Assembly (NCBI GenBank): GCA_016872115.1
Contig: VHBC01000003.1
Span: 111,801-175,800 of the forward strand
Direction of reading: 5' to 3'
DNA: 64,000 bases
DNA from: Sphingomonadales bacterium
GTDB lineage: Bacteria > Bacteroidota > Bacteroidia > Flavobacteriales_D > Crocinitomicaceae
The notes beneath the pieces were generated by a model. That model had not been told where the DNA came from. It saw nothing but the letters and a program-made list of their open reading frames with translations, and searched no databases. Each line of letters opens with the position of its first letter. Position 1 is the first letter of the stretch. The translations under genes were made by a program, and so were the position numbers. Below, one piece after another: positions 1 through 64,000 of this stretch.

Positions 1-289
1 TTTCGAATAGGTGCCACGAAATGGCTTCTCCTTCGCGGTCTTCATCGGTGGCTAGCCAGACAGTCTCAGCAGATTTGGCTAATTTTTTAAGTTCTGAGAC
101 CACTTGTTTTTTGTCCGGGCTCACTTCATATTGCGGATTGAAATTGGACTCAAGATCGATTGCAAGCCCTTTCTTTGCAAGGTCTCGGACGTGTCCGTAA
201 CTAGATTTGACAATGAAATCTTTACCGAGATAACCCTCGATTGTTTTTGCTTTTGCAGGAGACTCAACGATCACAAGATTTTTAGCCAT
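1..289 (-). CDS. topA: DNA topoisomerase I, N-terminal part (runs off the window edge)
   Basis: Reverse complement from ATG at 289 reads [37 protein letters not shown]...[19 protein letters not shown], the Toprim N-terminus of TopA. It is missing from the ORF track because it is truncated by the window. Confidence 0.95.
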
Positions 290-305
290 AAGGAGAATTT
301 GGTGA

Positions 306-313
306 CAAATGTA
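306..313 (-). promoter_or_regulatory. Bacteroidota-type -7 element (TACATTTG) for topA
   Basis: Minus strand reads TTG-N21-TACATTTG upstream of the topA ATG, matching the TTG/TAnnTTTG consensus. Confidence 0.55.
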
Positions 314-422
314 AAGTTAAAACACTTCAATCGTCAACAAGTGAAGTGCAAATTTGTGCGTATTTTTTCTTAACCTATGGTTACTTTTTTTGAATCATGA
401 GCCGACTTTATAGCCTGCCAAT

Positions 423-453
423 TTGTCAGTAGTTTGAATTTACCCTATTTTTG
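423..453 (+). promoter_or_regulatory. Promoter of miaB: TTG (423-425) N20 TATTTTTG (446-453)
   Basis: Matches the TTG/TAnnTTTG consensus. It overlaps the ORF-track start at 434, so the real start is ATG 470. Confidence 0.55.
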
Positions 454-469
454 CAGTTCAAGAAACCCC

Positions 470-1897
470 ATGGAATACGAAAATAAAGTCATAGACGAAT
501 CAATACAAGGCTCCGCTATTGAAATGAATCAAGAAGCCAAGCCCGACACAAAAAAACTGTACCTAGAAAGTTACGGCTGCCAGATGAATTTTTCTGACAG
601 CGAAGTCGTGGCTTCCATTCTTTCTGAAGATGGCTATCAAACAACGCGCAACATCGATGATGCCGATGTTATTTTACTCAATACCTGCTCTATTCGTGAA
701 AACGCAGAGCAGCGTGTACGCAATCGCCTTACTGAATTCAAAATTAAAAAAGAACGCAACCCTGAGCTCGTTGTTGGCATTTTGGGATGTATGGCCGAAC
801 GCCTCAAAAAAAACTTGCTCGAAGAAGAAAAATTAGTGGATCTGGTAGCGGGTCCAGATGCTTACCGAGATCTTCCCAATCTAATAGAGGAGGTCGGAAC
901 TGGGCAGAAAGCTGTAAATGTCTTGCTATCCAGAGACGAAACCTATGCCGATATTTCGCCTGTTCGCCTGGATCAAGGTGGTATTTCAGCATTCGTAACC
1001 ATCATGCGTGGTTGTGACAACATGTGTTCTTTTTGCGTAGTTCCTTTTACACGCGGTCGAGAGCGTTCTCGGGATCCTCAAACCATTGTTGCTGAATGTC
1101 AAGACTTATTCGAGCGCGGTTACCGCGAGGTAACTTTATTGGGGCAGAACGTAGATTCGTACCGTTGGAACATCAGTGCAAAAGGTCAAATCAAAAATCC
1201 GGAGCAGCCCACAACAAATTTTGCACATCTCATGGAAATGGTTGCTTTGGTCTCTCCCTTGCTTCGTGTTCGTTTCAGCACCTCGCATCCTAAAGACATG
1301 ACCGACGAAGTACTCGAAATCATGGCTAAATACGAAAACATCTGTCCTTACATTCATTTGCCAGTACAGTCAGGAAATACCGATGTGCTTTACCGCATGA
1401 ATCGCGGCTATTCACGGGAGTGGTACCTCGACAGAATTGCCGCGATCAAACGCATCATTCCGGATTGTGCCATTTCTACGGATATCATTACCGGTTTTTG
1501 CGGCGAAACCGAGCAGGAGCATCAAGAAACCCTCAGCCTCATGGACATCGTACAATACGATTTTGCTTACATGTTTAAATACTCTGAACGACCAAAAACG
1601 CTGGCAGAACGGCGCTTCGCCGATGATGTCCCAGAAGAAGTAAAAGGCCGTCGCTTGAATGAAATCATCGAAAAGCAACTCGCACATTCATTAGCTTCCA
1701 ATCAAAGATTAGTTGGCACTACGCAGAAGGTGCTCATCGAAGGCAAATCAAAACGTTCCGAAGAACACCTCTGTGGCCGCACAGGTAGCAATGTCATGGT
1801 CGTTTTCCCGAAGGCTGACCAAGAGAAAGGCACCTATGTACAGGTTCATATCACCGACTGTACTTCGGCTACGCTAATCGGAGAAATTATCGCATAA
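470..1897 (+). CDS. miaB: tRNA-2-methylthio-N6-dimethylallyladenosine synthase MiaB
   Basis: [22 protein letters not shown], radical SAM motif [27 protein letters not shown]-like C-terminus. Start placed at MEYENK. Confidence 0.95.
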
Positions 1898-1911
1898 ATG
1901 CATCAACACCT

Positions 1912-3168
1912 ATGAACGTCCAACAAATCAAACAGCGTTTTGGAATCATCGGTTCAGCACCGTTGCTCAATCGGGCATTAGAAATTGCCATGCAGGTTGC
2001 CCCGACCGATATTTCGGTGCTGGTGACTGGCGAAAGCGGAACCGGTAAAGAAATTATTCCGCAGGTCATCCATCAATTGAGTGCCCGCAAACACGGCGAG
2101 TACATTGCCGTAAACTGTGGTGCCATTCCAGAGGGCACCATCGATTCTGAATTATTCGGTCATGAAAAAGGCTCTTTTACAGGTGCCCAGGGAAGCCGTC
2201 AAGGATATTTTGAAGTAGCGAATGGCGGAACTATTTTTTTAGATGAAGTCGCAGAATTGCCCATGCAAACCCAAGTGCGTTTGTTGCGTGTTTTGGAAAC
2301 CGGTGAGTACATTCGCGTCGGATCTTCTAAACCGCTCAAAACCAATGTACGGGTAGTGGCAGCTACCAACGAAAACATGCAGAAAGCCATTTCATCTGGA
2401 AAATTCCGCGAAGACTTGTATTACCGCCTTAGCACCGTTCCAATTGCACTTCCTGCGTTGCGCCAACGTGCCGAGGACATCCATTTGTTGTTTCGCAAAT
2501 TTGCCAATGACTTTGCTGATAAATACCGCATGCCGGCCATCAAGCTGACCGATTCAGCTGTTGAACTTTTGTGTGCTTATCCTTGGCCTGGCAATATCCG
2601 TCAACTTAAAAATTTAGTCGAGCAACTTTCAGTAATCGAAACAGCCAGGGAGATTGATCCAATCACGCTCAACGCTTACCTCACGCCAATTTTGGAGAAA
2701 GCAAACGGTTTGCAGCTCAATGAGCAAAGTCAAGAATCCATTTCGGAACGTGAACTCATGTACAAATTTCTATTTGACATGAAAAAAGACCTCACAGAAC
2801 TCAAAAAATTGGTTTTAGACCTTGCAAATGGCGGTGCCAACATTGAACTCAATCCCGATCAAAGTGCTGCTGTTACAAGACTTTACCAAGAAGTTTATGA
2901 TCAAACGCCTTCAACTGCGCGCATACTTCCGGCACCCACAATCACCCACCCAGAACTAACGCCGCTGCCTCACGTGAGTCCTACACACGAAGAATACGAA
3001 GAACACATAGAGCTTGAAGAATCTTTGAGCCTCGAAGACCGCGAGCGCGAACTCATTCTCAAAGCACTTGAGAAACATCGTGGCAAGCGCAAACATGCCG
3101 CCTTAGAGTTGGGTATATCAGAACGAACATTATACCGAAAAATCAAAGAATTTCAATTAGGAGAATAA
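1912..3168 (+). CDS. Sigma-54-interacting AAA+ transcriptional regulator with Fis-type HTH
   Basis: Walker [15 protein letters not shown] loop, Walker [15 protein letters not shown]-terminal [29 protein letters not shown]. Confidence 0.92.
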
Positions 3169-3677
3169 TGCGCCAAATCCTCTTCTTTTGTTCTTTTATA
3201 TTGCTCAGCTCTTGTTGGCCTGAAAGCTTTTCTTTTCGGGATGCAGGTGGAATGCCCGTAGAGTGGAAATCGTTTACCATTCAAAATTTAGAAAATACGG
3301 CGCCAAATTGTCCTTTATCTTTCGGGCCTTTATTAACCGAGCAACTCAAAGATGGCGTCCAAAACAATACGCGACTTCTGCTCAATACGCAATTGGGTGA
3401 GGGAGAAATCAATATAGAAGGTGCCATCACAAGCTATCAAGTTCAGCCCGTTGCCATTCAAGGTGCAGACAATGCAACTAGCAACCGCCTGACCATGACC
3501 CTTCAGCTTAAAATCAAAATCAAGTCTCCAAAAGAGGAGGAGTGGCAATTGGTGAGTACGCGTTTTGCCGATTTTCCGTCGAGCTCGAATTTGGCAGCTG
3601 TTGAACAAAAGTTATTTGCCGATATTTCAGCACAAATGGTTCAAGACCTGATCAACAAATTATATAGTAATTGGTAA
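3168..3677 (+). CDS. lptE: LptE-like LPS-assembly lipoprotein
   Basis: Lipobox-like LLSSC signal, FTIQNLENTAPNCPLSFGPLLTEQLKDGVQNNTRLLL, and position between the sigma-54 regulator and secG. Confidence 0.75.
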   Translation: MRQILFFCSFILLSSCWPESFSFRDAGGMPVEWKSFTIQNLENTAPNCPLSFGPLLTEQLKDGVQNNTRLLLNTQLGEGEINIEGAITSYQVQPVAIQGADNATSNRLTMTLQLKIKIKSPKEEEWQLVSTRFADFPSSSNLAAVEQKLFADISAQMVQDLINKLYSNW

Positions 3678-3686
3678 ATTAGTGCT

Positions 3687-4400
3687 GTGTTAAGTAAAGA
3701 GCAACTTCATTCTCAAATCCTTGATCCAAGTCAGTGCAGTGGTGTCTTCCTTGCTGATCTTGAAGCGCTTCGCAACGCTTATCCTTACGCCACTACTTTT
3801 GCTATTTTACATCTGAAGACGCTAGCACAAGAGCAAGACGTTAGGTTTGCACAAGCTTTGGAGAACAGTGCTTTTGCCATTCAAAATAGAGCCGTTTTAT
3901 TCGAATTACTTCAAGAAGCCAAATTAACTGCGCCATTAGTTGAACCTCCCGTTGAAGAAGCCGATGAATTAAGCCCGGATCCTTTGGACCAACTATTGAG
4001 AGCAAATCTCATCAATAATGCTTATGTCGATCTGACTTATACCGAGGAGCTCAAAGAACTAGAAAAGGAGCCAACGCAAATTGTCGAACCACAAGACAAA
4101 CGCTCTTTTACAGATTGGTTGCACTTCAAAGAAGACTCCGATACTGAATCGCAAGCTGAATTCTTGAAAATAGACAAACCCAAACAAGATTTTTATTCGC
4201 CGGCCAAAAAAGCCAAAGAAAGCATCAACAGCGATCAAATCCCTGTTTCAGAGACCCTCGCTAAAATCTATGCCATGCAAGGTGCCGTTACCAAAGCGAT
4301 TGGGGTTTATGAGCAATTAATTTTGCTCAATCCGGAAAAAAAGAGTTACTTTGCAAACCAAATTAAAATACTTAAGAAAAACCTCAATATTTCATCATGA
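3687..4400 (+). CDS. Hypothetical protein with a TPR-like C-terminus
   Basis: GTG start (MLSKEQ). C-terminal ETLAKIYAMQGAVTKAIGVYEQLILLNPEKKSYFANQI resembles a TPR repeat. Overlaps secG by 4 nt. Confidence 0.65.
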   Translation: MLSKEQLHSQILDPSQCSGVFLADLEALRNAYPYATTFAILHLKTLAQEQDVRFAQALENSAFAIQNRAVLFELLQEAKLTAPLVEPPVEEADELSPDPLDQLLRANLINNAYVDLTYTEELKELEKEPTQIVEPQDKRSFTDWLHFKEDSDTESQAEFLKIDKPKQDFYSPAKKAKESINSDQIPVSETLAKIYAMQGAVTKAIGVYEQLILLNPEKKSYFANQIKILKKNLNISS

Positions 4401-4699
4401 CTGGTATCCTTTCTTTTCTGATTATCGTCGCTAGTGCACTACTCATTTTGGTAGTTTACGTTCAAAATCCAAAAGGTGGAGGCTTGAGCGCCGATTTCGG
4501 CGGAGCTTCTCAATTAGGTGGCGTACAACGCACCAACGAACTCATCGACAAACTCACATGGGGATTGGCAGCTGCTATTCTTGTGTTTAGTTTAGGAATT
4601 TCAATTAGTCAACCAAAGCCACCAAAACCAGTGGCACCACAAACCCAACAACAAGCACCTGCTCAAGGTCAAAACCCAGCACAAAACCAGCAGCAGTAA
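4397..4699 (+). CDS. secG: Preprotein translocase subunit SecG
   Basis: ILVVYVQNPKGGGLSADFGGASQLGGVQRTNELIDKLTWGLA. Confidence 0.93.
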   Translation: MTGILSFLIIVASALLILVVYVQNPKGGGLSADFGGASQLGGVQRTNELIDKLTWGLAAAILVFSLGISISQPKPPKPVAPQTQQQAPAQGQNPAQNQQQ

Positions 4700-4720
4700 T
4701 TGATTATATCTTATTAGGAA

Positions 4721-4755
4721 AATGTCAGTATGTCACGCATACTGACATTTTTTTT
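4721..4755 (+). terminator. Intrinsic terminator or perfect palindrome between secG and groES
   Basis: AATGTCAGTATG-TCACG-CATACTGACATT: 12-bp perfect stem, 5-nt loop, followed by a T run. Confidence 0.8.
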
Positions 4756-4831
4756 GCCAATTATGCAATTTTGACTGAATTTACAGATTGGCATGTTTTT
4801 CGAAGCAACAGAGGCAAATTAAAATATTTTT

Positions 4832-5107
4832 ATGTCAATTAAATTCAAACCCTTGGCAGACAGAGTTCTGGTAGAACCTGCGCCAGCAGAGCAAAAAACA
4901 GCGAGTGGAATCATCATTCCAGACACAGCAAAAGAAAAACCCTTGCGCGGTACTGTTGTAGCGGCTGGGTCTGGAAAAAAAGATGAGCCCATGTCCGTAA
5001 ATGTAGGGGACTCCATTCTTTACGGGCAATATGCCGGTACCGAAATCAAAATCGACGGCCAAACCTTTCTCATCATGAGAGAATCAGACATTTACGGTAT
5101 TTTTTAA
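4832..5107 (+). CDS. groES: Co-chaperonin GroES
   Basis: [33 protein letters not shown]...[19 protein letters not shown]. Confidence 0.97.
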
Positions 5108-5113
5108 CTCTAA

Positions 5114-6766
<1,653 letters not shown>

Positions 6767-6773
6767 TGTTTAT

Positions 6774-6796
6774 AAGGGCCTTCGGGCTCTTTTTCA
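6774..6796 (+). terminator. groEL-proximal terminator
   Basis: AGGGCC-TTCG-GGCTCT hairpin followed by TTTT. Confidence 0.7.
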
Positions 6797-6839
6797 TTTC
6801 TTTCTTCCCGTTTGAACGGATAGCGAGAAATGTCTATAT

Positions 6840-6869
6840 AAGAGCCACCTTCGGGTGGCTTTCTTTTTG
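6840..6869 (+). terminator. Second tandem terminator downstream of groEL
   Basis: AGAGCCACC-TTCG-GGTGGCTTTCTTTTT. Confidence 0.7.
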
Positions 6870-6877
6870 TATTTTTG
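6870..6877 (+). promoter_or_regulatory. -7 element TATTTTTG for the SRAP gene
   Basis: TAnnTTTG match ending 4 nt before the ATG at 6882. Confidence 0.5.
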
Positions 6878-6881
6878 ATCA

Positions 6882-7592
6882 ATGTGCTACAGTAATTCTT
6901 CTACTTCCACAACTCAACAACTCGCTGAGCGTTACCAAAAACTGCAGCCCGGAAAACCCATAGAGTTACAATATTACTTTGCCTCGGGGTTTCAATTTCC
7001 AGAATGGCATACTATTACCAATGATCAAACCTTGCAACAAATGCGCTGGGGTTTGCTGCCAAGGTGGTTTGGTGGTTCAAACCCGATTGAATTTGCTTCT
7101 AAAACCCTCAATGCACGTCTTGAAACTGCTGCAGAAAAAGCCTCATTCAAACACCTATTAACATCTAACCGATGTTTGGTACCATCTACTGGATTTTTTG
7201 AATGGCAAACCATAGGTAAAAAGAAGGTGCCCTTTTATATTAAGCATAACAGCCAGCCTGTTTTTTCAATAGCTGGATTGTTCGATACCTGGCTAGATCC
7301 AAAGACTGGAATTAAAGTTCAAACGTTTACCATTCTTACCACACAGGCGAATACACTTATGGCTGAAATTCACAATTCAAAGCAACGCATGCCCTTGATT
7401 TTAAATCAAAATGAAGAGGCAACTTGGCTCAACGGGCTTGTGCAGCCGGAGACGTTTGCCGATCGCAGTAAGCTGGCTTTAGCTGCTTGGGAAATTGATA
7501 AAAAAACTGTGCTCGGAAAGAATGCTAACGTACAAACGATCAACCAACCATTCTCCAATCGTTTTGAGGAACAGTTGGGCTTATTTGACTAA
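6882..7592 (+). CDS. SOS response-associated peptidase (SRAP/YedK/HMCES family)
   Basis: MCYSN N-terminus with catalytic Cys2, MRWGLLPRWF, NARLETAAEKASFKHLLTSNRCLVPSTGFFEWQ, PFYIKH, TILTTQANTLMAEIHNSKQRMPLIL. Confidence 0.93.
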   Translation: MCYSNSSTSTTQQLAERYQKLQPGKPIELQYYFASGFQFPEWHTITNDQTLQQMRWGLLPRWFGGSNPIEFASKTLNARLETAAEKASFKHLLTSNRCLVPSTGFFEWQTIGKKKVPFYIKHNSQPVFSIAGLFDTWLDPKTGIKVQTFTILTTQANTLMAEIHNSKQRMPLILNQNEEATWLNGLVQPETFADRSKLALAAWEIDKKTVLGKNANVQTINQPFSNRFEEQLGLFD

Positions 7593-7623
7593 CTTTGGCA
7601 TTACAATTGCTAGTCGCATTTCG

Positions 7624-8289
7624 ATGAAAATACTATTCAGCTTTTTACTGCTACTTTCGTTGGTTTCTTGTATAGAAATTTCAGACGACATCACTATAAA
7701 AAACGATGGTTCGGGAACATTTCGATATAAAATTAACCTGAGCGAGAGCCTTGTTAAAGTTAATTCAATTTTGGCGCTAGACAGCTTAAATGGTAAGCCA
7801 GTTCCAAGCAAGGCTGAAATCAGTGCCAAAATCAATGAATTCGTTCGGTTGCTAGATGCGCAAAGCGGCATTACAAACGTGCTCGTCGAAGAAAATTACA
7901 CCGATTACATCTTTAAATTTTCCTGCGACTTTACAAATATCAAACAATTACAAGATGCGATTCGACTCACGATCGAGCAAATAACCAATGAGAAATACCC
8001 TGTTGGCGCCGAGCAATATTGGTTAAGTTGGGACGGTACCACCCTCGTACGGACTATTCCTGCATACTTTACGCAACAAATCAAGAACTTTAAATTCGAA
8101 GACGATGAAAAGCTCAAAACAGGTGTATACGCTTCAATTACCCGTTTTGAGCGCCCGGTAGCGTCATTTGAGAATAAATTAGGAGCGCTTAGTAAAAATC
8201 AAATGTCTGTACTTGTTCGGACCAATACTTTTGATTTAAAGAATAACCAACACCTTCTCGACAATACAATTGTTTTGACACCAAGGTGA
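7624..8289 (+). CDS. Hypothetical lipoprotein
   Basis: Start re-placed at MKILFSFLLLLSLVSCIEISDDITIKNDGSGTFRYKINLS (lipobox LVSC). Confidence 0.7.
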   Translation: MKILFSFLLLLSLVSCIEISDDITIKNDGSGTFRYKINLSESLVKVNSILALDSLNGKPVPSKAEISAKINEFVRLLDAQSGITNVLVEENYTDYIFKFSCDFTNIKQLQDAIRLTIEQITNEKYPVGAEQYWLSWDGTTLVRTIPAYFTQQIKNFKFEDDEKLKTGVYASITRFERPVASFENKLGALSKNQMSVLVRTNTFDLKNNQHLLDNTIVLTPR

Positions 8290-8333
8290 TACTCGTGGAT
8301 TATGTTTAACTTCGCAGTATCTAATTTTCGCTT

Positions 8334-10208
8334 GTGACTCATCAAATTCAACGTTTTTATTGGCTTTCACTTGCCCTCTTTTGTATGCCATTTTCGTGGG
8401 CTCAACTAAAGTCTATTCAGTCCGAACAGCTTTTGCCCAAAGATGCCGTTACTGTATTTAGTATTAATAATATCAGTTTATTACAGAAAATTTCCATGGA
8501 TGAACTCGTGAATTATGAGTTTATGTCCGAGGTGCATCAGGAATTATTCGATGGCTCGACCTCGGGTAAAACCCTTAAAGATGCTGGCTTAGATTTCAAC
8601 CAACGTCTGAACCTTTTCTACGGCAAAACCAACACCCATGAGCTTACGGGTTTTACTTTTGGTGTTTCTGATCGCAAGGCATTATTCGAAGTTTTCGATG
8701 ATTTTCAAAACCTAGAATCAGATATTCCGGGCTTGGCTGTTTACGGAACTTTTTTCAATAATTTAATGATTAAAGACAATGTTGCGTTACTCATTCGCAT
8801 CGAGCCAACCATGGAACACATCGATGAAGTAACAGATTCTATTTGGTTTGCGCGCGGCAATGAAATGCCTTTCGATTTTTTTGACGACCAAATCAGTCCC
8901 GATCCCGAAAATATACTTGACGAGGAAACCTTTGAAGACAACCCCAATACCAATATATTTCCGGAAGCTACCGAAAATCCACTCGTCAAAAATTACTACG
9001 AATTACGCGATAGCGTTCAAATGATGCTCCAAGAAGCAGCTCTATCTGCTGTAATTCAAGAAATTTTTGTTCAAGGCGCCAATCTCTACAATACAGACAC
9101 CCGATTTGCTGCTCAGTTAGCGCATCAGGCCGAGGGTGCTTTTTACCTAGACAACGCTCGCAATCTGGATAAATCACAAGGTCTTTGGTATTTTCAGACC
9201 GTACTGCCTACACTCTACAAAGACATTCAGGAGCTATATGCCGGAAATGTAATTCTTGGTGACTTATTCTTACGAGACAACCAAATTGATTTTGAGGTTG
9301 ATGCGCTTTACGGCCCAGCTTTAGGAAGCATTTATCAACAAATGAACGATGCGCGCTTCGACAAACGTGTACTCGATTATATTCCGGCTTCAAGTCCAGC
9401 GTATTTTACATATAATATCAACTTGCAACAGGCTTATGACCAAGCCTTTAAGGTGCTTTTACCACTGCTTTCTGATGAGAAAAATGCGCAAATCGCCATG
9501 AACGTTCTGACACTTGAGTTGCTCAATGAATTTATCAATAAGGAGGCACTGTTTGATACGTACAAAGGCAGTATGTTTGGCACCTTCAATGGGATTAAAA
9601 AAGTGACCACCAAAAAAATCGAATTCACCTACGATGAAGAATCCTTCGAATACGAGGAGCGCGAAACCCAAACCCAAACAGACATGCCCATCTTTACCAT
9701 GGGTTTTTCAACAGCACGTCCAGATATTCCGGAGCTCATTCTTAAGCACATGGGAAGACTCACCTCTCGTATCCAACGCTTTGATAACTACTGGCGTATC
9801 GACAACGCAATTTTAGATGCCGCACCGCTTTACATCATCAATACAGGTAAGCTTCTCATTCTGAGCAACGACGAAGACCTGGCTCGTTTTCATTCCAAGG
9901 GTTACGGCAAAGAGGCTTTGGGTAATAAAGCAAGCAAAAAAGCAATGCGCAGCGGTTTTATGTATGGTAAAGTCGATGTCACCCAAACCCTAGATCGTTT
10001 TCCAACAGAAGTACTCACGCCGCGCAATGCCGAAATCGTAGCCTCATTAAAAGGCAAATCGGGCCAGCTTGAACTCACCTCTACTGAAACAGATGCGGCG
10101 CATACACGTTTCAAACTCAGTTACCACTTTGAAGGCCAAGAAGCTCCGGGTAAACACTTCCTTGATTTAGTGAACTCACTTTATGTGATTTATACTTTGA
10201 ATCCTTAA
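8334..10208 (+). CDS. Secreted hypothetical protein (DUF4836-like architecture)
   Basis: GTG start, signal peptide ending SWAQ, LLPKDAVTVFSINNISLLQKISMDEL. Confidence 0.6.
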   Translation: MTHQIQRFYWLSLALFCMPFSWAQLKSIQSEQLLPKDAVTVFSINNISLLQKISMDELVNYEFMSEVHQELFDGSTSGKTLKDAGLDFNQRLNLFYGKTNTHELTGFTFGVSDRKALFEVFDDFQNLESDIPGLAVYGTFFNNLMIKDNVALLIRIEPTMEHIDEVTDSIWFARGNEMPFDFFDDQISPDPENILDEETFEDNPNTNIFPEATENPLVKNYYELRDSVQMMLQEAALSAVIQEIFVQGANLYNTDTRFAAQLAHQAEGAFYLDNARNLDKSQGLWYFQTVLPTLYKDIQELYAGNVILGDLFLRDNQIDFEVDALYGPALGSIYQQMNDARFDKRVLDYIPASSPAYFTYNINLQQAYDQAFKVLLPLLSDEKNAQIAMNVLTLELLNEFINKEALFDTYKGSMFGTFNGIKKVTTKKIEFTYDEESFEYEERETQTQTDMPIFTMGFSTARPDIPELILKHMGRLTSRIQRFDNYWRIDNAILDAAPLYIINTGKLLILSNDEDLARFHSKGYGKEALGNKASKKAMRSGFMYGKVDVTQTLDRFPTEVLTPRNAEIVASLKGKSGQLELTSTETDAAHTRFKLSYHFEGQEAPGKHFLDLVNSLYVIYTLNP

Positions 10209-10212
10209 AAAT

Positions 10213-11541
10213 ATGTACCGCAAGTTTTTGACCCTCGTACTCATTGCAGGTAGTCTTGGCTTGGTACTTTTTGTGCGTTCGTTTTTATTTGAACAACCAA
10301 AAACACCTCGGCTCCTTGATCGCTTGCCAAGTGCCGATTTCCTAGGCAAAGCCAATATTCTCGAGCTTGCCAAAGAAACCAACTCCTTACTGCAGTACAA
10401 CAAGCTCTCCATGCGCGACTTCACAACCTATGAATTTTTGTTGGGTCAGGGCAAACAATACGGCATCGATTTGGAGTCTAATTTGTATATTTTCGTTAAT
10501 GAAAATGGTAACTGGGGCGCACTCATCCGCTTGACAGATTCCTCTAAAGTCAGTCTTGGCATTGAACGCTTGTCAAAATATAGCGAATTAAAAGATTCTA
10601 TTGTTGCTGGTAACCGTTATTATTATATTGCCAAAGAACAATCTTACCTGCATTATGGTAAAGATTATGCCCTTATTTATCAGGGTACCGATTTCATCAA
10701 AACACTCAATCAAGTAGTGTCTGCTCATTACGGCGCACAACAAAAGGTATGGCGTCGTTTTCTGCGTCAAAAGCAATTCAAAGACGAACATTTGGTATTT
10801 TATGCAAATTGGCCAAAACTCAAAAAATTTGATGTTGAAACCGCCATGTTTGCCCATGACAGCGACTCTTTAGGTCTCCGACTCAAGAGCTATATTAAAA
10901 AAAGAACACCGCTTTATTTCTCCTTGAAATCTAATGGCCTGACTTACCTCAGCAACGTGCAAACCGACCGTCTGATCGACATTCACCTAGATGTATCAGA
11001 ATTCAAGCAGCAACGCCAAGATTCAGTATATGTGCAGCTGGCCAAACTGAGCCGCAAAATCGGCTTTCCGTTCGAACGCTTTATGGCTGCTTGGAACGGT
11101 GATCTCGTTTACCAAGAAGGTGGCAAACAAGTGCAAGAAGTGCGTTACATCGAGACGGTCCTCGATGAAGATTTCAACGAAACCGAGGTAGAACGTGTGC
11201 GTTTGGACACCGTTCCTGGTTTTGCAGTCTTGACTTCTTTAAATAGAAGTGCTCCTCTGTTTATTGGTAAATTGACGCAAAAAGGTTTGTTGCGACAAGA
11301 AGAGGATGGCTACCGTTTTTTGTTTTCACCGCTGTTGCATTTTCAGAAATCTGGCCCATATTACCAATATTTCTCTGCCGCGACCTCTCCAAGATTAGCC
11401 CGCAGTAGGCAAAATCAGGTTTTATGGAAATACAAAGGGACCAAGTATTATTTTACGATCGATAAACTGACCCGTTACGAGATTTTTGGCTCCCTGCAAA
11501 TACCAGTTAAATCTATTTTACGTCGCAACAAACTGGTTTAG
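10213..11541 (+). CDS. Membrane-anchored hypothetical protein, possible distant paralog of the upstream gene
   Basis: N-terminal TM segment, LPSADFLGKANILELAKETN...YGIDLESNLYIFVNENG. 4-nt gap to the upstream CDS. Confidence 0.6.
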   Translation: MYRKFLTLVLIAGSLGLVLFVRSFLFEQPKTPRLLDRLPSADFLGKANILELAKETNSLLQYNKLSMRDFTTYEFLLGQGKQYGIDLESNLYIFVNENGNWGALIRLTDSSKVSLGIERLSKYSELKDSIVAGNRYYYIAKEQSYLHYGKDYALIYQGTDFIKTLNQVVSAHYGAQQKVWRRFLRQKQFKDEHLVFYANWPKLKKFDVETAMFAHDSDSLGLRLKSYIKKRTPLYFSLKSNGLTYLSNVQTDRLIDIHLDVSEFKQQRQDSVYVQLAKLSRKIGFPFERFMAAWNGDLVYQEGGKQVQEVRYIETVLDEDFNETEVERVRLDTVPGFAVLTSLNRSAPLFIGKLTQKGLLRQEEDGYRFLFSPLLHFQKSGPYYQYFSAATSPRLARSRQNQVLWKYKGTKYYFTIDKLTRYEIFGSLQIPVKSILRRNKLV

Positions 11542-12530
11542 ACGAAAATAAATTCTTCTTGATGTGCTTCAATATAATCTAGGATTTCTAGAATTTCGTC
11601 TAGTTCAGAACTTGTAACGAGTCTTGTGCGGTATTCTTTGAAATGGCCCAATCCTTTGAAATAATTGGTGTAGTGCCGCTTCATTTCGGCTATGCCTAAT
11701 TTAGGGCCTTTCCATTTAATGCTCATCAGGAGGTGTTCACGGCAAGCCAAAACGCGCTCAGGCAGTGTAGGACCTTCTAATTTTTGCCCCGTTTGAACGT
11801 AGTGCTTGATTTCTCTGAAGATCCAAGGATAACCAATAGACGCGCGGCCGATCATGACGCCGTCGACGCCATATTTATTTTTGTACTCAAGTGCTTTTTC
11901 AGGAGAGTCGATATCGCCATTGCCAAAAACCGGAATTCGCATGCGAGGATTGTTTTTCACTTCGGCGATGAGCGTCCAGTCAGCCTCGCCTTTATACATT
12001 TGTTTGCGTGTCCTGCCGTGAATAGAAATGGCTTCGATACCGATATCTTGTAGTCTTTCGGCAGCGTCAACAACATTTTTGGTGTCGTCGTCCCAGCCCA
12101 GGCGCGTTTTAACGGTAACTGGTAATTTGGTTGCTTTGACAATTTCTTTTGTCAAGCGCACCATTTTCGGAATATCTTGTAACAATCCTGCTCCGGCACC
12201 TTTACAAGTGACTTTCTTTACAGGGCAACCATAATTGATATCGATGAGGTCGGGGTTGACGGCTTCAATTATTTGAGCTGACTGCACCATGCTTTCGGTT
12301 TCGGAACCAAATATTTGGATGCCAATGGGTCTTTCGTATTCAAAAATATCAAGTTTTTGACGGCTTTTGGCGGCATCTCGAATGAGCCCCTCGGAGGAAA
12401 TAAATTCGGTATACATGAGGTCAGCACCGTATTGCTTGCAAAGTGCTCTAAACGGCGGGTCACTGACGTCTTCCATTGGCGCCAATAGAAGCGGAAATTC
12501 ACCGAGTTCGATATCGCGAATTCTGGCCAT
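11538..12530 (-). CDS. dusB: tRNA-dihydrouridine synthase DusB-type
   Basis: LLAPMEDVSDPPFRALCKQYGADLMYTEFISSEGLI, DINYGCPVKKV, ISIHGRTRKQMYKGEADW, GNGDIDSPEKA. Confidence 0.93.
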   Translation of the reverse strand: MARIRDIELGEFPLLLAPMEDVSDPPFRALCKQYGADLMYTEFISSEGLIRDAAKSRQKLDIFEYERPIGIQIFGSETESMVQSAQIIEAVNPDLIDINYGCPVKKVTCKGAGAGLLQDIPKMVRLTKEIVKATKLPVTVKTRLGWDDDTKNVVDAAERLQDIGIEAISIHGRTRKQMYKGEADWTLIAEVKNNPRMRIPVFGNGDIDSPEKALEYKNKYGVDGVMIGRASIGYPWIFREIKHYVQTGQKLEGPTLPERVLACREHLLMSIKWKGPKLGIAEMKRHYTNYFKGLGHFKEYRTRLVTSSELDEILEILDYIEAHQEEFIFV

Positions 12531-12537
12531 TAGATGT

Positions 12538-13608
12538 CTAATTAAGCCCCATTGATTTGAGGTATTCTTTTAATTTTTGCTCATTGCTGAGTCTAAGTAC
12601 CATAAGTTTGTCGTCGCTATCAACAACAATATAATCTTGGAGGCCGTCGAGTAGAACCGTTTTGTTAGTGGGTACATTGACCAAGCAATTGTTGGTATCA
12701 AAGGCGTATACATTTTGACCAATGATGGAATTTTGCTGTTCGTCTTTTTGTAGATGTGCGATCAGGCTACCCCAGGTACCTAGGTCGCTCCAATCAAAAT
12801 CTGCCGATATCATACTGACATTTTGGGCTTTCTCCATAATGGCAAAATCAATTGAAATATCTGGGCAAGCAGCAAAAGCTGTTCGTAGGAAGTTGGCCTC
12901 TTCGTCGGTACCATATACAGCTGGTTGTGCGCTAAAGATGTCGTAAACATCTTGCTGATGGGATTTAAGCGCATCTAGAACAACAGCAGCTTTCCAAACA
13001 AAAATACCAGCATTCCAAAAGAAATTACCTGCCGATAAAAACGCTTCAGCAGTGGCTAAGTTTGGTTTTTCTCTGAATTGAAGTACAGGACACGCACTGC
13101 CTTTGATGGTGTTTTCTGTTTTTTCAAATTCAATATAACCGTAACCAGTGTCAGGTCGAGTAGGTTCAATTCCTAATGTAACTAATTGACCATTTTGAGC
13201 TGTTTGCCAAGCCGTTTCGATGATTTGTTCAAAGCGCGCTTCGTTGATAATTAGGTGATCTGCTGGTGAAACGAGTAAAGTGGCGTCGGTGTCCAGTGCA
13301 TTGATTTTTGCAGCGGCATAGGCAATGCACGGGGCTGTATTCTTGCGTTCTGGCTCGCAGAGCACCTGGCCTGCGGTGAGTTCTGGCAATTGCTCGAGCA
13401 CTAATTGCTCATAGGAAGTATTAGTGAGGATGTAAATGTGTTCGGACGGAATAAATTTATTCAGGCGTTCAAATGTGAGTCTAAGCAGAGACTTTCCAAT
13501 ACCTAAAACATCTAAAAATTGTTTAGGGTGTTCGGTGGTGGAAAGTGGCCAGAAGCGGCTGCCTACGCCACCTGCCATAATGAGTCCGTATGTATTTTTA
13601 CTATTCAT
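12538..13608 (-). CDS. Mannose-1-phosphate guanylyltransferase
   Basis: LIMAGGVGSRFWPLSTTEHPKQFLDVLG, ILVSPADHLI-like LLVSPADHLI, FREKPN, SADFDWSDLGTWGSL. Confidence 0.93.
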   Translation of the reverse strand: MNSKNTYGLIMAGGVGSRFWPLSTTEHPKQFLDVLGIGKSLLRLTFERLNKFIPSEHIYILTNTSYEQLVLEQLPELTAGQVLCEPERKNTAPCIAYAAAKINALDTDATLLVSPADHLIINEARFEQIIETAWQTAQNGQLVTLGIEPTRPDTGYGYIEFEKTENTIKGSACPVLQFREKPNLATAEAFLSAGNFFWNAGIFVWKAAVVLDALKSHQQDVYDIFSAQPAVYGTDEEANFLRTAFAACPDISIDFAIMEKAQNVSMISADFDWSDLGTWGSLIAHLQKDEQQNSIIGQNVYAFDTNNCLVNVPTNKTVLLDGLQDYIVVDSDDKLMVLRLSNEQKLKEYLKSMGLN

Positions 13609-13609
13609 T

Positions 13610-14221
13610 TCAAATTGTAGTTACGGCAGCCAGCGCATGGATGAGGTAGACACGCTTACTGCTTTTTTCAGTGCAAAGATAACGAGTTCTGCGCAGTTCA
13701 CCTTTGATAAAATACTTGTTTTGAAGTATAAATTCAGCATGTATTGGCAGTTGTTCTAGTAAAGTAACTTGCCGCGCATCAAAGGTTTTGAGTATCCGGC
13801 TTAAATGTAGGTCAGATCCACTTGCGGCTTTAAGTTTAGTAAAGCTTTTCTCTAATGCCCGTTGCAAGTTGGGTGGCAATTGCTTACTTTCTAGTAAAGG
13901 AATTAAACGATGGCGAAAAGCATTTTTCCATTCGAGCCCATGAGGTTCTACGTCAAATCCATATTGGCGGTAAGTATCGAGATGGGCAATTTCGTGCAGT
14001 GAAGTGATCAGAAAGCTATACGGATTTAAATCGCCGTTGACTGTAATAATTGGCTTGCGTTGCAATGGATGAGAGCGAAAATCGCCAAGTTTTGTTTTAC
14101 GCCCCGGTACAATTTTAAATTGCACTCCTGCGGCGAGGATACAATCGGCTAAATAGGGCGCAAAATCTGCCGGTGCAAATTTACTGAGTGTGGAAATAAA
14201 TTGGTCTCGTTTGTGCTGCAT
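13610..14221 (-). CDS. SprT-like zinc metallopeptidase domain protein
   Basis: FLITSLHEIAHLDTYRQYG (HExxH-type) ...EPHGLEWKNAFR. Confidence 0.85.
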   Translation of the reverse strand: MQHKRDQFISTLSKFAPADFAPYLADCILAAGVQFKIVPGRKTKLGDFRSHPLQRKPIITVNGDLNPYSFLITSLHEIAHLDTYRQYGFDVEPHGLEWKNAFRHRLIPLLESKQLPPNLQRALEKSFTKLKAASGSDLHLSRILKTFDARQVTLLEQLPIHAEFILQNKYFIKGELRRTRYLCTEKSSKRVYLIHALAAVTTI

Positions 14222-14226
14222 TGATG

Positions 14227-14234
14227 CAAATATA
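14227..14234 (-). promoter_or_regulatory. -7 element TATATTTG for the SprT-like gene
   Basis: Minus strand TATATTTGCATCA-ATG. The element ends 5 nt before the start codon. Confidence 0.5.
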
Positions 14235-14251
14235 ATGTTTAACTTAGCCTA

Positions 14252-14995
14252 GTGAATTTGCTCAAACAATTTGGTCGCTATATCCTTATGCTAAGTGTGG
14301 TCTTTTCTCGGCCAAACCGATGGCATATTTTTTGGAAACAGACCATCACAGAAATTGAACATATCGGCATTAATTCACTTCCAATAGTAGCCCTTATGTC
14401 TACTTTTATGGGCGCTGTCATTGCCTTACAAACAGCATCCAGTATGGAGAGTCCGCTATTGCCTGACTACACCGTAGGTTTCATTACACAATCAAGTACA
14501 ATACTCGAATTCTCTCCAACCATTCTCTCCTTGATTCTCGCCGGAAAGGTGGGTTCAAACGTTGCCTCTGAAATCGGTACTATGCGCGTCACCGAACAAA
14601 TCGACGCCCTCGAAATTATGGGTGTCAATTCACTCAATTATTTAGTGCTTCCTAAAATTACAGCGGCTTTGGTTTTCTTTCCTGTACTGGTCGTTTTTTC
14701 CATGGCGCTTTCTATGTTTGGCGGTTGGTTGGCCTTATTAGTCTCCGACCTCACCACAACTGAGATCTATATTCTTGGCATCCGTTCATTTTTCAATCCC
14801 TTCCACATTACTTATGCACTCACAAAAACACTTGTCTTTGGGTTTTTAATTGTAAGTGTTGCCTCGTTTCATGGCTATTACGTCAAAGGAGGCTCTCTGG
14901 ATGTCGGAAAAGCGTCTACACAAGCTGTTGTGAATAGCAGCGTGGCTATCCTCATCGCCAACTTTATTCTTACTCAACTCATGTTGCTCTCATGA
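14252..14995 (+). CDS. MlaE-family ABC transporter permease
   Basis: GTG start; ALMSTFMGAVIALQTA, EFSPTILSLILAGKVGSNVASEIGTMRVTEQIDALEIMGVNSLNYLVLPK. Confidence 0.93.
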   Translation: MNLLKQFGRYILMLSVVFSRPNRWHIFWKQTITEIEHIGINSLPIVALMSTFMGAVIALQTASSMESPLLPDYTVGFITQSSTILEFSPTILSLILAGKVGSNVASEIGTMRVTEQIDALEIMGVNSLNYLVLPKITAALVFFPVLVVFSMALSMFGGWLALLVSDLTTTEIYILGIRSFFNPFHITYALTKTLVFGFLIVSVASFHGYYVKGGSLDVGKASTQAVVNSSVAILIANFILTQLMLLS

Positions 14996-15753
14996 TCGAA
15001 GTACGTCAGGTATCCAAAACGTTTAATGGGCAACAGGTTCTCTTTGACATCAATCATTCTTTTGAAGAAGGAAAGGTTAATCTTATCATTGGGCAATCTG
15101 GCCAAGGAAAATCTGTTCTTGCCAAATGCATCGTTGGTTTATATGAGCCAGACGCCGGCCAAGTTTTATTCGATCAGCGCAATTTTACCGATATGGAACG
15201 CAACGAGCGCAGCCAAATTAGACAAGAAATCGGTATGCTTTTTCAAGGAGCAGCGCTCTTTGACTCCATGACCGTCGAGCAAAATATCATGTTTCCGCTG
15301 CAAATGTTTACCAAAAAGACCAGAGCTGAAATTCAGGCGCGCACCGATTTCTGTCTAGATCGCGTTAATTTAGCAGGCCGAAACAAATTGATGCCTTCTG
15401 AATGCAGCGGCGGAATGCAAAAGCGAGTAGGTATTGCCCGGGCCATCGCTATGAACCCTCGCTATTTATTTTGCGATGAACCCAATTCCGGTCTCGATCC
15501 AAAAACGTCTATAGTCATTGATAAACTCATCAGAGACATTACACAAGAATACAAAATAACGACTGTTGTAATTACCCATGATATGAACAGCGTCATGGAA
15601 ATCGGAGACCGCATCATTTTCATTCATCAAGGTAAAAAGTGGTGGGAAGGAGATAGGCATTCCATCATTACTGCGAATAATCCCGAAATAGAGAGTTTTG
15701 TATACGCCTCTTCTTTTATGAAGGAAATTCGAACCCAACTTCAAAAAAAATAA
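14992..15753 (+). CDS. MlaF-like ABC transporter ATP-binding protein
   Basis: Walker A GQSGQGKSV, signature SGGMQKRVGIARA, Walker B YLFCDEPNSGLDP. Overlaps the permease by 4 nt. Confidence 0.93.
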   Translation: MIEVRQVSKTFNGQQVLFDINHSFEEGKVNLIIGQSGQGKSVLAKCIVGLYEPDAGQVLFDQRNFTDMERNERSQIRQEIGMLFQGAALFDSMTVEQNIMFPLQMFTKKTRAEIQARTDFCLDRVNLAGRNKLMPSECSGGMQKRVGIARAIAMNPRYLFCDEPNSGLDPKTSIVIDKLIRDITQEYKITTVVITHDMNSVMEIGDRIIFIHQGKKWWEGDRHSIITANNPEIESFVYASSFMKEIRTQLQKK

Positions 15754-15788
15754 AGCTTAAAAATTCAGTACTTTTTTATCGTTATTTT

Positions 15789-15820
15789 TTGTTTTATTGT
15801 TGATTTCTTTCATATCTTTG
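15789..15820 (+). promoter_or_regulatory. tRNA-Leu promoter: TTG N21 TATCTTTG
   Basis: TTG at 15789-15791, TATCTTTG at 15813-15820, about 49 nt before the tRNA 5' end. Confidence 0.6.
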
Positions 15821-15868
15821 CAGCCCCAACAGGGTCTTATGCAAACGGCATAAGGATTACATAGATTT

Positions 15869-15950
15869 GCGGATGTGGTGAAATTGGTAGACACGCCAGA
15901 CTTAGGATCTGGTGCCGAGAGGTGTGCGGGTTCGAGTCCCTCCATCCGCA
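15869..15950 (+). tRNA. tRNA-Leu (anticodon UAG)
   Basis: GCGGATG...CATCCGC acceptor, D-loop GTGAAATTGGTAGACAC, anticodon arm CCAGA-CTTAGGA-TCTGG, long variable arm, T-arm GCGGGTTCGAGTCCCTCC-like; 82 nt. Confidence 0.96.
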
Positions 15951-15954
15951 CTAA

Positions 15955-15986
15955 GGTCTCGTTGGCTCAACGAGGCCTTTTTTTTT
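15955..15986 (+). terminator. tRNA-Leu terminator
   Basis: GGTCTCGTTG-GCT-CAACGAGGCC followed by T9. Confidence 0.85.
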
Positions 15987-16012
15987 AATTGCAGGTTTAA
16001 TAGAAAGTTCAA

Positions 16013-17356
16013 ATGAAAATTACACGTCAAGAAATCGATGCCCAAAATGGCGTATTAAAAGTTGAAATTGCAGCAGCAGACTACCAAGGAAAGGTCAAAG
16101 CTGCCCTCGATAAATATCGAAAAACAGCCAAAATTCCTGGATTCCGTCCAGGTCATGTCCCGGCGGCGCTTATTCAAAAACAATATGGTAAGTCCGTACT
16201 TTTGGAAGAGCTCAACAAAATCACCAATGATGCACTTTATCGCTACATTACCGAAGAAAAACTAGAAATCCTCGGTAATCCACTTCCGATTGAAAACGGT
16301 GTAGAAGGTAGTTTTGATACACCTGCAGATTTTGCTTTCAGCTATGAAATTGGGTACAGTCCTTCATTTGAACTGCCTATTTCAAACAAAACAAAAGTTG
16401 CTTACAACACAGTCAAAATTGACAAACAACTCATCGCAAAGCAAACCGAAGACTTACGTCGTCGATACGGAAAACTCATTTCCTCAGAAACCGTGTCTGG
16501 AAAAGACATGGTGATGGGTAAAATCGAAGAACTCGATGCCGCTGGTGTCAAAGAAGGCGGTATTAGCCATTCTACGACTATTTCAATGGAATTCCTTGAC
16601 AACAAAGCAGGTGTTAAATTACTTATCGGAAAAAAAGTCAACGAAACTTTTGAATTAGATTTGAAACTTGTTTCTAAAGGTCCCGAAGATGCTTCGGCCA
16701 TGCTCGGAATTACACCAGAGGTCTACGCTTCACTCGATGCTAAGTTTCAGTTTACCATCAACGATATCAAGCGCATGGAAATGGCCGAACTCAACGAGGA
16801 GTTATTTCAAAAACTATTTGGAGACGAAGTCCAAACGGAAGCGGAAATGAACAAGCGCATTGAAGCGGACCTCGCGCGCATGTTCGAAGAAGACGCAGAT
16901 CGTTTGTTCACCAAAAATGTGTTTGATTTATTATTAGAAGAAACAAAAATGACTTTTCCTGAAGCCTTCCTCAAGAGATGGATCAAAGCTTCTTCGGAAA
17001 AGCCAGTTGCCGACGAAGACCTCGACCGCGAGTTTGCCGCTTATCTTCAATCTTTGAAGTGGCAATTGATTCAAACCAAAATTTTCAAAGACAACAACAT
17101 TCAGTTGACCAATGAAGAAGTAATTGGGTTTACTAAATCATTGGTTGTAGGCAACTATGCCCAATATGGTTTGCCTGCCCCCGACGACGCCGAACTTACC
17201 GAAACCGCAATGCGTTTGCTTCAAAACAAAGAGCAGGCCAACGGTATCTACGACCGTTTGGCAGAATCTAAACTAACCGCATATTTTAAAGAAACAGTAG
17301 TGCTCAATAAAAAAGAGCTTGCTTACGACGATTTTGTTGCTTTGGCAAAAGCATAA
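16013..17356 (+). CDS. tig: Trigger factor
   Basis: MKITRQEIDAQNGVLKVEI...VKAALDKYRKTAKIPGFRPGHVPAALIQKQYGKSVLLEELNKI. Confidence 0.95.
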   Translation: MKITRQEIDAQNGVLKVEIAAADYQGKVKAALDKYRKTAKIPGFRPGHVPAALIQKQYGKSVLLEELNKITNDALYRYITEEKLEILGNPLPIENGVEGSFDTPADFAFSYEIGYSPSFELPISNKTKVAYNTVKIDKQLIAKQTEDLRRRYGKLISSETVSGKDMVMGKIEELDAAGVKEGGISHSTTISMEFLDNKAGVKLLIGKKVNETFELDLKLVSKGPEDASAMLGITPEVYASLDAKFQFTINDIKRMEMAELNEELFQKLFGDEVQTEAEMNKRIEADLARMFEEDADRLFTKNVFDLLLEETKMTFPEAFLKRWIKASSEKPVADEDLDREFAAYLQSLKWQLIQTKIFKDNNIQLTNEEVIGFTKSLVVGNYAQYGLPAPDDAELTETAMRLLQNKEQANGIYDRLAESKLTAYFKETVVLNKKELAYDDFVALAKA

Positions 17357-17384
17357 TTGACAGCTTTAAGCTACATCCCAATCT

Positions 17385-17415
17385 AAAACCAACAAATTTT
17401 TGTTGGTTTTTTTTT
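17385..17415 (+). terminator. Terminator after tig
   Basis: AACCAACAAA-TT-TTTGTTGGTT followed by a T run. Confidence 0.8.
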
Positions 17416-17534
17416 GTCCGTAATACAACTGAATTTGCCGAATCAGTGCTTCCAAATGTGCCATTTTCATACTGCGATTTGGAATCAAAGCAATGACTTC
17501 TCGGGCAGGCGCCGCTTGTAAGTCATCTGTTGTA

Positions 17535-17558
17535 GTGATATCACATAGATATTATCTA
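17535..17558. promoter_or_regulatory. Adjacent palindromes GTGATATCAC (17535-17544) and TAGATA-T-TATCTA (17546-17558), candidate operator
   Basis: Two perfect inverted repeats one nucleotide apart, upstream of the peroxiredoxin promoter. Confidence 0.4.
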
Positions 17559-17613
17559 AGCAAATATCAAATAAATCGAAATAAATTATATCACTTCTCC
17601 AACCAAAGCGCTG

Positions 17614-17621
17614 TATCTTTG
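17614..17621 (+). promoter_or_regulatory. -7 element TATCTTTG for the peroxiredoxin operon
   Basis: Exact TAnnTTTG match about 33 nt before the ATG at 17655. Confidence 0.55.
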
Positions 17622-17654
17622 TTGCATATATTAGTAATCCTTAAAAAAAAAAAT

Positions 17655-18278
17655 ATGTCAACCTTAGTTGGAAAAAAATTCCCAAACATCAGCGTAAAAG
17701 CCATAGACGAAATGGGAGACGCATTTCAAATCAATGTGCTCAAACAAGCTACTGACAACAACAAGAAAGTAGTTTTATTTTGGTATCCAAAAGATTTCAC
17801 CTTTGTTTGCCCCACCGAGATTCACGCTTTTCAAGAGGCGGCGGCTGAGTTCGAAAAACGCAATACTATCGTAATTGGTGCATCTTGCGATACCGCAGAA
17901 GTACATTTTGCGTGGTTGAATACCTCAAAAGACAATGGCGGTATCGAAGGCGTTCGTTTTCCGCTTATCGCTGATTCAACGCGTTTACTTGCACAAGAAT
18001 TAGGCATTCTTGATTATGACATGTTTGACGAAGACAACATGGCCGGAGACAACGTACCTTACCGTGCTACGTACTTACTCGACGAAACCGGTATGGTATT
18101 CCACGAGTCAGTGAATCACTTTCCTGTAGGGCGCAATGTACAAGAATACCTTCGTTTAATTGATGCATTTGCGCACGTTCAAAAGCATGGTGAAGTTTGT
18201 CCTGCAAACTGGGAAGAAGGAAAAGACGCAATGAGTGCTACACGCACAGGCGTTGCAGATTACCTAAGTAAACACTAA
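17655..18278 (+). CDS. Peroxiredoxin (AhpC/TSA family)
   Basis: Start re-placed at MSTLVGKKFPNISVKAID; FWYPKDFTFVCPTEIHAFQEAAAEFEKRNTIVIGASCDTAEVHFAW, VCPANW. Confidence 0.93.
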   Translation: MSTLVGKKFPNISVKAIDEMGDAFQINVLKQATDNNKKVVLFWYPKDFTFVCPTEIHAFQEAAAEFEKRNTIVIGASCDTAEVHFAWLNTSKDNGGIEGVRFPLIADSTRLLAQELGILDYDMFDEDNMAGDNVPYRATYLLDETGMVFHESVNHFPVGRNVQEYLRLIDAFAHVQKHGEVCPANWEEGKDAMSATRTGVADYLSKH

Positions 18279-18282
18279 TCTG

Positions 18283-18597
18283 ATGTTCAGCGATCTTACT
18301 TCTGACAGCTTAGACCAAATTTTGGCTTCCAATGCAAAAGTTATGGTTCAGTATGGCGCAGGCTGGTGCGGTAATTGCAAAATCACCAAGCCGAAATTCA
18401 AACGTTTGGCGGAGAGCCATCCCAACATCGCATTTGTTTATGTAGATGCCGAGCACTACCCAAATTCCAGAAAGTTTGCCAACGTGAGTAATCTGCCAAC
18501 TTTTGCCTCGTTTGAAAACGGCGCCTTGCGTGCCGAAGCACAAGGCAATAAAATAGAAACCATTCAAGAAGTTCTCGATGCGCTTACCAGTCATTAA
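18283..18597 (+). CDS. Thioredoxin-family protein
   Basis: MVQYGAGWCGNCKITKPKFKRLAE: WCGNC active site. Confidence 0.92.
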   Translation: MFSDLTSDSLDQILASNAKVMVQYGAGWCGNCKITKPKFKRLAESHPNIAFVYVDAEHYPNSRKFANVSNLPTFASFENGALRAEAQGNKIETIQEVLDALTSH

Positions 18598-18832
18598 ACA
18601 TATTGTAGAATTCATCGAACAAAACGATGAAGACTACATCAACGAGACAATGGAAACACTCGAAAACCTCATTGACGCCCCAGGCATCAAAGACGAAGAG
18701 CTAGATGTCATTGGTGAATTACTTTCTAATTTTTCTGGAGCTTTGGAAGTATACAAAGAAATTCAGAATGGTGTTCCTAAACGTGAGGCCTTAAATGGCT
18801 TCATGAAACGGGTCACTGGATCGATTAACTAA
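18578..18832 (+). CDS. Small conserved protein (DUF6952-like) linked to Prx/Trx
   Basis: MRLPVIKHIVEFIEQNDEDYINETMETLENLIDAPGIKDEELDVIGELLSNFSGALEVYKEIQ; overlaps the thioredoxin gene by 20 nt. Confidence 0.7.
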   Translation: MRLPVIKHIVEFIEQNDEDYINETMETLENLIDAPGIKDEELDVIGELLSNFSGALEVYKEIQNGVPKREALNGFMKRVTGSIN

Positions 18833-18834
18833 AC

Positions 18835-18860
18835 AAAAACCACCTTCGGGTGGTTTTTTT
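18835..18860 (+). terminator. Terminator of the Prx-Trx operon
   Basis: AACCACC-TTCG-GGTGGTT followed by a T run. Confidence 0.85.
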
Positions 18861-18865
18861 ATGCC

Positions 18866-18873
18866 TATCTTTG
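18866..18873 (+). promoter_or_regulatory. -7 element TATCTTTG for prfA
   Basis: TATCTTTGCGGC-ATG. The element ends 4 nt before the start codon. Confidence 0.5.
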
Positions 18874-18877
18874 CGGC

Positions 18878-19957
18878 ATGTCAGATTTACTCAATAAGTT
18901 AGAAGCCATCCATTTTCGCTTCGTTGAAGTCGGCAAAATGATCACAGACCCGGATATCATTTCGGACATGAGCCGTTATGTGAAACTCAATAAAGAATAC
19001 CGCGATCTCGAAATATTAGATCAAACCTACTTGCGTTATAAGCTATTACTCGACAACTTGAAAAGTGCAAAAGTGCTTTTAGAGGAGGAGCAGGACCCAG
19101 AAATGCGCGAAATGGCCAAAGTTGAAATCGATGAATTAGAGCAGGACAGACCTGAACTTGAAGAAGAAATCAAATTACTGCTTATACCCAAAGATCCCGA
19201 GGACGACAAAAACGCCATCATGGAACTTCGCGCAGGCACTGGCGGAGACGAAGCATGTATCTTTGTTGAAGATGTCTATCGCTTGTACACCATGTATTTC
19301 AAAGCCATGGGTTGGAATGTCGATGTATTGAATTCCTCAGAGGGTTCGGTAAAAGGATACAAAGAAATCTCAATGGAAATCACCGGTGCGGGTATTTACG
19401 GCGCGCTAAAATTTGAGTCGGGTGTGCACCGCGTACAACGTGTCCCTGAAACAGAATCCCAAGGAAGGGTACATACATCTGCAATAACAGTTGCTGTATT
19501 GCCAGAAGCCGAAGAAGTTGATTTTGAACTCGATATGAACGATGTTCGCAAAGATACTTTCCGAGCTTCGGGTGCAGGTGGTCAGCACATCAATAAAACA
19601 GAGTCTGCTATTCGCCTTACGCACATTCCATCGGGTTTGGTAGTCGAGTGTCAGGATGGCCGCTCGCAACACAAAAACCTCGAAAAGGCCATTTCAGTTT
19701 TGCGCTCTAGGCTTTATCAACTTGAACTTGACCGCATACATAACGAGCGTGCTGCTCAGCGTAAAACACTTGTTTCTTCCGGTGACCGCTCAGCCAAAAT
19801 TAGAACTTATAACTACCCACAGGGTCGAATTACCGATCACCGCATTAATAAAACCATGTATAACCTTAATGTGTTTATGAATGGTGATATACAAGAAATG
19901 CTCGATGCCCTTAAATTGGCCGAGAACGCTGAAAAACTCAAAGGAGAAACCGCATGA
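18878..19957 (+). CDS. prfA: Peptide chain release factor 1
   Basis: [62 protein letters not shown]. Confidence 0.96.
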
Positions 19958-20769
19958 CAAAAGCAGAACTAATTGCCCAAATTAAAGAAAAACAAAGTTT
20001 TTTGTGCGTAGGCCTCGACCCTGACCTAGACAAAATACCCAAGCACTTACTCGAAACCTCGGATCCGCTTTTTGAATTTTGTAAGCAAATCATAGATTCC
20101 ACGCATCCTTATGCCATTGCATACAAACCCAATACAGCTTTCTTTGAATGTCATGGAGCTAAAGGTTGGGAGTCTTTGTGTAAAACGATTGCCTATATTC
20201 CCAAGAATTGTTTGATCATAGCCGATGCCAAAAGAGGTGATATCGGTAATACATCCGGCTATTACGCCAAAACCTTTTTTGAACACATGCAAGCCGATGC
20301 CATTACGGTTGCACCATACATGGGTTCTGATTCAGTACTTCCGTTTCTTCAATTTGAAAATAAATGGGTGGTTTTACTTGCCCTTACTTCCAATGAAGGT
20401 GCTAAAGATTTTCAATTAACCGAAGGGAATGGAAAGGCATTATTTGAGATTGTTTTGGAAAAATCTGCTCAATGGGGAACACCAGAGAACATGATGTATG
20501 TGGTTGGTGCTACTCGTGCCGAAGACATCGCACGCGTAAGAAAATTAGTACCTGATCATTTCTTTTTGGTTCCTGGGGTAGGTACCCAAGGCGGTGATTT
20601 GGACACAGTTGTCAAATATGGCGCAAATGATCATTGTGGATTGTTGGTGAACTCTTCAAGAGCTATCATTTATGCCAGTTCAGGAACAGATTTTGCAATT
20701 GAGGCCAAAAAAGAAGCGCTGAAAATGCAAGCCCAGATGGCGTTGCATGTTCAGCGCTTTAATATGTGA
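19954..20769 (+). CDS. pyrF: Orotidine-5'-phosphate decarboxylase
   Basis: [66 protein letters not shown]. Confidence 0.95.
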
Positions 20770-20776
20770 TGGACGC

Positions 20777-20920
20777 TTAGCGTGTAGCTAAGTCAGCCGC
20801 GGTGTTGCTTTGCTCTAGTTTTCCGTAGGCATCGCAGCTTGCTTTACGGCCTGCTCCGCAAGAAGCTAATACAATCAGGGTTGCAAATGCCGCTAGTATA
20901 AAAGATGTTTTTGTTTTCAT
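20777..20920 (-). CDS. Small 47-aa lipoprotein (not in the ORF track)
   Basis: Reverse complement from ATG at 20920: MKTKTSFILAAFATLIVLASCGAGRKASCDAYGKLEQSNTAADLATR-stop, with lipobox VLASC. Confidence 0.7.
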   Translation of the reverse strand: MKTKTSFILAAFATLIVLASCGAGRKASCDAYGKLEQSNTAADLATR

Positions 20921-21006
20921 GGTGTTTGTTTTGTTGTTGTTGCTGCTTTTAACGGAAGTTATTTCACAAAGTTACAATTTTTAAAAAAATAGCGCGTTTT
21001 GTCTGT

Positions 21007-21014
21007 TATATTTG
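21007..21014 (+). promoter_or_regulatory. -7 element TATATTTG for the Omp85-like gene
   Basis: TATATTTGATT-ATG, 3 nt between the element and the ATG at 21018. Confidence 0.5.
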
Positions 21015-21017
21015 ATT

Positions 21018-22634
21018 ATGCGTAAGCTTTATTATTTATTGGTATTCTCTTTAATGTGGTTACCAAATTATGCCCAAATAAAGTTTTGCCTCGATGTGCA
21101 GCATGTCCCATTACCTAAGGAATTAATTTTTTTATCAGAAAATAAAGGTCAATCTTATTCCGCACAACAATGGCAGTTATTGCGCCAACAATGGCAGCAA
21201 AATGCTATTGAAGCTGGTTACTTTTTATTTGACTTATGGCAAGTCAAGCAAACAGATAGTTTGTTAACTTTTCAAGCCGTTCCCGGTCCTTTTTTCCAAG
21301 GAATTTACTTGAGAGATTCTTCGGAGCACAAGCCAATTTCACCGAGCCAATTGAAGCGCATGGTTCAAGATAGCCTGAGTTGGTACCTTAATAATGGTTA
21401 TCCTTTCGCTCAAATCCAACTTGCATACCAATCAGGACTCAAACCTACAGTTGAGCTGCATGTTGAAAAGGGTCTTTATGTCAATTGGGGTCAGTTTATT
21501 GTACGGCCCGAAGGAATTATTCAGCAAAAAGCGCTGCAGCAAATGCTACCACTCAAAGAAGGTGAGCCATTTTGTTTGGCAGCATTAAAGCAAATTCAAG
21601 GTTCTTTTTTTGGACAACTGCCATTTAAAATACTGCGCCAACCGGAATGGGAATATCATGACAACAAGGCAGATGTCTATTTTTATTTAGAACGCGTTCG
21701 CGCAAGTTCGGCCACCGGAATTGTTGGTTTACAACCCAATCCGCTCACTCAAAAAACAGCTTTGGTCGGTGAACTCAATATTCAACTGCAAAATAATTGG
21801 CAAAAGAATGAAAAACTGCAGCTACATTGGCGTAGCATTGCACCTCAGACCCAACAACTTAAAACCAGTTTGCAATGGCCATATATTGCGGGCAGTCCGT
21901 ATGGGCTTAATACAGGACTAACGATATACAAAAGAGACACTGCTTTTCTAGAAATGAGAACAAATTTCGGTGTATGTTATCAATTTGCTGGCGCGTGGCA
22001 AATGAGTGCACAACTAGATTATTGGCGCTCAAATGCCTTAAAAGATTTGCCCGGTAGCGAGGTGGCCACCTTTAGGACCACTACCTATGGCCTTGTTTTA
22101 CAGAGGCAAAAATTAGATCGTATTCAGAATCCAACGAAAGGTATGCTATTCCAAACAAGTTATCTTGTTGGGAACAGATTGACAAGTGAGAAAGTGCTAA
22201 CCTGGCGCTTTACGCTAGCACAACGCTATTTTTTATCCCTTGCTCAAAGACAAGTCTTGTGTTTTATGCAACAATTTGATCATATTGCAACACCTATTTT
22301 GTACCGCAATGAACTTTATCGTTTTGGAGGGCTTGACCGAATGAGGGGTTTTGATGAAGAAGCTTTTTTTGCCTCCACAGTATTGTTGACTGGTCTAGAG
22401 TACCGTTTTTTGCTCGATGAAAATTCCTATGCCCTTGCTTTTTCGGATTGGGCTTGGTCGGCAAACCAAGTTCAACCAGCACAAAAACAACAATTATATG
22501 CATTTGGTATGGGTCTGGTTTTAGGTACAGAAAACGGTCAATTTAAACTCAATTATGCCCTTGGGGCTACAATTGGTGAAGGCTTGAAATTGAACGCAGG
22601 AAAAATTCATCTGGGCTATATTTCTTACTTTTGA
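21018..22634 (+). CDS. Outer-membrane beta-barrel protein of the BamA/TamA (Omp85) type
   Basis: Signal peptide (MRKLYYLLVFSLMWLPNYAQ), N-terminal POTRA-like region, C-terminal RNELYRFGGLDRMRGFDEEAFFASTVLLTGLEYRFLL, terminal aromatic residue. Confidence 0.8.
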   Translation: MRKLYYLLVFSLMWLPNYAQIKFCLDVQHVPLPKELIFLSENKGQSYSAQQWQLLRQQWQQNAIEAGYFLFDLWQVKQTDSLLTFQAVPGPFFQGIYLRDSSEHKPISPSQLKRMVQDSLSWYLNNGYPFAQIQLAYQSGLKPTVELHVEKGLYVNWGQFIVRPEGIIQQKALQQMLPLKEGEPFCLAALKQIQGSFFGQLPFKILRQPEWEYHDNKADVYFYLERVRASSATGIVGLQPNPLTQKTALVGELNIQLQNNWQKNEKLQLHWRSIAPQTQQLKTSLQWPYIAGSPYGLNTGLTIYKRDTAFLEMRTNFGVCYQFAGAWQMSAQLDYWRSNALKDLPGSEVATFRTTTYGLVLQRQKLDRIQNPTKGMLFQTSYLVGNRLTSEKVLTWRFTLAQRYFLSLAQRQVLCFMQQFDHIATPILYRNELYRFGGLDRMRGFDEEAFFASTVLLTGLEYRFLLDENSYALAFSDWAWSANQVQPAQKQQLYAFGMGLVLGTENGQFKLNYALGATIGEGLKLNAGKIHLGYISYF

Positions 22635-22637
22635 GAG

Positions 22638-23216
22638 ATGAAAATTGTTTTTGCGAGCCACAACCAAAATAAAACAAAAGAAATTCGTTCGGTATTGCCC
22701 CAAGGGATTGAACTACTTACGCTAAACGACCTCAATTGCTTTGAGGAAATTCCCGAAAATGAGCCCACCATCGAGGGAAATTCGGCATTCAAAGCAAATT
22801 GGGTTTTTAACCATTTCGGTATGCCATGTTTTGCAGATGACACAGGCCTAGAAGTGCGCGCATTAAATGGTGCCCCGGGAGTGCATTCAGCGCGCTATGC
22901 CGATGAGACAACAAATGACGAAGCCAACATGCATAAATTATTGGAAGCCCTCAAGCCGTTTTCTGACCGTACAGCGCAATTTAAAACGGTGATCACTTTT
23001 CGTGACCAACACCGTGAAATCCAATTTACTGGTGTTATTAGTGGACAAATTGGCACCTCAAAAAGAGGCGAATTCGGTTTTGGATATGATCCTATTTTTA
23101 TTCCGGAAGATGCTGCTCAAACCTTTGCAGAGATGACGCTGCTTCAAAAAAATAAGTTTAGTCACAGAGCTAGAGCAATGGCGCAATTTCTAGAGTTCTT
23201 AGCTGAACACACCTAG
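22638..23216 (+). CDS. rdgB: XTP/dITP diphosphatase (RdgB/HAM1)
   Basis: MKIVFASHNQNKTKEIRSVLP, EIPENEPTIEGNSAFKANW, FADDTGLEVRALNGAPGVHSARYA, GEFGFGYDPIF. Confidence 0.95.
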   Translation: MKIVFASHNQNKTKEIRSVLPQGIELLTLNDLNCFEEIPENEPTIEGNSAFKANWVFNHFGMPCFADDTGLEVRALNGAPGVHSARYADETTNDEANMHKLLEALKPFSDRTAQFKTVITFRDQHREIQFTGVISGQIGTSKRGEFGFGYDPIFIPEDAAQTFAEMTLLQKNKFSHRARAMAQFLEFLAEHT

Positions 23217-23581
23217 GCCTCAATAGAAATAGCCACCGAATCAACATCGCCGTTGATTGGCGGACAAATTTTGGTGATCTTGAGTTGAAGCGCGGAAATA
23301 CCCTTTAATTCATTTCGAAGACGTCCTACTATACGTTGCCCAACGTGCTCGATAAGTTTGGATCGGATGGCCATTTCTTCAATGACGATGCGGTTCACAT
23401 CGACGTAATCGATGGTGTCAGCAAGGGTATCAAGAAGCGCGGCTTGACTGAAATTCGTTTCTAAAACAACATCAACTACATAATGCCCACCAATTCGACC
23501 TTCCTCAGGCAAGCAGCCGTGAAAAGCGTAGCATTTAATACCATTGACGAATATTTTATGCTTCATGGAGGATGCGCTCAA
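23213..23581 (-). CDS. folB: Dihydroneopterin aldolase
   Basis: IFVNGIKCYAFHGCLPEEGRIGGHYVVDVVLE. Real start is probably MKHK at 23566. Confidence 0.9.
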   Translation of the reverse strand: MSASSMKHKIFVNGIKCYAFHGCLPEEGRIGGHYVVDVVLETNFSQAALLDTLADTIDYVDVNRIVIEEMAIRSKLIEHVGQRIVGRLRNELKGISALQLKITKICPPINGDVDSVAISIEA

Positions 23582-25079
23582 TTTGTTCTATTCCAAGGGT
23601 AATTCGTCTTAGGACTTCTTCTTTTCCTAGAAATGCCGAGATTTCAAACATGCCAGGGCCTGCGCCGACGCCTGTCAGGACCAAACGATACGGGAGCAGA
23701 ACAGCACCAATACCGAGTTCTTTGTCAGTAAGAAATGTTTTAAACGCTACCTCTATGGAAGTTGCGGAGAAATCAGGAAGTGCTTCAATGATTTTTTGCC
23801 ACTCATGGATATATGCTGAGGTTTCTGGCTTCCATTTTTTGCAAATGGTTTCGGTATCAAATGAGGTAGGCATTCCTAAAAGATAGGCTCCTTCTGTGAG
23901 TATATCTTGGGCAAATGTAGCACGCTCCTTCATGAGTTCACAGACCTTTTCTAGTGCTTCATCGGAAAGATCAAGTTCTTGTAGCTCCCGAAGTTGAGCA
24001 GCGATAACGCGGTTGTCTTGGGCACGCAAATAGGTTTGTTGAAACCATTTGGTTTTATTAGGATCAAATTTAGCGCCAGCCTTACTGACGCGATCTAGTG
24101 AAAAGGCGGCCACGAGCTCGTCTAATGAAAAGATTTCTTGTTCTGTGCCTGGGTTCCAACCTAAGAAAGCTAACATATTGATAAACGCACCTGGCAAATA
24201 ACCGTTTTCACGGTAACCCGAATATAGCTCGCCTTCTGAAGTTGTCCAATTGGTTGGGAAAACAGGAAAACCAAGGCGGTCGCCGTCGCGTTTAGATAAT
24301 TTGCCGTTGCCATCTGGTCTGAGCAAAAGCGGTAAGTGGGCAAATTCAGGACAGGGCCATCCGAAGGCTTCGTAAAGTAAAATATGCAAAGGTGCAGATG
24401 GAAGCCATTCCTCGCCACGAATGACATGGCTGATTTGCATGGTGTGGTCATCGACGATATTAGCCAAATGGTAAGTCGGCATGCCGTCGCTTTTGAATAA
24501 GACTTTATCGTCTAAGTTATTGGTATTCACAACTACCCAGCCGCGAATGATGTCGTGGAAGCGCACATCTTGGTTGCGTGGCATTTTCATGCGGATCACG
24601 TAAGGCGCTCCTGAGGCAAGTAATTCATTGACCTCAGATTGTGGTAAAGTGAGTGAGTTGCGCATGCTGTTGCGCGTCACGCTGTTGTACTGCCAATTGG
24701 GCATACCCATAGTTTTGGCTTGGTCGCGCATGCGGTCGAGTTCTTCGGCGCTGTCAAAAGCGTAGTAGGCTTTGTCTGCTGCTATGAGTTGTTCTGCATA
24801 AGGCTTGTACATGGCTTTGCGCTCTGATTGCACATATGGACCGAATTCACCTCCTAAACCGGGGCCTTCTGTTGGCATAATGCCACACCAAGCTAAGGCA
24901 TCCATGATGTACTCTTGTGCACCCGGAACAAAACGGGTTTGATCGGTATCTTCAATACGGATCAAGAAGGTGCCATTGTGCTTTTTGGCAAACAAGTAAT
25001 TGTAAAGAGCAGTGCGTACTCCACCCATATGGAGCGGGCCGGTAGGTGAGGGCGCAAAACGAACGCGAACTGAAGACAT
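23556..25079 (-). CDS. gltX: Glutamate-tRNA ligase
   Basis: VRVRFAPSPTGPLHMGGVRTALYNYLFAKKHNGTFLIRIEDTDQ, KLSKRDGDRLGFPVFP. Start re-placed at MSSVRV (25079). Confidence 0.95.
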   Translation of the reverse strand: MSSVRVRFAPSPTGPLHMGGVRTALYNYLFAKKHNGTFLIRIEDTDQTRFVPGAQEYIMDALAWCGIMPTEGPGLGGEFGPYVQSERKAMYKPYAEQLIAADKAYYAFDSAEELDRMRDQAKTMGMPNWQYNSVTRNSMRNSLTLPQSEVNELLASGAPYVIRMKMPRNQDVRFHDIIRGWVVVNTNNLDDKVLFKSDGMPTYHLANIVDDHTMQISHVIRGEEWLPSAPLHILLYEAFGWPCPEFAHLPLLLRPDGNGKLSKRDGDRLGFPVFPTNWTTSEGELYSGYRENGYLPGAFINMLAFLGWNPGTEQEIFSLDELVAAFSLDRVSKAGAKFDPNKTKWFQQTYLRAQDNRVIAAQLRELQELDLSDEALEKVCELMKERATFAQDILTEGAYLLGMPTSFDTETICKKWKPETSAYIHEWQKIIEALPDFSATSIEVAFKTFLTDKELGIGAVLLPYRLVLTGVGAGPGMFEISAFLGKEEVLRRITLGIEQIERILHEA

Positions 25080-25097
25080 AGCAATTTTTCTAAAGTG

Positions 25098-25105
25098 CAA
25101 AGATA
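25098..25105 (-). promoter_or_regulatory. -7 element TATCTTTG for gltX
   Basis: Reverse complement of CAAAGATA, 18 nt before the gltX ATG. Confidence 0.5.
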
Positions 25106-25274
25106 GTAAATTGAAAAAGAATCAAGTTAGGAATTGACTTCTATCATTTTTAAAGTGAGTAAATGAGTAGAACTTTGCCGATTTGAGATTGGCGTTTAAT
25201 CAGTTCTTGATAGTGTGGATGTATAAATGTCTTTTGCTAAATAATAGGTTGCGATTAGCAACCATTTTTACTTT

Positions 25275-26213
25275 TTAGTCAATGCAGATTAGCGTGTCAT
25301 ACCATGGGCTGAAACCTGCCCAAATCCCTAGACAACCGCTGATATTTGATGGTATATTGATGGGGGTGGCATAAGGGTTGTTTGCAGCGTCAAGTTGTGC
25401 AGACTTCCGATCATAATAGTTATAAACAGCTTGGTCCATTTTTGAAAGTTTGACAATGACACTGTCTCCATACCGGTAATAACGGCGAAACTCCTTGAGG
25501 TGGATGCTGTCTTTTCTTTTTAAGGGATTTTGGTAATAAAATTCAATGGCCAGGCCGTTAAAATAGGCATCCGAAAAAATGCCACCGCGGGCTCTCCTGA
25601 AAATAGGGTCCAGTTCTTCGCCAATTTCATTTTGATTGATACGTCGGACTTCCCATCGATAAGCATCTAAAGTCTGGTATGGATCTGTTAAACGCGCCCA
25701 ACTAAAGCCATAGTCTTGTGTTTGGGGCTCTCTTTTCCAATAAAGCGTGTCAAGTTGTGTTGGTGGGGGCAAGTAGGTGCTTCCAGTAAATATCTTGCCG
25801 TCATAGTCGATGAGTAATTGATAGCTTTTATTGACTTCCCCGATGAAGTCCTCTGTTGTGTATACTTCAATGGGCAAAAGCTGCACTTCTTCTAACTCCA
25901 AGCGCAGGATCTCAGCCATACGCTTCTGACTGACAAGAGGAAGCTCATAGATGGGAATGGGGCTCAGTGAAAAGGTATCGTTGTTGCAAATCACATTGAC
26001 ACTCGCGTCATTCACTACGCTATTGAGGTAGGTAGCCAAGCTAACGGTGTCCGCTATATTTTTAGAAAGGGTAAGTAGAACGAGCGGATAACCATTTACT
26101 TCTATTTGACCATCTACTACCAACTGCGGCCCAAGTTGTGGTATATCAATATCCACTTCTTTCGCACAAGACAATAATAGCATTAAGCCGAATAAAAGCG
26201 AGATGATCTTCAT
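25275..26213 (-). CDS. DUF4249-type lipoprotein
   Basis: MKIISLLFGLMLLLSCAKEVDIDIPQLGPQLVVDGQIEVNGYPLVLLTLSKN; lipobox and typical DUF4249 opening. Confidence 0.85.
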   Translation of the reverse strand: MKIISLLFGLMLLLSCAKEVDIDIPQLGPQLVVDGQIEVNGYPLVLLTLSKNIADTVSLATYLNSVVNDASVNVICNNDTFSLSPIPIYELPLVSQKRMAEILRLELEEVQLLPIEVYTTEDFIGEVNKSYQLLIDYDGKIFTGSTYLPPPTQLDTLYWKREPQTQDYGFSWARLTDPYQTLDAYRWEVRRINQNEIGEELDPIFRRARGGIFSDAYFNGLAIEFYYQNPLKRKDSIHLKEFRRYYRYGDSVIVKLSKMDQAVYNYYDRKSAQLDAANNPYATPINIPSNISGCLGIWAGFSPWYDTLICID

Positions 26214-27112
26214 TTTACAATACTTTGTGAGCAGCGTATATTTTTGTCTTCGATTTCAATCACACCTAGGCGCACACCGGCCCAGCCAACTTGATGTATC
26301 CAAACGTCGTGACCACTCGGGTCTTTGACTTTTGTAGGTTCTTCCATAAAAGTATGCGTGTGTCCACCTAAAATAAAATCAATCCCACTTACAACTTTAG
26401 CAAGATTGACATCACTTGGTTTTGAAGGATCTTCGTATTTGTAACCCAAATGGGATAAACAAATGATGAGGTCGCAATTTCGTTCTTGAAGTTGAGTCAC
26501 GACATCACGCGCACTTTGATATGGGTCTTTGAAATGTATGCCTTGAAAATTGCTTGTTGGCACCAACCCATTTAAATTGATCCCGATACCGAAAATGCCA
26601 ATTTGAAAAGGACCTTTTTGAATAATTTGATAGGGTTGAACAATTTCATTCATTGGGGTTTGACCAAAATCGTAGTTCGCATTGACAAATTTGAAATTGG
26701 CATGTTTTTGCGCCTCCATAAATCCTTTGATGCCAATATCAAAATCGTGATTGCCTAAAGTAACAACGTCGTATTTCAATGCGCTCATGACTTTCATTTC
26801 AAGTACCCCATGAAATCGATTGAAATAAGGTGTGCCTTGGAAAAAGTCTCCAGCGTCAAGTAGCAAGACATGTTCGTGATTTTTTCTGAATTCTGAGACC
26901 AGTGCGGCGCGGGCGCTAACCCCCCCCTGATTTGGAAATTTGGTGTGGTTGGCCACAAAAGGATCAATTTGAGAATGCGTATCGTTGGTATGGAGGATCA
27001 CCAATTTAGATGCTTTCTTCTTCGAAGGACCTGCCCTTAACCATTTGGGCAGTGCCAAAACGAGCGGAAGCATGCCAAACCGACCTAATAACTGACGACG
27101 CGTGGTTTTCAT
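26210..27112 (-). CDS. Metallophosphatase (5'-nucleotidase N-terminal catalytic domain) with Tat-like signal
   Basis: TRRQLLGRFGMLPLVLALP leader; LVILHTNDTHSQIDPF, LLLDAGDFFQGTPYFN, TLGNHDFDIG, LSHLGY, GGHTHTF. Confidence 0.92.
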   Translation of the reverse strand: MKTTRRQLLGRFGMLPLVLALPKWLRAGPSKKKASKLVILHTNDTHSQIDPFVANHTKFPNQGGVSARAALVSEFRKNHEHVLLLDAGDFFQGTPYFNRFHGVLEMKVMSALKYDVVTLGNHDFDIGIKGFMEAQKHANFKFVNANYDFGQTPMNEIVQPYQIIQKGPFQIGIFGIGINLNGLVPTSNFQGIHFKDPYQSARDVVTQLQERNCDLIICLSHLGYKYEDPSKPSDVNLAKVVSGIDFILGGHTHTFMEEPTKVKDPSGHDVWIHQVGWAGVRLGVIEIEDKNIRCSQSIVK

Positions 27113-27807
27113 TTGATGTATCTTGATTTGGAATCGAGCAAAAGCACCTTTTGTTGTTTGGCTTCCGCTATAAAAATATCTCTCAACAGCAGGTTGGTTT
27201 CTGTTTTCTCTTCATTTAAAAAAAAAGTCATTTGATCACCTCCATTTGCCAAAAAATCAGAAGTCAGTACCCATATGTATTGGTGTGAAGGTAATAAATT
27301 CGGTATTTGAAGTTGTTGGGCTTTGAATACACAATTTGATATTGGCTCTCCATCACTTTGAAGGAGGTAATTTGAAATGTCTTTCAATTTAGAAACAGGT
27401 AAATGTACCCAAACGACTCTATTATCAAAAGGCATGAGTTTGTAGAAGTCTGCGAGCGTCAAATTTCCTGCGCCAAAAGAAGCCCTCAGCCCTCCGGTAT
27501 TTAGCAAGCAAATGACAGGTTCTGATAAACGTACATTACGCGTTTGTGATATGAATACGGCATCAGCGCACCAATTCATAAGGTTTGAACATGGGCGGCT
27601 TAAGACAAGGGGTTCTGAAGTATGGGCAATGATTTCATTAAATTCTAGTCGTATGGTATCTTGATAGGCGCGCAGAAAAAAAAGGCCGGTGGTGTCTTGC
27701 GTTTGTCTATTGACCACTTCGTACGAGATAGTGGCGCTTTGGTTCAAAAAAAGAGAGCAAGCCGTTAGGCTTGCTCCAATGATTAGATATGTAATGTATT
27801 TTAACAT
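27109..27807 (-). CDS. 5'-nucleotidase C-terminal domain lipoprotein
   Basis: Lipobox SLTACS; NLMNWCADAVF, VICLLNTGGLRASFGAGNLTLADFYKLMPFDNRVVWVHLP, LTSDFLANGGDQMTFF. Confidence 0.9.
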   Translation of the reverse strand: MLKYITYLIIGASLTACSLFLNQSATISYEVVNRQTQDTTGLFFLRAYQDTIRLEFNEIIAHTSEPLVLSRPCSNLMNWCADAVFISQTRNVRLSEPVICLLNTGGLRASFGAGNLTLADFYKLMPFDNRVVWVHLPVSKLKDISNYLLQSDGEPISNCVFKAQQLQIPNLLPSHQYIWVLTSDFLANGGDQMTFFLNEEKTETNLLLRDIFIAEAKQQKVLLLDSKSRYIK

Positions 27808-30068
27808 TATTCGATAACAAACTCACGCTTGACTTGACCATATGGCGTGTCAACAGTCAGTATATAAACGCCTGCTTTGTATTCTGAAATTGGCAAGACG
27901 AGAACAGGTAATTTGGTATTTTGCGCTGCTCCAATCTGACGACCTTGCATATCTGTGATTTGGTAAGCAGTAATATCCAAGCCATTGACTTGCGCATACA
28001 AAGTTTGCGAGGCAGGAACAGGGAATACAGAGAAGTTCTGATCTAATTTATTTTCAAGACCCATGTCGCATACGAGATAGCTCATGTTTGAGAAATTGAT
28101 ATGGCAAGCAAAATAAGCAGAATCGATGAAAGGATTGCGGTTTCCTTGAAGAACAGCCGCATATTCGTGTCGTGCGATTTCGTAGTTGTCAGGGGCATCG
28201 GCAAAATGCCAAGTTTTCAATGATTCTTGGCTTTGGTTGGCAGGAAGTTCCCATGTATTTCCTGCTTGTCCGTTGTAACAGGTTGCCATGTAGAATATGG
28301 AGCGCGCAGCGTTTCCTTTTTGCTCTGGACGTGGCTCATAGACTAATTGATTCCCACTGTATCCGACGCTTCCTTGTAGGTAAGTGAAGACGACGTTCCC
28401 ATCGATATCCATGAGTGGAAGGTTAGATCGGGGCGTATTGGCTTGTTGGAGGTTGGTTGGCCATAGGTTGTGTTGATCGTTGTATTCTGGCTTTTCTGGA
28501 TTATCGCAAGGGAAGGTTGGCATCCAAGAATGCGAGTAGGTGTGCTCTCTAGAATAACCTACAGCTGTCCAAGTGAAAGGATCGTTGAATACTTTGCGCT
28601 CACCAGTGTATACACATTCCACGTATGATTGCCCGTTGGTGGTATCGCGGACCTCGTATTGGTTCATCATGGTGGTGAGGTAGTTGTAATAACTGATGGA
28701 GGTATGCGGATTAATCAAAGCACTAAGGTCCGTTAAAAAGCTACTTGAACCTGAAATGATACCGTTATAGTAGTTTCCAATTTGGCTTCCTGTGCTAGTT
28801 ACATTGCCAGTAGCCGGGTTCATGGTACGGTAATTTTCGTAGCCAGCCGGTCCATTGAATGCATATACTGCAAAATGATAATTAGTATTTGCCTCTATAT
28901 GACGTGGTGTAAAACCTGTACCTGAACCGATATATGCTACTTTGGCGTTACCGATTACATCACCTCGCTTGTAAGTAGTTCCGTCGATAGGAAGACCAGC
29001 AACAGCACCACCTTGACGCCAAAGCACGATGTATTTTTCAGCACTGACAGAGGTGTATTCGCCGGATAAAGAATAAGGTTTGATGGTCGGGAAAGTCAAA
29101 GAACTTGGATTATTGGATGGTTCTGTTGCAAGGTTGTTATTGCCGATTCCGTATAAATTAATGATGTAAGGGTTTTCATCGGTGTCATCGTTGGCTATAG
29201 AAATGGTAGCAAGTCGAGATCCGGTGCCGCCGGGGATGAAATTCAGCGTGATGTTTTGGCTGCTCGTTGCACCAACTACAACATTGGCGTTACAGGAATA
29301 ATCTGCAGCATTGGCTCCGCTGAAAGTAGCACCGGAAACCGTTAGATTCTGAACGCCATAGTTTTCGATTGTGATTGTTGTATTGGCTGCTGTTCCTACA
29401 ACGTAAGTACTACCTGATAGGATATCGTTGCCATTGATTTTGACATTGATTTCTCGGGCTGGAGCCACATAAGTGAAAAAATCTTGGGTACTGCGCGGTA
29501 CCAACTGGTAGTTTGCGTTAAATTGACCGAGTAGTCCGATGATACTGATTGGTCCGGTTGGTATGGCTGAGCCATCGATGTTGGTGCTTCCATTGACTCG
29601 GACATCAAAGGTGTTGGAACCATCAAAAACTTGCACAGTGCTGTTTCCAGTGGCAAAACTGCCTGTTTGCACAAAATTGACGTTATCGAGACGAATGAGC
29701 TGACCTTCCAAAGATTCTCCGGCGGTCGGTATAGATATAACCAAAGGAGCTGGTGGATTCACGGCCTGACCGTGGTTTGTAAAGCTATTTGTGGGAGATA
29801 ATTCGAGTAGACCGTTGAATTCAAACAAAACACCTGTTGCGGTTATGGAATCACCTTTTTGTATGGTATTGAGGTTGCTGCCATAACAGGCAATACCGGC
29901 GGTGCCGTCTTGCATGTATCGGATCGGGCCGAGTTCACTTCCATTGGTCACAACACCACTAACAGTTACGGTTTGACCGATTCCTAAATTGCGTACTTGT
30001 GCAATTGTTTGTGCAAATACTTGTTGGCTAGAGGCCACTACGATGAGTTGTAAAAAGAGCTTTTTCAT
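27807..30068 (-). CDS. Secreted endonuclease I-family nuclease with N-terminal OB-fold-like/choice-of-anchor modules and T9SS C-terminal sorting domain
   Basis: YSREHTYSHSWMPTFPCDNPEKPEYNDQHNLWPTNLQQANTPRSNLP nuclease motif; C-terminal FSVFPVPASQTLYAQVNGLDI...AGVYILTVDTPYGQVKREFVIE. Confidence 0.88.
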   Translation of the reverse strand: MKKLFLQLIVVASSQQVFAQTIAQVRNLGIGQTVTVSGVVTNGSELGPIRYMQDGTAGIACYGSNLNTIQKGDSITATGVLFEFNGLLELSPTNSFTNHGQAVNPPAPLVISIPTAGESLEGQLIRLDNVNFVQTGSFATGNSTVQVFDGSNTFDVRVNGSTNIDGSAIPTGPISIIGLLGQFNANYQLVPRSTQDFFTYVAPAREINVKINGNDILSGSTYVVGTAANTTITIENYGVQNLTVSGATFSGANAADYSCNANVVVGATSSQNITLNFIPGGTGSRLATISIANDDTDENPYIINLYGIGNNNLATEPSNNPSSLTFPTIKPYSLSGEYTSVSAEKYIVLWRQGGAVAGLPIDGTTYKRGDVIGNAKVAYIGSGTGFTPRHIEANTNYHFAVYAFNGPAGYENYRTMNPATGNVTSTGSQIGNYYNGIISGSSSFLTDLSALINPHTSISYYNYLTTMMNQYEVRDTTNGQSYVECVYTGERKVFNDPFTWTAVGYSREHTYSHSWMPTFPCDNPEKPEYNDQHNLWPTNLQQANTPRSNLPLMDIDGNVVFTYLQGSVGYSGNQLVYEPRPEQKGNAARSIFYMATCYNGQAGNTWELPANQSQESLKTWHFADAPDNYEIARHEYAAVLQGNRNPFIDSAYFACHINFSNMSYLVCDMGLENKLDQNFSVFPVPASQTLYAQVNGLDITAYQITDMQGRQIGAAQNTKLPVLVLPISEYKAGVYILTVDTPYGQVKREFVIE

Positions 30069-30071
30069 GTG

Positions 30072-32810
30072 TTAAAATTGTATTCCTAAATTGATATTGA
30101 AGCGCAAGCCTTGGCCAAACATAACTGTTGCCGAACGCGCATCGAATTGATCATAGATGCCATTTGCATTATTGATGGCATCCGAGATAAAAGAAGTATT
30201 GAGTAAATTGGTTATGGCAAAACCAGCACTAAATTGCTTGTAACGGTAGCCGCCAAAAAGATTAACGAGGGAGTAAGCAGGTATTTTCCAGGAATCGCGT
30301 CCACCATTGATGCCTTGAAGTGAGAAGGGATCAAAGTTGGCGTAATAGCGATCAAAGTACTGGCCCTGAATTTTGATGTAGCTATTCTTAAAGGGTTCAT
30401 AGCGAAGTCCTGCAGCCAACGCCGTTTGAGCGGCATCACCAACGTGAACGCCTTTGGCATCGAAGGTAAATTCTAAAGAATCGTATTGCGGAATGAAGAC
30501 GGTTTTGCTTGAGTTCCAAATCCAGTTACCAATAGAAAACATGAATTCGAAGGAAAGTTTTGAATTGATTTCCCAAGCGATGTCGATCTCTTGACCTATG
30601 TGAATGGCATCCATACCGTTAATGTTTACACGTATGAATTCTGTTGGGTCATTAGGGTCTGGGACGGCAACACCATAAGGAAAAGGTTTGTTTTTCCAAT
30701 TCGTAAAGTAGGCGTTGTAATTGACGCCAAAATGTTTGTTGGTGTAGTGATAGCCACCCTCTGCAGCGTAAATGATTTCATTGACGATTTCTCCAAAGAA
30801 AGAATTGGTATTGTTGTCTATGACATTCGAAAATTGAGGGGTGCGATTGAGGTAACCCAAATTGCAATAGACATCTTGGTATTTCCCAATTTTGTGTCTT
30901 AGACCACCTTTAATGGTAAGGCCTGGGATGTATTTCCAAGGTGTTTGGTAGTAGCTAAGACCAGCATAACCGGCATGGTAAGTTTGGCCGTTGTATTGGA
31001 TGGTGTCTAAAGCACCAATTCTGAGAATGGTGTCGCCGAGGTCCAACACTTTTCGTTGGAAATAGTCAATGCCTTTGTAACCGTTGAGAATACTCGACAT
31101 ATTAATGAACCAATTAACGTGCTCGCCATTGTGTTCAACTTGACCAAAAAGACCTGCATAAGTTACCACGCCATCGCGATCCGCATTGAAGGTGTTTTTG
31201 GCAATTTTGTCCCCGACGCGTTGCATGGGGTCGGCATCATTGAAATCGGCGGTGCTTACAAAATAGTCGGCACCGAGTAAGTTGGTGATCACTTGGTAAT
31301 GCCTGCCCTCGTAGTAGCGAAAATCAAGTCCACCAGAAAAATTGGTTTTTTTCGAGTATTGATAATTGAATTGCCCAAGATAACCCACCCAAAAATGGTT
31401 GTTCATACTCGCCAACAAAATTTGACTTGCCTTGATTTCCGTGGGCGAGTAGAGTGGGTCAATATTAGGTGTACCGAATAAAGAATTGACTGTGTTTTCA
31501 GTAATCATTTGGTCCCAATCGATATTGGAATTGCTGTCTCTAAGTACAGCAGAAGAGTTGAAAATACTCGTTCCGCCGCCGCGGCCTATAGAGAGATACG
31601 CTAAATTGGAGATATCGAGTTTGTCGTTGACAGACCAAAAATCTTTTAAAGTAATTTGAGGTTTGTTGTAAAAATTACGACGTTCGTTGAGAATTTCTTG
31701 TTGACCTGCATCATTTGTAACATAGCCCCAATGTTGATTGTAGCGGATGCCCATGTCGTTTAAGGCCATTGTTGAATCATATGGAATTCCCAATTGTTGC
31801 GATCGGGAAGCGTCCCAATATTGAATGCCCTGATTCCAAGATCTCTGACCATGCTGCTGCGGGGCTGCGAATGCGGAAAGTGTGATCAGATGTTTTTCAA
31901 GGCGTTTGGAGATTTTGGTGTAACCGAAGAAGCCTTGTGTTGGTGTGCCATCAACCCATCCTTGACCTTGTTTGTAGGAGGCAGAAAAAGTGAGTCCCCA
32001 ACCAGATTTAGTCATGCCGGTGTTGTACGATAGCGAACTGCGCAGAAAATTCCCCGTTGCGTATTCTTGTTTGAAACTCCCGCCTTTTTTGGTACCCACC
32101 CCTTGTGTGATGATATTGATGGTGCCTCCGATTGATGGCATGGCAATTTTGGTAGCACCCAAACCGCGTTGAACCTGCATTTGGGACGTGATAGCGTCTA
32201 AACCAAACCAGTTTGACCAGTAAACAGCGCCATTCTCCATGTCATTTACAGGAACGCCATCGATCATGACACCTACATTTCGTTGGTCAAAACCGCGCAC
32301 ATTGATTCGCGCATCGCCATCGCCGCCTCCTTGAGTAGTTGCGTACACGCCTGCTGTTCCGTTCAATAACATCGGAAGATCGCGTGAGGCAAGTTCTTCG
32401 GTGATTTTTTTGGTGTCAATTTTAGTGACAGCAACCGGTACGTTTTGTCCTTTGACTAAGTTTCCTATGACGCGAATTTCACGAACTTCTTGAGTCGGTC
32501 GGATCGTAAAGTTCTGGGTAAAACTAGCTTGACTAAGTATTACGTTATGACTAACGGTATCGGTCAGGGGTAAGGAAAACACGATTTTGTATTGACCGTA
32601 AGGAACACCTTCAAAACGGTAGATGCCGTTATCGTCGGTGGCTTTGCGTGCGATGATCTGTGTTGCATTACTTAACGTGATTTTCGCACCAGCAACTGGG
32701 ATGTCTCCTGGTGTCATAAGTGCAACACCGGAAATAGAACCTTTCTGCTGACTAAGAGCCAACCTTGGCAACGCTACAAAGAGTAACGCAAGACAACAAA
32801 AACGCAACAT
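30072..32810 (-). CDS. TonB-dependent receptor with N-terminal carboxypeptidase-like domain
   Basis: GSISGVALMTPGDIPVAGAKITLSNATQ..., plug NVRGFDQRNVGVMIDGVPVNDMENGAVYWSNW, C-terminal barrel FGGYRYKQFSAGFAITNLLNTSF. Confidence 0.93.
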   Translation of the reverse strand: MLRFCCLALLFVALPRLALSQQKGSISGVALMTPGDIPVAGAKITLSNATQIIARKATDDNGIYRFEGVPYGQYKIVFSLPLTDTVSHNVILSQASFTQNFTIRPTQEVREIRVIGNLVKGQNVPVAVTKIDTKKITEELASRDLPMLLNGTAGVYATTQGGGDGDARINVRGFDQRNVGVMIDGVPVNDMENGAVYWSNWFGLDAITSQMQVQRGLGATKIAMPSIGGTINIITQGVGTKKGGSFKQEYATGNFLRSSLSYNTGMTKSGWGLTFSASYKQGQGWVDGTPTQGFFGYTKISKRLEKHLITLSAFAAPQQHGQRSWNQGIQYWDASRSQQLGIPYDSTMALNDMGIRYNQHWGYVTNDAGQQEILNERRNFYNKPQITLKDFWSVNDKLDISNLAYLSIGRGGGTSIFNSSAVLRDSNSNIDWDQMITENTVNSLFGTPNIDPLYSPTEIKASQILLASMNNHFWVGYLGQFNYQYSKKTNFSGGLDFRYYEGRHYQVITNLLGADYFVSTADFNDADPMQRVGDKIAKNTFNADRDGVVTYAGLFGQVEHNGEHVNWFINMSSILNGYKGIDYFQRKVLDLGDTILRIGALDTIQYNGQTYHAGYAGLSYYQTPWKYIPGLTIKGGLRHKIGKYQDVYCNLGYLNRTPQFSNVIDNNTNSFFGEIVNEIIYAAEGGYHYTNKHFGVNYNAYFTNWKNKPFPYGVAVPDPNDPTEFIRVNINGMDAIHIGQEIDIAWEINSKLSFEFMFSIGNWIWNSSKTVFIPQYDSLEFTFDAKGVHVGDAAQTALAAGLRYEPFKNSYIKIQGQYFDRYYANFDPFSLQGINGGRDSWKIPAYSLVNLFGGYRYKQFSAGFAITNLLNTSFISDAINNANGIYDQFDARSATVMFGQGLRFNINLGIQF

Positions 32811-33872
32811 TTAGCGAATAATTACTTTGTGTAAAGTCTGCTCGCCAGCGTTATTAGTTAGGCGAAGGAAATACACACCTTGTAAGTTATTGAGATCGAG
32901 TTCGACAACCGATTGAGTTGCAGAGATTTGTAACTCTTTAACTTGCTGTCCAAGTGCTGAAATAACTTGGATTTTTCGCAAATCGTTTTGTGTTTTAACG
33001 AACACTAAACCGTTGCTTGGATTAGGATAAACACTAGGTAACAATTTAGCTGCTTCGTTGACGCTGATATTGTTGCAATTGCATTCGTGACTACCCAATG
33101 AAGACCAGTTTCCGTCGAGGATGGGATTTCCGCTGGTTCCAAATAGGGTGTCGCCATTTGCGTCAAGGCGCACAATGACAGGTGGAATGCTGTCCCATTC
33201 AAGAAGTGGATCGAAGAAAGATGGATTGCTAGTTTGACCTTTAAGGATGGCCGGCTTGCGAATCATACTGTGGTCTTTGGTGATGAGCACACCCAAACCT
33301 GTGCTGTAAGGAAATTGTGAAGACCAAGCGCCGTCGTTACCTGAACTGGTTCCGGTTTCATTGGCAGGGTTTTCACCAATTTTACCAAAAACGTCAACAA
33401 TGGCAAATCCAGTAACGTTTGTGGCGTTGATCACGGATGTTGGAGAAGCAGGAAGAGAGCCTTTTGCTAACAAAACAGCATCGTTACCATTCCAATACCA
33501 TGCATTGGAAACGTTGTAGTCTTGACAATAAAAGCCATCGGCACGCGCTTGAAGTGAATCCCAAACTGGCGCTTCTTGACCGGTTCCGTTGGGATCTAAT
33601 TTTTGAATAACGCCTACATAAACTCCTTTTGCAGGAATTGTACCGCTTAGTTGAATGGAATTAGCGACAGTTGCCGAAGTGGCGCCGTTAGAGTAGCGGC
33701 TAACGAAATAACCCGATAAATCAATAGGATTGTTTGTAGGGTTGTAAATCTCTAGCGCTTTATTGTTAGACCAACCTTCGACATATTCCGAAATGAAGAG
33801 TTCGTTACAGGTATTTTGCGCAAATGAAGACATTGCCGCAACAAAAGATAAATAAAGTAAAGTTTGCTTCAT
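32811..33872 (-). CDS. Lamin-tail-domain secreted protein with T9SS type A sorting domain
   Basis: Signal peptide, CNELFISEYVEGWSNNKALEIYNPTNNPIDLSGYFVSRYSNG (LTD), C-terminal VYPNPSNGLVFVKTQNDLRKIQVISALGQQVKEL. Start re-placed at MKQTLLYL. Confidence 0.88.
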   Translation of the reverse strand: MKQTLLYLSFVAAMSSFAQNTCNELFISEYVEGWSNNKALEIYNPTNNPIDLSGYFVSRYSNGATSATVANSIQLSGTIPAKGVYVGVIQKLDPNGTGQEAPVWDSLQARADGFYCQDYNVSNAWYWNGNDAVLLAKGSLPASPTSVINATNVTGFAIVDVFGKIGENPANETGTSSGNDGAWSSQFPYSTGLGVLITKDHSMIRKPAILKGQTSNPSFFDPLLEWDSIPPVIVRLDANGDTLFGTSGNPILDGNWSSLGSHECNCNNISVNEAAKLLPSVYPNPSNGLVFVKTQNDLRKIQVISALGQQVKELQISATQSVVELDLNNLQGVYFLRLTNNAGEQTLHKVIIR

Positions 33873-34074
33873 GATGTTAGTTTTGTTTAACTGACAATCA
33901 GCTGTATTTAATTGATGTTTACTTATGGTTTCGGCCATTTGAGGCGTCAAGGAGGTCATAAATAAACTAGAACAAAATTAAGTATTTTCTATGAACAGCG
34001 AAAAACTTTTTGTAAAACTAAAATGAATTTATTGTGAAGTGATAATGCCTCAAATTTCACACGAGAAATCTACT

Positions 34075-34082
34075 TAACTTTG
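34075..34082 (+). promoter_or_regulatory. -7 element TAACTTTG for the S9 peptidase
   Basis: TAnnTTTG match 17 nt before the ATG at 34100. Confidence 0.45.
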
Positions 34083-34099
34083 GGTTTCAATTTTTTACA

Positions 34100-36262
34100 A
34101 TGAAATCACTGCTCAGCGCCATCCTATTGACCTTATCATCCAACTTTATTCTAGCTCAAAATTTAAGTGTGGAGCGCATTTGGCGCAATTATGAATTTAC
34201 TACTAAGAGTGCAGGCGCATATCAGATGCTTCAGGATGGTCAGCATTATGTTGAATGGGGTGGAAATGGTAATTTGGTGAAAGGCGATCTTTCAGATGAT
34301 GCCAAAAACAAAGAAATACTCATTCCTGGTTCTACCCTTGTCTGGAACGACAAACCAATTGAAGTTGCCGGCTTCGAATTCAATGCAAGTGAAGACAAAG
34401 TCTTGCTTTGGACCGCACCTAAGGCAATATACCGTAGAAGTTTTGAAGCTTTTTATTTTTTATACGACCTCAATTCAAAAAAACTAGAGGCATTGGACGC
34501 AGATCATGCGCCACAAACATTGGCTGAATATAGTCCAGACGGCACCAGCGTGTCCTATATTCACGGCAATGATATTTTTATAAAAGAGTTAAGGTCAGGA
34601 AAAGTGACCAAAGTAACCCAAGATGGCAAACGCAACAAAATTATCAACGGCACCACCGATTGGGTTTATGAAGAAGAGTTTGCCATCACCAAAGCGTATT
34701 GTTGGTCTCCGGACAGTAAATATCTAGCGTTCTTAAAATTTGATGAGCGCGAGGTCCCTGAATTTCAAATGGCCATGTATGGACAACTTTACCCTGAGCA
34801 TTATACTTATAAATACCCAAAAGCTGGCGAGTTGAACAGTAAGGTGACACTTCATATAGTCGACCTTAAAAGTTTGAAAATTCAAGGGGTCGAAGTCGGA
34901 ATTTACGAATATATTCCACGCTTGAATTGGTCTTCAAAAGCCAATCAATTGGTTGTGCAAACAATGAACCGACACCAGAACGAGCTCAATTATTGGCTAG
35001 TAGACGCCACACAAAAACATTTCAAAACCACTAAGTTTTTTACAGAGACTTCAACGACATATATCGATGTAGACAACAATTTATTGGTACTTCAAGATGG
35101 AAAATCGATTCTACGAACCAGCGAATCGAGCGGATTCAATCATATTTATAAGCTGGGGTTTGACGGATCCACAACGCCCATCACGAAAGGCGATTGGGAT
35201 GTCATTGAATTTTTGGGTTTTGACGAGCAAACACAAACCATTTACTATTCGAGTGCCGAGCTAGGTGCTATTTATAAGTCGGTATACAGTATTCAGATCG
35301 ATGGATCTCAAAAAAAGAACTTAACTGCAGCGCTTGGTTACAACAATGCCACATTTTTAAATGGAATGAAATACTTCATTCATACGTATTCGAATGCCAA
35401 CACACCTCCAGTTATCTGTTTGCGAAAGTCAAATGGTGAATTTGTGAAGACTCTAGAGGAAAATACGGCACTTTTGGATAAAATGAGAAATGAAAAGTTG
35501 AGTCCAAGAGTTTTCATATCCATACCTACACCAAGTGTAATTCTGAATGCATCTTTAATTTATCCGGTGAGCTATGATCCGACCAAAAAATATCCGGTTT
35601 TTGTCAATGTCTACGGTGGACCCGGGCACAACGAAGTGCTTGATTGCTGGGATGGCAACGATTACTTTTTTCACAACTTGCTGGCGCAAGATGGCTACAT
35701 GGTCTTGAGCATAGACCCAAGAGGAACCCAATACCGCGGTGCAGATTTTAAAAAGTCGACTTATTTACAATTAGGTAAGCTCGAGATTCAAGATGTTGTT
35801 GAGGCTACAAAAGTTTTTGCACAGCGTTCAGATGTGGATGCCTCTCGCCTAGGAATCATGGGCTGGAGCTACGGCGGATTTATGTCCTCGTTAGCAATGA
35901 CTAAAGGAAATGGTCTATTTAAGGTTGGAATTGCAGTTGCGCCAGTTACCAATTGGCGATTTTATGACAATATATATACGGAGCGCTTCATGCGCACGCC
36001 CCAAGAAAATGCCAAAGGCTACGACGATAATTCGCCGATCAATTTTGCCAAAGATCTTCAGGGTAAATATTTCTTGATTCATGGCGCGGCCGATGACAAC
36101 GTTCATTATCAAAATTCAATGGAAATGATCAGTGCGCTCGTCAAAGCAAATAAACAATTCGATTTATTTATTTATCCGAATAAGAATCACGGTATTTACG
36201 GAGGAAACACCCGCAACCATTTATTCAATATGATTCATGACTATATTTTGAAAGAACTTTAA
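34100..36262 (+). CDS. S9 family prolyl peptidase (dipeptidyl peptidase IV type)
   Basis: DWVYEEEFAITKAYCWSPDSKYLAFLKFDEREVPEF, GWSYGGFMSSLAMTK catalytic Ser, DDNVHYQNS, NHGIYGGNTRNHL. Confidence 0.94.
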   Translation: MKSLLSAILLTLSSNFILAQNLSVERIWRNYEFTTKSAGAYQMLQDGQHYVEWGGNGNLVKGDLSDDAKNKEILIPGSTLVWNDKPIEVAGFEFNASEDKVLLWTAPKAIYRRSFEAFYFLYDLNSKKLEALDADHAPQTLAEYSPDGTSVSYIHGNDIFIKELRSGKVTKVTQDGKRNKIINGTTDWVYEEEFAITKAYCWSPDSKYLAFLKFDEREVPEFQMAMYGQLYPEHYTYKYPKAGELNSKVTLHIVDLKSLKIQGVEVGIYEYIPRLNWSSKANQLVVQTMNRHQNELNYWLVDATQKHFKTTKFFTETSTTYIDVDNNLLVLQDGKSILRTSESSGFNHIYKLGFDGSTTPITKGDWDVIEFLGFDEQTQTIYYSSAELGAIYKSVYSIQIDGSQKKNLTAALGYNNATFLNGMKYFIHTYSNANTPPVICLRKSNGEFVKTLEENTALLDKMRNEKLSPRVFISIPTPSVILNASLIYPVSYDPTKKYPVFVNVYGGPGHNEVLDCWDGNDYFFHNLLAQDGYMVLSIDPRGTQYRGADFKKSTYLQLGKLEIQDVVEATKVFAQRSDVDASRLGIMGWSYGGFMSSLAMTKGNGLFKVGIAVAPVTNWRFYDNIYTERFMRTPQENAKGYDDNSPINFAKDLQGKYFLIHGAADDNVHYQNSMEMISALVKANKQFDLFIYPNKNHGIYGGNTRNHLFNMIHDYILKEL

Positions 36263-36365
36263 ATTTTAACGGTCATTAATTGTTTTTATTGAAGTTCTAT
36301 GCATAGCATTTAAGCATTCTTTTGTAATTTAGACACACATTTATCAAACGACATATTTCCATCAC

Positions 36366-37652
36366 ATGAGTGAAACAGCCAAAATCGAACTCGACGGCAA
36401 AATATACGAACTGCCAGTTTTCGTCGGTACCGAAAACGAAAAAGCAATTGACATCTCCAAATTGCGCGACCTCACCGGTTATGTTACCCTCGATACCGGA
36501 TACAAAAACACAGGTGCAACCAAAAGCGCCATTACTTTTCTTGATGGTGAAGAAGGTATTCTTCATTACCGTGGTTATTCTATTGAACAACTAGCTGAAA
36601 AAGCTGCTTTTATTGAGGTTGCTTACCTACTCATTTATGGAAATCTTCCAAATAAAGAAGAATTGCATGCTTTCCGACAGAGCATTTGCAAGCACACCTT
36701 GGTCCATGAAGACATGAAACAGTTTTTTGAAGCTTATCCTTCCAAAGCACACCCAATGGGAGTCTTGTCTTCAATGGTTGCTTCGTTGGCTACTTTCTAC
36801 CCAGAATCTTTGGACCCTAATCGTAGCCCAGAGGCCAAAAACCTCACCATTCATAGACTTTTAGCTAAATTACCAACGCTTGCTGCTTGGTCTTATAAAA
36901 ACCTCACTCGTCATCCATTCATGTATCCACGCAATGAATACGATTATTGCAAAAATTTCTTGTACATGATGTTTGCCATGCCCACAGAAGAATACCAAGT
37001 AGACCCGGTTGTTGTCGACGCATTCAATAAACTACTTATTTTACATGCCGACCACGAACAAAATTGTTCTACGTCTACGGTACGCATTGTTGGTTCTTCA
37101 AACGCTAATTTGTATTCTTCTGTTTCTGCCGGAATATCTGCACTTTGGGGCCCGCTACATGGTGGTGCTAACCAAGAAGTAATTGAAATGCTAGAGCGTA
37201 TCCACGCAGATGGCGGCAACGTCGACAAATGGGTTGCCAAGGCCAAAGACAAAGAAGATCCGTTCCGCCTCATGGGCTTTGGTCACCGCGTGTACAAGAA
37301 TTTCGATCCTCGTGCTAAGATCATTAAAAAAGCTTGCGACGACATCCTCGATAAACTAGGTGTAAACGACCCACTACTCGATATCGCCAAAAAGTTAGAA
37401 AAAGTGGCTCTCGAAGACGAATATTTCAAAGCGCGCAACTTGTATCCTAACGTCGATTTCTATTCCGGAATTATTTATAAAGCGCTTGGCATTCCAACCG
37501 AAATGTTTACCGTAATGTTTGCCATTGGACGCCTACCAGGTTGGATTGCCCAATGGAAAGAAATGACCGAAAACAAAGAGCCTATTGGTCGTCCACGTCA
37601 AATCTATACTGGTCAAACCAATCGTCAGTACGTTCCAGTTGAAGAACGCTAA
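36366..37652 (+). CDS. gltA: Citrate synthase
   Basis: ITFLDGEEGILHYRGYSIEQLAE, HADHEQNCSTSTVRIVGSS, GPLHGGANQEV, MGFGHRVYKNFDPRA. Confidence 0.97.
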   Translation: MSETAKIELDGKIYELPVFVGTENEKAIDISKLRDLTGYVTLDTGYKNTGATKSAITFLDGEEGILHYRGYSIEQLAEKAAFIEVAYLLIYGNLPNKEELHAFRQSICKHTLVHEDMKQFFEAYPSKAHPMGVLSSMVASLATFYPESLDPNRSPEAKNLTIHRLLAKLPTLAAWSYKNLTRHPFMYPRNEYDYCKNFLYMMFAMPTEEYQVDPVVVDAFNKLLILHADHEQNCSTSTVRIVGSSNANLYSSVSAGISALWGPLHGGANQEVIEMLERIHADGGNVDKWVAKAKDKEDPFRLMGFGHRVYKNFDPRAKIIKKACDDILDKLGVNDPLLDIAKKLEKVALEDEYFKARNLYPNVDFYSGIIYKALGIPTEMFTVMFAIGRLPGWIAQWKEMTENKEPIGRPRQIYTGQTNRQYVPVEER

Positions 37653-37674
37653 AACAAATACATCAGAATTCATC

Positions 37675-37702
37675 AAAAAGGCGCTCAATTGAGTGCCTTT
37701 TT
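37675..37702. terminator. Bidirectional terminator between gltA and the convergent methyltransferase gene
   Basis: AAAAAGGCGCTCAA-TTGAGTGCCTTTTT near-perfect inverted repeat with A and T flanks. Confidence 0.75.
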
Positions 37703-38848
37703 ACCTTCAAATAATTCGTATTTCCTGAATTCACACTCGATATCGCCATTGAAAACCCGGTGTTTGGCTGCGGCTTTGAGACCAATTGCATGAAAGCCTT
37801 CAAGGCTACCGCTAATGATACCCACTTTACTTGGTGCCATTTGGTGTTTGAGCCAAGAACCTAGATTGCCATAGAGTTCTTCGATATCCGTTGCCAAGCG
37901 CTCGTCGTAGGGCGGATTCGTTAAAATAAAGACAGGCGCCTCTACCTTGAGTTTGTCAAATGGGGCTGCCTGAATTTCTATAAACCTGCCAAAAGAGAAA
38001 GTCCTGAGATTGCGTCTGGCTTTGAGTACCATTTCGTCTGAGATATCTCCGCCTATCAGCTGGCAAGGCAACTGGCGCACAACGCGAGGTGCACTTTCAT
38101 AAATGGACTCCCAAAGTGCGGCGTCATAATTTTTGAGATTTTTAAATGCGAAGTGTTGTCGTTCAATATTACTTGGAATGCCTGTTGCCAGCAAGGCTGC
38201 TTCAGCCAGCAAGGTGCCCGATCCACAAAAAGGGTCCACTAAAGTTTGCTTGCGATCCCATCCCGACATGCGCACAAGACAAGCCGCAACAACTTCGTTG
38301 AGTGGGGCAGGGCCAACCGCTGTTCGGTAACCGCGTTGAAAAAGTGGCAAGCCACTTGTGTTGACAGAAATCGTTACTTCTTTGTCCTTGATATAAAGAT
38401 CAAAAAGTACGCTCGGCTTTTTTACATCAATATTTGGTCTTTCATCGGCCTTGCTTTTAAAGGTGTCGACGATCGCATCTTTGACCAATAAAAAAGGGTA
38501 ATGCGTATTTTTAAATATCGGTGAGAAAATAGCACCTTTGATTGCGAATGTTTTTTTCACATCGAAGAGCTCATGCCACTTGATGCGCAGTGCTCTTTTA
38601 TATAAATCTTCTTCGGACTGTATGTAGAAATGATCGATTTCAACCAATACGGCTATGGCACAGCGGCAATAAAGATTCAGTTTGTAAACGTCTGCCCAAG
38701 TGCCTTTGATTTGAACGGCGCGGTTCAAAAGTTCAGTTTCGGGATAGCCCAATTCTTTGAGTTCGTCGGCCAGTATGGACTCGAAGCCATAAAAACATTT
38801 GAGGGTAATCTTGAGTAGGGTTGTTTTTGAGCTCGGGGTTGGGTCCAT
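37685..38848 (-). CDS. THUMP-domain class I SAM-dependent RNA methyltransferase (RlmL N-terminal type)
   Basis: ITLKCFYGFESILADELKELGY, FQRGYRTAVGPAPLNEVVAACLVRMSGWD, LVDPFCGSGTLLAEAAL, FILTNPPYDERL. Confidence 0.9.
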   Translation of the reverse strand: MDPTPSSKTTLLKITLKCFYGFESILADELKELGYPETELLNRAVQIKGTWADVYKLNLYCRCAIAVLVEIDHFYIQSEEDLYKRALRIKWHELFDVKKTFAIKGAIFSPIFKNTHYPFLLVKDAIVDTFKSKADERPNIDVKKPSVLFDLYIKDKEVTISVNTSGLPLFQRGYRTAVGPAPLNEVVAACLVRMSGWDRKQTLVDPFCGSGTLLAEAALLATGIPSNIERQHFAFKNLKNYDAALWESIYESAPRVVRQLPCQLIGGDISDEMVLKARRNLRTFSFGRFIEIQAAPFDKLKVEAPVFILTNPPYDERLATDIEELYGNLGSWLKHQMAPSKVGIISGSLEGFHAIGLKAAAKHRVFNGDIECEFRKYELFEGKKALN

Positions 38849-38863
38849 TGTTTGGGGATTCGT

Positions 38864-38871
38864 TAACTTTG
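38864..38871 (+). promoter_or_regulatory. -7 element TAACTTTG for the patatin-like gene
   Basis: TAnnTTTG match; implies a start downstream of 38871 (TTG at 38887). Confidence 0.4.
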
Positions 38872-38886
38872 TACAAAAGAACAAAT

Positions 38887-41178
38887 TTGTCTAAGACCAA
38901 CTACCTCTTGTGCTTCCTTTTTTTAAGCATACAGCTGTTTGCTCAACAAAGACAGCTTATCGGCGTTGTGCTAAGTGGTGGTGGGGCCTCGGGTGTGGCA
39001 CATGTAGGTGTGCTTAAAGCGTTGGAAGAAAAACAAATTCCAATTGATTATATCGTTGGCACCTCAGCTGGTGCTTTGGTTGGCGCCATGTATGCTTGTG
39101 GTTATTCACCTGCTGAAATTGAGGCCTACGTGCTGTCGCCGTCTTTTCAACTCATGGTGAAAGGACAAAAAGAAATAGCGCACCCTTTCTACTTTTATCA
39201 GGATGTTCCCAATGCGTCCATGTTTAATCTCAGTTTGGCACAAGACAGCACCCTTCAAAAATCGTTGCCGTTGTCGCTAATTGACCCCACTTATTTAGAT
39301 TTTGAAATGCTCAAGATTTTTGGCCGAACCAGCGCCAGTGTTCATGACGATTTCAATCAACTTTTTGTACCCTTTCGTTGTGTGGCTTCTGCAGTAGAGA
39401 CCAAAGAGAGCCGTACTTTTTCAGCAGGCCAGCTCAATTTAGCAGTTCGCGCATCATTGACATATCCATTATACCTCAATCCGATTCGTATCAACGGTGA
39501 ATTGTTTTTTGATGGCGGCCTTTATAACAACTTTCCTGTCGACGTATTGTACAATTCTTTTGCTCCGGACTTTATCATCGGAAGTAATGTATCACAAAAC
39601 CTGGCGCCAGTTTCTGAAAACGATTTTTTTGGCTTGTTAAACAGTATGATGACCATTCCGTCAAACTATACTATGCCTTGTTCGGAAGGAATCATTATTG
39701 CGCCTCAACGGAATGTTGGTACTTTCGAATTTGAAGAGGTTCAATCGGCTATTGACGACGGCTTTAATGCCACCATGGCACTAATGGACTCCATTACCAA
39801 ATATGTGATCCCAAGAGCCGATACAAGTTTGCTTGCGCAAGAACGCACTAAATTTAAACAAAGTTTGGTTCCTTTTAGAGTAGCAGAAGTACTTTCAAAC
39901 TCTGCCAAAAAACAAGACCTTCCTTTTTTAAGAAATGCTATTCTTCCCCGTTATTCAAAGCTCATTTTAGATAGTATTCAATTAGAAAATCGCTTTTATA
40001 AAGCGACTTCAGCGCCTTATTACAGCTCATTGCTACCCAGTATTGAACAGCAACCAGATGGTTTGCTGGCTTTAAAACTGAAAGTAAACATGGCAAATGC
40101 TTTTCGAGTTGATTTTGGTGGCTATATTTCCTCGAGAGCTGTAAATACTGGGTTTCTAAGTTTAGCCTACCGCCGCGCAGGATATGTGGGTCAGAAACTT
40201 GAGCTCTCATCTTATTTTGGTAAATTTTATGGTTCGGGTAAAATGAACTACGAATTAGTCCTTCCCGGAAGCATCCCGATTTCATTGAGTGCTTATTTTG
40301 TGCTCAATCGTTGGGACTATTTCAAGAGTTTTGCCACTTTTTTTGAGGATGTTAAACCCTCTTTTTTGATTCAGGAAGAGCGCTATATTGGGGCGCAACT
40401 CAAGTTACCAACGGGTCCTAATGGTATTTTGACCTTCAATTCGCGCGTATTTTGGCTAGACGATTCTTATTATCAAACTGCTTATTTTACCAAAGAAGAT
40501 ACCGCCGATTTCACTTCTTTTGTAGGTGAAAGTCTACGTCTTACATTTACGCGAAATACATTGAATCGGAAGCAATTTGCCAGTGCAGGAACACTCATTG
40601 AATGCAAGGCAAGTTATGTTCGTGGTAAAGAACTCACTTATCCCGGTTCCACCTCTCTTACAAATGACACTGTCAACAAAAAGCATCAATGGCTGAGTAT
40701 CCAATTTGAATTGCTCAGTTTTCCTTTTCAAAAGAAGCAAATTGTCAATCTTGGTCTACATTTTAAATCGGTACTCAATAGCCAATCTTTATTTGCCAAC
40801 TACACCGCAAGTATGCTGGCCTTACCAGGTCTAAATGTATTGCCAGACCTCGATACCTATTTCATTGCTGCGTATCGCTCTACCCAATATGCATGTTTGG
40901 GTACGCAGCTCGTGGTAAGCCCCGTCAAAAATTTAGATTTGAGGCTAGATGCCTACGCATTTTTGCCAATTATTCAATTAGTTCAAGACCCAGATGGCGG
41001 TTTTAGTTATGCCAAACCGCTCGACGGCCGCAGTTTGTTGGCCGCAGGGCATATCATATATCATTCGCCTGTAGGTCCAGTAAGAGCTAGTATCAATTTT
41101 TTACCAAAATATGCGCAGCCTTTTCAATTTCAATTGGGCTTCGGTTATCTACTATTTAATGAACGAGCAATACGCTAA
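38887..41178 (+). CDS. Patatin-like phospholipase with C-terminal Omp85-like barrel
   Basis: TTG start proposed (MSKTNYLLCFLFLSIQLFAQQ signal); GVVLSGGGASGVAHVGVLKALEE, GTSAG, DGG dyad, long beta-rich C-terminus. Confidence 0.85.
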   Translation: MSKTNYLLCFLFLSIQLFAQQRQLIGVVLSGGGASGVAHVGVLKALEEKQIPIDYIVGTSAGALVGAMYACGYSPAEIEAYVLSPSFQLMVKGQKEIAHPFYFYQDVPNASMFNLSLAQDSTLQKSLPLSLIDPTYLDFEMLKIFGRTSASVHDDFNQLFVPFRCVASAVETKESRTFSAGQLNLAVRASLTYPLYLNPIRINGELFFDGGLYNNFPVDVLYNSFAPDFIIGSNVSQNLAPVSENDFFGLLNSMMTIPSNYTMPCSEGIIIAPQRNVGTFEFEEVQSAIDDGFNATMALMDSITKYVIPRADTSLLAQERTKFKQSLVPFRVAEVLSNSAKKQDLPFLRNAILPRYSKLILDSIQLENRFYKATSAPYYSSLLPSIEQQPDGLLALKLKVNMANAFRVDFGGYISSRAVNTGFLSLAYRRAGYVGQKLELSSYFGKFYGSGKMNYELVLPGSIPISLSAYFVLNRWDYFKSFATFFEDVKPSFLIQEERYIGAQLKLPTGPNGILTFNSRVFWLDDSYYQTAYFTKEDTADFTSFVGESLRLTFTRNTLNRKQFASAGTLIECKASYVRGKELTYPGSTSLTNDTVNKKHQWLSIQFELLSFPFQKKQIVNLGLHFKSVLNSQSLFANYTASMLALPGLNVLPDLDTYFIAAYRSTQYACLGTQLVVSPVKNLDLRLDAYAFLPIIQLVQDPDGGFSYAKPLDGRSLLAAGHIIYHSPVGPVRASINFLPKYAQPFQFQLGFGYLLFNERAIR

Positions 41179-41182
41179 AAAC

Positions 41183-42250
41183 ATGAATAAAGAATTTCAC
41201 CTCAACGGCATACAGCAAATGGGTATTGGTGTGCCCAATGTACAAGAAATATGGTCATGGTACAGAAAGGCTTTCGGGCTCGATGTACGTATTTTCGAAG
41301 AAGCTGCACCTGCTCCTCTTATGACGCGTTACACAGGTGGGGTAGTGCACCACCGCACGGCGACACTTGCGCTCAACATGGCAGGCGGCGGCGGCTTTGA
41401 AATCTGGCAGTTTACCTCAAGGCCAACAGAAAAAGCAAATTTTGAAACGCAACTCGGTGACCTCGGGGTTTACATTTGTAAAATCAAATCCGAAGATGTG
41501 CGGCATACCCAAAAGCACCTCTCCCAACTAGGCACCGACGTAAGTCCTGCATTTCAAGACCCAGCGGGTCGTTGGACTTGCTACGTACAAGATCCCAACG
41601 GCAATTATTTTCAGATTGTAGAGGGTCGCTCGTGGTTTGGAAAGTCAAAACACCCATCAAAATGCGGTGGTGTTGCCGGTGCTGTCATCGGGGTTTCAAA
41701 CATGGAGAAATCCCTAAGTTTTTACCAAGATTTATTGGGTTACAATGAATTGATTTATGACCAAACCAATACCTTTCAAGATTACAATTTTATGCCGAGG
41801 GGAGGGGCATCCTATCGCCGAACGCTTTTATCGCATCCGTCAGAGAGAGAAGGTTATTTTGCACAACTTTTAGGTATTACCGAAATTGAGTTGGTTGAAT
41901 TACAAGACACTGCAGTTGCCCGACCTATTTTTGAAAACCGTTTTTGGGGTGATTGGGGCTTTATTCATTTGTGTTTCGATGTCCAAGGGATGGACGCTTT
42001 AAAGGAGCATTGTGAAGTATTTGGAGCACCATTTACTGTGGATTCTGACAATTCTTTTGACATGGGAGAAGCCGCCGGTCGTTTTGCATATATTGAAGAT
42101 CCGGATGGCTATTGGATTGAATTTGTCGAGACACATAAAGTGCCGGTATTCAAGAAGTTCGGTCTTTATTTGAATCTCAAACAAGGAGGAAAACGCAAGC
42201 ATTTACCTAAATGGATGCTCAGGGCGTTGGGACTTAATCGGGTAAAATAG
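41183..42250 (+). CDS. VOC (glyoxalase/dioxygenase superfamily) protein with two VOC-like domains
   Basis: MGIGVPNVQEIWSWYRKAFGLDV...YVQDPNGNYFQIVEG and AVIGVSNMEKSLSFYQDLLGYNE...YIEDPDGYWIEFVE. Confidence 0.85.
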   Translation: MNKEFHLNGIQQMGIGVPNVQEIWSWYRKAFGLDVRIFEEAAPAPLMTRYTGGVVHHRTATLALNMAGGGGFEIWQFTSRPTEKANFETQLGDLGVYICKIKSEDVRHTQKHLSQLGTDVSPAFQDPAGRWTCYVQDPNGNYFQIVEGRSWFGKSKHPSKCGGVAGAVIGVSNMEKSLSFYQDLLGYNELIYDQTNTFQDYNFMPRGGASYRRTLLSHPSEREGYFAQLLGITEIELVELQDTAVARPIFENRFWGDWGFIHLCFDVQGMDALKEHCEVFGAPFTVDSDNSFDMGEAAGRFAYIEDPDGYWIEFVETHKVPVFKKFGLYLNLKQGGKRKHLPKWMLRALGLNRVK

Positions 42251-42252
42251 TT

Positions 42253-44793
42253 TTAGAGTAGTCCTTTGACACGCAAAAATTCATCAAGGCTCTCCACATC
42301 AGAAAACAACACTTCACGCGCTTTGCTGCCTTGGAAGGACCCAATAATATTCATGGCTTCTAATTGATCTACGATTCGTCCGGCTCTGTTGTAGCCTAGC
42401 TTGAGTTTGCGTTGCAACAAACTTGCCGAACCTTGCTGACTGATAACCACAATTCTAGCTGAATCGACAAACATGGGGTCTATTTCATTCATGTCGAAAT
42501 CGCCACCTCCTTCGCCACCTTCAGGAAAATATTCCGGAAGAATGAGCGCTTCAGGGTAGGCGCGTTGCGAACCAATGAAACTACAAATTTCCTCGACCTC
42601 GGGGGTATCCAAGAATCCACATTGCAAGCGTTTCATTTCAGAACCCGTAGAGATGAGCATATCGCCGCGTCCAATGAGTTGATCAGCGCCAGATGCATCG
42701 AGAATGGTGCGCGAATCGATTTTGGATAAAACCCTAAACGCAATGCGCGCCGGGAAATTAGCTTTGATCATACCGGTAATGACATTAACCGAAGGGCGCT
42801 GTGTAGCAACAATAAGGTGAATGCCAATGGCACGCGCAAGCTGCGCGATGCGGGCTATCGGGTGCTCAACTTCTTTACCAGCGGTCATAATGAGGTCGGC
42901 AAATTCGTCAATAAGAACCACTATATAAGGTAAATATCGATGCCCTTTTTCTGGATTGAGGCGGCGCCCTATGAATTTTGCATTGTATTCTTTAATGGTG
43001 CGTACACCACCAGCCTCTTTTAGTAGTTCGTAGCGTTCGTCCATTTCCATACACAAAGAATTGAGCGTATTGACCACTTTAGAGGTATCCGTTATGATCG
43101 CATCTTCTTCTCCTGGAAGCTTGGCCAAGAAATGGCGTTCTATTTTATTATAAAGCGTAAGTTCGACTTTTTTCGGGTCAACCAATACAAACTTCACTTG
43201 AGCTGGATGTTTCTTATAAAGAATGGAAACTAAAATAGCATTGAGCCCTACAGATTTTCCTTGACCTGTGGCTCCTGCGACCAAAAGATGGGGCATTTTT
43301 GTCAAGTCAAAAACATAGGTCTCGTTGGTGATTGTTTTGCCCATCACAATTGGAAGTTCACCGTCGAAATGCTGGAATTTATCAGAGGCTATGAGCGAGC
43401 GCATCGAGACCATTTCCGGGTTAGAATTTGGCACCTCAATACCAATAGTGCCTTTTCCGGGAATTGGCGCAATTATACGGATACCGAGCGCAGAGAGGCT
43501 CAAGGCGATGTCATCCTCGAGATTTTTAATTTTAGAGATTCGCACACCAGGTGCTGGAACAATTTCGTAAAGCGTAACTGTAGGCCCAACTGTTGCTTTA
43601 ATTTTTGCAATATCAATTTTATAATGCGATAGCGTCTCTACAATGCGGTTCTTGTTGTTTTCGAGTTCTTCCTTGCTTACAGAAACTCCTGAACTCGTGT
43701 ATTCTTTCATGAGTTCAAGTGGCGGTAATAAATAACCTTCTAAATCCTTTGTAGGATCGTATTCACCGTGTTCACTCAGTAATTGGGTGGCCAATAAATC
43801 TTCGTCGGCAAGTGGCATTGGCGCCTGTGAAGGTGCGGCAATAATAGGGTCTTCACCAAGTTCGATTTCAAAGTCAGATTCGATGAAGTTGTCGGATGGT
43901 GCAGTAATATTTGATTCTTCTTTGATCTGTACTATGAGTTCGCTTTCTTCTTCAAAAATATCGTCCTCTGCTGCACCATCATCAAATTCAAAGGTTTGAG
44001 AAATATCGTCTGCTTTGATTTGATCTTCTTTGATGGTGTTTACCACATAAATGTCCTCGAAGGGTGCTGCATTATCGTTTTGAGCATTATCAGAACTCAA
44101 GTCTTCGGCCTGTGACTTTCCAAAAATACGTTGCATAAGTGCTTGGTAATTGGGGCTAAATTGAAGCGTAGTAAGCACAAAAAAGGCAACTACATGAAGC
44201 AGAAGTGTGCCAAAACCACCAAGTGTGAGCTGCAGCCATTCATTGGTGTAAAAACCAAAAGCGCCTCCGGCGTAGCTTATTTGTGGACTAAAGAACCCGA
44301 GAAAAATAGAACCCCAAAGCAGGTAAGTAAGCACAATGCTGGTGGTGCGCGCTATTGGTAGTAACGCTGTACCGAATAGAATGCGAAAACCGACTAAAAA
44401 AAGCAAAAAAACTAGTCCAAAGGAAGGTAAGCCAAAACCGCTGTGAATTAATAAATGTGAAGTCCAGGCACCGAATTTTCCGAGCCAATTTTCTGCTGCA
44501 GGAAGGTTGTTGTTGAAAATATAAGCACTGAAGTCTCGGTCAATTATTTGGTCTTGATCTTTGGTCCAGGTGAAAATATAGGACACGCAAGCTAAGAATA
44601 GGTAGATACTCAAAAGGCTGAAAAGTGCTCCAGTAAAAATTTTAATTTTAGGAAGATTGATTTTTTCTTTAAATGAAGTAGAGACAGAGTCCTTTTCTTT
44701 TGCGGGCTTCTTATTTGCCTGTTGACGCGCTTGTTCTTCAGCTTTTGGAGCAGATTTCGGGCTTGATTTTGGGATATATTCGTTTTCTTCCAT
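42253..44793 (-). CDS. ftsK: DNA translocase FtsK/SpoIIIE
   Basis: MPHLLVAGATGQGKSVGLNAILVSILYKKHPAQVKFVLVDPKKVELTLYN, VVLIDEFADLIM, LIVATQRPSVNVITG, C-terminal gamma domain. Start re-placed at MEENEY. Confidence 0.95.
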   Translation of the reverse strand: MEENEYIPKSSPKSAPKAEEQARQQANKKPAKEKDSVSTSFKEKINLPKIKIFTGALFSLLSIYLFLACVSYIFTWTKDQDQIIDRDFSAYIFNNNLPAAENWLGKFGAWTSHLLIHSGFGLPSFGLVFLLFLVGFRILFGTALLPIARTTSIVLTYLLWGSIFLGFFSPQISYAGGAFGFYTNEWLQLTLGGFGTLLLHVVAFFVLTTLQFSPNYQALMQRIFGKSQAEDLSSDNAQNDNAAPFEDIYVVNTIKEDQIKADDISQTFEFDDGAAEDDIFEEESELIVQIKEESNITAPSDNFIESDFEIELGEDPIIAAPSQAPMPLADEDLLATQLLSEHGEYDPTKDLEGYLLPPLELMKEYTSSGVSVSKEELENNKNRIVETLSHYKIDIAKIKATVGPTVTLYEIVPAPGVRISKIKNLEDDIALSLSALGIRIIAPIPGKGTIGIEVPNSNPEMVSMRSLIASDKFQHFDGELPIVMGKTITNETYVFDLTKMPHLLVAGATGQGKSVGLNAILVSILYKKHPAQVKFVLVDPKKVELTLYNKIERHFLAKLPGEEDAIITDTSKVVNTLNSLCMEMDERYELLKEAGGVRTIKEYNAKFIGRRLNPEKGHRYLPYIVVLIDEFADLIMTAGKEVEHPIARIAQLARAIGIHLIVATQRPSVNVITGMIKANFPARIAFRVLSKIDSRTILDASGADQLIGRGDMLISTGSEMKRLQCGFLDTPEVEEICSFIGSQRAYPEALILPEYFPEGGEGGGDFDMNEIDPMFVDSARIVVISQQGSASLLQRKLKLGYNRAGRIVDQLEAMNIIGSFQGSKAREVLFSDVESLDEFLRVKGLL

Positions 44794-44894
44794 GATGCTA
44801 TTGCGTCTAATCAAACGAAAATACATTAATACGATACACAAAGCGCATGTTTATTGGAAACCTTTAAACAGCAGGATGTTAGTTAGTGATTGAA

Positions 44895-45515
44895 TTAGTT
44901 ATGCTGATCTGCTGCCCAATTCAGAAAATCATCAAGTGGGAGTACCTTATATTTTTTATCCGGGATAAATAACTGAATAGGCGGTTTTCGCAAATCTACT
45001 TGTTGGAGTTCAAAAGCTAACAAGCCAGTTTCGATAGGCATTTGTCCTTTAACGGGTATGCCGGGTGCGTTGTTTAATCCTACAAAGTACTTTGAATCAA
45101 TAGCTTTAGTGTAAAAAATGAGCATGTTACCTTCCGGAAATTCTACATTAGCTTCACGACATTTGAGGCCGCAAATCGTTTGGCGAGTCTTGTTTTTATG
45201 AAAAGTGTAATTGCGATTTAGAGCGCTTGTATCTTTTATTTGAACTGCAAAAAAAAGGCCGTCTATTTCTAATAATGAAATGAACTTGTTTTTCTCAAGG
45301 TGATGTATGCTTTCTTGTCTCTTGCCGTCTTCGAGTAGGTAATTGATGCGCACAAGTGAATCGAGGGCATAGATGAACAACTTGCCGTGTGTGGTATCTT
45401 TGGAGATGAAATCTACATTAGCGATGTTGTATTCTAAACTTCCTACAAATGGTTTTTGGGCAAAGAAAATGAGTGGGATGTTCAGAAAAAGTAAAAGGTT
45501 CAGGCGTTGAAGCAT
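44895..45515 (-). CDS. Hypothetical secreted protein
   Basis: Signal-like MLQRLNLLLFLNIPLIFFAQ; family not recognised (DUF4412-like folding pattern possible). Confidence 0.55.
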   Translation of the reverse strand: MLQRLNLLLFLNIPLIFFAQKPFVGSLEYNIANVDFISKDTTHGKLFIYALDSLVRINYLLEDGKRQESIHHLEKNKFISLLEIDGLFFAVQIKDTSALNRNYTFHKNKTRQTICGLKCREANVEFPEGNMLIFYTKAIDSKYFVGLNNAPGIPVKGQMPIETGLLAFELQQVDLRKPPIQLFIPDKKYKVLPLDDFLNWAADQHN

Positions 45516-45561
45516 GAACAAATCTAATAATTTCACCCCAATTAGATTGCCAAATTAGCCT

Positions 45562-45569
45562 TATCTTTG
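45562..45569 (+). promoter_or_regulatory. -7 element TATCTTTG for the arginase-family gene
   Basis: Exact TAnnTTTG match 23 nt before the ATG at 45593. Confidence 0.5.
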
Positions 45570-45592
45570 CCTTAGCCCCTCACGGGTCTCCT

Positions 45593-46531
45593 ATGTCAAA
45601 AAACATTCAATTTATTTTCAATCCCTCTGAGCTAGGTGCGGGCACACGCGGTGCTTCCTTGGGCCCAGAGGCAATTCGCGCTGCTGCCCGAACCAAAGGC
45701 AGCACGCTATTTAGTCAATTCAAAATTCAAAGTGTTGACGACCACAACGACTTATTAGATGCGCCTACCACCTTTCCATTTGCCAAATATATAGATGGAT
45801 TAAGCACTGTTTTTGCTTCGCTCACAGATAAAATACTTGATTGTATTTCTCATGCTGCGCTTCCAATTCTTATTTCCGGCGACCACAGTGCTGCAGCCGG
45901 AACATTAGCGGCGCTAAAAAAAGCACATCCGCAAGAGCGAATTGGTGTCATTTGGATTGACGCGCATGCAGATATCCATTCCCCTTATACCACGCCATCA
46001 GGCAATATACATGGGATGCCAATAGCCGCGGCGTTGGGTTTAGATCATTTGCATTTAGCAAAAAATCAATTAGATGCGCAGACAAAAAGCCATTGGGATG
46101 CCCTCAAAAGCAAGGCATTTTTACCTGAAGACATCGTTTATATTGGTGTCCGAGATACCGAACCTGAAGAAGATGCCGTCATCCAAGAATTGCAATTGCG
46201 CAACTTTACTGTTTCGGAATTGCGTCAAAAAGGATTGCCTGTTTGTTTAAAAGAAATTTCTAACAAGCTTTCCGCCTGCGACCTCATTTATGTTTCTTTT
46301 GACGTCGATAGCATTGACCCTATAGAGACCTCTTTTGGAACCGGTACACCCGTTGCCAACGGTTTGTCTTTTTCGGAAGCTAACGAAATTTTGACCTATT
46401 TTGCCCAGGACGCAAAGCTCTGTGCCATCGAGATCGTTGAGGTCAACCCTTGCCTAGACGACGAAAAAAATAAAATGGCTGAACACGCCCTTGTACTCAT
46501 TGAAAATATCATCGCTCAGCGAACAGTATAA
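45593..46531 (+). CDS. Arginase/ureohydrolase family protein
   Basis: ISGDHSAAAGTLAAL, IGVIWIDAHADIHSPYTTPSGNIHGMPIAAALG, VSFDVDSIDPIETSFGTGTPVANGLSF. Confidence 0.93.
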   Translation: MSKNIQFIFNPSELGAGTRGASLGPEAIRAAARTKGSTLFSQFKIQSVDDHNDLLDAPTTFPFAKYIDGLSTVFASLTDKILDCISHAALPILISGDHSAAAGTLAALKKAHPQERIGVIWIDAHADIHSPYTTPSGNIHGMPIAAALGLDHLHLAKNQLDAQTKSHWDALKSKAFLPEDIVYIGVRDTEPEEDAVIQELQLRNFTVSELRQKGLPVCLKEISNKLSACDLIYVSFDVDSIDPIETSFGTGTPVANGLSFSEANEILTYFAQDAKLCAIEIVEVNPCLDDEKNKMAEHALVLIENIIAQRTV

Positions 46532-46532
46532 A

Positions 46533-48434
46533 ATGGAACAACACATACGCCAAGCCCTTCTTGCCGCTGCACCTGAACTTTTTGGCGCGCCTATTTCCGA
46601 AAACCTCATTCAGTTTCAGCAAACGCGCCGCGACGTCGAAGGCGACCTTACATTAGTAGTTTTTCCTTTTGTCAAAATGTTGCGTTGTTCACCTCAAGAA
46701 GCCGGTGAAAAAGTCAAGGTTTGGATAGAAGCAAATATTGACAGCGTTTCACATTGCAATGTGGTCAACGGTTTTTTGAATATTGTATTCAAAAATACCT
46801 ACTGGCTAAATCAATTGCAAGAAATCCAAGCAAATACACAATTTGGTTTGGCTGCTGTCAATTCCAAGCCAACGGTGATGGTAGAGTACGCTTCTCCTAA
46901 CACAAATAAACCGCTACATTTAGGACATTTGCGCAATATTTTCTTGGGCGCTTCTGTTGCCGAAATTTTAAGAGCAGTAGGGCACAAAGTTGTTCGTACC
47001 CAAGTGATTAATGACCGCGGTATTCATATTTGTAAATCAATGCTTGCATGGGAGAAATTCTCTCCACTCAACGAAAAAGGGGAGCGTCAAACCCCAGCTA
47101 ATACCGGCCAAAAGGGCGATAAGCTAGTGGGAAAATATTACGTTGAGTTCGATAAAGCCCTACAAAAAGAAGCCAAGGCTATTATGGCTGAGTGGCAGAA
47201 TGGCAATTTTACTGATACGCCGTCAGCCATTGAAGAAGCCGTCCTGAATTTTCAGAAAGCCAAGGAGGGCAAGGATGAAAAAGTCCAAGCTGCCATTGAC
47301 GATAAAATCAAAGAATTGGCGAAAAACCAAACCGCTATTTTACAAGAAGCCAAGGAAATGCTTGTGAAGTGGGAGGCCAGAGATCCGCAAGTTTACTTGC
47401 TCTGGACCACCATGAACGGTTGGGTTTATCAAGGCTTTGATGCCACTTACGCGCAAATGGGTGTTTCCTTCGACAAGTTATACTACGAGTCTGATACGTT
47501 TTTATTGGGCAAAGACCAGGTCATGGAAGGGCTTCAAAAAGGTGTATTTTATCAAAAAGCAGACGGATCAGTATGGATTGACCTCAGTGCCGACGGCCTC
47601 GATGAAAAACTGGTTTTGCGCTCAGACGGCACTGCGGTCTACATGACACAAGATATCGGTACCGCTATTGACCGCTTTAAGGATTACCCAGACCTACACG
47701 GGATGGTTTACACGGTTGGCAACGAGCAAGATTACCACTTTAAGGTTTTGTTTCTCATTCTTCAGAAATTAGGCTACACTTGGGCCGACAACTGCTTTCA
47801 TTTGAGCTACGGCATGGTTGACCTCCCGAGCGGAAAAATGAAATCCAGAGAAGGAACCGTTGTGGACGCCGACGACCTCATGGCAGAGGTCATTGATAAG
47901 GCCAAAACCATGACCCAAGAACGCGGTCATTTGGAAGGGCTCAGTGCAACAGCGCGCGAGCAACTTTATACCCAAATTGGTTTGGGTGGCCTCAAGTATT
48001 ACCTTTTAAAGGTGGACCCTAAAAAACGCATGTTGTTTAATCCGGAAGAATCTATTGACCTCACAGGTAACACCGGCCCATTTTTGCAATATACCCATGC
48101 CCGAATTTGTACTTTGCTTGAAAAAGCAGCTTACAAGCCCTGCACATTGGCAACCAATGCTCAGTTGAAACCCGAAGAAAAAGAAATCGTGAAGCAATTG
48201 GCCTTATTTGGCAGCACCCTAGAAGAGGCCGCAAAGGCGTATTCCCCCGCTCTTATTGCCAATTATACCTATGAACTGGTCAAACTTTACAATACGTTTT
48301 ATCAAAGTGTAAAAATTGTCGTGGAGCCTGATCAAGAGCTGCGCCAGTTGCGTTTGGCCTTAAGTGCAAGTGTGCGCCAGGTGCTTGCTACAGCCCTTGG
48401 TTTGTTGGGTGTCGAGGCACCACAGCGCATGTAA
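46533..48434 (+). CDS. argS: Arginine-tRNA ligase
   Basis: VEYASPNTNKPLHLGHLRNIFLGASVAEIL, GMVDLPSGKMKSREGTVVDADDL, C-terminal LGLLGVEAPQRM. Confidence 0.96.
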   Translation: MEQHIRQALLAAAPELFGAPISENLIQFQQTRRDVEGDLTLVVFPFVKMLRCSPQEAGEKVKVWIEANIDSVSHCNVVNGFLNIVFKNTYWLNQLQEIQANTQFGLAAVNSKPTVMVEYASPNTNKPLHLGHLRNIFLGASVAEILRAVGHKVVRTQVINDRGIHICKSMLAWEKFSPLNEKGERQTPANTGQKGDKLVGKYYVEFDKALQKEAKAIMAEWQNGNFTDTPSAIEEAVLNFQKAKEGKDEKVQAAIDDKIKELAKNQTAILQEAKEMLVKWEARDPQVYLLWTTMNGWVYQGFDATYAQMGVSFDKLYYESDTFLLGKDQVMEGLQKGVFYQKADGSVWIDLSADGLDEKLVLRSDGTAVYMTQDIGTAIDRFKDYPDLHGMVYTVGNEQDYHFKVLFLILQKLGYTWADNCFHLSYGMVDLPSGKMKSREGTVVDADDLMAEVIDKAKTMTQERGHLEGLSATAREQLYTQIGLGGLKYYLLKVDPKKRMLFNPEESIDLTGNTGPFLQYTHARICTLLEKAAYKPCTLATNAQLKPEEKEIVKQLALFGSTLEEAAKAYSPALIANYTYELVKLYNTFYQSVKIVVEPDQELRQLRLALSASVRQVLATALGLLGVEAPQRM

Positions 48435-48441
48435 GCGCAGC

Positions 48442-50205
48442 CTAGTTTTTTCCGAAAATTACTTCATCTGTGAGTTGGCGGACCATCACAAACAATTCGT
48501 CCTTAAAGGTTTGTGCTTCGTAGGCGCCGCGCTCTATCATGCGCAGTTTGTGTTCCCATTGTCCAGTTAATTCAGGGCTTTTGAGCAATTCGTATGAAAT
48601 TTTGTCGATGAGCGCCATTCCGGTAGGGGTTGCCACCAGATTTTTCTTTTTCTTCTCGATGTATTGGCGCTTGAAAAGCGTTTCGATGATACTGGCCCTT
48701 GTGGAAGGTCGGCCGATGCCGTTTTCTTTCATGACCTCACGCATTTCTTCGTTGTCTACCAGTTTACCTGCGGTTTCCATTGCGCGCAGAAGGGTAGCTT
48801 CGGTGTAGTATTTGGGTGGGCTCGTTTTGCCTTCGTGAATAAACGGCGCGTGTGGGCCGCTTTCTCCTTTGGCAAAATGCGGTAGTATTTTATCTTCAGG
48901 GTTGGTTTGTTGGGCTTTGAGATCGTCGTAAAGCACGCGCCAACCTTTATCCAATACTTGCTTGCCGGTTGCTTTGAATTCCAGCGCGGCAACTTTTCCC
49001 ATTACTGTTGTGTTAGACACCTTACATTCGGGGTAAAAAACAGCAATAAAACGGCGAACGATAAGGTCGTAGACGCGTTGTTCGTCGGGGCTGATACCCG
49101 AAGGCGCTACACCAGTCGGAATAATCGCGTGGTGGTCGGTGATTTTTTTGTCGTCGAAAATTTGCTTCGATTTTTTGATGGGTTTGCCTGTGAGGGCTTC
49201 TGTGAAGCGCTTGTAGTCGCGTAGGCCAGAGAGAATCCCCGGAATTTTTGGGTGTAAGTCTTCCGACAAATAGGTGGTGTCGACGCGCGGGTAGGTCACG
49301 AGTTTTTTTTCATAAAGACCTTGCACTTTGTTAAGCGTTTCTTCAGCAGAATAGGCGTAGTAGCGGTTGCCGTCTACTTGTAAGGAGGTAAGGTCATAAA
49401 GGCGCGGATTGCCTTCTTTGGCGTCTTTTTGCTCAAAGGAAGTGACCTCGAAGGGCTGCTCGCTGAGGTAAGCTAGGCCTTTTTCGGCTTTGTCTTTGGT
49501 TTTGAGGCGGTCTATTTGGCAACTGAATTCGGTCTCGCGGTAAGTAGTTTTAAGTTCAAAGAAAGTTTCGGACTGAAAAGCATCGATTTCTTTTTGCCGC
49601 TGCACAATTAAAGCGAGCGTGGGCGTTTGAACCCGCCCCACAGAGAGGGTTTGTTTGTCGCGGCCGTATTTGCGTGTAAAAAGTCGGGTACCGTTGATGC
49701 CCAAGACCCAATCGCCAACCGCCCGCGCGTAGCCTGCGGCAAAGAGGCGGTCAAAATCTGAGCCGGGCCGTAGCTTTTGAAAGCCATCTTTGATGGCCTC
49801 TTCGGTGAGCGAAGAAATCCAGAGGCGTTTGACCGGAACTTTGCATTTGGCCTTGAGCAATACCCAGCGCTGAATAAGCTCACCTTCTTGCCCGGCATCA
49901 CCGCAGTTAATGACTTCGGTGGCTTGGCTAACAAGGCGTTCAATGACATGAAATTGTTTTTTTGCGCCGTCGTCTCCGCGCAGCTTGATGCCGAATTGGT
50001 GCGGAATAATTGGGAGGTCTTCTAATTTCCAGTATTTCCAGTTGGGGTTGTAATCTTCGGGGTCTTTGAGTGAGCACAAATGCCCGTAGACCCAGGTGAC
50101 GGCATAACCATTGCCTTCTAGGTAGCCATCTTTGCGGTTTTTGGCACCTAAAATCTCCGCTAAATCACGGGCAACACTTGGCTTTTCGGCTATACAGACA
50201 ATCAT
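48442..50205 (-). CDS. topB: DNA topoisomerase III
   Basis: MIVCIAEKPSVARDLAEILGA, INCGDAGQEGELIQRWVL, SVGRVQTPTLALIVQRQKEI, YPRVDTTYLSEDL, ENGIGRPSTRASIIETLFKRQYI. Confidence 0.93.
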   Translation of the reverse strand: MIVCIAEKPSVARDLAEILGAKNRKDGYLEGNGYAVTWVYGHLCSLKDPEDYNPNWKYWKLEDLPIIPHQFGIKLRGDDGAKKQFHVIERLVSQATEVINCGDAGQEGELIQRWVLLKAKCKVPVKRLWISSLTEEAIKDGFQKLRPGSDFDRLFAAGYARAVGDWVLGINGTRLFTRKYGRDKQTLSVGRVQTPTLALIVQRQKEIDAFQSETFFELKTTYRETEFSCQIDRLKTKDKAEKGLAYLSEQPFEVTSFEQKDAKEGNPRLYDLTSLQVDGNRYYAYSAEETLNKVQGLYEKKLVTYPRVDTTYLSEDLHPKIPGILSGLRDYKRFTEALTGKPIKKSKQIFDDKKITDHHAIIPTGVAPSGISPDEQRVYDLIVRRFIAVFYPECKVSNTTVMGKVAALEFKATGKQVLDKGWRVLYDDLKAQQTNPEDKILPHFAKGESGPHAPFIHEGKTSPPKYYTEATLLRAMETAGKLVDNEEMREVMKENGIGRPSTRASIIETLFKRQYIEKKKKNLVATPTGMALIDKISYELLKSPELTGQWEHKLRMIERGAYEAQTFKDELFVMVRQLTDEVIFGKN

Positions 50206-52241
50206 TAATTGCCAAAACGCTTGATGCCACCTTCCAAGAACTTCTTGTACGTTTTGATATCAGGCGTGTAGCCAATGGCCTGCGTGAGGTCATTGCCTTC
50301 GTGGTCGGTGACAACATACAAAGGTTGCTGGAAGCTTTTGTAGCGCGTCATTTGGTAGTCGGCCCATTTGTTGCCAACGGTGCGTATCGGCCCGCTGAGT
50401 TTAGAGACGCGTTGTTCGTTTGCTGGTAGCGCCTCGCGGTCATCGACATACAAGGAAATGATTATAAATTGCTTTTGGAGCATTGGACGTATTTCGTCGT
50501 TGGTCCAGACGGTGCTTTCTGTCTTGCGACAGTTTTGGCAGGCGTGCCCTGTGAAATCAAGTAGAATAGGTAAGTTGCGTTTTTTGGCGTAGGCGCGTCC
50601 TTTTTCGAGGTCGTGGAATACCAAAATTGAGCCGTCGCCAACCGGGTGCATTTCAGCTGCAAACTGAGCGGTAATAGAGTCTCCTACCATGCCGGTTTCT
50701 TGCCCGCCATTGACCCAACGGAAGTTGTCTTCGGAGTGTGTGCGCGGTGGTGCAATGCCGTCAATGAGCGTAAGCGGTGCACCGAACATTCCGGTGAAAA
50801 GGTAAACAGAGAATACTAGGGCCAACAAAGCAAACATAAAGCGCGTTACGCTCAATTTCTGCACAGGTGAATCATGAGAAAACTGCAATTTACCCAGTAA
50901 GTAAATACCCATTATAAAGAAGAGCACAAACCAAATACCCACAAACCATTCGCGGGTAAGTAGGCCCCAATGGTAGGCGAGGTCAACAGAAGACAAGAAT
51001 TTGAGCGCTAAAGCGAGTTCTGCCAAACCTAAAACTACCTTAACAGAATTGAGCCAGCCACCCGATTGTGGCAAGCTGTTGAGCCAGCCCGGAAAGACCG
51101 CAAAGAGCGTAAATGGAATGGCCAGTGCCAAAGAAAAGCCGGTCATGCCTACAGCAGGGGTGAGGTAAGAACCAGAAGTTGCTGCCTCTACAAGCAAGCT
51201 ACCGATAATTGGACCAGTACAAGAAAAAGAGACCAAGCCAAGCGTGAAAGCCATGAAGAAGATACCGAGGTAGCCGCCTCGGTCGGCTTGCTTGTCCATT
51301 TTATTGACCCAGGAATTAGGCAATTGGATTTCGAAAGCACCTAGGAAAGAGAAAGCGAACAATACGAAAATACTGAAGAAAATGAGGTTCATCCAGACGT
51401 TGGTAGAGAGATCATTGAGGCCAAGCGGGCCCATAGCGGCGGTAAAGATGAGTCCAAAAACAACGTAAATGAGCACAATAGATCCGCCGTAAACCAGTGC
51501 TTTGAAAATACCTTCGCTGCGTGTTTTGGATTGCTTGGTAAAGAAAGTAACCGTCATGGGGATCATCGGGAACATACATGGTGTAAACAAAGCCACCAAG
51601 CCCGCAATAAAGCCCGCAATGAAAATCACGATGTTTGAATCTTTTTTCTTTTCTTTTTGCTGGATGGGCGCAGGCGCCTGGTCAATGGTGGTTTCGGTGC
51701 TATTGGTATCTGTACCAGCTGTTTGCGCACTTGTGGTTGTATCTATTTCGGTTGGCGCTGCGCCAGAGGCTTTGTAACCACTCACTTTAAAGTTGGCCGT
51801 GTAGTCAAAAGGGGGTAAGCAACCTTCGTGGTTACACAATTGAAAGAACAGGTTGCAACTAGCGGTAAACGCTTCGTCTGACAAGATTTCAATTTTTTGC
51901 TTAAAAGTGGCTTTGTTTTCAAAATACAATGAAGTACCGAGTTCGTCTTTTTGGACGAGCGGAATACCCACTTCAGTAACTTTTCCGATGGTTTTAAAGT
52001 TTTTATTGGCCTTGAATTTGAATTCTGGAACAATGCCAGTGCCATCGGCTGCCATAGGGTCGTGCTTGAGACTAAAAATATGGTATTCAGGTACCAATTT
52101 GCCTGAAAAAACCAAATTGGCATGGCTGTCGTCAATTTTCTCGACTGTGCAAGTCCATTTGATGAATTGACTCATGAAATCTTGGGCGTTGGCACTGAGC
52201 GTCAAGCCAATAAAGAGAAGAGTGATAAATAACGATTTCAT
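50205..52241 (-). CDS. Protein-disulfide reductase DsbD-family protein (N-terminal domain, TM domain, C-terminal thioredoxin-like)
   Basis: N-terminal CNHEGCLPPFDYTANFKV; LVALFTPCMFPMIPMTVTFFTKQSK, SCTGPIIGSLLV, C-terminal LLDFTGHACQNCRKTESTVWTND. Confidence 0.92.
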   Translation of the reverse strand: MKSLFITLLFIGLTLSANAQDFMSQFIKWTCTVEKIDDSHANLVFSGKLVPEYHIFSLKHDPMAADGTGIVPEFKFKANKNFKTIGKVTEVGIPLVQKDELGTSLYFENKATFKQKIEILSDEAFTASCNLFFQLCNHEGCLPPFDYTANFKVSGYKASGAAPTEIDTTTSAQTAGTDTNSTETTIDQAPAPIQQKEKKKDSNIVIFIAGFIAGLVALFTPCMFPMIPMTVTFFTKQSKTRSEGIFKALVYGGSIVLIYVVFGLIFTAAMGPLGLNDLSTNVWMNLIFFSIFVLFAFSFLGAFEIQLPNSWVNKMDKQADRGGYLGIFFMAFTLGLVSFSCTGPIIGSLLVEAATSGSYLTPAVGMTGFSLALAIPFTLFAVFPGWLNSLPQSGGWLNSVKVVLGLAELALALKFLSSVDLAYHWGLLTREWFVGIWFVLFFIMGIYLLGKLQFSHDSPVQKLSVTRFMFALLALVFSVYLFTGMFGAPLTLIDGIAPPRTHSEDNFRWVNGGQETGMVGDSITAQFAAEMHPVGDGSILVFHDLEKGRAYAKKRNLPILLDFTGHACQNCRKTESTVWTNDEIRPMLQKQFIIISLYVDDREALPANEQRVSKLSGPIRTVGNKWADYQMTRYKSFQQPLYVVTDHEGNDLTQAIGYTPDIKTYKKFLEGGIKRFGN

Positions 52242-52245
52242 ATGA

Positions 52246-52707
52246 TTAATTGGGTTTTTCTAATTTGTTAGGTGTTACCTTAACTTCAAATGGTATGGTT
52301 TTGGGCGGTAAACAACGCTTGTCGTCGCAGAGCATGTAGGTGAGTTCACCTTTAACGGTAGTTGCTTTTTTGACAAAAATGCGATTGCTGGCTTGAAAAG
52401 TATTTTCGAAGTAGGAAACTTCGGCTCCGAAATTCGGATCATAAGATTGTTTTGCCTTGCTAGTGGCCTCGAAGGTGTTAAAAATTTTTACAGCATTATT
52501 CTTTTCTAGCGTAATTTGAGTCGGGACCGGACCTATATTTGGATCTAAATTCAGTGCATATAGGTGCCAACCGTTTTCAATGGTGGCAATGATTTGAATA
52601 GAGGCTGGGTAGGGAACAAATGCGAAATCCCATTGGATTTTCTCTTGGGCATGCGCACAAGTGCTTAGCAATGAGAAGAATGAAAGAAGTAGCGCTGCGC
52701 TTCGCAT
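52246..52707 (-). CDS. Standalone DsbD N-terminal-like domain protein
   Basis: Start re-placed at MRSAALLLSFFSLLSTCAHAQ; C-terminal YMLCDDKRCLPPKTIPFEVKV matches the CxxxxCLPP motif in the adjacent DsbD. Confidence 0.8.
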   Translation of the reverse strand: MRSAALLLSFFSLLSTCAHAQEKIQWDFAFVPYPASIQIIATIENGWHLYALNLDPNIGPVPTQITLEKNNAVKIFNTFEATSKAKQSYDPNFGAEVSYFENTFQASNRIFVKKATTVKGELTYMLCDDKRCLPPKTIPFEVKVTPNKLEKPN

Positions 52708-52768
52708 GTGGTGTGAACTTAGAATTCCCGAAATTACGAAAAATATCGGCAAAAGATTGTGCCTTGGC

Positions 52769-53788
52769 TTACCATTCGAGACGCGGATCTGCTGCAACAT
52801 CTTGCCCAACGGTTTGCCCAGCGGCTAGGTAAAATGAGCCAGCCATGGCGATCATAGCACCGTTGTCAGTACAATAGCTCATTTTGGGAATACTCACCTG
52901 CCAGCCGTTCTCTTTTTTTGCCAACAAGCGTTTGCGCAGCTCTGAATTGGCCGATACGCCACCGGCAATAACCACGGTTTTGATGCCCGTATGTTTCACT
53001 GCTTTATCCAATTTGTCCATTAAAATACTGACAATGCTGTTTTGAATACTTGCACAGAGGTCTGCTTGGTTCTTTTGACGAAAATCGGGTTCGTTTTTTT
53101 CGGCGCCTTGCAGCGTATACAATATGGAAGTTTTGAGGCCGCTGAAGCTGAAATCCAGACCTGGAATTTGAGGTTTCGCAAACTGAAAAGTAGTTGGATT
53201 TCCTTCTTGTGCGAGTTGATCGATGAGGGGTCCACCAGGGTAGGGCAAGCCCAGCATTTTGGCGGCTTTATCGAAGGCCTCACCAGCGGCGTCGTCTATG
53301 GTGCTGCCCAACACTTGCATGTCTAGCGCATCGTTGACTTGCACAATTTGGGTGTGACCACCACTTACTGTGAGGCACAAAAATGGGAAATTTGGTTTGG
53401 CGTCGCTCGCGTCGTCCATGAAATGCGCTAAAATGTGTGCTTTCATGTGATGTACACCAACCAGTGGGACGTCGAGTGCAAGGGCGAGCGCTTTGGCAAA
53501 GGAAGTGCCAACCGTAAGCGAGCCCATGAGGCCAGGGCCTTGTGTAAAGGCAATGGCGTCGAGGTCTTTGAGCTGTATTTGGGCTTGGTTGAGTGCGGCC
53601 TGTACTACCGGTATTATATTTTCTTGATGTGCGCGGCTAGCAAGCTCCGGAACTACGCCGCCAAAAGATTCGTGAATAGCTTGGCTAGCAACGATATTGG
53701 CACGGATTTGGTTTCCGACAAGAATGGCCGCAGAGGTGTCGTCGCACGACGACTCAATACCGAGTATAATCTTGGGTTTTGCTGTCAA
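52769..53788 (-). CDS. tsaD: tRNA N6-threonylcarbamoyladenosine synthase TsaD
   Basis: ILGIESSCDDTSAAIL, HESFGGVVPELASRAHQENI, HHMKAHILAHFMD, LTVSGGHTQIV, VVIAGGVSANSELR. Confidence 0.96.
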   Translation of the reverse strand: MTAKPKIILGIESSCDDTSAAILVGNQIRANIVASQAIHESFGGVVPELASRAHQENIIPVVQAALNQAQIQLKDLDAIAFTQGPGLMGSLTVGTSFAKALALALDVPLVGVHHMKAHILAHFMDDASDAKPNFPFLCLTVSGGHTQIVQVNDALDMQVLGSTIDDAAGEAFDKAAKMLGLPYPGGPLIDQLAQEGNPTTFQFAKPQIPGLDFSFSGLKTSILYTLQGAEKNEPDFRQKNQADLCASIQNSIVSILMDKLDKAVKHTGIKTVVIAGGVSANSELRKRLLAKKENGWQVSIPKMSYCTDNGAMIAMAGSFYLAAGQTVGQDVAADPRLEW

Positions 53789-53796
53789 AAGATTGC

Positions 53797-53804
53797 TAAT
53801 TTTG
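53797..53804 (+). promoter_or_regulatory. -7 element TAATTTTG for the TamB-like gene
   Basis: TAATTTTGTAACAAAC-ATG, 8 nt between the element and the ATG at 53813. Confidence 0.4.
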
Positions 53805-53812
53805 TAACAAAC

Positions 53813-56800
53813 ATGACAAAGGTACTCAAAATCGCGGGCCTATCCATTGCCATTCTCTTGGAGTGGTTTTTCATTTTTGTCATTGTATTGGTATTCGCCA
53901 TTCGGAGCTCAGCTGTTCAAACCTTTTTGGCCAAGCGTGCTACTTCTTTTCTAAGTCATGAATTAAATACAAAAGTTCGGGTAGGTGCAGTTGATATCGT
54001 TTTGTTTCGCCATATCGACCTCAAAGATATTTACATCGAAGAGCAATCTAAATTGCAGCCCATCCTAGCGCTTAAACATTTGTATTTGGGACTCGATCAA
54101 TTCAAATTGCTTCAAAATAAAGTCTTGATCAATGAACTTCGGCTTTATGGAGGGAAGATCAATCTTAGTCGCTTACCACGAGACGGCAAATACAATTTTG
54201 CCTTCATTGAAGATTATTTTAGCGCAGACACACCTCGTAAATCTAAACAAGAATTCGAAATTAATCTAGCACAACTTTCGTTGCAGCACATCGACTTTAA
54301 ATACCACGACCTGCGTACCGATACCCTGGCTTTTGGCATTGATTACGACCATATCGAATTGCAAGATTTGCACTTGAGCGCTACAGACATTCTCTCCAAA
54401 GGGGACCTGATGAAATGTCAGATTAGAAAACTAGGCTTCAAGGAACGCTCTGGTTTTGAACTCAAGCAGCTCAAGGCATATGCGTACTATTCTTCAAGGG
54501 GAATTGTTCTTCGAAAAGCATTGCTGCAGACAGCCAACACGACCTTATTGCTGCCAAAACTTGCCCTAAGAACAAAAAGTGAAGCTGATTTTACAGATTT
54601 TGAAGATAGAGTCGAATTCGATATAGCTGTAGCCCCCAGTAAAGTAAATCTGACTGATGTCGCCTATTTTGCGCCCGATATGCGCGGTATGGATCAAACT
54701 GTATATGTTTCGGGAAAGGTTCAAGACAAATTGCGCGCACTTCAAATCAAAGATCTTCAGTTGCGCTTTGGAAAAGCATCGCTACTTCAGGCACAGCTTC
54801 AACTACCAGACTTTCGCAAAGAAACCGCCCAACTTTGGTTTCAAGAAACAATTACCAAAGCGCATGTGGATTTAACAGATATTGAAAATTTACATTTACC
54901 CAAGGGTGTTTCTTCTATTTTCATTCCTGAAATGCTTAAAAAAGCGCAGTTCATTGAATTAAAGCAAGCGCAACTTTCTGGATTTCCCGAGCAGCTGACC
55001 GTTTCTATTCAAAATGTCAAAACAGCTTTGGGGTCACTTTCCTTAGCGCCAATCCGCTTGACAAATACGCCTAAAGAATTCACCATAAAAGGCGTCCGAG
55101 ATTCTTCGTTTTTGGCGCTCGATCAGTTTCAATTAGGTTCTTTACTTGAAGTCTCCGAAATTGGTGCAATGAGTGGTGCTTTTCAATTCGAATTGGCTTT
55201 GGGTAGCAATGGTAGCTTTGGCTTGTCTGATTGTAGCGGATTCATCAGTCATTTTTTGGTGAACAACTACAATTACGCGAACATTGAAATAGCCGAAACC
55301 AGCATTCAGAACGAACAATTGCTGTCTAAATTAGTCGTCAATGATCCGCATCTTGAATTGAGTAGTATACTGCAATTAAATCTTACTATTGCACCGAGCT
55401 ATCAAATACAAACCAATATCGAACGCGCCAATTTGTATGCGCTCCACCTGAGTTCTCTTCCTGGCGATGAGCTCAAAACGAAAATCAATTTAGGAATCGA
55501 GGGCCCGAGTTGGTCTGAGGTGGTTGGCTTTGCAAGTTTTAAAGACTACAGCTACCAGGTAGATGAGCATGTCATTGCAGGAGAACTAGCACAATTACAC
55601 TATCGTAAAACAGGGCAAAAGACCAATATTGACCTCAGTTCGGCCGTCCTAGACTTTTCTATCGATGGAATATTAGATGAGCCTACCCTTGAAGCCGATT
55701 TATTGCATCATCTGGCCATTTTATACCCACCTATAGACGGTGCAGCGCGTAGTTTTGTGCATAGCTCGGCGCATTTTGATTTCAATTTATTAGCGCGCAA
55801 TACGACAGAATTACTCGCTATATTTTTACCTGAGCTTCAACTTACCAATGGCACAACCATCAATGGCTCCTTTAATTCTAAAGCTGAAGACCTCCAAATT
55901 CAAGTAAAAAGCGCGCAAATTATATACAATTCGATAGAAATCTCTAATCTCGCATTCAAAGAAAATATCCTTCACGACGCTGTTAATGGCGCTCTATATG
56001 TAAAAGAGTTGCGCATTGCAGATTCCACTGCATTTCACGACCTCCAGTTGGTCAATAAAGGTGGTCATGGCATTCAAGAGGCAACGCTCAGTTGGGACCC
56101 AAACACCGACGATTTCTCGGAACTCAAATGGCGCACCACCATCTTGCCCAATGACTACATTAGTTTTGCATTGCAACCCTCTTTTTTTACCATCAATGGC
56201 GTAGAGTGGAAAATTGCCAATAAATCTGATATCACGCTGGCTTCCAATGAGATGAGTATAACTGATTTTGAACTCAATAGAGGATACCAGCGCATACAAA
56301 TCAATGGTTGTTTGTCCGATAATAAACGCGATCAACTACGCTTTGATGTTGTAGGTCTTGACCTCGGAGAACTTTCCGCCTTGGTGGGGCTTCCCAATCA
56401 GTACAGTGGCCGCTTCAGTGGTTGGGGTACGCTTAGCACACCTTTTACCAATCTTAACATCGCGGCCGATGCCAATCTCGAACAACTGCAAATTGATGGG
56501 TTATCTGTTGGAGACATTATGTTGCATTCCGATTGGAATGACGCAAGGCAGAGTATCGTTTTGGAAGGAACTCTACAGTACCGTAACGAACGCACCTTTG
56601 ATTTTGATGGTCTTTATAAACTCAAAGAGGATGCCCTCGATTTAGGCCTCAATTTCAAGCAAACCGATATTTCTTTAGCAAATGCGTTCATGGATCCCGA
56701 GGTGGTCAAAGGAATCAAAGGTAAACTCAATGGCCGCTTGCGACTAACGGGTAGCCCGAGTCAACCAAAGTTAGTTGGAAAGCTGCGCCTGCAAGAAGGC

Positions 56801-58387
56801 GGTGCAGAAATTGCATTATTGGGTGTAGCCTACCAACTAGATGGCCTCATCCAAGTAACCGACGACGCTTTTTTCCTCGACAACTTCCCAATTAAAGATC
56901 CAGAAGGGAATGTTGCTTATTTATCGAGTGCCATAAACCACACCAATTTTGATAAATGGAACTACGACATTCAAATCAATTTTGAAGACGACCTCAAGAA
57001 AATAGACCCGCGTACCAATCAGCTTGTTCCAATAGAAAAATTCCTGGTGTTGAATACCAAGTATAAAGAAGGAGATGTGTATTACGGGAAAGCTTATGGC
57101 CGCGGTACGGCGAACATTTTTGGCACCATGAGCAATACAGAAATTACCGTAGATGCCACCACCCGTAAAGGTACCGAAGTCATTTTTCCGATGTATGGTA
57201 TGTCTGAAATCGACGACGAAGACAATTTTGTTCAGTTTGTTGAACGCAGTGTAGCGACGCAAATAGAACAACAAGGCATCGACTTCACCGGTCTGGACCT
57301 CGACCTTAATTTTCACATCACACCCGATGCCAACATGAAACTCATTTTCAATGACCAGACAGGTGATGAAATCACAGCCCGAGGCAGCGGAGAGCTCAAT
57401 ATCAAGCTTGATCAATACAACCAGCTCACCATGAACGGCCCTTATGTCATTGCCAAAGGAAGTCGTTATAACTTTGCTTTGGGTTCAATCAAACAAACTT
57501 TTGACATCGAGGGCGGTTCCAAAATTGAATGGACTGGCGACCCCTACAACGCCGATATTAGCATCAATACCGTAACCCCAAAACGGGCCTCAATTTTAGA
57601 GCTAAGTCCTGAAATCCAAGACAACACGCTAGTGAATCAGGAGATTCTATGTTACCTGAAGCTCAGCGAGTCTTTGCTAACGCCTAAAATTACATTTGAC
57701 TTAGTGGCGCCGCGTACTACCGAAACAGGAAAAGCGCTCATCGACCGCATTAAATCTGACCCGGACGAACTCAACCGTCAGTTCTTTTCTTTGTTGCTCG
57801 TCAGTAAGTTTCAGCCGCTTAAAGGCAATCTTTCTGCGGGCGGTTCAGCTGCACTCGATTTGCTTGAATCTCAGATCAATGCTGCATTAGGTAAATTATC
57901 TGACAACTACAAATTAAATGTAGATTATGGTTCCGATGAAATAGCCGGAGAAAGTAAAGTGGAGCTTGGTGTTGCAAAAGGTTTCCTCGATGATAAATTG
58001 GTTATTACGGGTAGCTTTGGTGTAGAAAACCGCAGCACGGCAGGTTCAAACGGTACCCAAGCTTATACCAATTCAATGATTGGGGATGTTAATATTGAGT
58101 ACAAAATTCAGGATAATTTCCGTGTAAGAGCGTTTAATCAATCCAACACCAACTCGGTCAATGAAAACCAGGGTCCGTTTACACAAGGTTTTGGTGTATC
58201 ATATTTCGAAGAGTTTCATCGTTTTTCAGATTTAGCGTTTGTCAAACAACTCAAGCAGCTTTTTGAAAAAGGGCCAAAAAAATCCGGTGCGCCAAAGAGC
58301 AAAAAACATAGACAACCTGTAACTTTATCACAAAATGAAAAAAGTACTAGTAGCCAACCGCGGCGAGATCGCTCGACGCGTGCTTAG
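53813..58387 (+). CDS. TamB/AsmA-like translocation and assembly module (DUF490 family)
   Basis: N-terminal TM anchor after MTKVLKIAGLSIAILLEWFFIFVIVLVFAIRSSAVQTFLAKRATSFLSHELNTKVRVG; C-terminal beta-helix/DUF490 pattern including LLVSKFQPLKGNLSAGGSAALDLLESQINAALGKLSDNYKLNVDYG. The upstream ORF extension is antisense to tsaD and rejected. Confidence 0.88.
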   Translation: MTKVLKIAGLSIAILLEWFFIFVIVLVFAIRSSAVQTFLAKRATSFLSHELNTKVRVGAVDIVLFRHIDLKDIYIEEQSKLQPILALKHLYLGLDQFKLLQNKVLINELRLYGGKINLSRLPRDGKYNFAFIEDYFSADTPRKSKQEFEINLAQLSLQHIDFKYHDLRTDTLAFGIDYDHIELQDLHLSATDILSKGDLMKCQIRKLGFKERSGFELKQLKAYAYYSSRGIVLRKALLQTANTTLLLPKLALRTKSEADFTDFEDRVEFDIAVAPSKVNLTDVAYFAPDMRGMDQTVYVSGKVQDKLRALQIKDLQLRFGKASLLQAQLQLPDFRKETAQLWFQETITKAHVDLTDIENLHLPKGVSSIFIPEMLKKAQFIELKQAQLSGFPEQLTVSIQNVKTALGSLSLAPIRLTNTPKEFTIKGVRDSSFLALDQFQLGSLLEVSEIGAMSGAFQFELALGSNGSFGLSDCSGFISHFLVNNYNYANIEIAETSIQNEQLLSKLVVNDPHLELSSILQLNLTIAPSYQIQTNIERANLYALHLSSLPGDELKTKINLGIEGPSWSEVVGFASFKDYSYQVDEHVIAGELAQLHYRKTGQKTNIDLSSAVLDFSIDGILDEPTLEADLLHHLAILYPPIDGAARSFVHSSAHFDFNLLARNTTELLAIFLPELQLTNGTTINGSFNSKAEDLQIQVKSAQIIYNSIEISNLAFKENILHDAVNGALYVKELRIADSTAFHDLQLVNKGGHGIQEATLSWDPNTDDFSELKWRTTILPNDYISFALQPSFFTINGVEWKIANKSDITLASNEMSITDFELNRGYQRIQINGCLSDNKRDQLRFDVVGLDLGELSALVGLPNQYSGRFSGWGTLSTPFTNLNIAADANLEQLQIDGLSVGDIMLHSDWNDARQSIVLEGTLQYRNERTFDFDGLYKLKEDALDLGLNFKQTDISLANAFMDPEVVKGIKGKLNGRLRLTGSPSQPKLVGKLRLQEGGAEIALLGVAYQLDGLIQVTDDAFFLDNFPIKDPEGNVAYLSSAINHTNFDKWNYDIQINFEDDLKKIDPRTNQLVPIEKFLVLNTKYKEGDVYYGKAYGRGTANIFGTMSNTEITVDATTRKGTEVIFPMYGMSEIDDEDNFVQFVERSVATQIEQQGIDFTGLDLDLNFHITPDANMKLIFNDQTGDEITARGSGELNIKLDQYNQLTMNGPYVIAKGSRYNFALGSIKQTFDIEGGSKIEWTGDPYNADISINTVTPKRASILELSPEIQDNTLVNQEILCYLKLSESLLTPKITFDLVAPRTTETGKALIDRIKSDPDELNRQFFSLLLVSKFQPLKGNLSAGGSAALDLLESQINAALGKLSDNYKLNVDYGSDEIAGESKVELGVAKGFLDDKLVITGSFGVENRSTAGSNGTQAYTNSMIGDVNIEYKIQDNFRVRAFNQSNTNSVNENQGPFTQGFGVSYFEEFHRFSDLAFVKQLKQLFEKGPKKSGAPKSKKHRQPVTLSQNEKSTSSQPRRDRSTRA

Positions 58388-59819
58388 AACCCTAAAAAAA
58401 ATGGACATCAGAAGTGTGGCCATTTATTCTGACGCCGATGCCAATGCACCGCACGTCCTTGAAGCAGATGAAGCAGTTTATGTTGGGCAAAGCCCCTCCT
58501 CAGAAAGCTACCTCCAACAAGAAAAAATCATACAAATTTGTAAAGATTTGGGCGTAGACGGCGTACACCCCGGATACGGTTTCTTGTCAGAAAACGCTGG
58601 CTTTGCTCGTAAATTGAAAGCAGAAGGTATCAAACTTATTGGTCCATCTCCAGAATCTATGGAGGTCATGGGAGACAAACTCTCTGCCAAACAAGCTGTA
58701 AAATCGTACAACGTGCCTTTAGTTCCGGGGGTTGACGAAGCCATTTCCGATGTTTCAGCCGCTAAGAAAATTGCCGTAGAAGTTGGCTACCCGATACTCA
58801 TCAAGGCTTCGGCAGGCGGAGGCGGAAAAGGCATGCGCTTGGTACAAAACGAAGCCGAATTCGAAGAGCAAATGACCCTCGCTCAAAACGAAGCGCGTTC
58901 CTCTTTTGGCGACGACGCTGTTTTCATCGAAAAATTTGTCGACCAACCACGCCACATCGAAATTCAAGTGTTTGCCGACCAACATGGAAATGTGGTGTAC
59001 TTATTTGAACGCGAATGTTCTGTTCAGCGCCGTCATCAGAAAGTCGTAGAGGAAGCGCCTAGTGCGGTGCTCACCCCGGCAATTCGCCAACAAATGGGCG
59101 AAGCAGCAGTGGCTGTTTGTAAAGCGTGTAACTACGAAGGAGCAGGCACCGTAGAATTTTTGATCGATGCTGGTTTGAATTTTTATTTCTTGGAAATGAA
59201 TACCCGTTTGCAAGTTGAGCATCCGGTAACCGAAGAAATTACTGGCCTAGACCTCGTTGAGTGGCAAATCAGAGTGGCGCGTGGCGAGCGCTTGCCAAAA
59301 CTCCAAGATGAATTACAAATCAACGGCCATGCTATAGAGGTGCGTGTTTATGCAGAAGACACCCTCAGCGGCTTTACGCCTGACATCGGCACCCTCGACC
59401 GCTACCGCATTCCTTCTGGCCGTTACATTCGCGTCGACGACGCATTTGAAGAGGGCATGGAAATTCCGATCTATTACGATCCCATGATTGCCAAATTAGT
59501 TGTTTGGGGTAAAACGCGTCAAGAAGCCATAGAGCGCTGCATCACCGCCATCGATAGCTACCAAATTTCAGGCGTTAAAACAACCCTTGATTTTGGTAAG
59601 TTCGTACTCAAGCATCCGGCATTCCAAAGTGGGAAATTTGACACCAATTTTGTCAAGACGCATTTTGCTGACCCCAATTTACTTAAAGAGGCCATGCAAG
59701 AAGAGGAGCGCGCTTTGGTGTTTGCACTTGATACCATTTGGCAAGATGTCCAAGCTATGAAGAAAAAGGCATTTGCCTCTAGAGACATCACCTCTTCATG
59801 GAAAAATCAAATCAGATAA
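58335..59819 (+). CDS. accC: Acetyl-CoA carboxylase biotin carboxylase subunit
   Basis: MKKVLVANRGEIARRVLRTLKKM, HPGYGFLSENAGFA, KASAGGGGKGMRLV, FLEMNTRLQVEHPVTE. Confidence 0.95.
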   Translation: MKKVLVANRGEIARRVLRTLKKMDIRSVAIYSDADANAPHVLEADEAVYVGQSPSSESYLQQEKIIQICKDLGVDGVHPGYGFLSENAGFARKLKAEGIKLIGPSPESMEVMGDKLSAKQAVKSYNVPLVPGVDEAISDVSAAKKIAVEVGYPILIKASAGGGGKGMRLVQNEAEFEEQMTLAQNEARSSFGDDAVFIEKFVDQPRHIEIQVFADQHGNVVYLFERECSVQRRHQKVVEEAPSAVLTPAIRQQMGEAAVAVCKACNYEGAGTVEFLIDAGLNFYFLEMNTRLQVEHPVTEEITGLDLVEWQIRVARGERLPKLQDELQINGHAIEVRVYAEDTLSGFTPDIGTLDRYRIPSGRYIRVDDAFEEGMEIPIYYDPMIAKLVVWGKTRQEAIERCITAIDSYQISGVKTTLDFGKFVLKHPAFQSGKFDTNFVKTHFADPNLLKEAMQEEERALVFALDTIWQDVQAMKKKAFASRDITSSWKNQIR

Positions 59820-59885
59820 AACATTTAAGTAGAGCAGTTTTTGGCTCTTGAAAAAAACGTACTTTTACGGCGCAAATTTGACAGT

Positions 59886-61097
59886 ATGAACTTACACGAA
59901 TTCCAAGGAAAAGCAATTCTCAAAAAATACGGTGTGGCCGTTCAAGAAGGTATTGTAGTTGACAGCATTGAAAAAGCTGTGCCTGCAGCCAAACAACTCA
60001 CGGAAGAAACAGGCACATCTTGGTACGTTGTTAAAGCCCAAATTCACGCAGGTGGACGTGGAAAAGGAACTGTCGAAGAAACAGGTTCTCATGGTGTGGT
60101 GCTAGCCAAAGGCATCGATCAAGTCGAAGAAAAAGTAGCGGGCATTTTGGGAGGGCACCTTACTACACTACAAACAAATGGCAAAGGCAAAAAAGTAAAC
60201 CAAGTACTCATTGCCCAAGATGTTTACTATCCAGGCCCATCTGAAGTACAAGAATTTTATATGTCTGTACTTCTAGACCGCGAGTCTGGCCGCAATGTCA
60301 TTATCTATTCTACAGAAGGTGGCATGAACATCGAGCACGTTGCCGAGCACACCCCAGAAAAACTTTTCAAAGAACACGTCGACCCACGCGTTGGCCTTCA
60401 AGGTTTCCAGGCGCGCAAAATCGCATTTAACCTCGGTTTGTCAGGTGAAGCCTTCAAAAACATGGTCAAATTCGTACCGGCGCTCTACAACGCTTATGTG
60501 GGCATAGATGCTTCTATGTTTGAAATCAACCCACTTTTTAAAACCTCTGATGACAAAATCATCGCTGTTGACGCCAAAGTTAGCCTAGACGGCAACGGTT
60601 TGTTCCGTCACCCAGACCTCGCTGCATTGCGCGATAAATCAGAAGAAGACCCAACCGAAGTCGAAGCCGACGAAGCTGGCCTCAATTTCGTCAAATTAGA
60701 CGGCAACGTTGGTTGTATGGTCAACGGTGCGGGCCTCGCAATGGCCACTATGGACATCATCAAACTTTCTGGTGGCCACCCAGCCAACTTCCTAGATGTC
60801 GGAGGTACCGCCAACGCAGAGCGCGTTGAGAAAGCATTCCATATCATCCTCAAAGACCCGAACGTAAAAGCCATCCTCATCAATATCTTTGGTGGTATCG
60901 TTCGCTGTGACCGTGTAGCCCAAGGAATCGTCGATGCCTATAAAAACATCGGCGAAATTCCAGTGCCAATCATTGTTCGCCTTCAAGGTACCAACGCCGA
61001 AGAAGCCAAGCGCCTCATCGACGAATCTGGCCTCAATGTCCACTCGGCAGTCCAACTCCAAGAAGCTGCCGATTTGGTAAAAGAAGTGTTGGCGTAA
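59886..61097 (+). CDS. sucC: Succinate-CoA ligase (ADP-forming) subunit beta
   Basis: [57 protein letters not shown]. Start re-placed at 59886. Confidence 0.96.
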
Positions 61098-61120
61098 GCA
61101 CTACATTTATTTATATTTTC

Positions 61121-61148
61121 AAAAGCCATCTTCGGATGGCTTTTTTTA
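61121..61148 (+). terminator. sucC terminator
   Basis: AAAAGCCATC-TTCG-GATGGCTTTTTTT. Confidence 0.85.
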
Positions 61149-61179
61149 TGCTCATCATAAAATTTATAAATAAAACCAA

Positions 61180-61511
61180 ATGACAGAAAAACGTCAATTT
61201 TGCCAATCATGGATGCCACACTTTCTATTTTAGACGCTGCTGGCGCACAATTGGCTTACGATGAAATTGAGATTGGAGAAAAGGTATATTTGGCAGGCAA
61301 TACTGCCTGAATCAGTCCAGAGGCTTGGGATACCATCAGACGCAACAAAGTCTTTTTAAAAGCCCCCATAACAATACCTCAGGGTGGCGAATACAAGAGC
61401 TTGAACGTTTCTACACGTAAGTTTTTGGGTTTGTATGCCTATATCCGTCCTTGTTTTAGTTTGCATCCGTATGTGTCTACAAAACACCCGAAAATGGATT
61501 TGGTGATTATT
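61180..61511 (+). pseudogene. Decayed isocitrate dehydrogenase N-terminal fragment
   Basis: MDATLSILDAAGAQLAYDEIEIGEKVYLAGNTA-stop(TGA 61308)-ISPEAWDTIRRNKVFLKAPITIPQGGEYKSLNVSTRKFLGLYAYIRPCFSLHPYVSTKHPKMDLVII reads as an isocitrate dehydrogenase N-terminal region with an in-frame stop, loss of the expected GDGIGPE start segment and loss of everything after MDLVII. Confidence 0.85.
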
Positions 61512-61579
61512 CTGCACCTTACGACCTACAGGGAAGCTTTGTTATTTGACAACGGAAAAATTTCTTCAGCGGTTCGTGG

Positions 61580-62551
61580 TCAACAGGTTGAAATATCGAG
61601 CTGACCACACTTAAAATGCGCTTTAGGACATGCTTTGTGTCCGTGTAAACCACAAGGCCGGCAAGCCAAATTTTTAACTTCTATCAGCTGCGCGTTGTCA
61701 GAAAGCGGTCCAAAACCGAATTCAGGTACAGTTGAACAGAAAAAGGCGGTCACCGGTGCATTGGTTGCCGAAGCCAAATGCAGGGGCCCCGAGTCATTGA
61801 CATAATTGTGTTGTGCACCAGCCATTAGCGCGGCCGATTGCAACAGCGAAAGTTCACCGGCAAGGTTTATTATTTGGGCATCTGGGGCTTTATTTTTAAG
61901 TGCTTCGAGATCTTTACGATCGGTAGGAGCCCCAAGTAAATATATGCTTGCATTGGTTTGCTTTAATTTTTCAATTAATTGAAGCCAAATGTGTTCCGGC
62001 GCTTGTTTGGTAAACCAAACACTGGTTGGCGCCATACAGTAATATGCGTTGTTTTGCAGTGCTTTTACCTTGTCTTGATCTAATTGACTAGGGTAGAGTT
62101 GCGGCCGACGTTTTGGCGCAATAATTAAGTCTGAAATAAGCGATAAGTTACGGTCGACTTCGTGCCAATTGGCTTTCATTTGATGGGGAAAGCGCTTGGC
62201 ATAAAGCAGCGAAAGTGGATTTTTCTGAAAACCCCTACTTTCCTTTCCATTTGCCAATAGCGTTAAAATTCCTGAACTTGCAAAACGTTGAAGATTGATA
62301 ACCAGGTCGTAATATTGTTGGCGCAACGTTTTGCCTAAAGCGAGTATATTTTTGACCTTTTTTTGTTTGTCAAAAACAAAAACCTTGCTTAAAAATGGAT
62401 GCCCTTCTAAAAGACTTTCATTGCCTTTTTTGACGACGACATCTATTTGTGCATGCGGATATGCAGCATGTAGGTTTTCCCAAATAGGTGAAGCGAGAAC
62501 GACATCTCCTAAAAAAGCAGTTTGAATCACAAGGATGCGGTCTAAATTCAT
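61580..62551 (-). CDS. Glycosyltransferase family 9 (ADP-heptose:LPS heptosyltransferase-like)
   Basis: ILVIQTAFLGDVVLASPIWENLHAAYPHAQIDVVVKKGNESLLEGHPFLSKV, LAGELSLLQSAALMAGAQHNYVNDSGPLHLASATNAPVTAFF. Confidence 0.9.
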   Translation of the reverse strand: MNLDRILVIQTAFLGDVVLASPIWENLHAAYPHAQIDVVVKKGNESLLEGHPFLSKVFVFDKQKKVKNILALGKTLRQQYYDLVINLQRFASSGILTLLANGKESRGFQKNPLSLLYAKRFPHQMKANWHEVDRNLSLISDLIIAPKRRPQLYPSQLDQDKVKALQNNAYYCMAPTSVWFTKQAPEHIWLQLIEKLKQTNASIYLLGAPTDRKDLEALKNKAPDAQIINLAGELSLLQSAALMAGAQHNYVNDSGPLHLASATNAPVTAFFCSTVPEFGFGPLSDNAQLIEVKNLACRPCGLHGHKACPKAHFKCGQLDISTC

Positions 62552-64000
62552 CGGATGAGCGTAACGTAGCCTTGTTTGACGATAGTGTCGGTTTTATTGA
62601 TAATGAGTTCTATGCGATATTGGAATACATCATTGGTAGCCGGGAGGCCGGAACTGCTAATGATTCCGTTCCAACCTTCAGTAGGGTCCGAAGTCTCAAA
62701 AACGATTTTCCCCCAGCGGTCAATTATACTGAAGGTATATTTCTCTGGGTCCACGTTTTGCACAACTGGTAAGAAAATAGGATTGAGTCCATCAGGCGTA
62801 AAAGCGTTGGGCACAAACATTAAGGGATCGTAGGTCAAACAGAATTCATTAGAGAAACTGCTATCAACAAATCCAAATTGGTTCAAGCCTTCGAGCGCCA
62901 TCACTTTATAACAAACTTCGCCTTTATTGCGCATCTGAGAAACGTCATCGGTCAGGTTATAGCTGCCATCTGGCAAAATTTGAAACGGAACGCTTTCCCA
63001 AGTTCCGTAGGTGTTGCGGTAAATTTTGTAATTGGCTATGCCGCCATTAAATAATGTATAGGGGGTCCAATTGAGGTCGTTGATCATGTTGTATTGATCA
63101 GCAGTTCCCTGTACGAAAATTGTTGTATTTTCATTGGCATACGCGCCAGGGTTGCCACAACTGTCAATATACATACTGCGGTAAGTCCAAGGCCCCCAAT
63201 TGGGATCAACGTCATCGTCTAGGAGATAGGCGCTGTTATTGACAATTGTTCCCTGGCCGATGGATTCCCAAACGCCATTGGTATCTTTTCTTTCAAACAA
63301 GACGCTTGTTACCCCAACACTTTGGTCTACCCAGGCCTTTAGTTCAATATCTTTTTCTTTGACACTGGCAAGATTGAAATAGTGAAAAGCCGGTGGGGTG
63401 GGTTGAGGCATCAAGAAGCACATTGGGTTGGAAAACGCCACATAACCATTTTGAAGATTGGCTTTGATGTAGATGCAATAGTTTTCGTTTTTGACAAGGT
63501 TTATACTCGCGGTGGTATCAGTACTTGTGCCAAGCAGTGCCCAAGAATTGTTGTGCTTACCCCAAATTTCGTAATTGACAACCGCATTTCCAACATATTT
63601 ACTCCAAGTGAGGTCTACGCGTTGCGGACACATATCGATCAGGTAATTGGCCTGAATTGACGTGTGTAAATTGGCTTTGGCTGAGGTTTGAAATGAGGGC
63701 GGATTGTTGGAGGTAAAGCAAGAGTCAAACGCTGCTACCGTATAAGTGTAGGGCCCACCGTCAAAAGGAACACCGTATAGGTAAGTGGTGTTGTTTAGTC
63801 CAAAAACGGTGTCTAGTTCGACCAGAAAACCATTTGCGTCAAAAGTGTAAACGACATAGCCGTAGGTGTCTGGGGCTGCATTTGGATTCCATTGTAGCTG
63901 CATTTGTTGGGTGCTGGTATCAAAGCCAACGCTATATAATACTGGAATAAATGGGGTCATCATGTCGGTAAGCGAATCGCCGGGTCGGTTCGAGTTGAAA
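62548..64000 (-). CDS. T9SS/gliding motility-associated C-terminal domain protein, 5' end beyond the window
   Basis: C-terminal FVPNAFTPDGLNPIFLPVVQNVDPEKYTFSIIDRWGKIVFETSDPTEGWNG...YRIELIINKTDTIVKQGYVTLIR; fibronectin-like repeats upstream. The ORF-track start at 63963 is probably internal. Confidence 0.85.
   Translation of the reverse strand, partial: FNSNRPGDSLTDMMTPFIPVLYSVGFDTSTQQMQLQWNPNAAPDTYGYVVYTFDANGFLVELDTVFGLNNTTYLYGVPFDGGPYTYTVAAFDSCFTSNNPPSFQTSAKANLHTSIQANYLIDMCPQRVDLTWSKYVGNAVVNYEIWGKHNNSWALLGTSTDTTASINLVKNENYCIYIKANLQNGYVAFSNPMCFLMPQPTPPAFHYFNLASVKEKDIELKAWVDQSVGVTSVLFERKDTNGVWESIGQGTIVNNSAYLLDDDVDPNWGPWTYRSMYIDSCGNPGAYANENTTIFVQGTADQYNMINDLNWTPYTLFNGGIANYKIYRNTYGTWESVPFQILPDGSYNLTDDVSQMRNKGEVCYKVMALEGLNQFGFVDSSFSNEFCLTYDPLMFVPNAFTPDGLNPIFLPVVQNVDPEKYTFSIIDRWGKIVFETSDPTEGWNGIISSSGLPATNDVFQYRIELIINKTDTIVKQGYVTLIR

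Follow-up and report, generated by a model that had tools for sequence, protein, structure and literature searches.

A surface LTD protein, a TonB-dependent receptor and an exported nuclease form a conserved cassette in Crocinitomicaceae and other Bacteroidota, with a probable role in DNA acquisition

The conserved unit within a run of six minus-strand genes of a Crocinitomicaceae bacterium is smaller than the run itself. It is a triad that consists of a surface LTD protein, a TonB-dependent receptor (TBDR1) and a T9SS-exported nuclease. Taking the evidence together, we consider it probable, with reasonable rather than strong confidence, that the run is a surface DNA (nucleic-acid) acquisition locus that is nutritional at least in the Crocinitomicaceae. 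The individual protein families were already known; what is new is that receptor/nuclease cassettes are exchangeable and that they are connected with a phenotype of DNA uptake. The run lies in a stretch of 64,000 nucleotides of contig VHBC01000003.1, referred to here as the window, from a genome of 2.22 Mb that is 99.99% complete. The nearest relatives in a collection with named entries are MAGs that carry the labels Crocinitomicaceae or Flavobacteriales, Fluviicola and Brumimicrobium being more distant, and the bacterium presumably comes from fresh water.

RESULTS

Organization of the six-gene run

The six ORFs occupy positions 25275-33872 in the order LTD, TBDR, EndoI, 5NTC, metallophosphatase and DUF4249 (Table 1), as a first-pass annotation of the same DNA had described. 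Judging from the coordinates, neighboring genes lie 0 to 3 nt apart (LTD/TBDR, 0 nt; TBDR/EndoI, 3 nt) or overlap by 1 to 4 nt (EndoI/5NTC, 1 nt; 5NTC/MPase, 4 nt; MPase/DUF4249, 4 nt). Pfam bears out the family names that had been given to the six genes (LTD and Por_Secre_tail, Plug and CarboxypepD_reg, Endonuclease_1 with a T9SS tail, 5_nucleotid_C, Metallophos, and DUF4249). Gene 3 additionally has DUF5689 at its N-terminus and a choice-of-anchor D region. The mechanical ORF of the LTD gene begins at 33959, but the LTD proteins of relatives start at the residue matching 33872 (MKQTLL..), so the latter end, which the first-pass annotation had used, is right. Scans for sigma-70 promoters and terminators gave matches at chance level only. 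The sequence TAATTTTG at 33973-33980 on the minus strand fits the Bacteroidota -7 promoter consensus and precedes the probable start of the LTD gene by approximately 100 nt; it was spotted by eye and may be due to chance.

Table 1. Features of the six-gene run and their positions in the window
Feature	Position	Strand	Basis
Gene 1, LTD protein ending in a T9SS type A sorting tail; putative partner that binds DNA at the surface	32811..33872	-	PF00932 E 3e-13, PF18962 E 2e-12
Gene 2, TBDR1, TonB-dependent receptor and putative importer (CarboxypepD_reg, Plug and beta barrel)	30072..32810	-	PF07715, PF13620
Gene 3, T9SS-exported nuclease: DUF5689 N-terminus, choice-of-anchor D, Endonuclease I catalytic domain, sorting tail	27807..30068	-	PF04231 E 1e-21, PF18942 E 9e-13, TIGR04183
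RNA hairpin, first codons of gene 4	27754..27777	-	stability vs synonymous recodings; covariation
Gene 4, C-terminal (substrate-binding) half of split 5'-nucleotidase, lipoprotein	27109..27807	-	PF02872 E 4e-12
Gene 5, metallophosphatase (N-terminal) half of the split 5'-nucleotidase, with a Tat-like RR signal	26210..27112	-	PF00149
Gene 6, DUF4249 lipoprotein, lineage-specific addition	25275..26213	-	PF14054 E 6e-26

The LTD-TBDR1-nuclease triad is the conserved unit

The genes for the LTD protein, the receptor and a nuclease are linked in all 116 long loci, comprising 53 of 53 loci from the family, counted where at least 4.5 kb was available on either side of the receptor, and 63 of 63 from the order and class, a set that was chosen via receptor matches, in some cases for a nearby DUF5689 match, and is not a blind sample. 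The synteny of receptor and nuclease on which the first-pass annotation had staked its reading is thus present in relatives. The order of the triad is far from chance: every locus of sufficient length has it, and close packing of the genes is seen again in relatives (median spacing, -1 to 42 nt). The receptors linked to a nuclease form one clade (SH-aLRT 90), and nuclease-less paralogues fall outside it. The six genes had also been regarded as a unit, and here only the triad stands, its order being constant in all long loci; the six-gene combination is not constant. DUF4249, found in 10 of 53 family loci and 4 of 63 order/class loci, is an optional accessory confined to a subclade. Since most relatives lack it, the earlier suggestion that DUF4249 aids import is unsupported.

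Three further observations concern the receptor loci. A shorter locus (L194, with 3.5 kb downstream) has a 472-aa ORF matching no named kind at the nuclease position. TBDR1-like receptors without LTD protein or nuclease are found in the window's genus and in Riemerella (L019:8063-10420, L020:8232-10613, L230:8103-10457 and L220:7553-10159). Public MAG records including L040, L041, L051, L059, L064 and L067 harbor a receptor 64-70% identical to that of the window's lineage, yet are titled, for example, Polynucleobacter, Chryseobacterium gleum or Chitinophaga pinensis; the titles of these and other such records are probably unreliable.

Surface proteins and receptor

The LTD protein matches the NCBIfam model of the ExeM N-terminal region (E 6e-18) and has no catalytic domain; catalysis resides in the neighboring Endonuclease I protein. 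The products of genes 1 and 3 are both T9SS cargo, each with a C-terminal type A sorting domain (TIGR04183, above the cutoff in both). Gene 3 scores 77.8 bits against Endonuclease_1 (PF04231), for which the curated cutoff is 25, matches endonuclease I in the PDB (1oup/1ouo), and encodes the sole Endonuclease_1 protein of the host genome. The REH catalytic motif of Endonuclease I is intact in 119 of 119 relatives. DUF5689 is found in the window cluster only as the N-terminus of this nuclease, with no separate DUF5689 lipoprotein, and a fold search with the nuclease model returned matches dominated by Ig/fn3-like domains, none of them assigning a fold to DUF5689. TBDR1 carries a plug domain (PF07715), and its modeled fold resembles those of structurally characterized TonB-dependent transporters (best match, E 8e-24). 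The model has a pLDDT of 69.5 with a poorly modeled plug, and the transporters that it matches have many substrates; it is therefore silent on the cargo.

Nuclease folds are exchanged beside a constant receptor

The nuclease position of the triad is occupied by Endonuclease I in some lineages and by a PLD-type nuclease, whose HxK(x4)D motif is intact in 21 of 21 sequences, in others. On the receptor tree, a quick tree with SH-aLRT support only, the nuclease fold changed at least four times with the receptor clade unchanged, and eight changes are counted for the DUF5689 part and five for the 5'-nucleotidase linkage. A constant receptor and LTD protein accompanied by some nuclease, with the folds swapped, is what would be expected if the receptor handles nuclease products, and this is our main ground for a nucleic-acid reading. 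The linkage of receptor and nuclease and the exchange of folds in the same slot support a putative nucleic-acid substrate for the TBDR1 locus, as the first-pass annotation had supposed; the cargo would be DNA or oligonucleotides.

Whole triads appear to have moved as well. The LTD-TBDR1-EndoI triads of six loci from the family (L143, L145, L146, L155, L156 and L157) group with receptors of other families, and their flanks (DPP4, CitSyn and 5'-nucleotidase) are unchanged, which suggests that these triads were probably replaced by transfer at the same site. Within family f1 the TBDR1 label requires three changes on the tree, again suggesting replacement of entire triads.

A second type of cluster excludes and replaces the first

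Genomes without TBDR1 frequently carry a different cluster, designated type 2, which consists of a secreted EEP nuclease (PF19580), a receptor (TBDR2) and one to three DUF5689 proteins. Type 1, the TBDR1 cluster, and type 2 are found together in none of 232 class genomes (53 versus 61 carriers, 14 overlaps expected) and in none of 149 order genomes (87 versus 31 carriers, 18 overlaps expected). The corresponding p values, 7e-9 for the class and 7e-15 for the order, ignore shared ancestry; alternation of the two types is also seen within families f1, f15 and f36 and within genera g13 and g29.

In genus g13 the exchange took place in situ, between DPP4-CitSyn on one side and 5NTC-MPase on the other, L214 carrying type 1 and L109 and L110 type 2. 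Between L214 and the latter two, identity is 69-71% for DPP4, 61-64% for the metallophosphatase half, 40-44% for the C-terminal half and 22% for the receptors. The reverse case is found in family f3, where a type-1 triad lies beside an EEP gene and further type-2 flanks. Two type-2 clusters (L124 and L182) also harbor a DUF5689/PLD nuclease, a kind otherwise found in type-1 loci, and are possible intermediates.

The window receptor belongs to the TBDR1 clade, apart from the TBDR2 clade, and a search for TBDR2 in the window's genome at E 1e-60 gave no match. With a TBDR2 profile, TBDR1 was the best receptor in 10 of 10 type-1 genomes, at 84-134 bits versus 44 or less for the next. Receptor kinship was nevertheless rejected as proof that the two types are equivalent: in the reverse direction, TBDR1-like paralogues that have no nuclease score above TBDR2 in Riemerella and others. 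As this reverse search fails, we do not claim an exclusive sister relation between TBDR1 and TBDR2. Some receptors lacking a nuclease are closer to TBDR1 than is TBDR2, so the cargo cannot be read from receptor kinship alone.

The type-2 pair and natural transformation of Riemerella

In a transposon screen of Riemerella anatipestifer, RA0C_RS04915 (outer membrane, pfam13620) and RA0C_RS04920 (DUF5689, DUF5017) were essential for natural transformation; the partnership of the outer-membrane protein with the DUF5689 protein was presented there only as a speculative model (PMC8459023). Genome G435 has the order RecA, DinB, SdhB, SdhA, SdhC, ComEC, a 145-aa protein, carboxylase, EEP, TBDR2 and DUF5689, in which RecA, DinB, Sdh and carboxylase were named by eye from the sequences and ComEC by search. 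This order reproduces the spacing of tags RS04870, RS04895, RS04915 and RS04920, the domain content agrees, and the type-2 lipoprotein belongs to an NCBIfam family named for M949_1556, a Riemerella tag. Because gene-by-gene order, domains and NCBIfam family agree, we hold with moderate to high certainty that the TBDR2/DUF5689 pair corresponds to the published pair. Transformation is lowered in tonB mutants of Riemerella, which the authors partly attribute to iron (PMC8383284). The lipoprotein family also affects antigenicity and pathogenicity (PMC12566107), so the transformation defect could be indirect.

The first-pass annotation missed this second system. Since type 2 replaces type 1 in situ and its pair is required for transformation in Riemerella, the nucleoside scavenging that had been proposed is only one of two live readings.

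A split 5'-nucleotidase adjoins the triad

Genes 4 and 5 had been described as a 5'-nucleotidase C-terminal lipoprotein and a Tat-like metallophosphatase. The domains are as named, but the domains and PDB matches indicate that the two genes are halves of a single split 5'-nucleotidase rather than separate enzymes. Gene 5 has its best PDB matches exclusively among 5'-nucleotidases (2z1a, E 4e-39), and its PDB matches at E <= 1e-5 (37 sequences) nearly all belong to the 5'-nucleotidase/UshA/cyclic-nucleotide phosphodiesterase group. Its motifs HTNDTH, DAGD, GNHD, SH and GGHTH are all intact, and a Tat-like RRx[FL] signal is present in 84 of 94 relatives. Gene 4, the sole PF02872 (5_nucleotid_C) protein of the host genome, has the GG-R, PFxN and GGD motifs and a lipobox. 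Measured against the UshA family, both domains score above the Pfam cutoffs and the metal motifs are present, with two genes overlapping by 4 nt in place of the single chain.

The pair is linked to the triad in 50 of 53 family loci and 28 of 63 order/class loci. In most other families the pair is absent near the triad; the linkage is mainly found in Crocinitomicaceae, plus two loci of a distant family (L226 and L227). The split enzyme adjoins both type-1 and type-2 systems. Three close relatives (L034, L035 and L036) have the triad without the pair at the same site. A gene for a PhoD-type phosphatase is situated downstream of the type-1 cluster in six relatives (L025, L061, L064, L069, L070 and L080), of which L025 and L070 may represent one genome region.

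An RNA hairpin at the start of gene 4

The first codons of gene 4 can form a hairpin, GGAGCAAGCC-TAAC-GGCTTGCTCT, followed in the window by the T-run CTTTTTTTGA. Among sequences encoding a G-A-[GS]-x-x-A-C kind of motif, with recoding conditioned on that motif, the hairpin surpasses synonymous recodings in stability (p < 0.05) in 32 of 33 distinct relatives, versus 3 of 70 control lipobox regions, and in none of 500 shuffles was covariation as high. It is kept on both sides of the g13 exchange (L109 and L110, which carry type 2 there, have it too) and is absent from those 5'-nucleotidase genes at other sites that were checked. Rfam has no match to it. A role as a DNA uptake sequence was rejected, as the arms are not overrepresented in the window. 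Because the hairpin sits just past the nuclease stop codon, partial termination or mRNA processing between the cassette and the nucleotidase genes is plausible.

DISCUSSION

Proposed function and alternatives

In the mechanism that we propose, extracellular DNA would first be held and cleaved at the cell surface by the two proteins with T9SS tails (LTD and DUF5689/Endonuclease I), after which TBDR1, powered by TonB, would bring the fragments into the periplasm. Endonuclease I leaves oligonucleotides and no enzyme of the operon makes mononucleotides, so another exonuclease, encoded outside the operon, would have to trim the fragments further to mononucleotides. The split, membrane-side 5'-nucleotidase would then dephosphorylate these in the periplasm to nucleosides and phosphate. 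We infer that the six genes work together in a single pathway, whose main use in the window's bacterium would be nutrition and not gene uptake. Nutrition is favored in Crocinitomicaceae because of the 5'-nucleotidase pair, the PhoD genes beside the cluster in six relatives, and the Pi-induced LTD-Endonuclease_1 proteins of F. johnsoniae (PMC8115612).

The equivalence with type 2 makes DNA import for transformation a second live reading, although we regard it as unlikely that the locus is primarily transformation machinery. TBDR1 would then be the outer-membrane DNA translocator of lineages without TBDR2, the nuclease would nick or trim DNA for entry, as the surface nucleases EndA and NucA do in Gram-positive bacteria, and the 5'-nucleotidase would recycle the degraded strand. 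This accords with the fact that type 2, exchanged in situ with type 1 and never co-occurring with it, holds the pair essential in Riemerella, where tonB genes are also needed (PMC8383284). The linkage to phosphatases, on the other hand, points to nutrition. The window genome encodes ComEC, but so do 230 of 232 genomes, whereas type 1 or 2 is found in about half; ComEC does not track them, and its co-occurrence is uninformative as a test.

Two other readings dispense with DNA import. It is highly improbable that this is a general phosphate-starvation locus for organic phosphorus. The nuclease, the 5'-nucleotidase and, where relatives have it, PhoD would then together scavenge phosphate extracellularly or in the periplasm, and a different phosphorylated compound would be the cargo of TBDR1. 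PhoD does lie beside the cluster in six relatives, and F. johnsoniae has Pi-responsive LTD-Endonuclease fusions (PMC8115612), but the partner that TBDR1 keeps throughout the class is a nuclease and not a phosphatase. Least probable of all is an ordinary iron or cofactor receptor placed beside a surface nuclease by genome history, the two sharing no function and the nuclease clearing biofilm or trap DNA. The receptor model and weak family matches do resemble siderophore, haem and B12 receptors, but every long locus retains the linkage, in many families and despite rearranged surroundings, and nuclease folds have been swapped in the same position.

Going beyond acquisition of DNA as a nutrient by the window's bacterium, we tentatively raise the possibility that type 1 (LTD-TBDR1-nuclease) and type 2 (EEP-TBDR2-DUF5689) are interchangeable TonB-dependent DNA importers and constitute a general outer-membrane DNA entry route of Bacteroidota, used for feeding and for natural transformation and operating without a type IV pilus. 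How DNA crosses the outer membrane of Bacteroidota is not settled, and a second widespread receptor/nuclease cassette that excludes and replaces the Riemerella kind of pair provides concrete candidate DNA receptors in dozens of genera, so that the question of food versus genes becomes testable. Bacteroidota degrade extracellular DNA in sediments (PMC8289736), and the cassettes may offer abundant aquatic members a route to recycle phosphorus from dissolved DNA. In the searchable literature we found no paper describing the triad and no experiment on a type-1 locus.

Comparison with known systems

The run differs from a SusCD-type locus in that none of the six proteins matches SusD; its lipoprotein is DUF4249, which is missing in most relatives. 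The PUS/PusCD systems of F. johnsoniae likewise couple TonB-dependent import to phosphoesterases, and the EndA nucleases Fjoh_4721 and Fjoh_4723, both induced on phosphate depletion, contain LTD and Endonuclease_1 fused in one protein (PMC8115612). However, PUSI and PUSII have a SusD-type partner that is absent in the window, and the EndA genes are listed there as orphans, with no receptor (PMC8115612). The LTD protein corresponds to the N-terminal region of ExeM and, unlike the ExeM/NucH nucleases, is devoid of a catalytic domain. Genes 4 and 5 together hold both domains and the catalytic and substrate motifs of UshA/CD73-type 5'-nucleotidases, but the enzyme is divided between two neighboring genes whose export signals differ (lipoprotein and Tat-like).

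Compared with the Riemerella pair, the receptors are only approximately 22-25% identical and fall in separate clades. There, DUF5689 (with DUF5017/choice-of-anchor J) is a separate lipoprotein, whereas in the window it is fused to the nuclease; the Riemerella nuclease is of the EEP type and divergently encoded, and no LTD protein with a T9SS tail is present. In both systems, a receptor with a CarboxypepD_reg-like N-terminus lies beside a DUF5689 protein and a secreted nuclease, the receptors can be aligned (702 columns, E 1e-62), and in genus g13 the Riemerella type and type 1 have been swapped at one chromosomal site.
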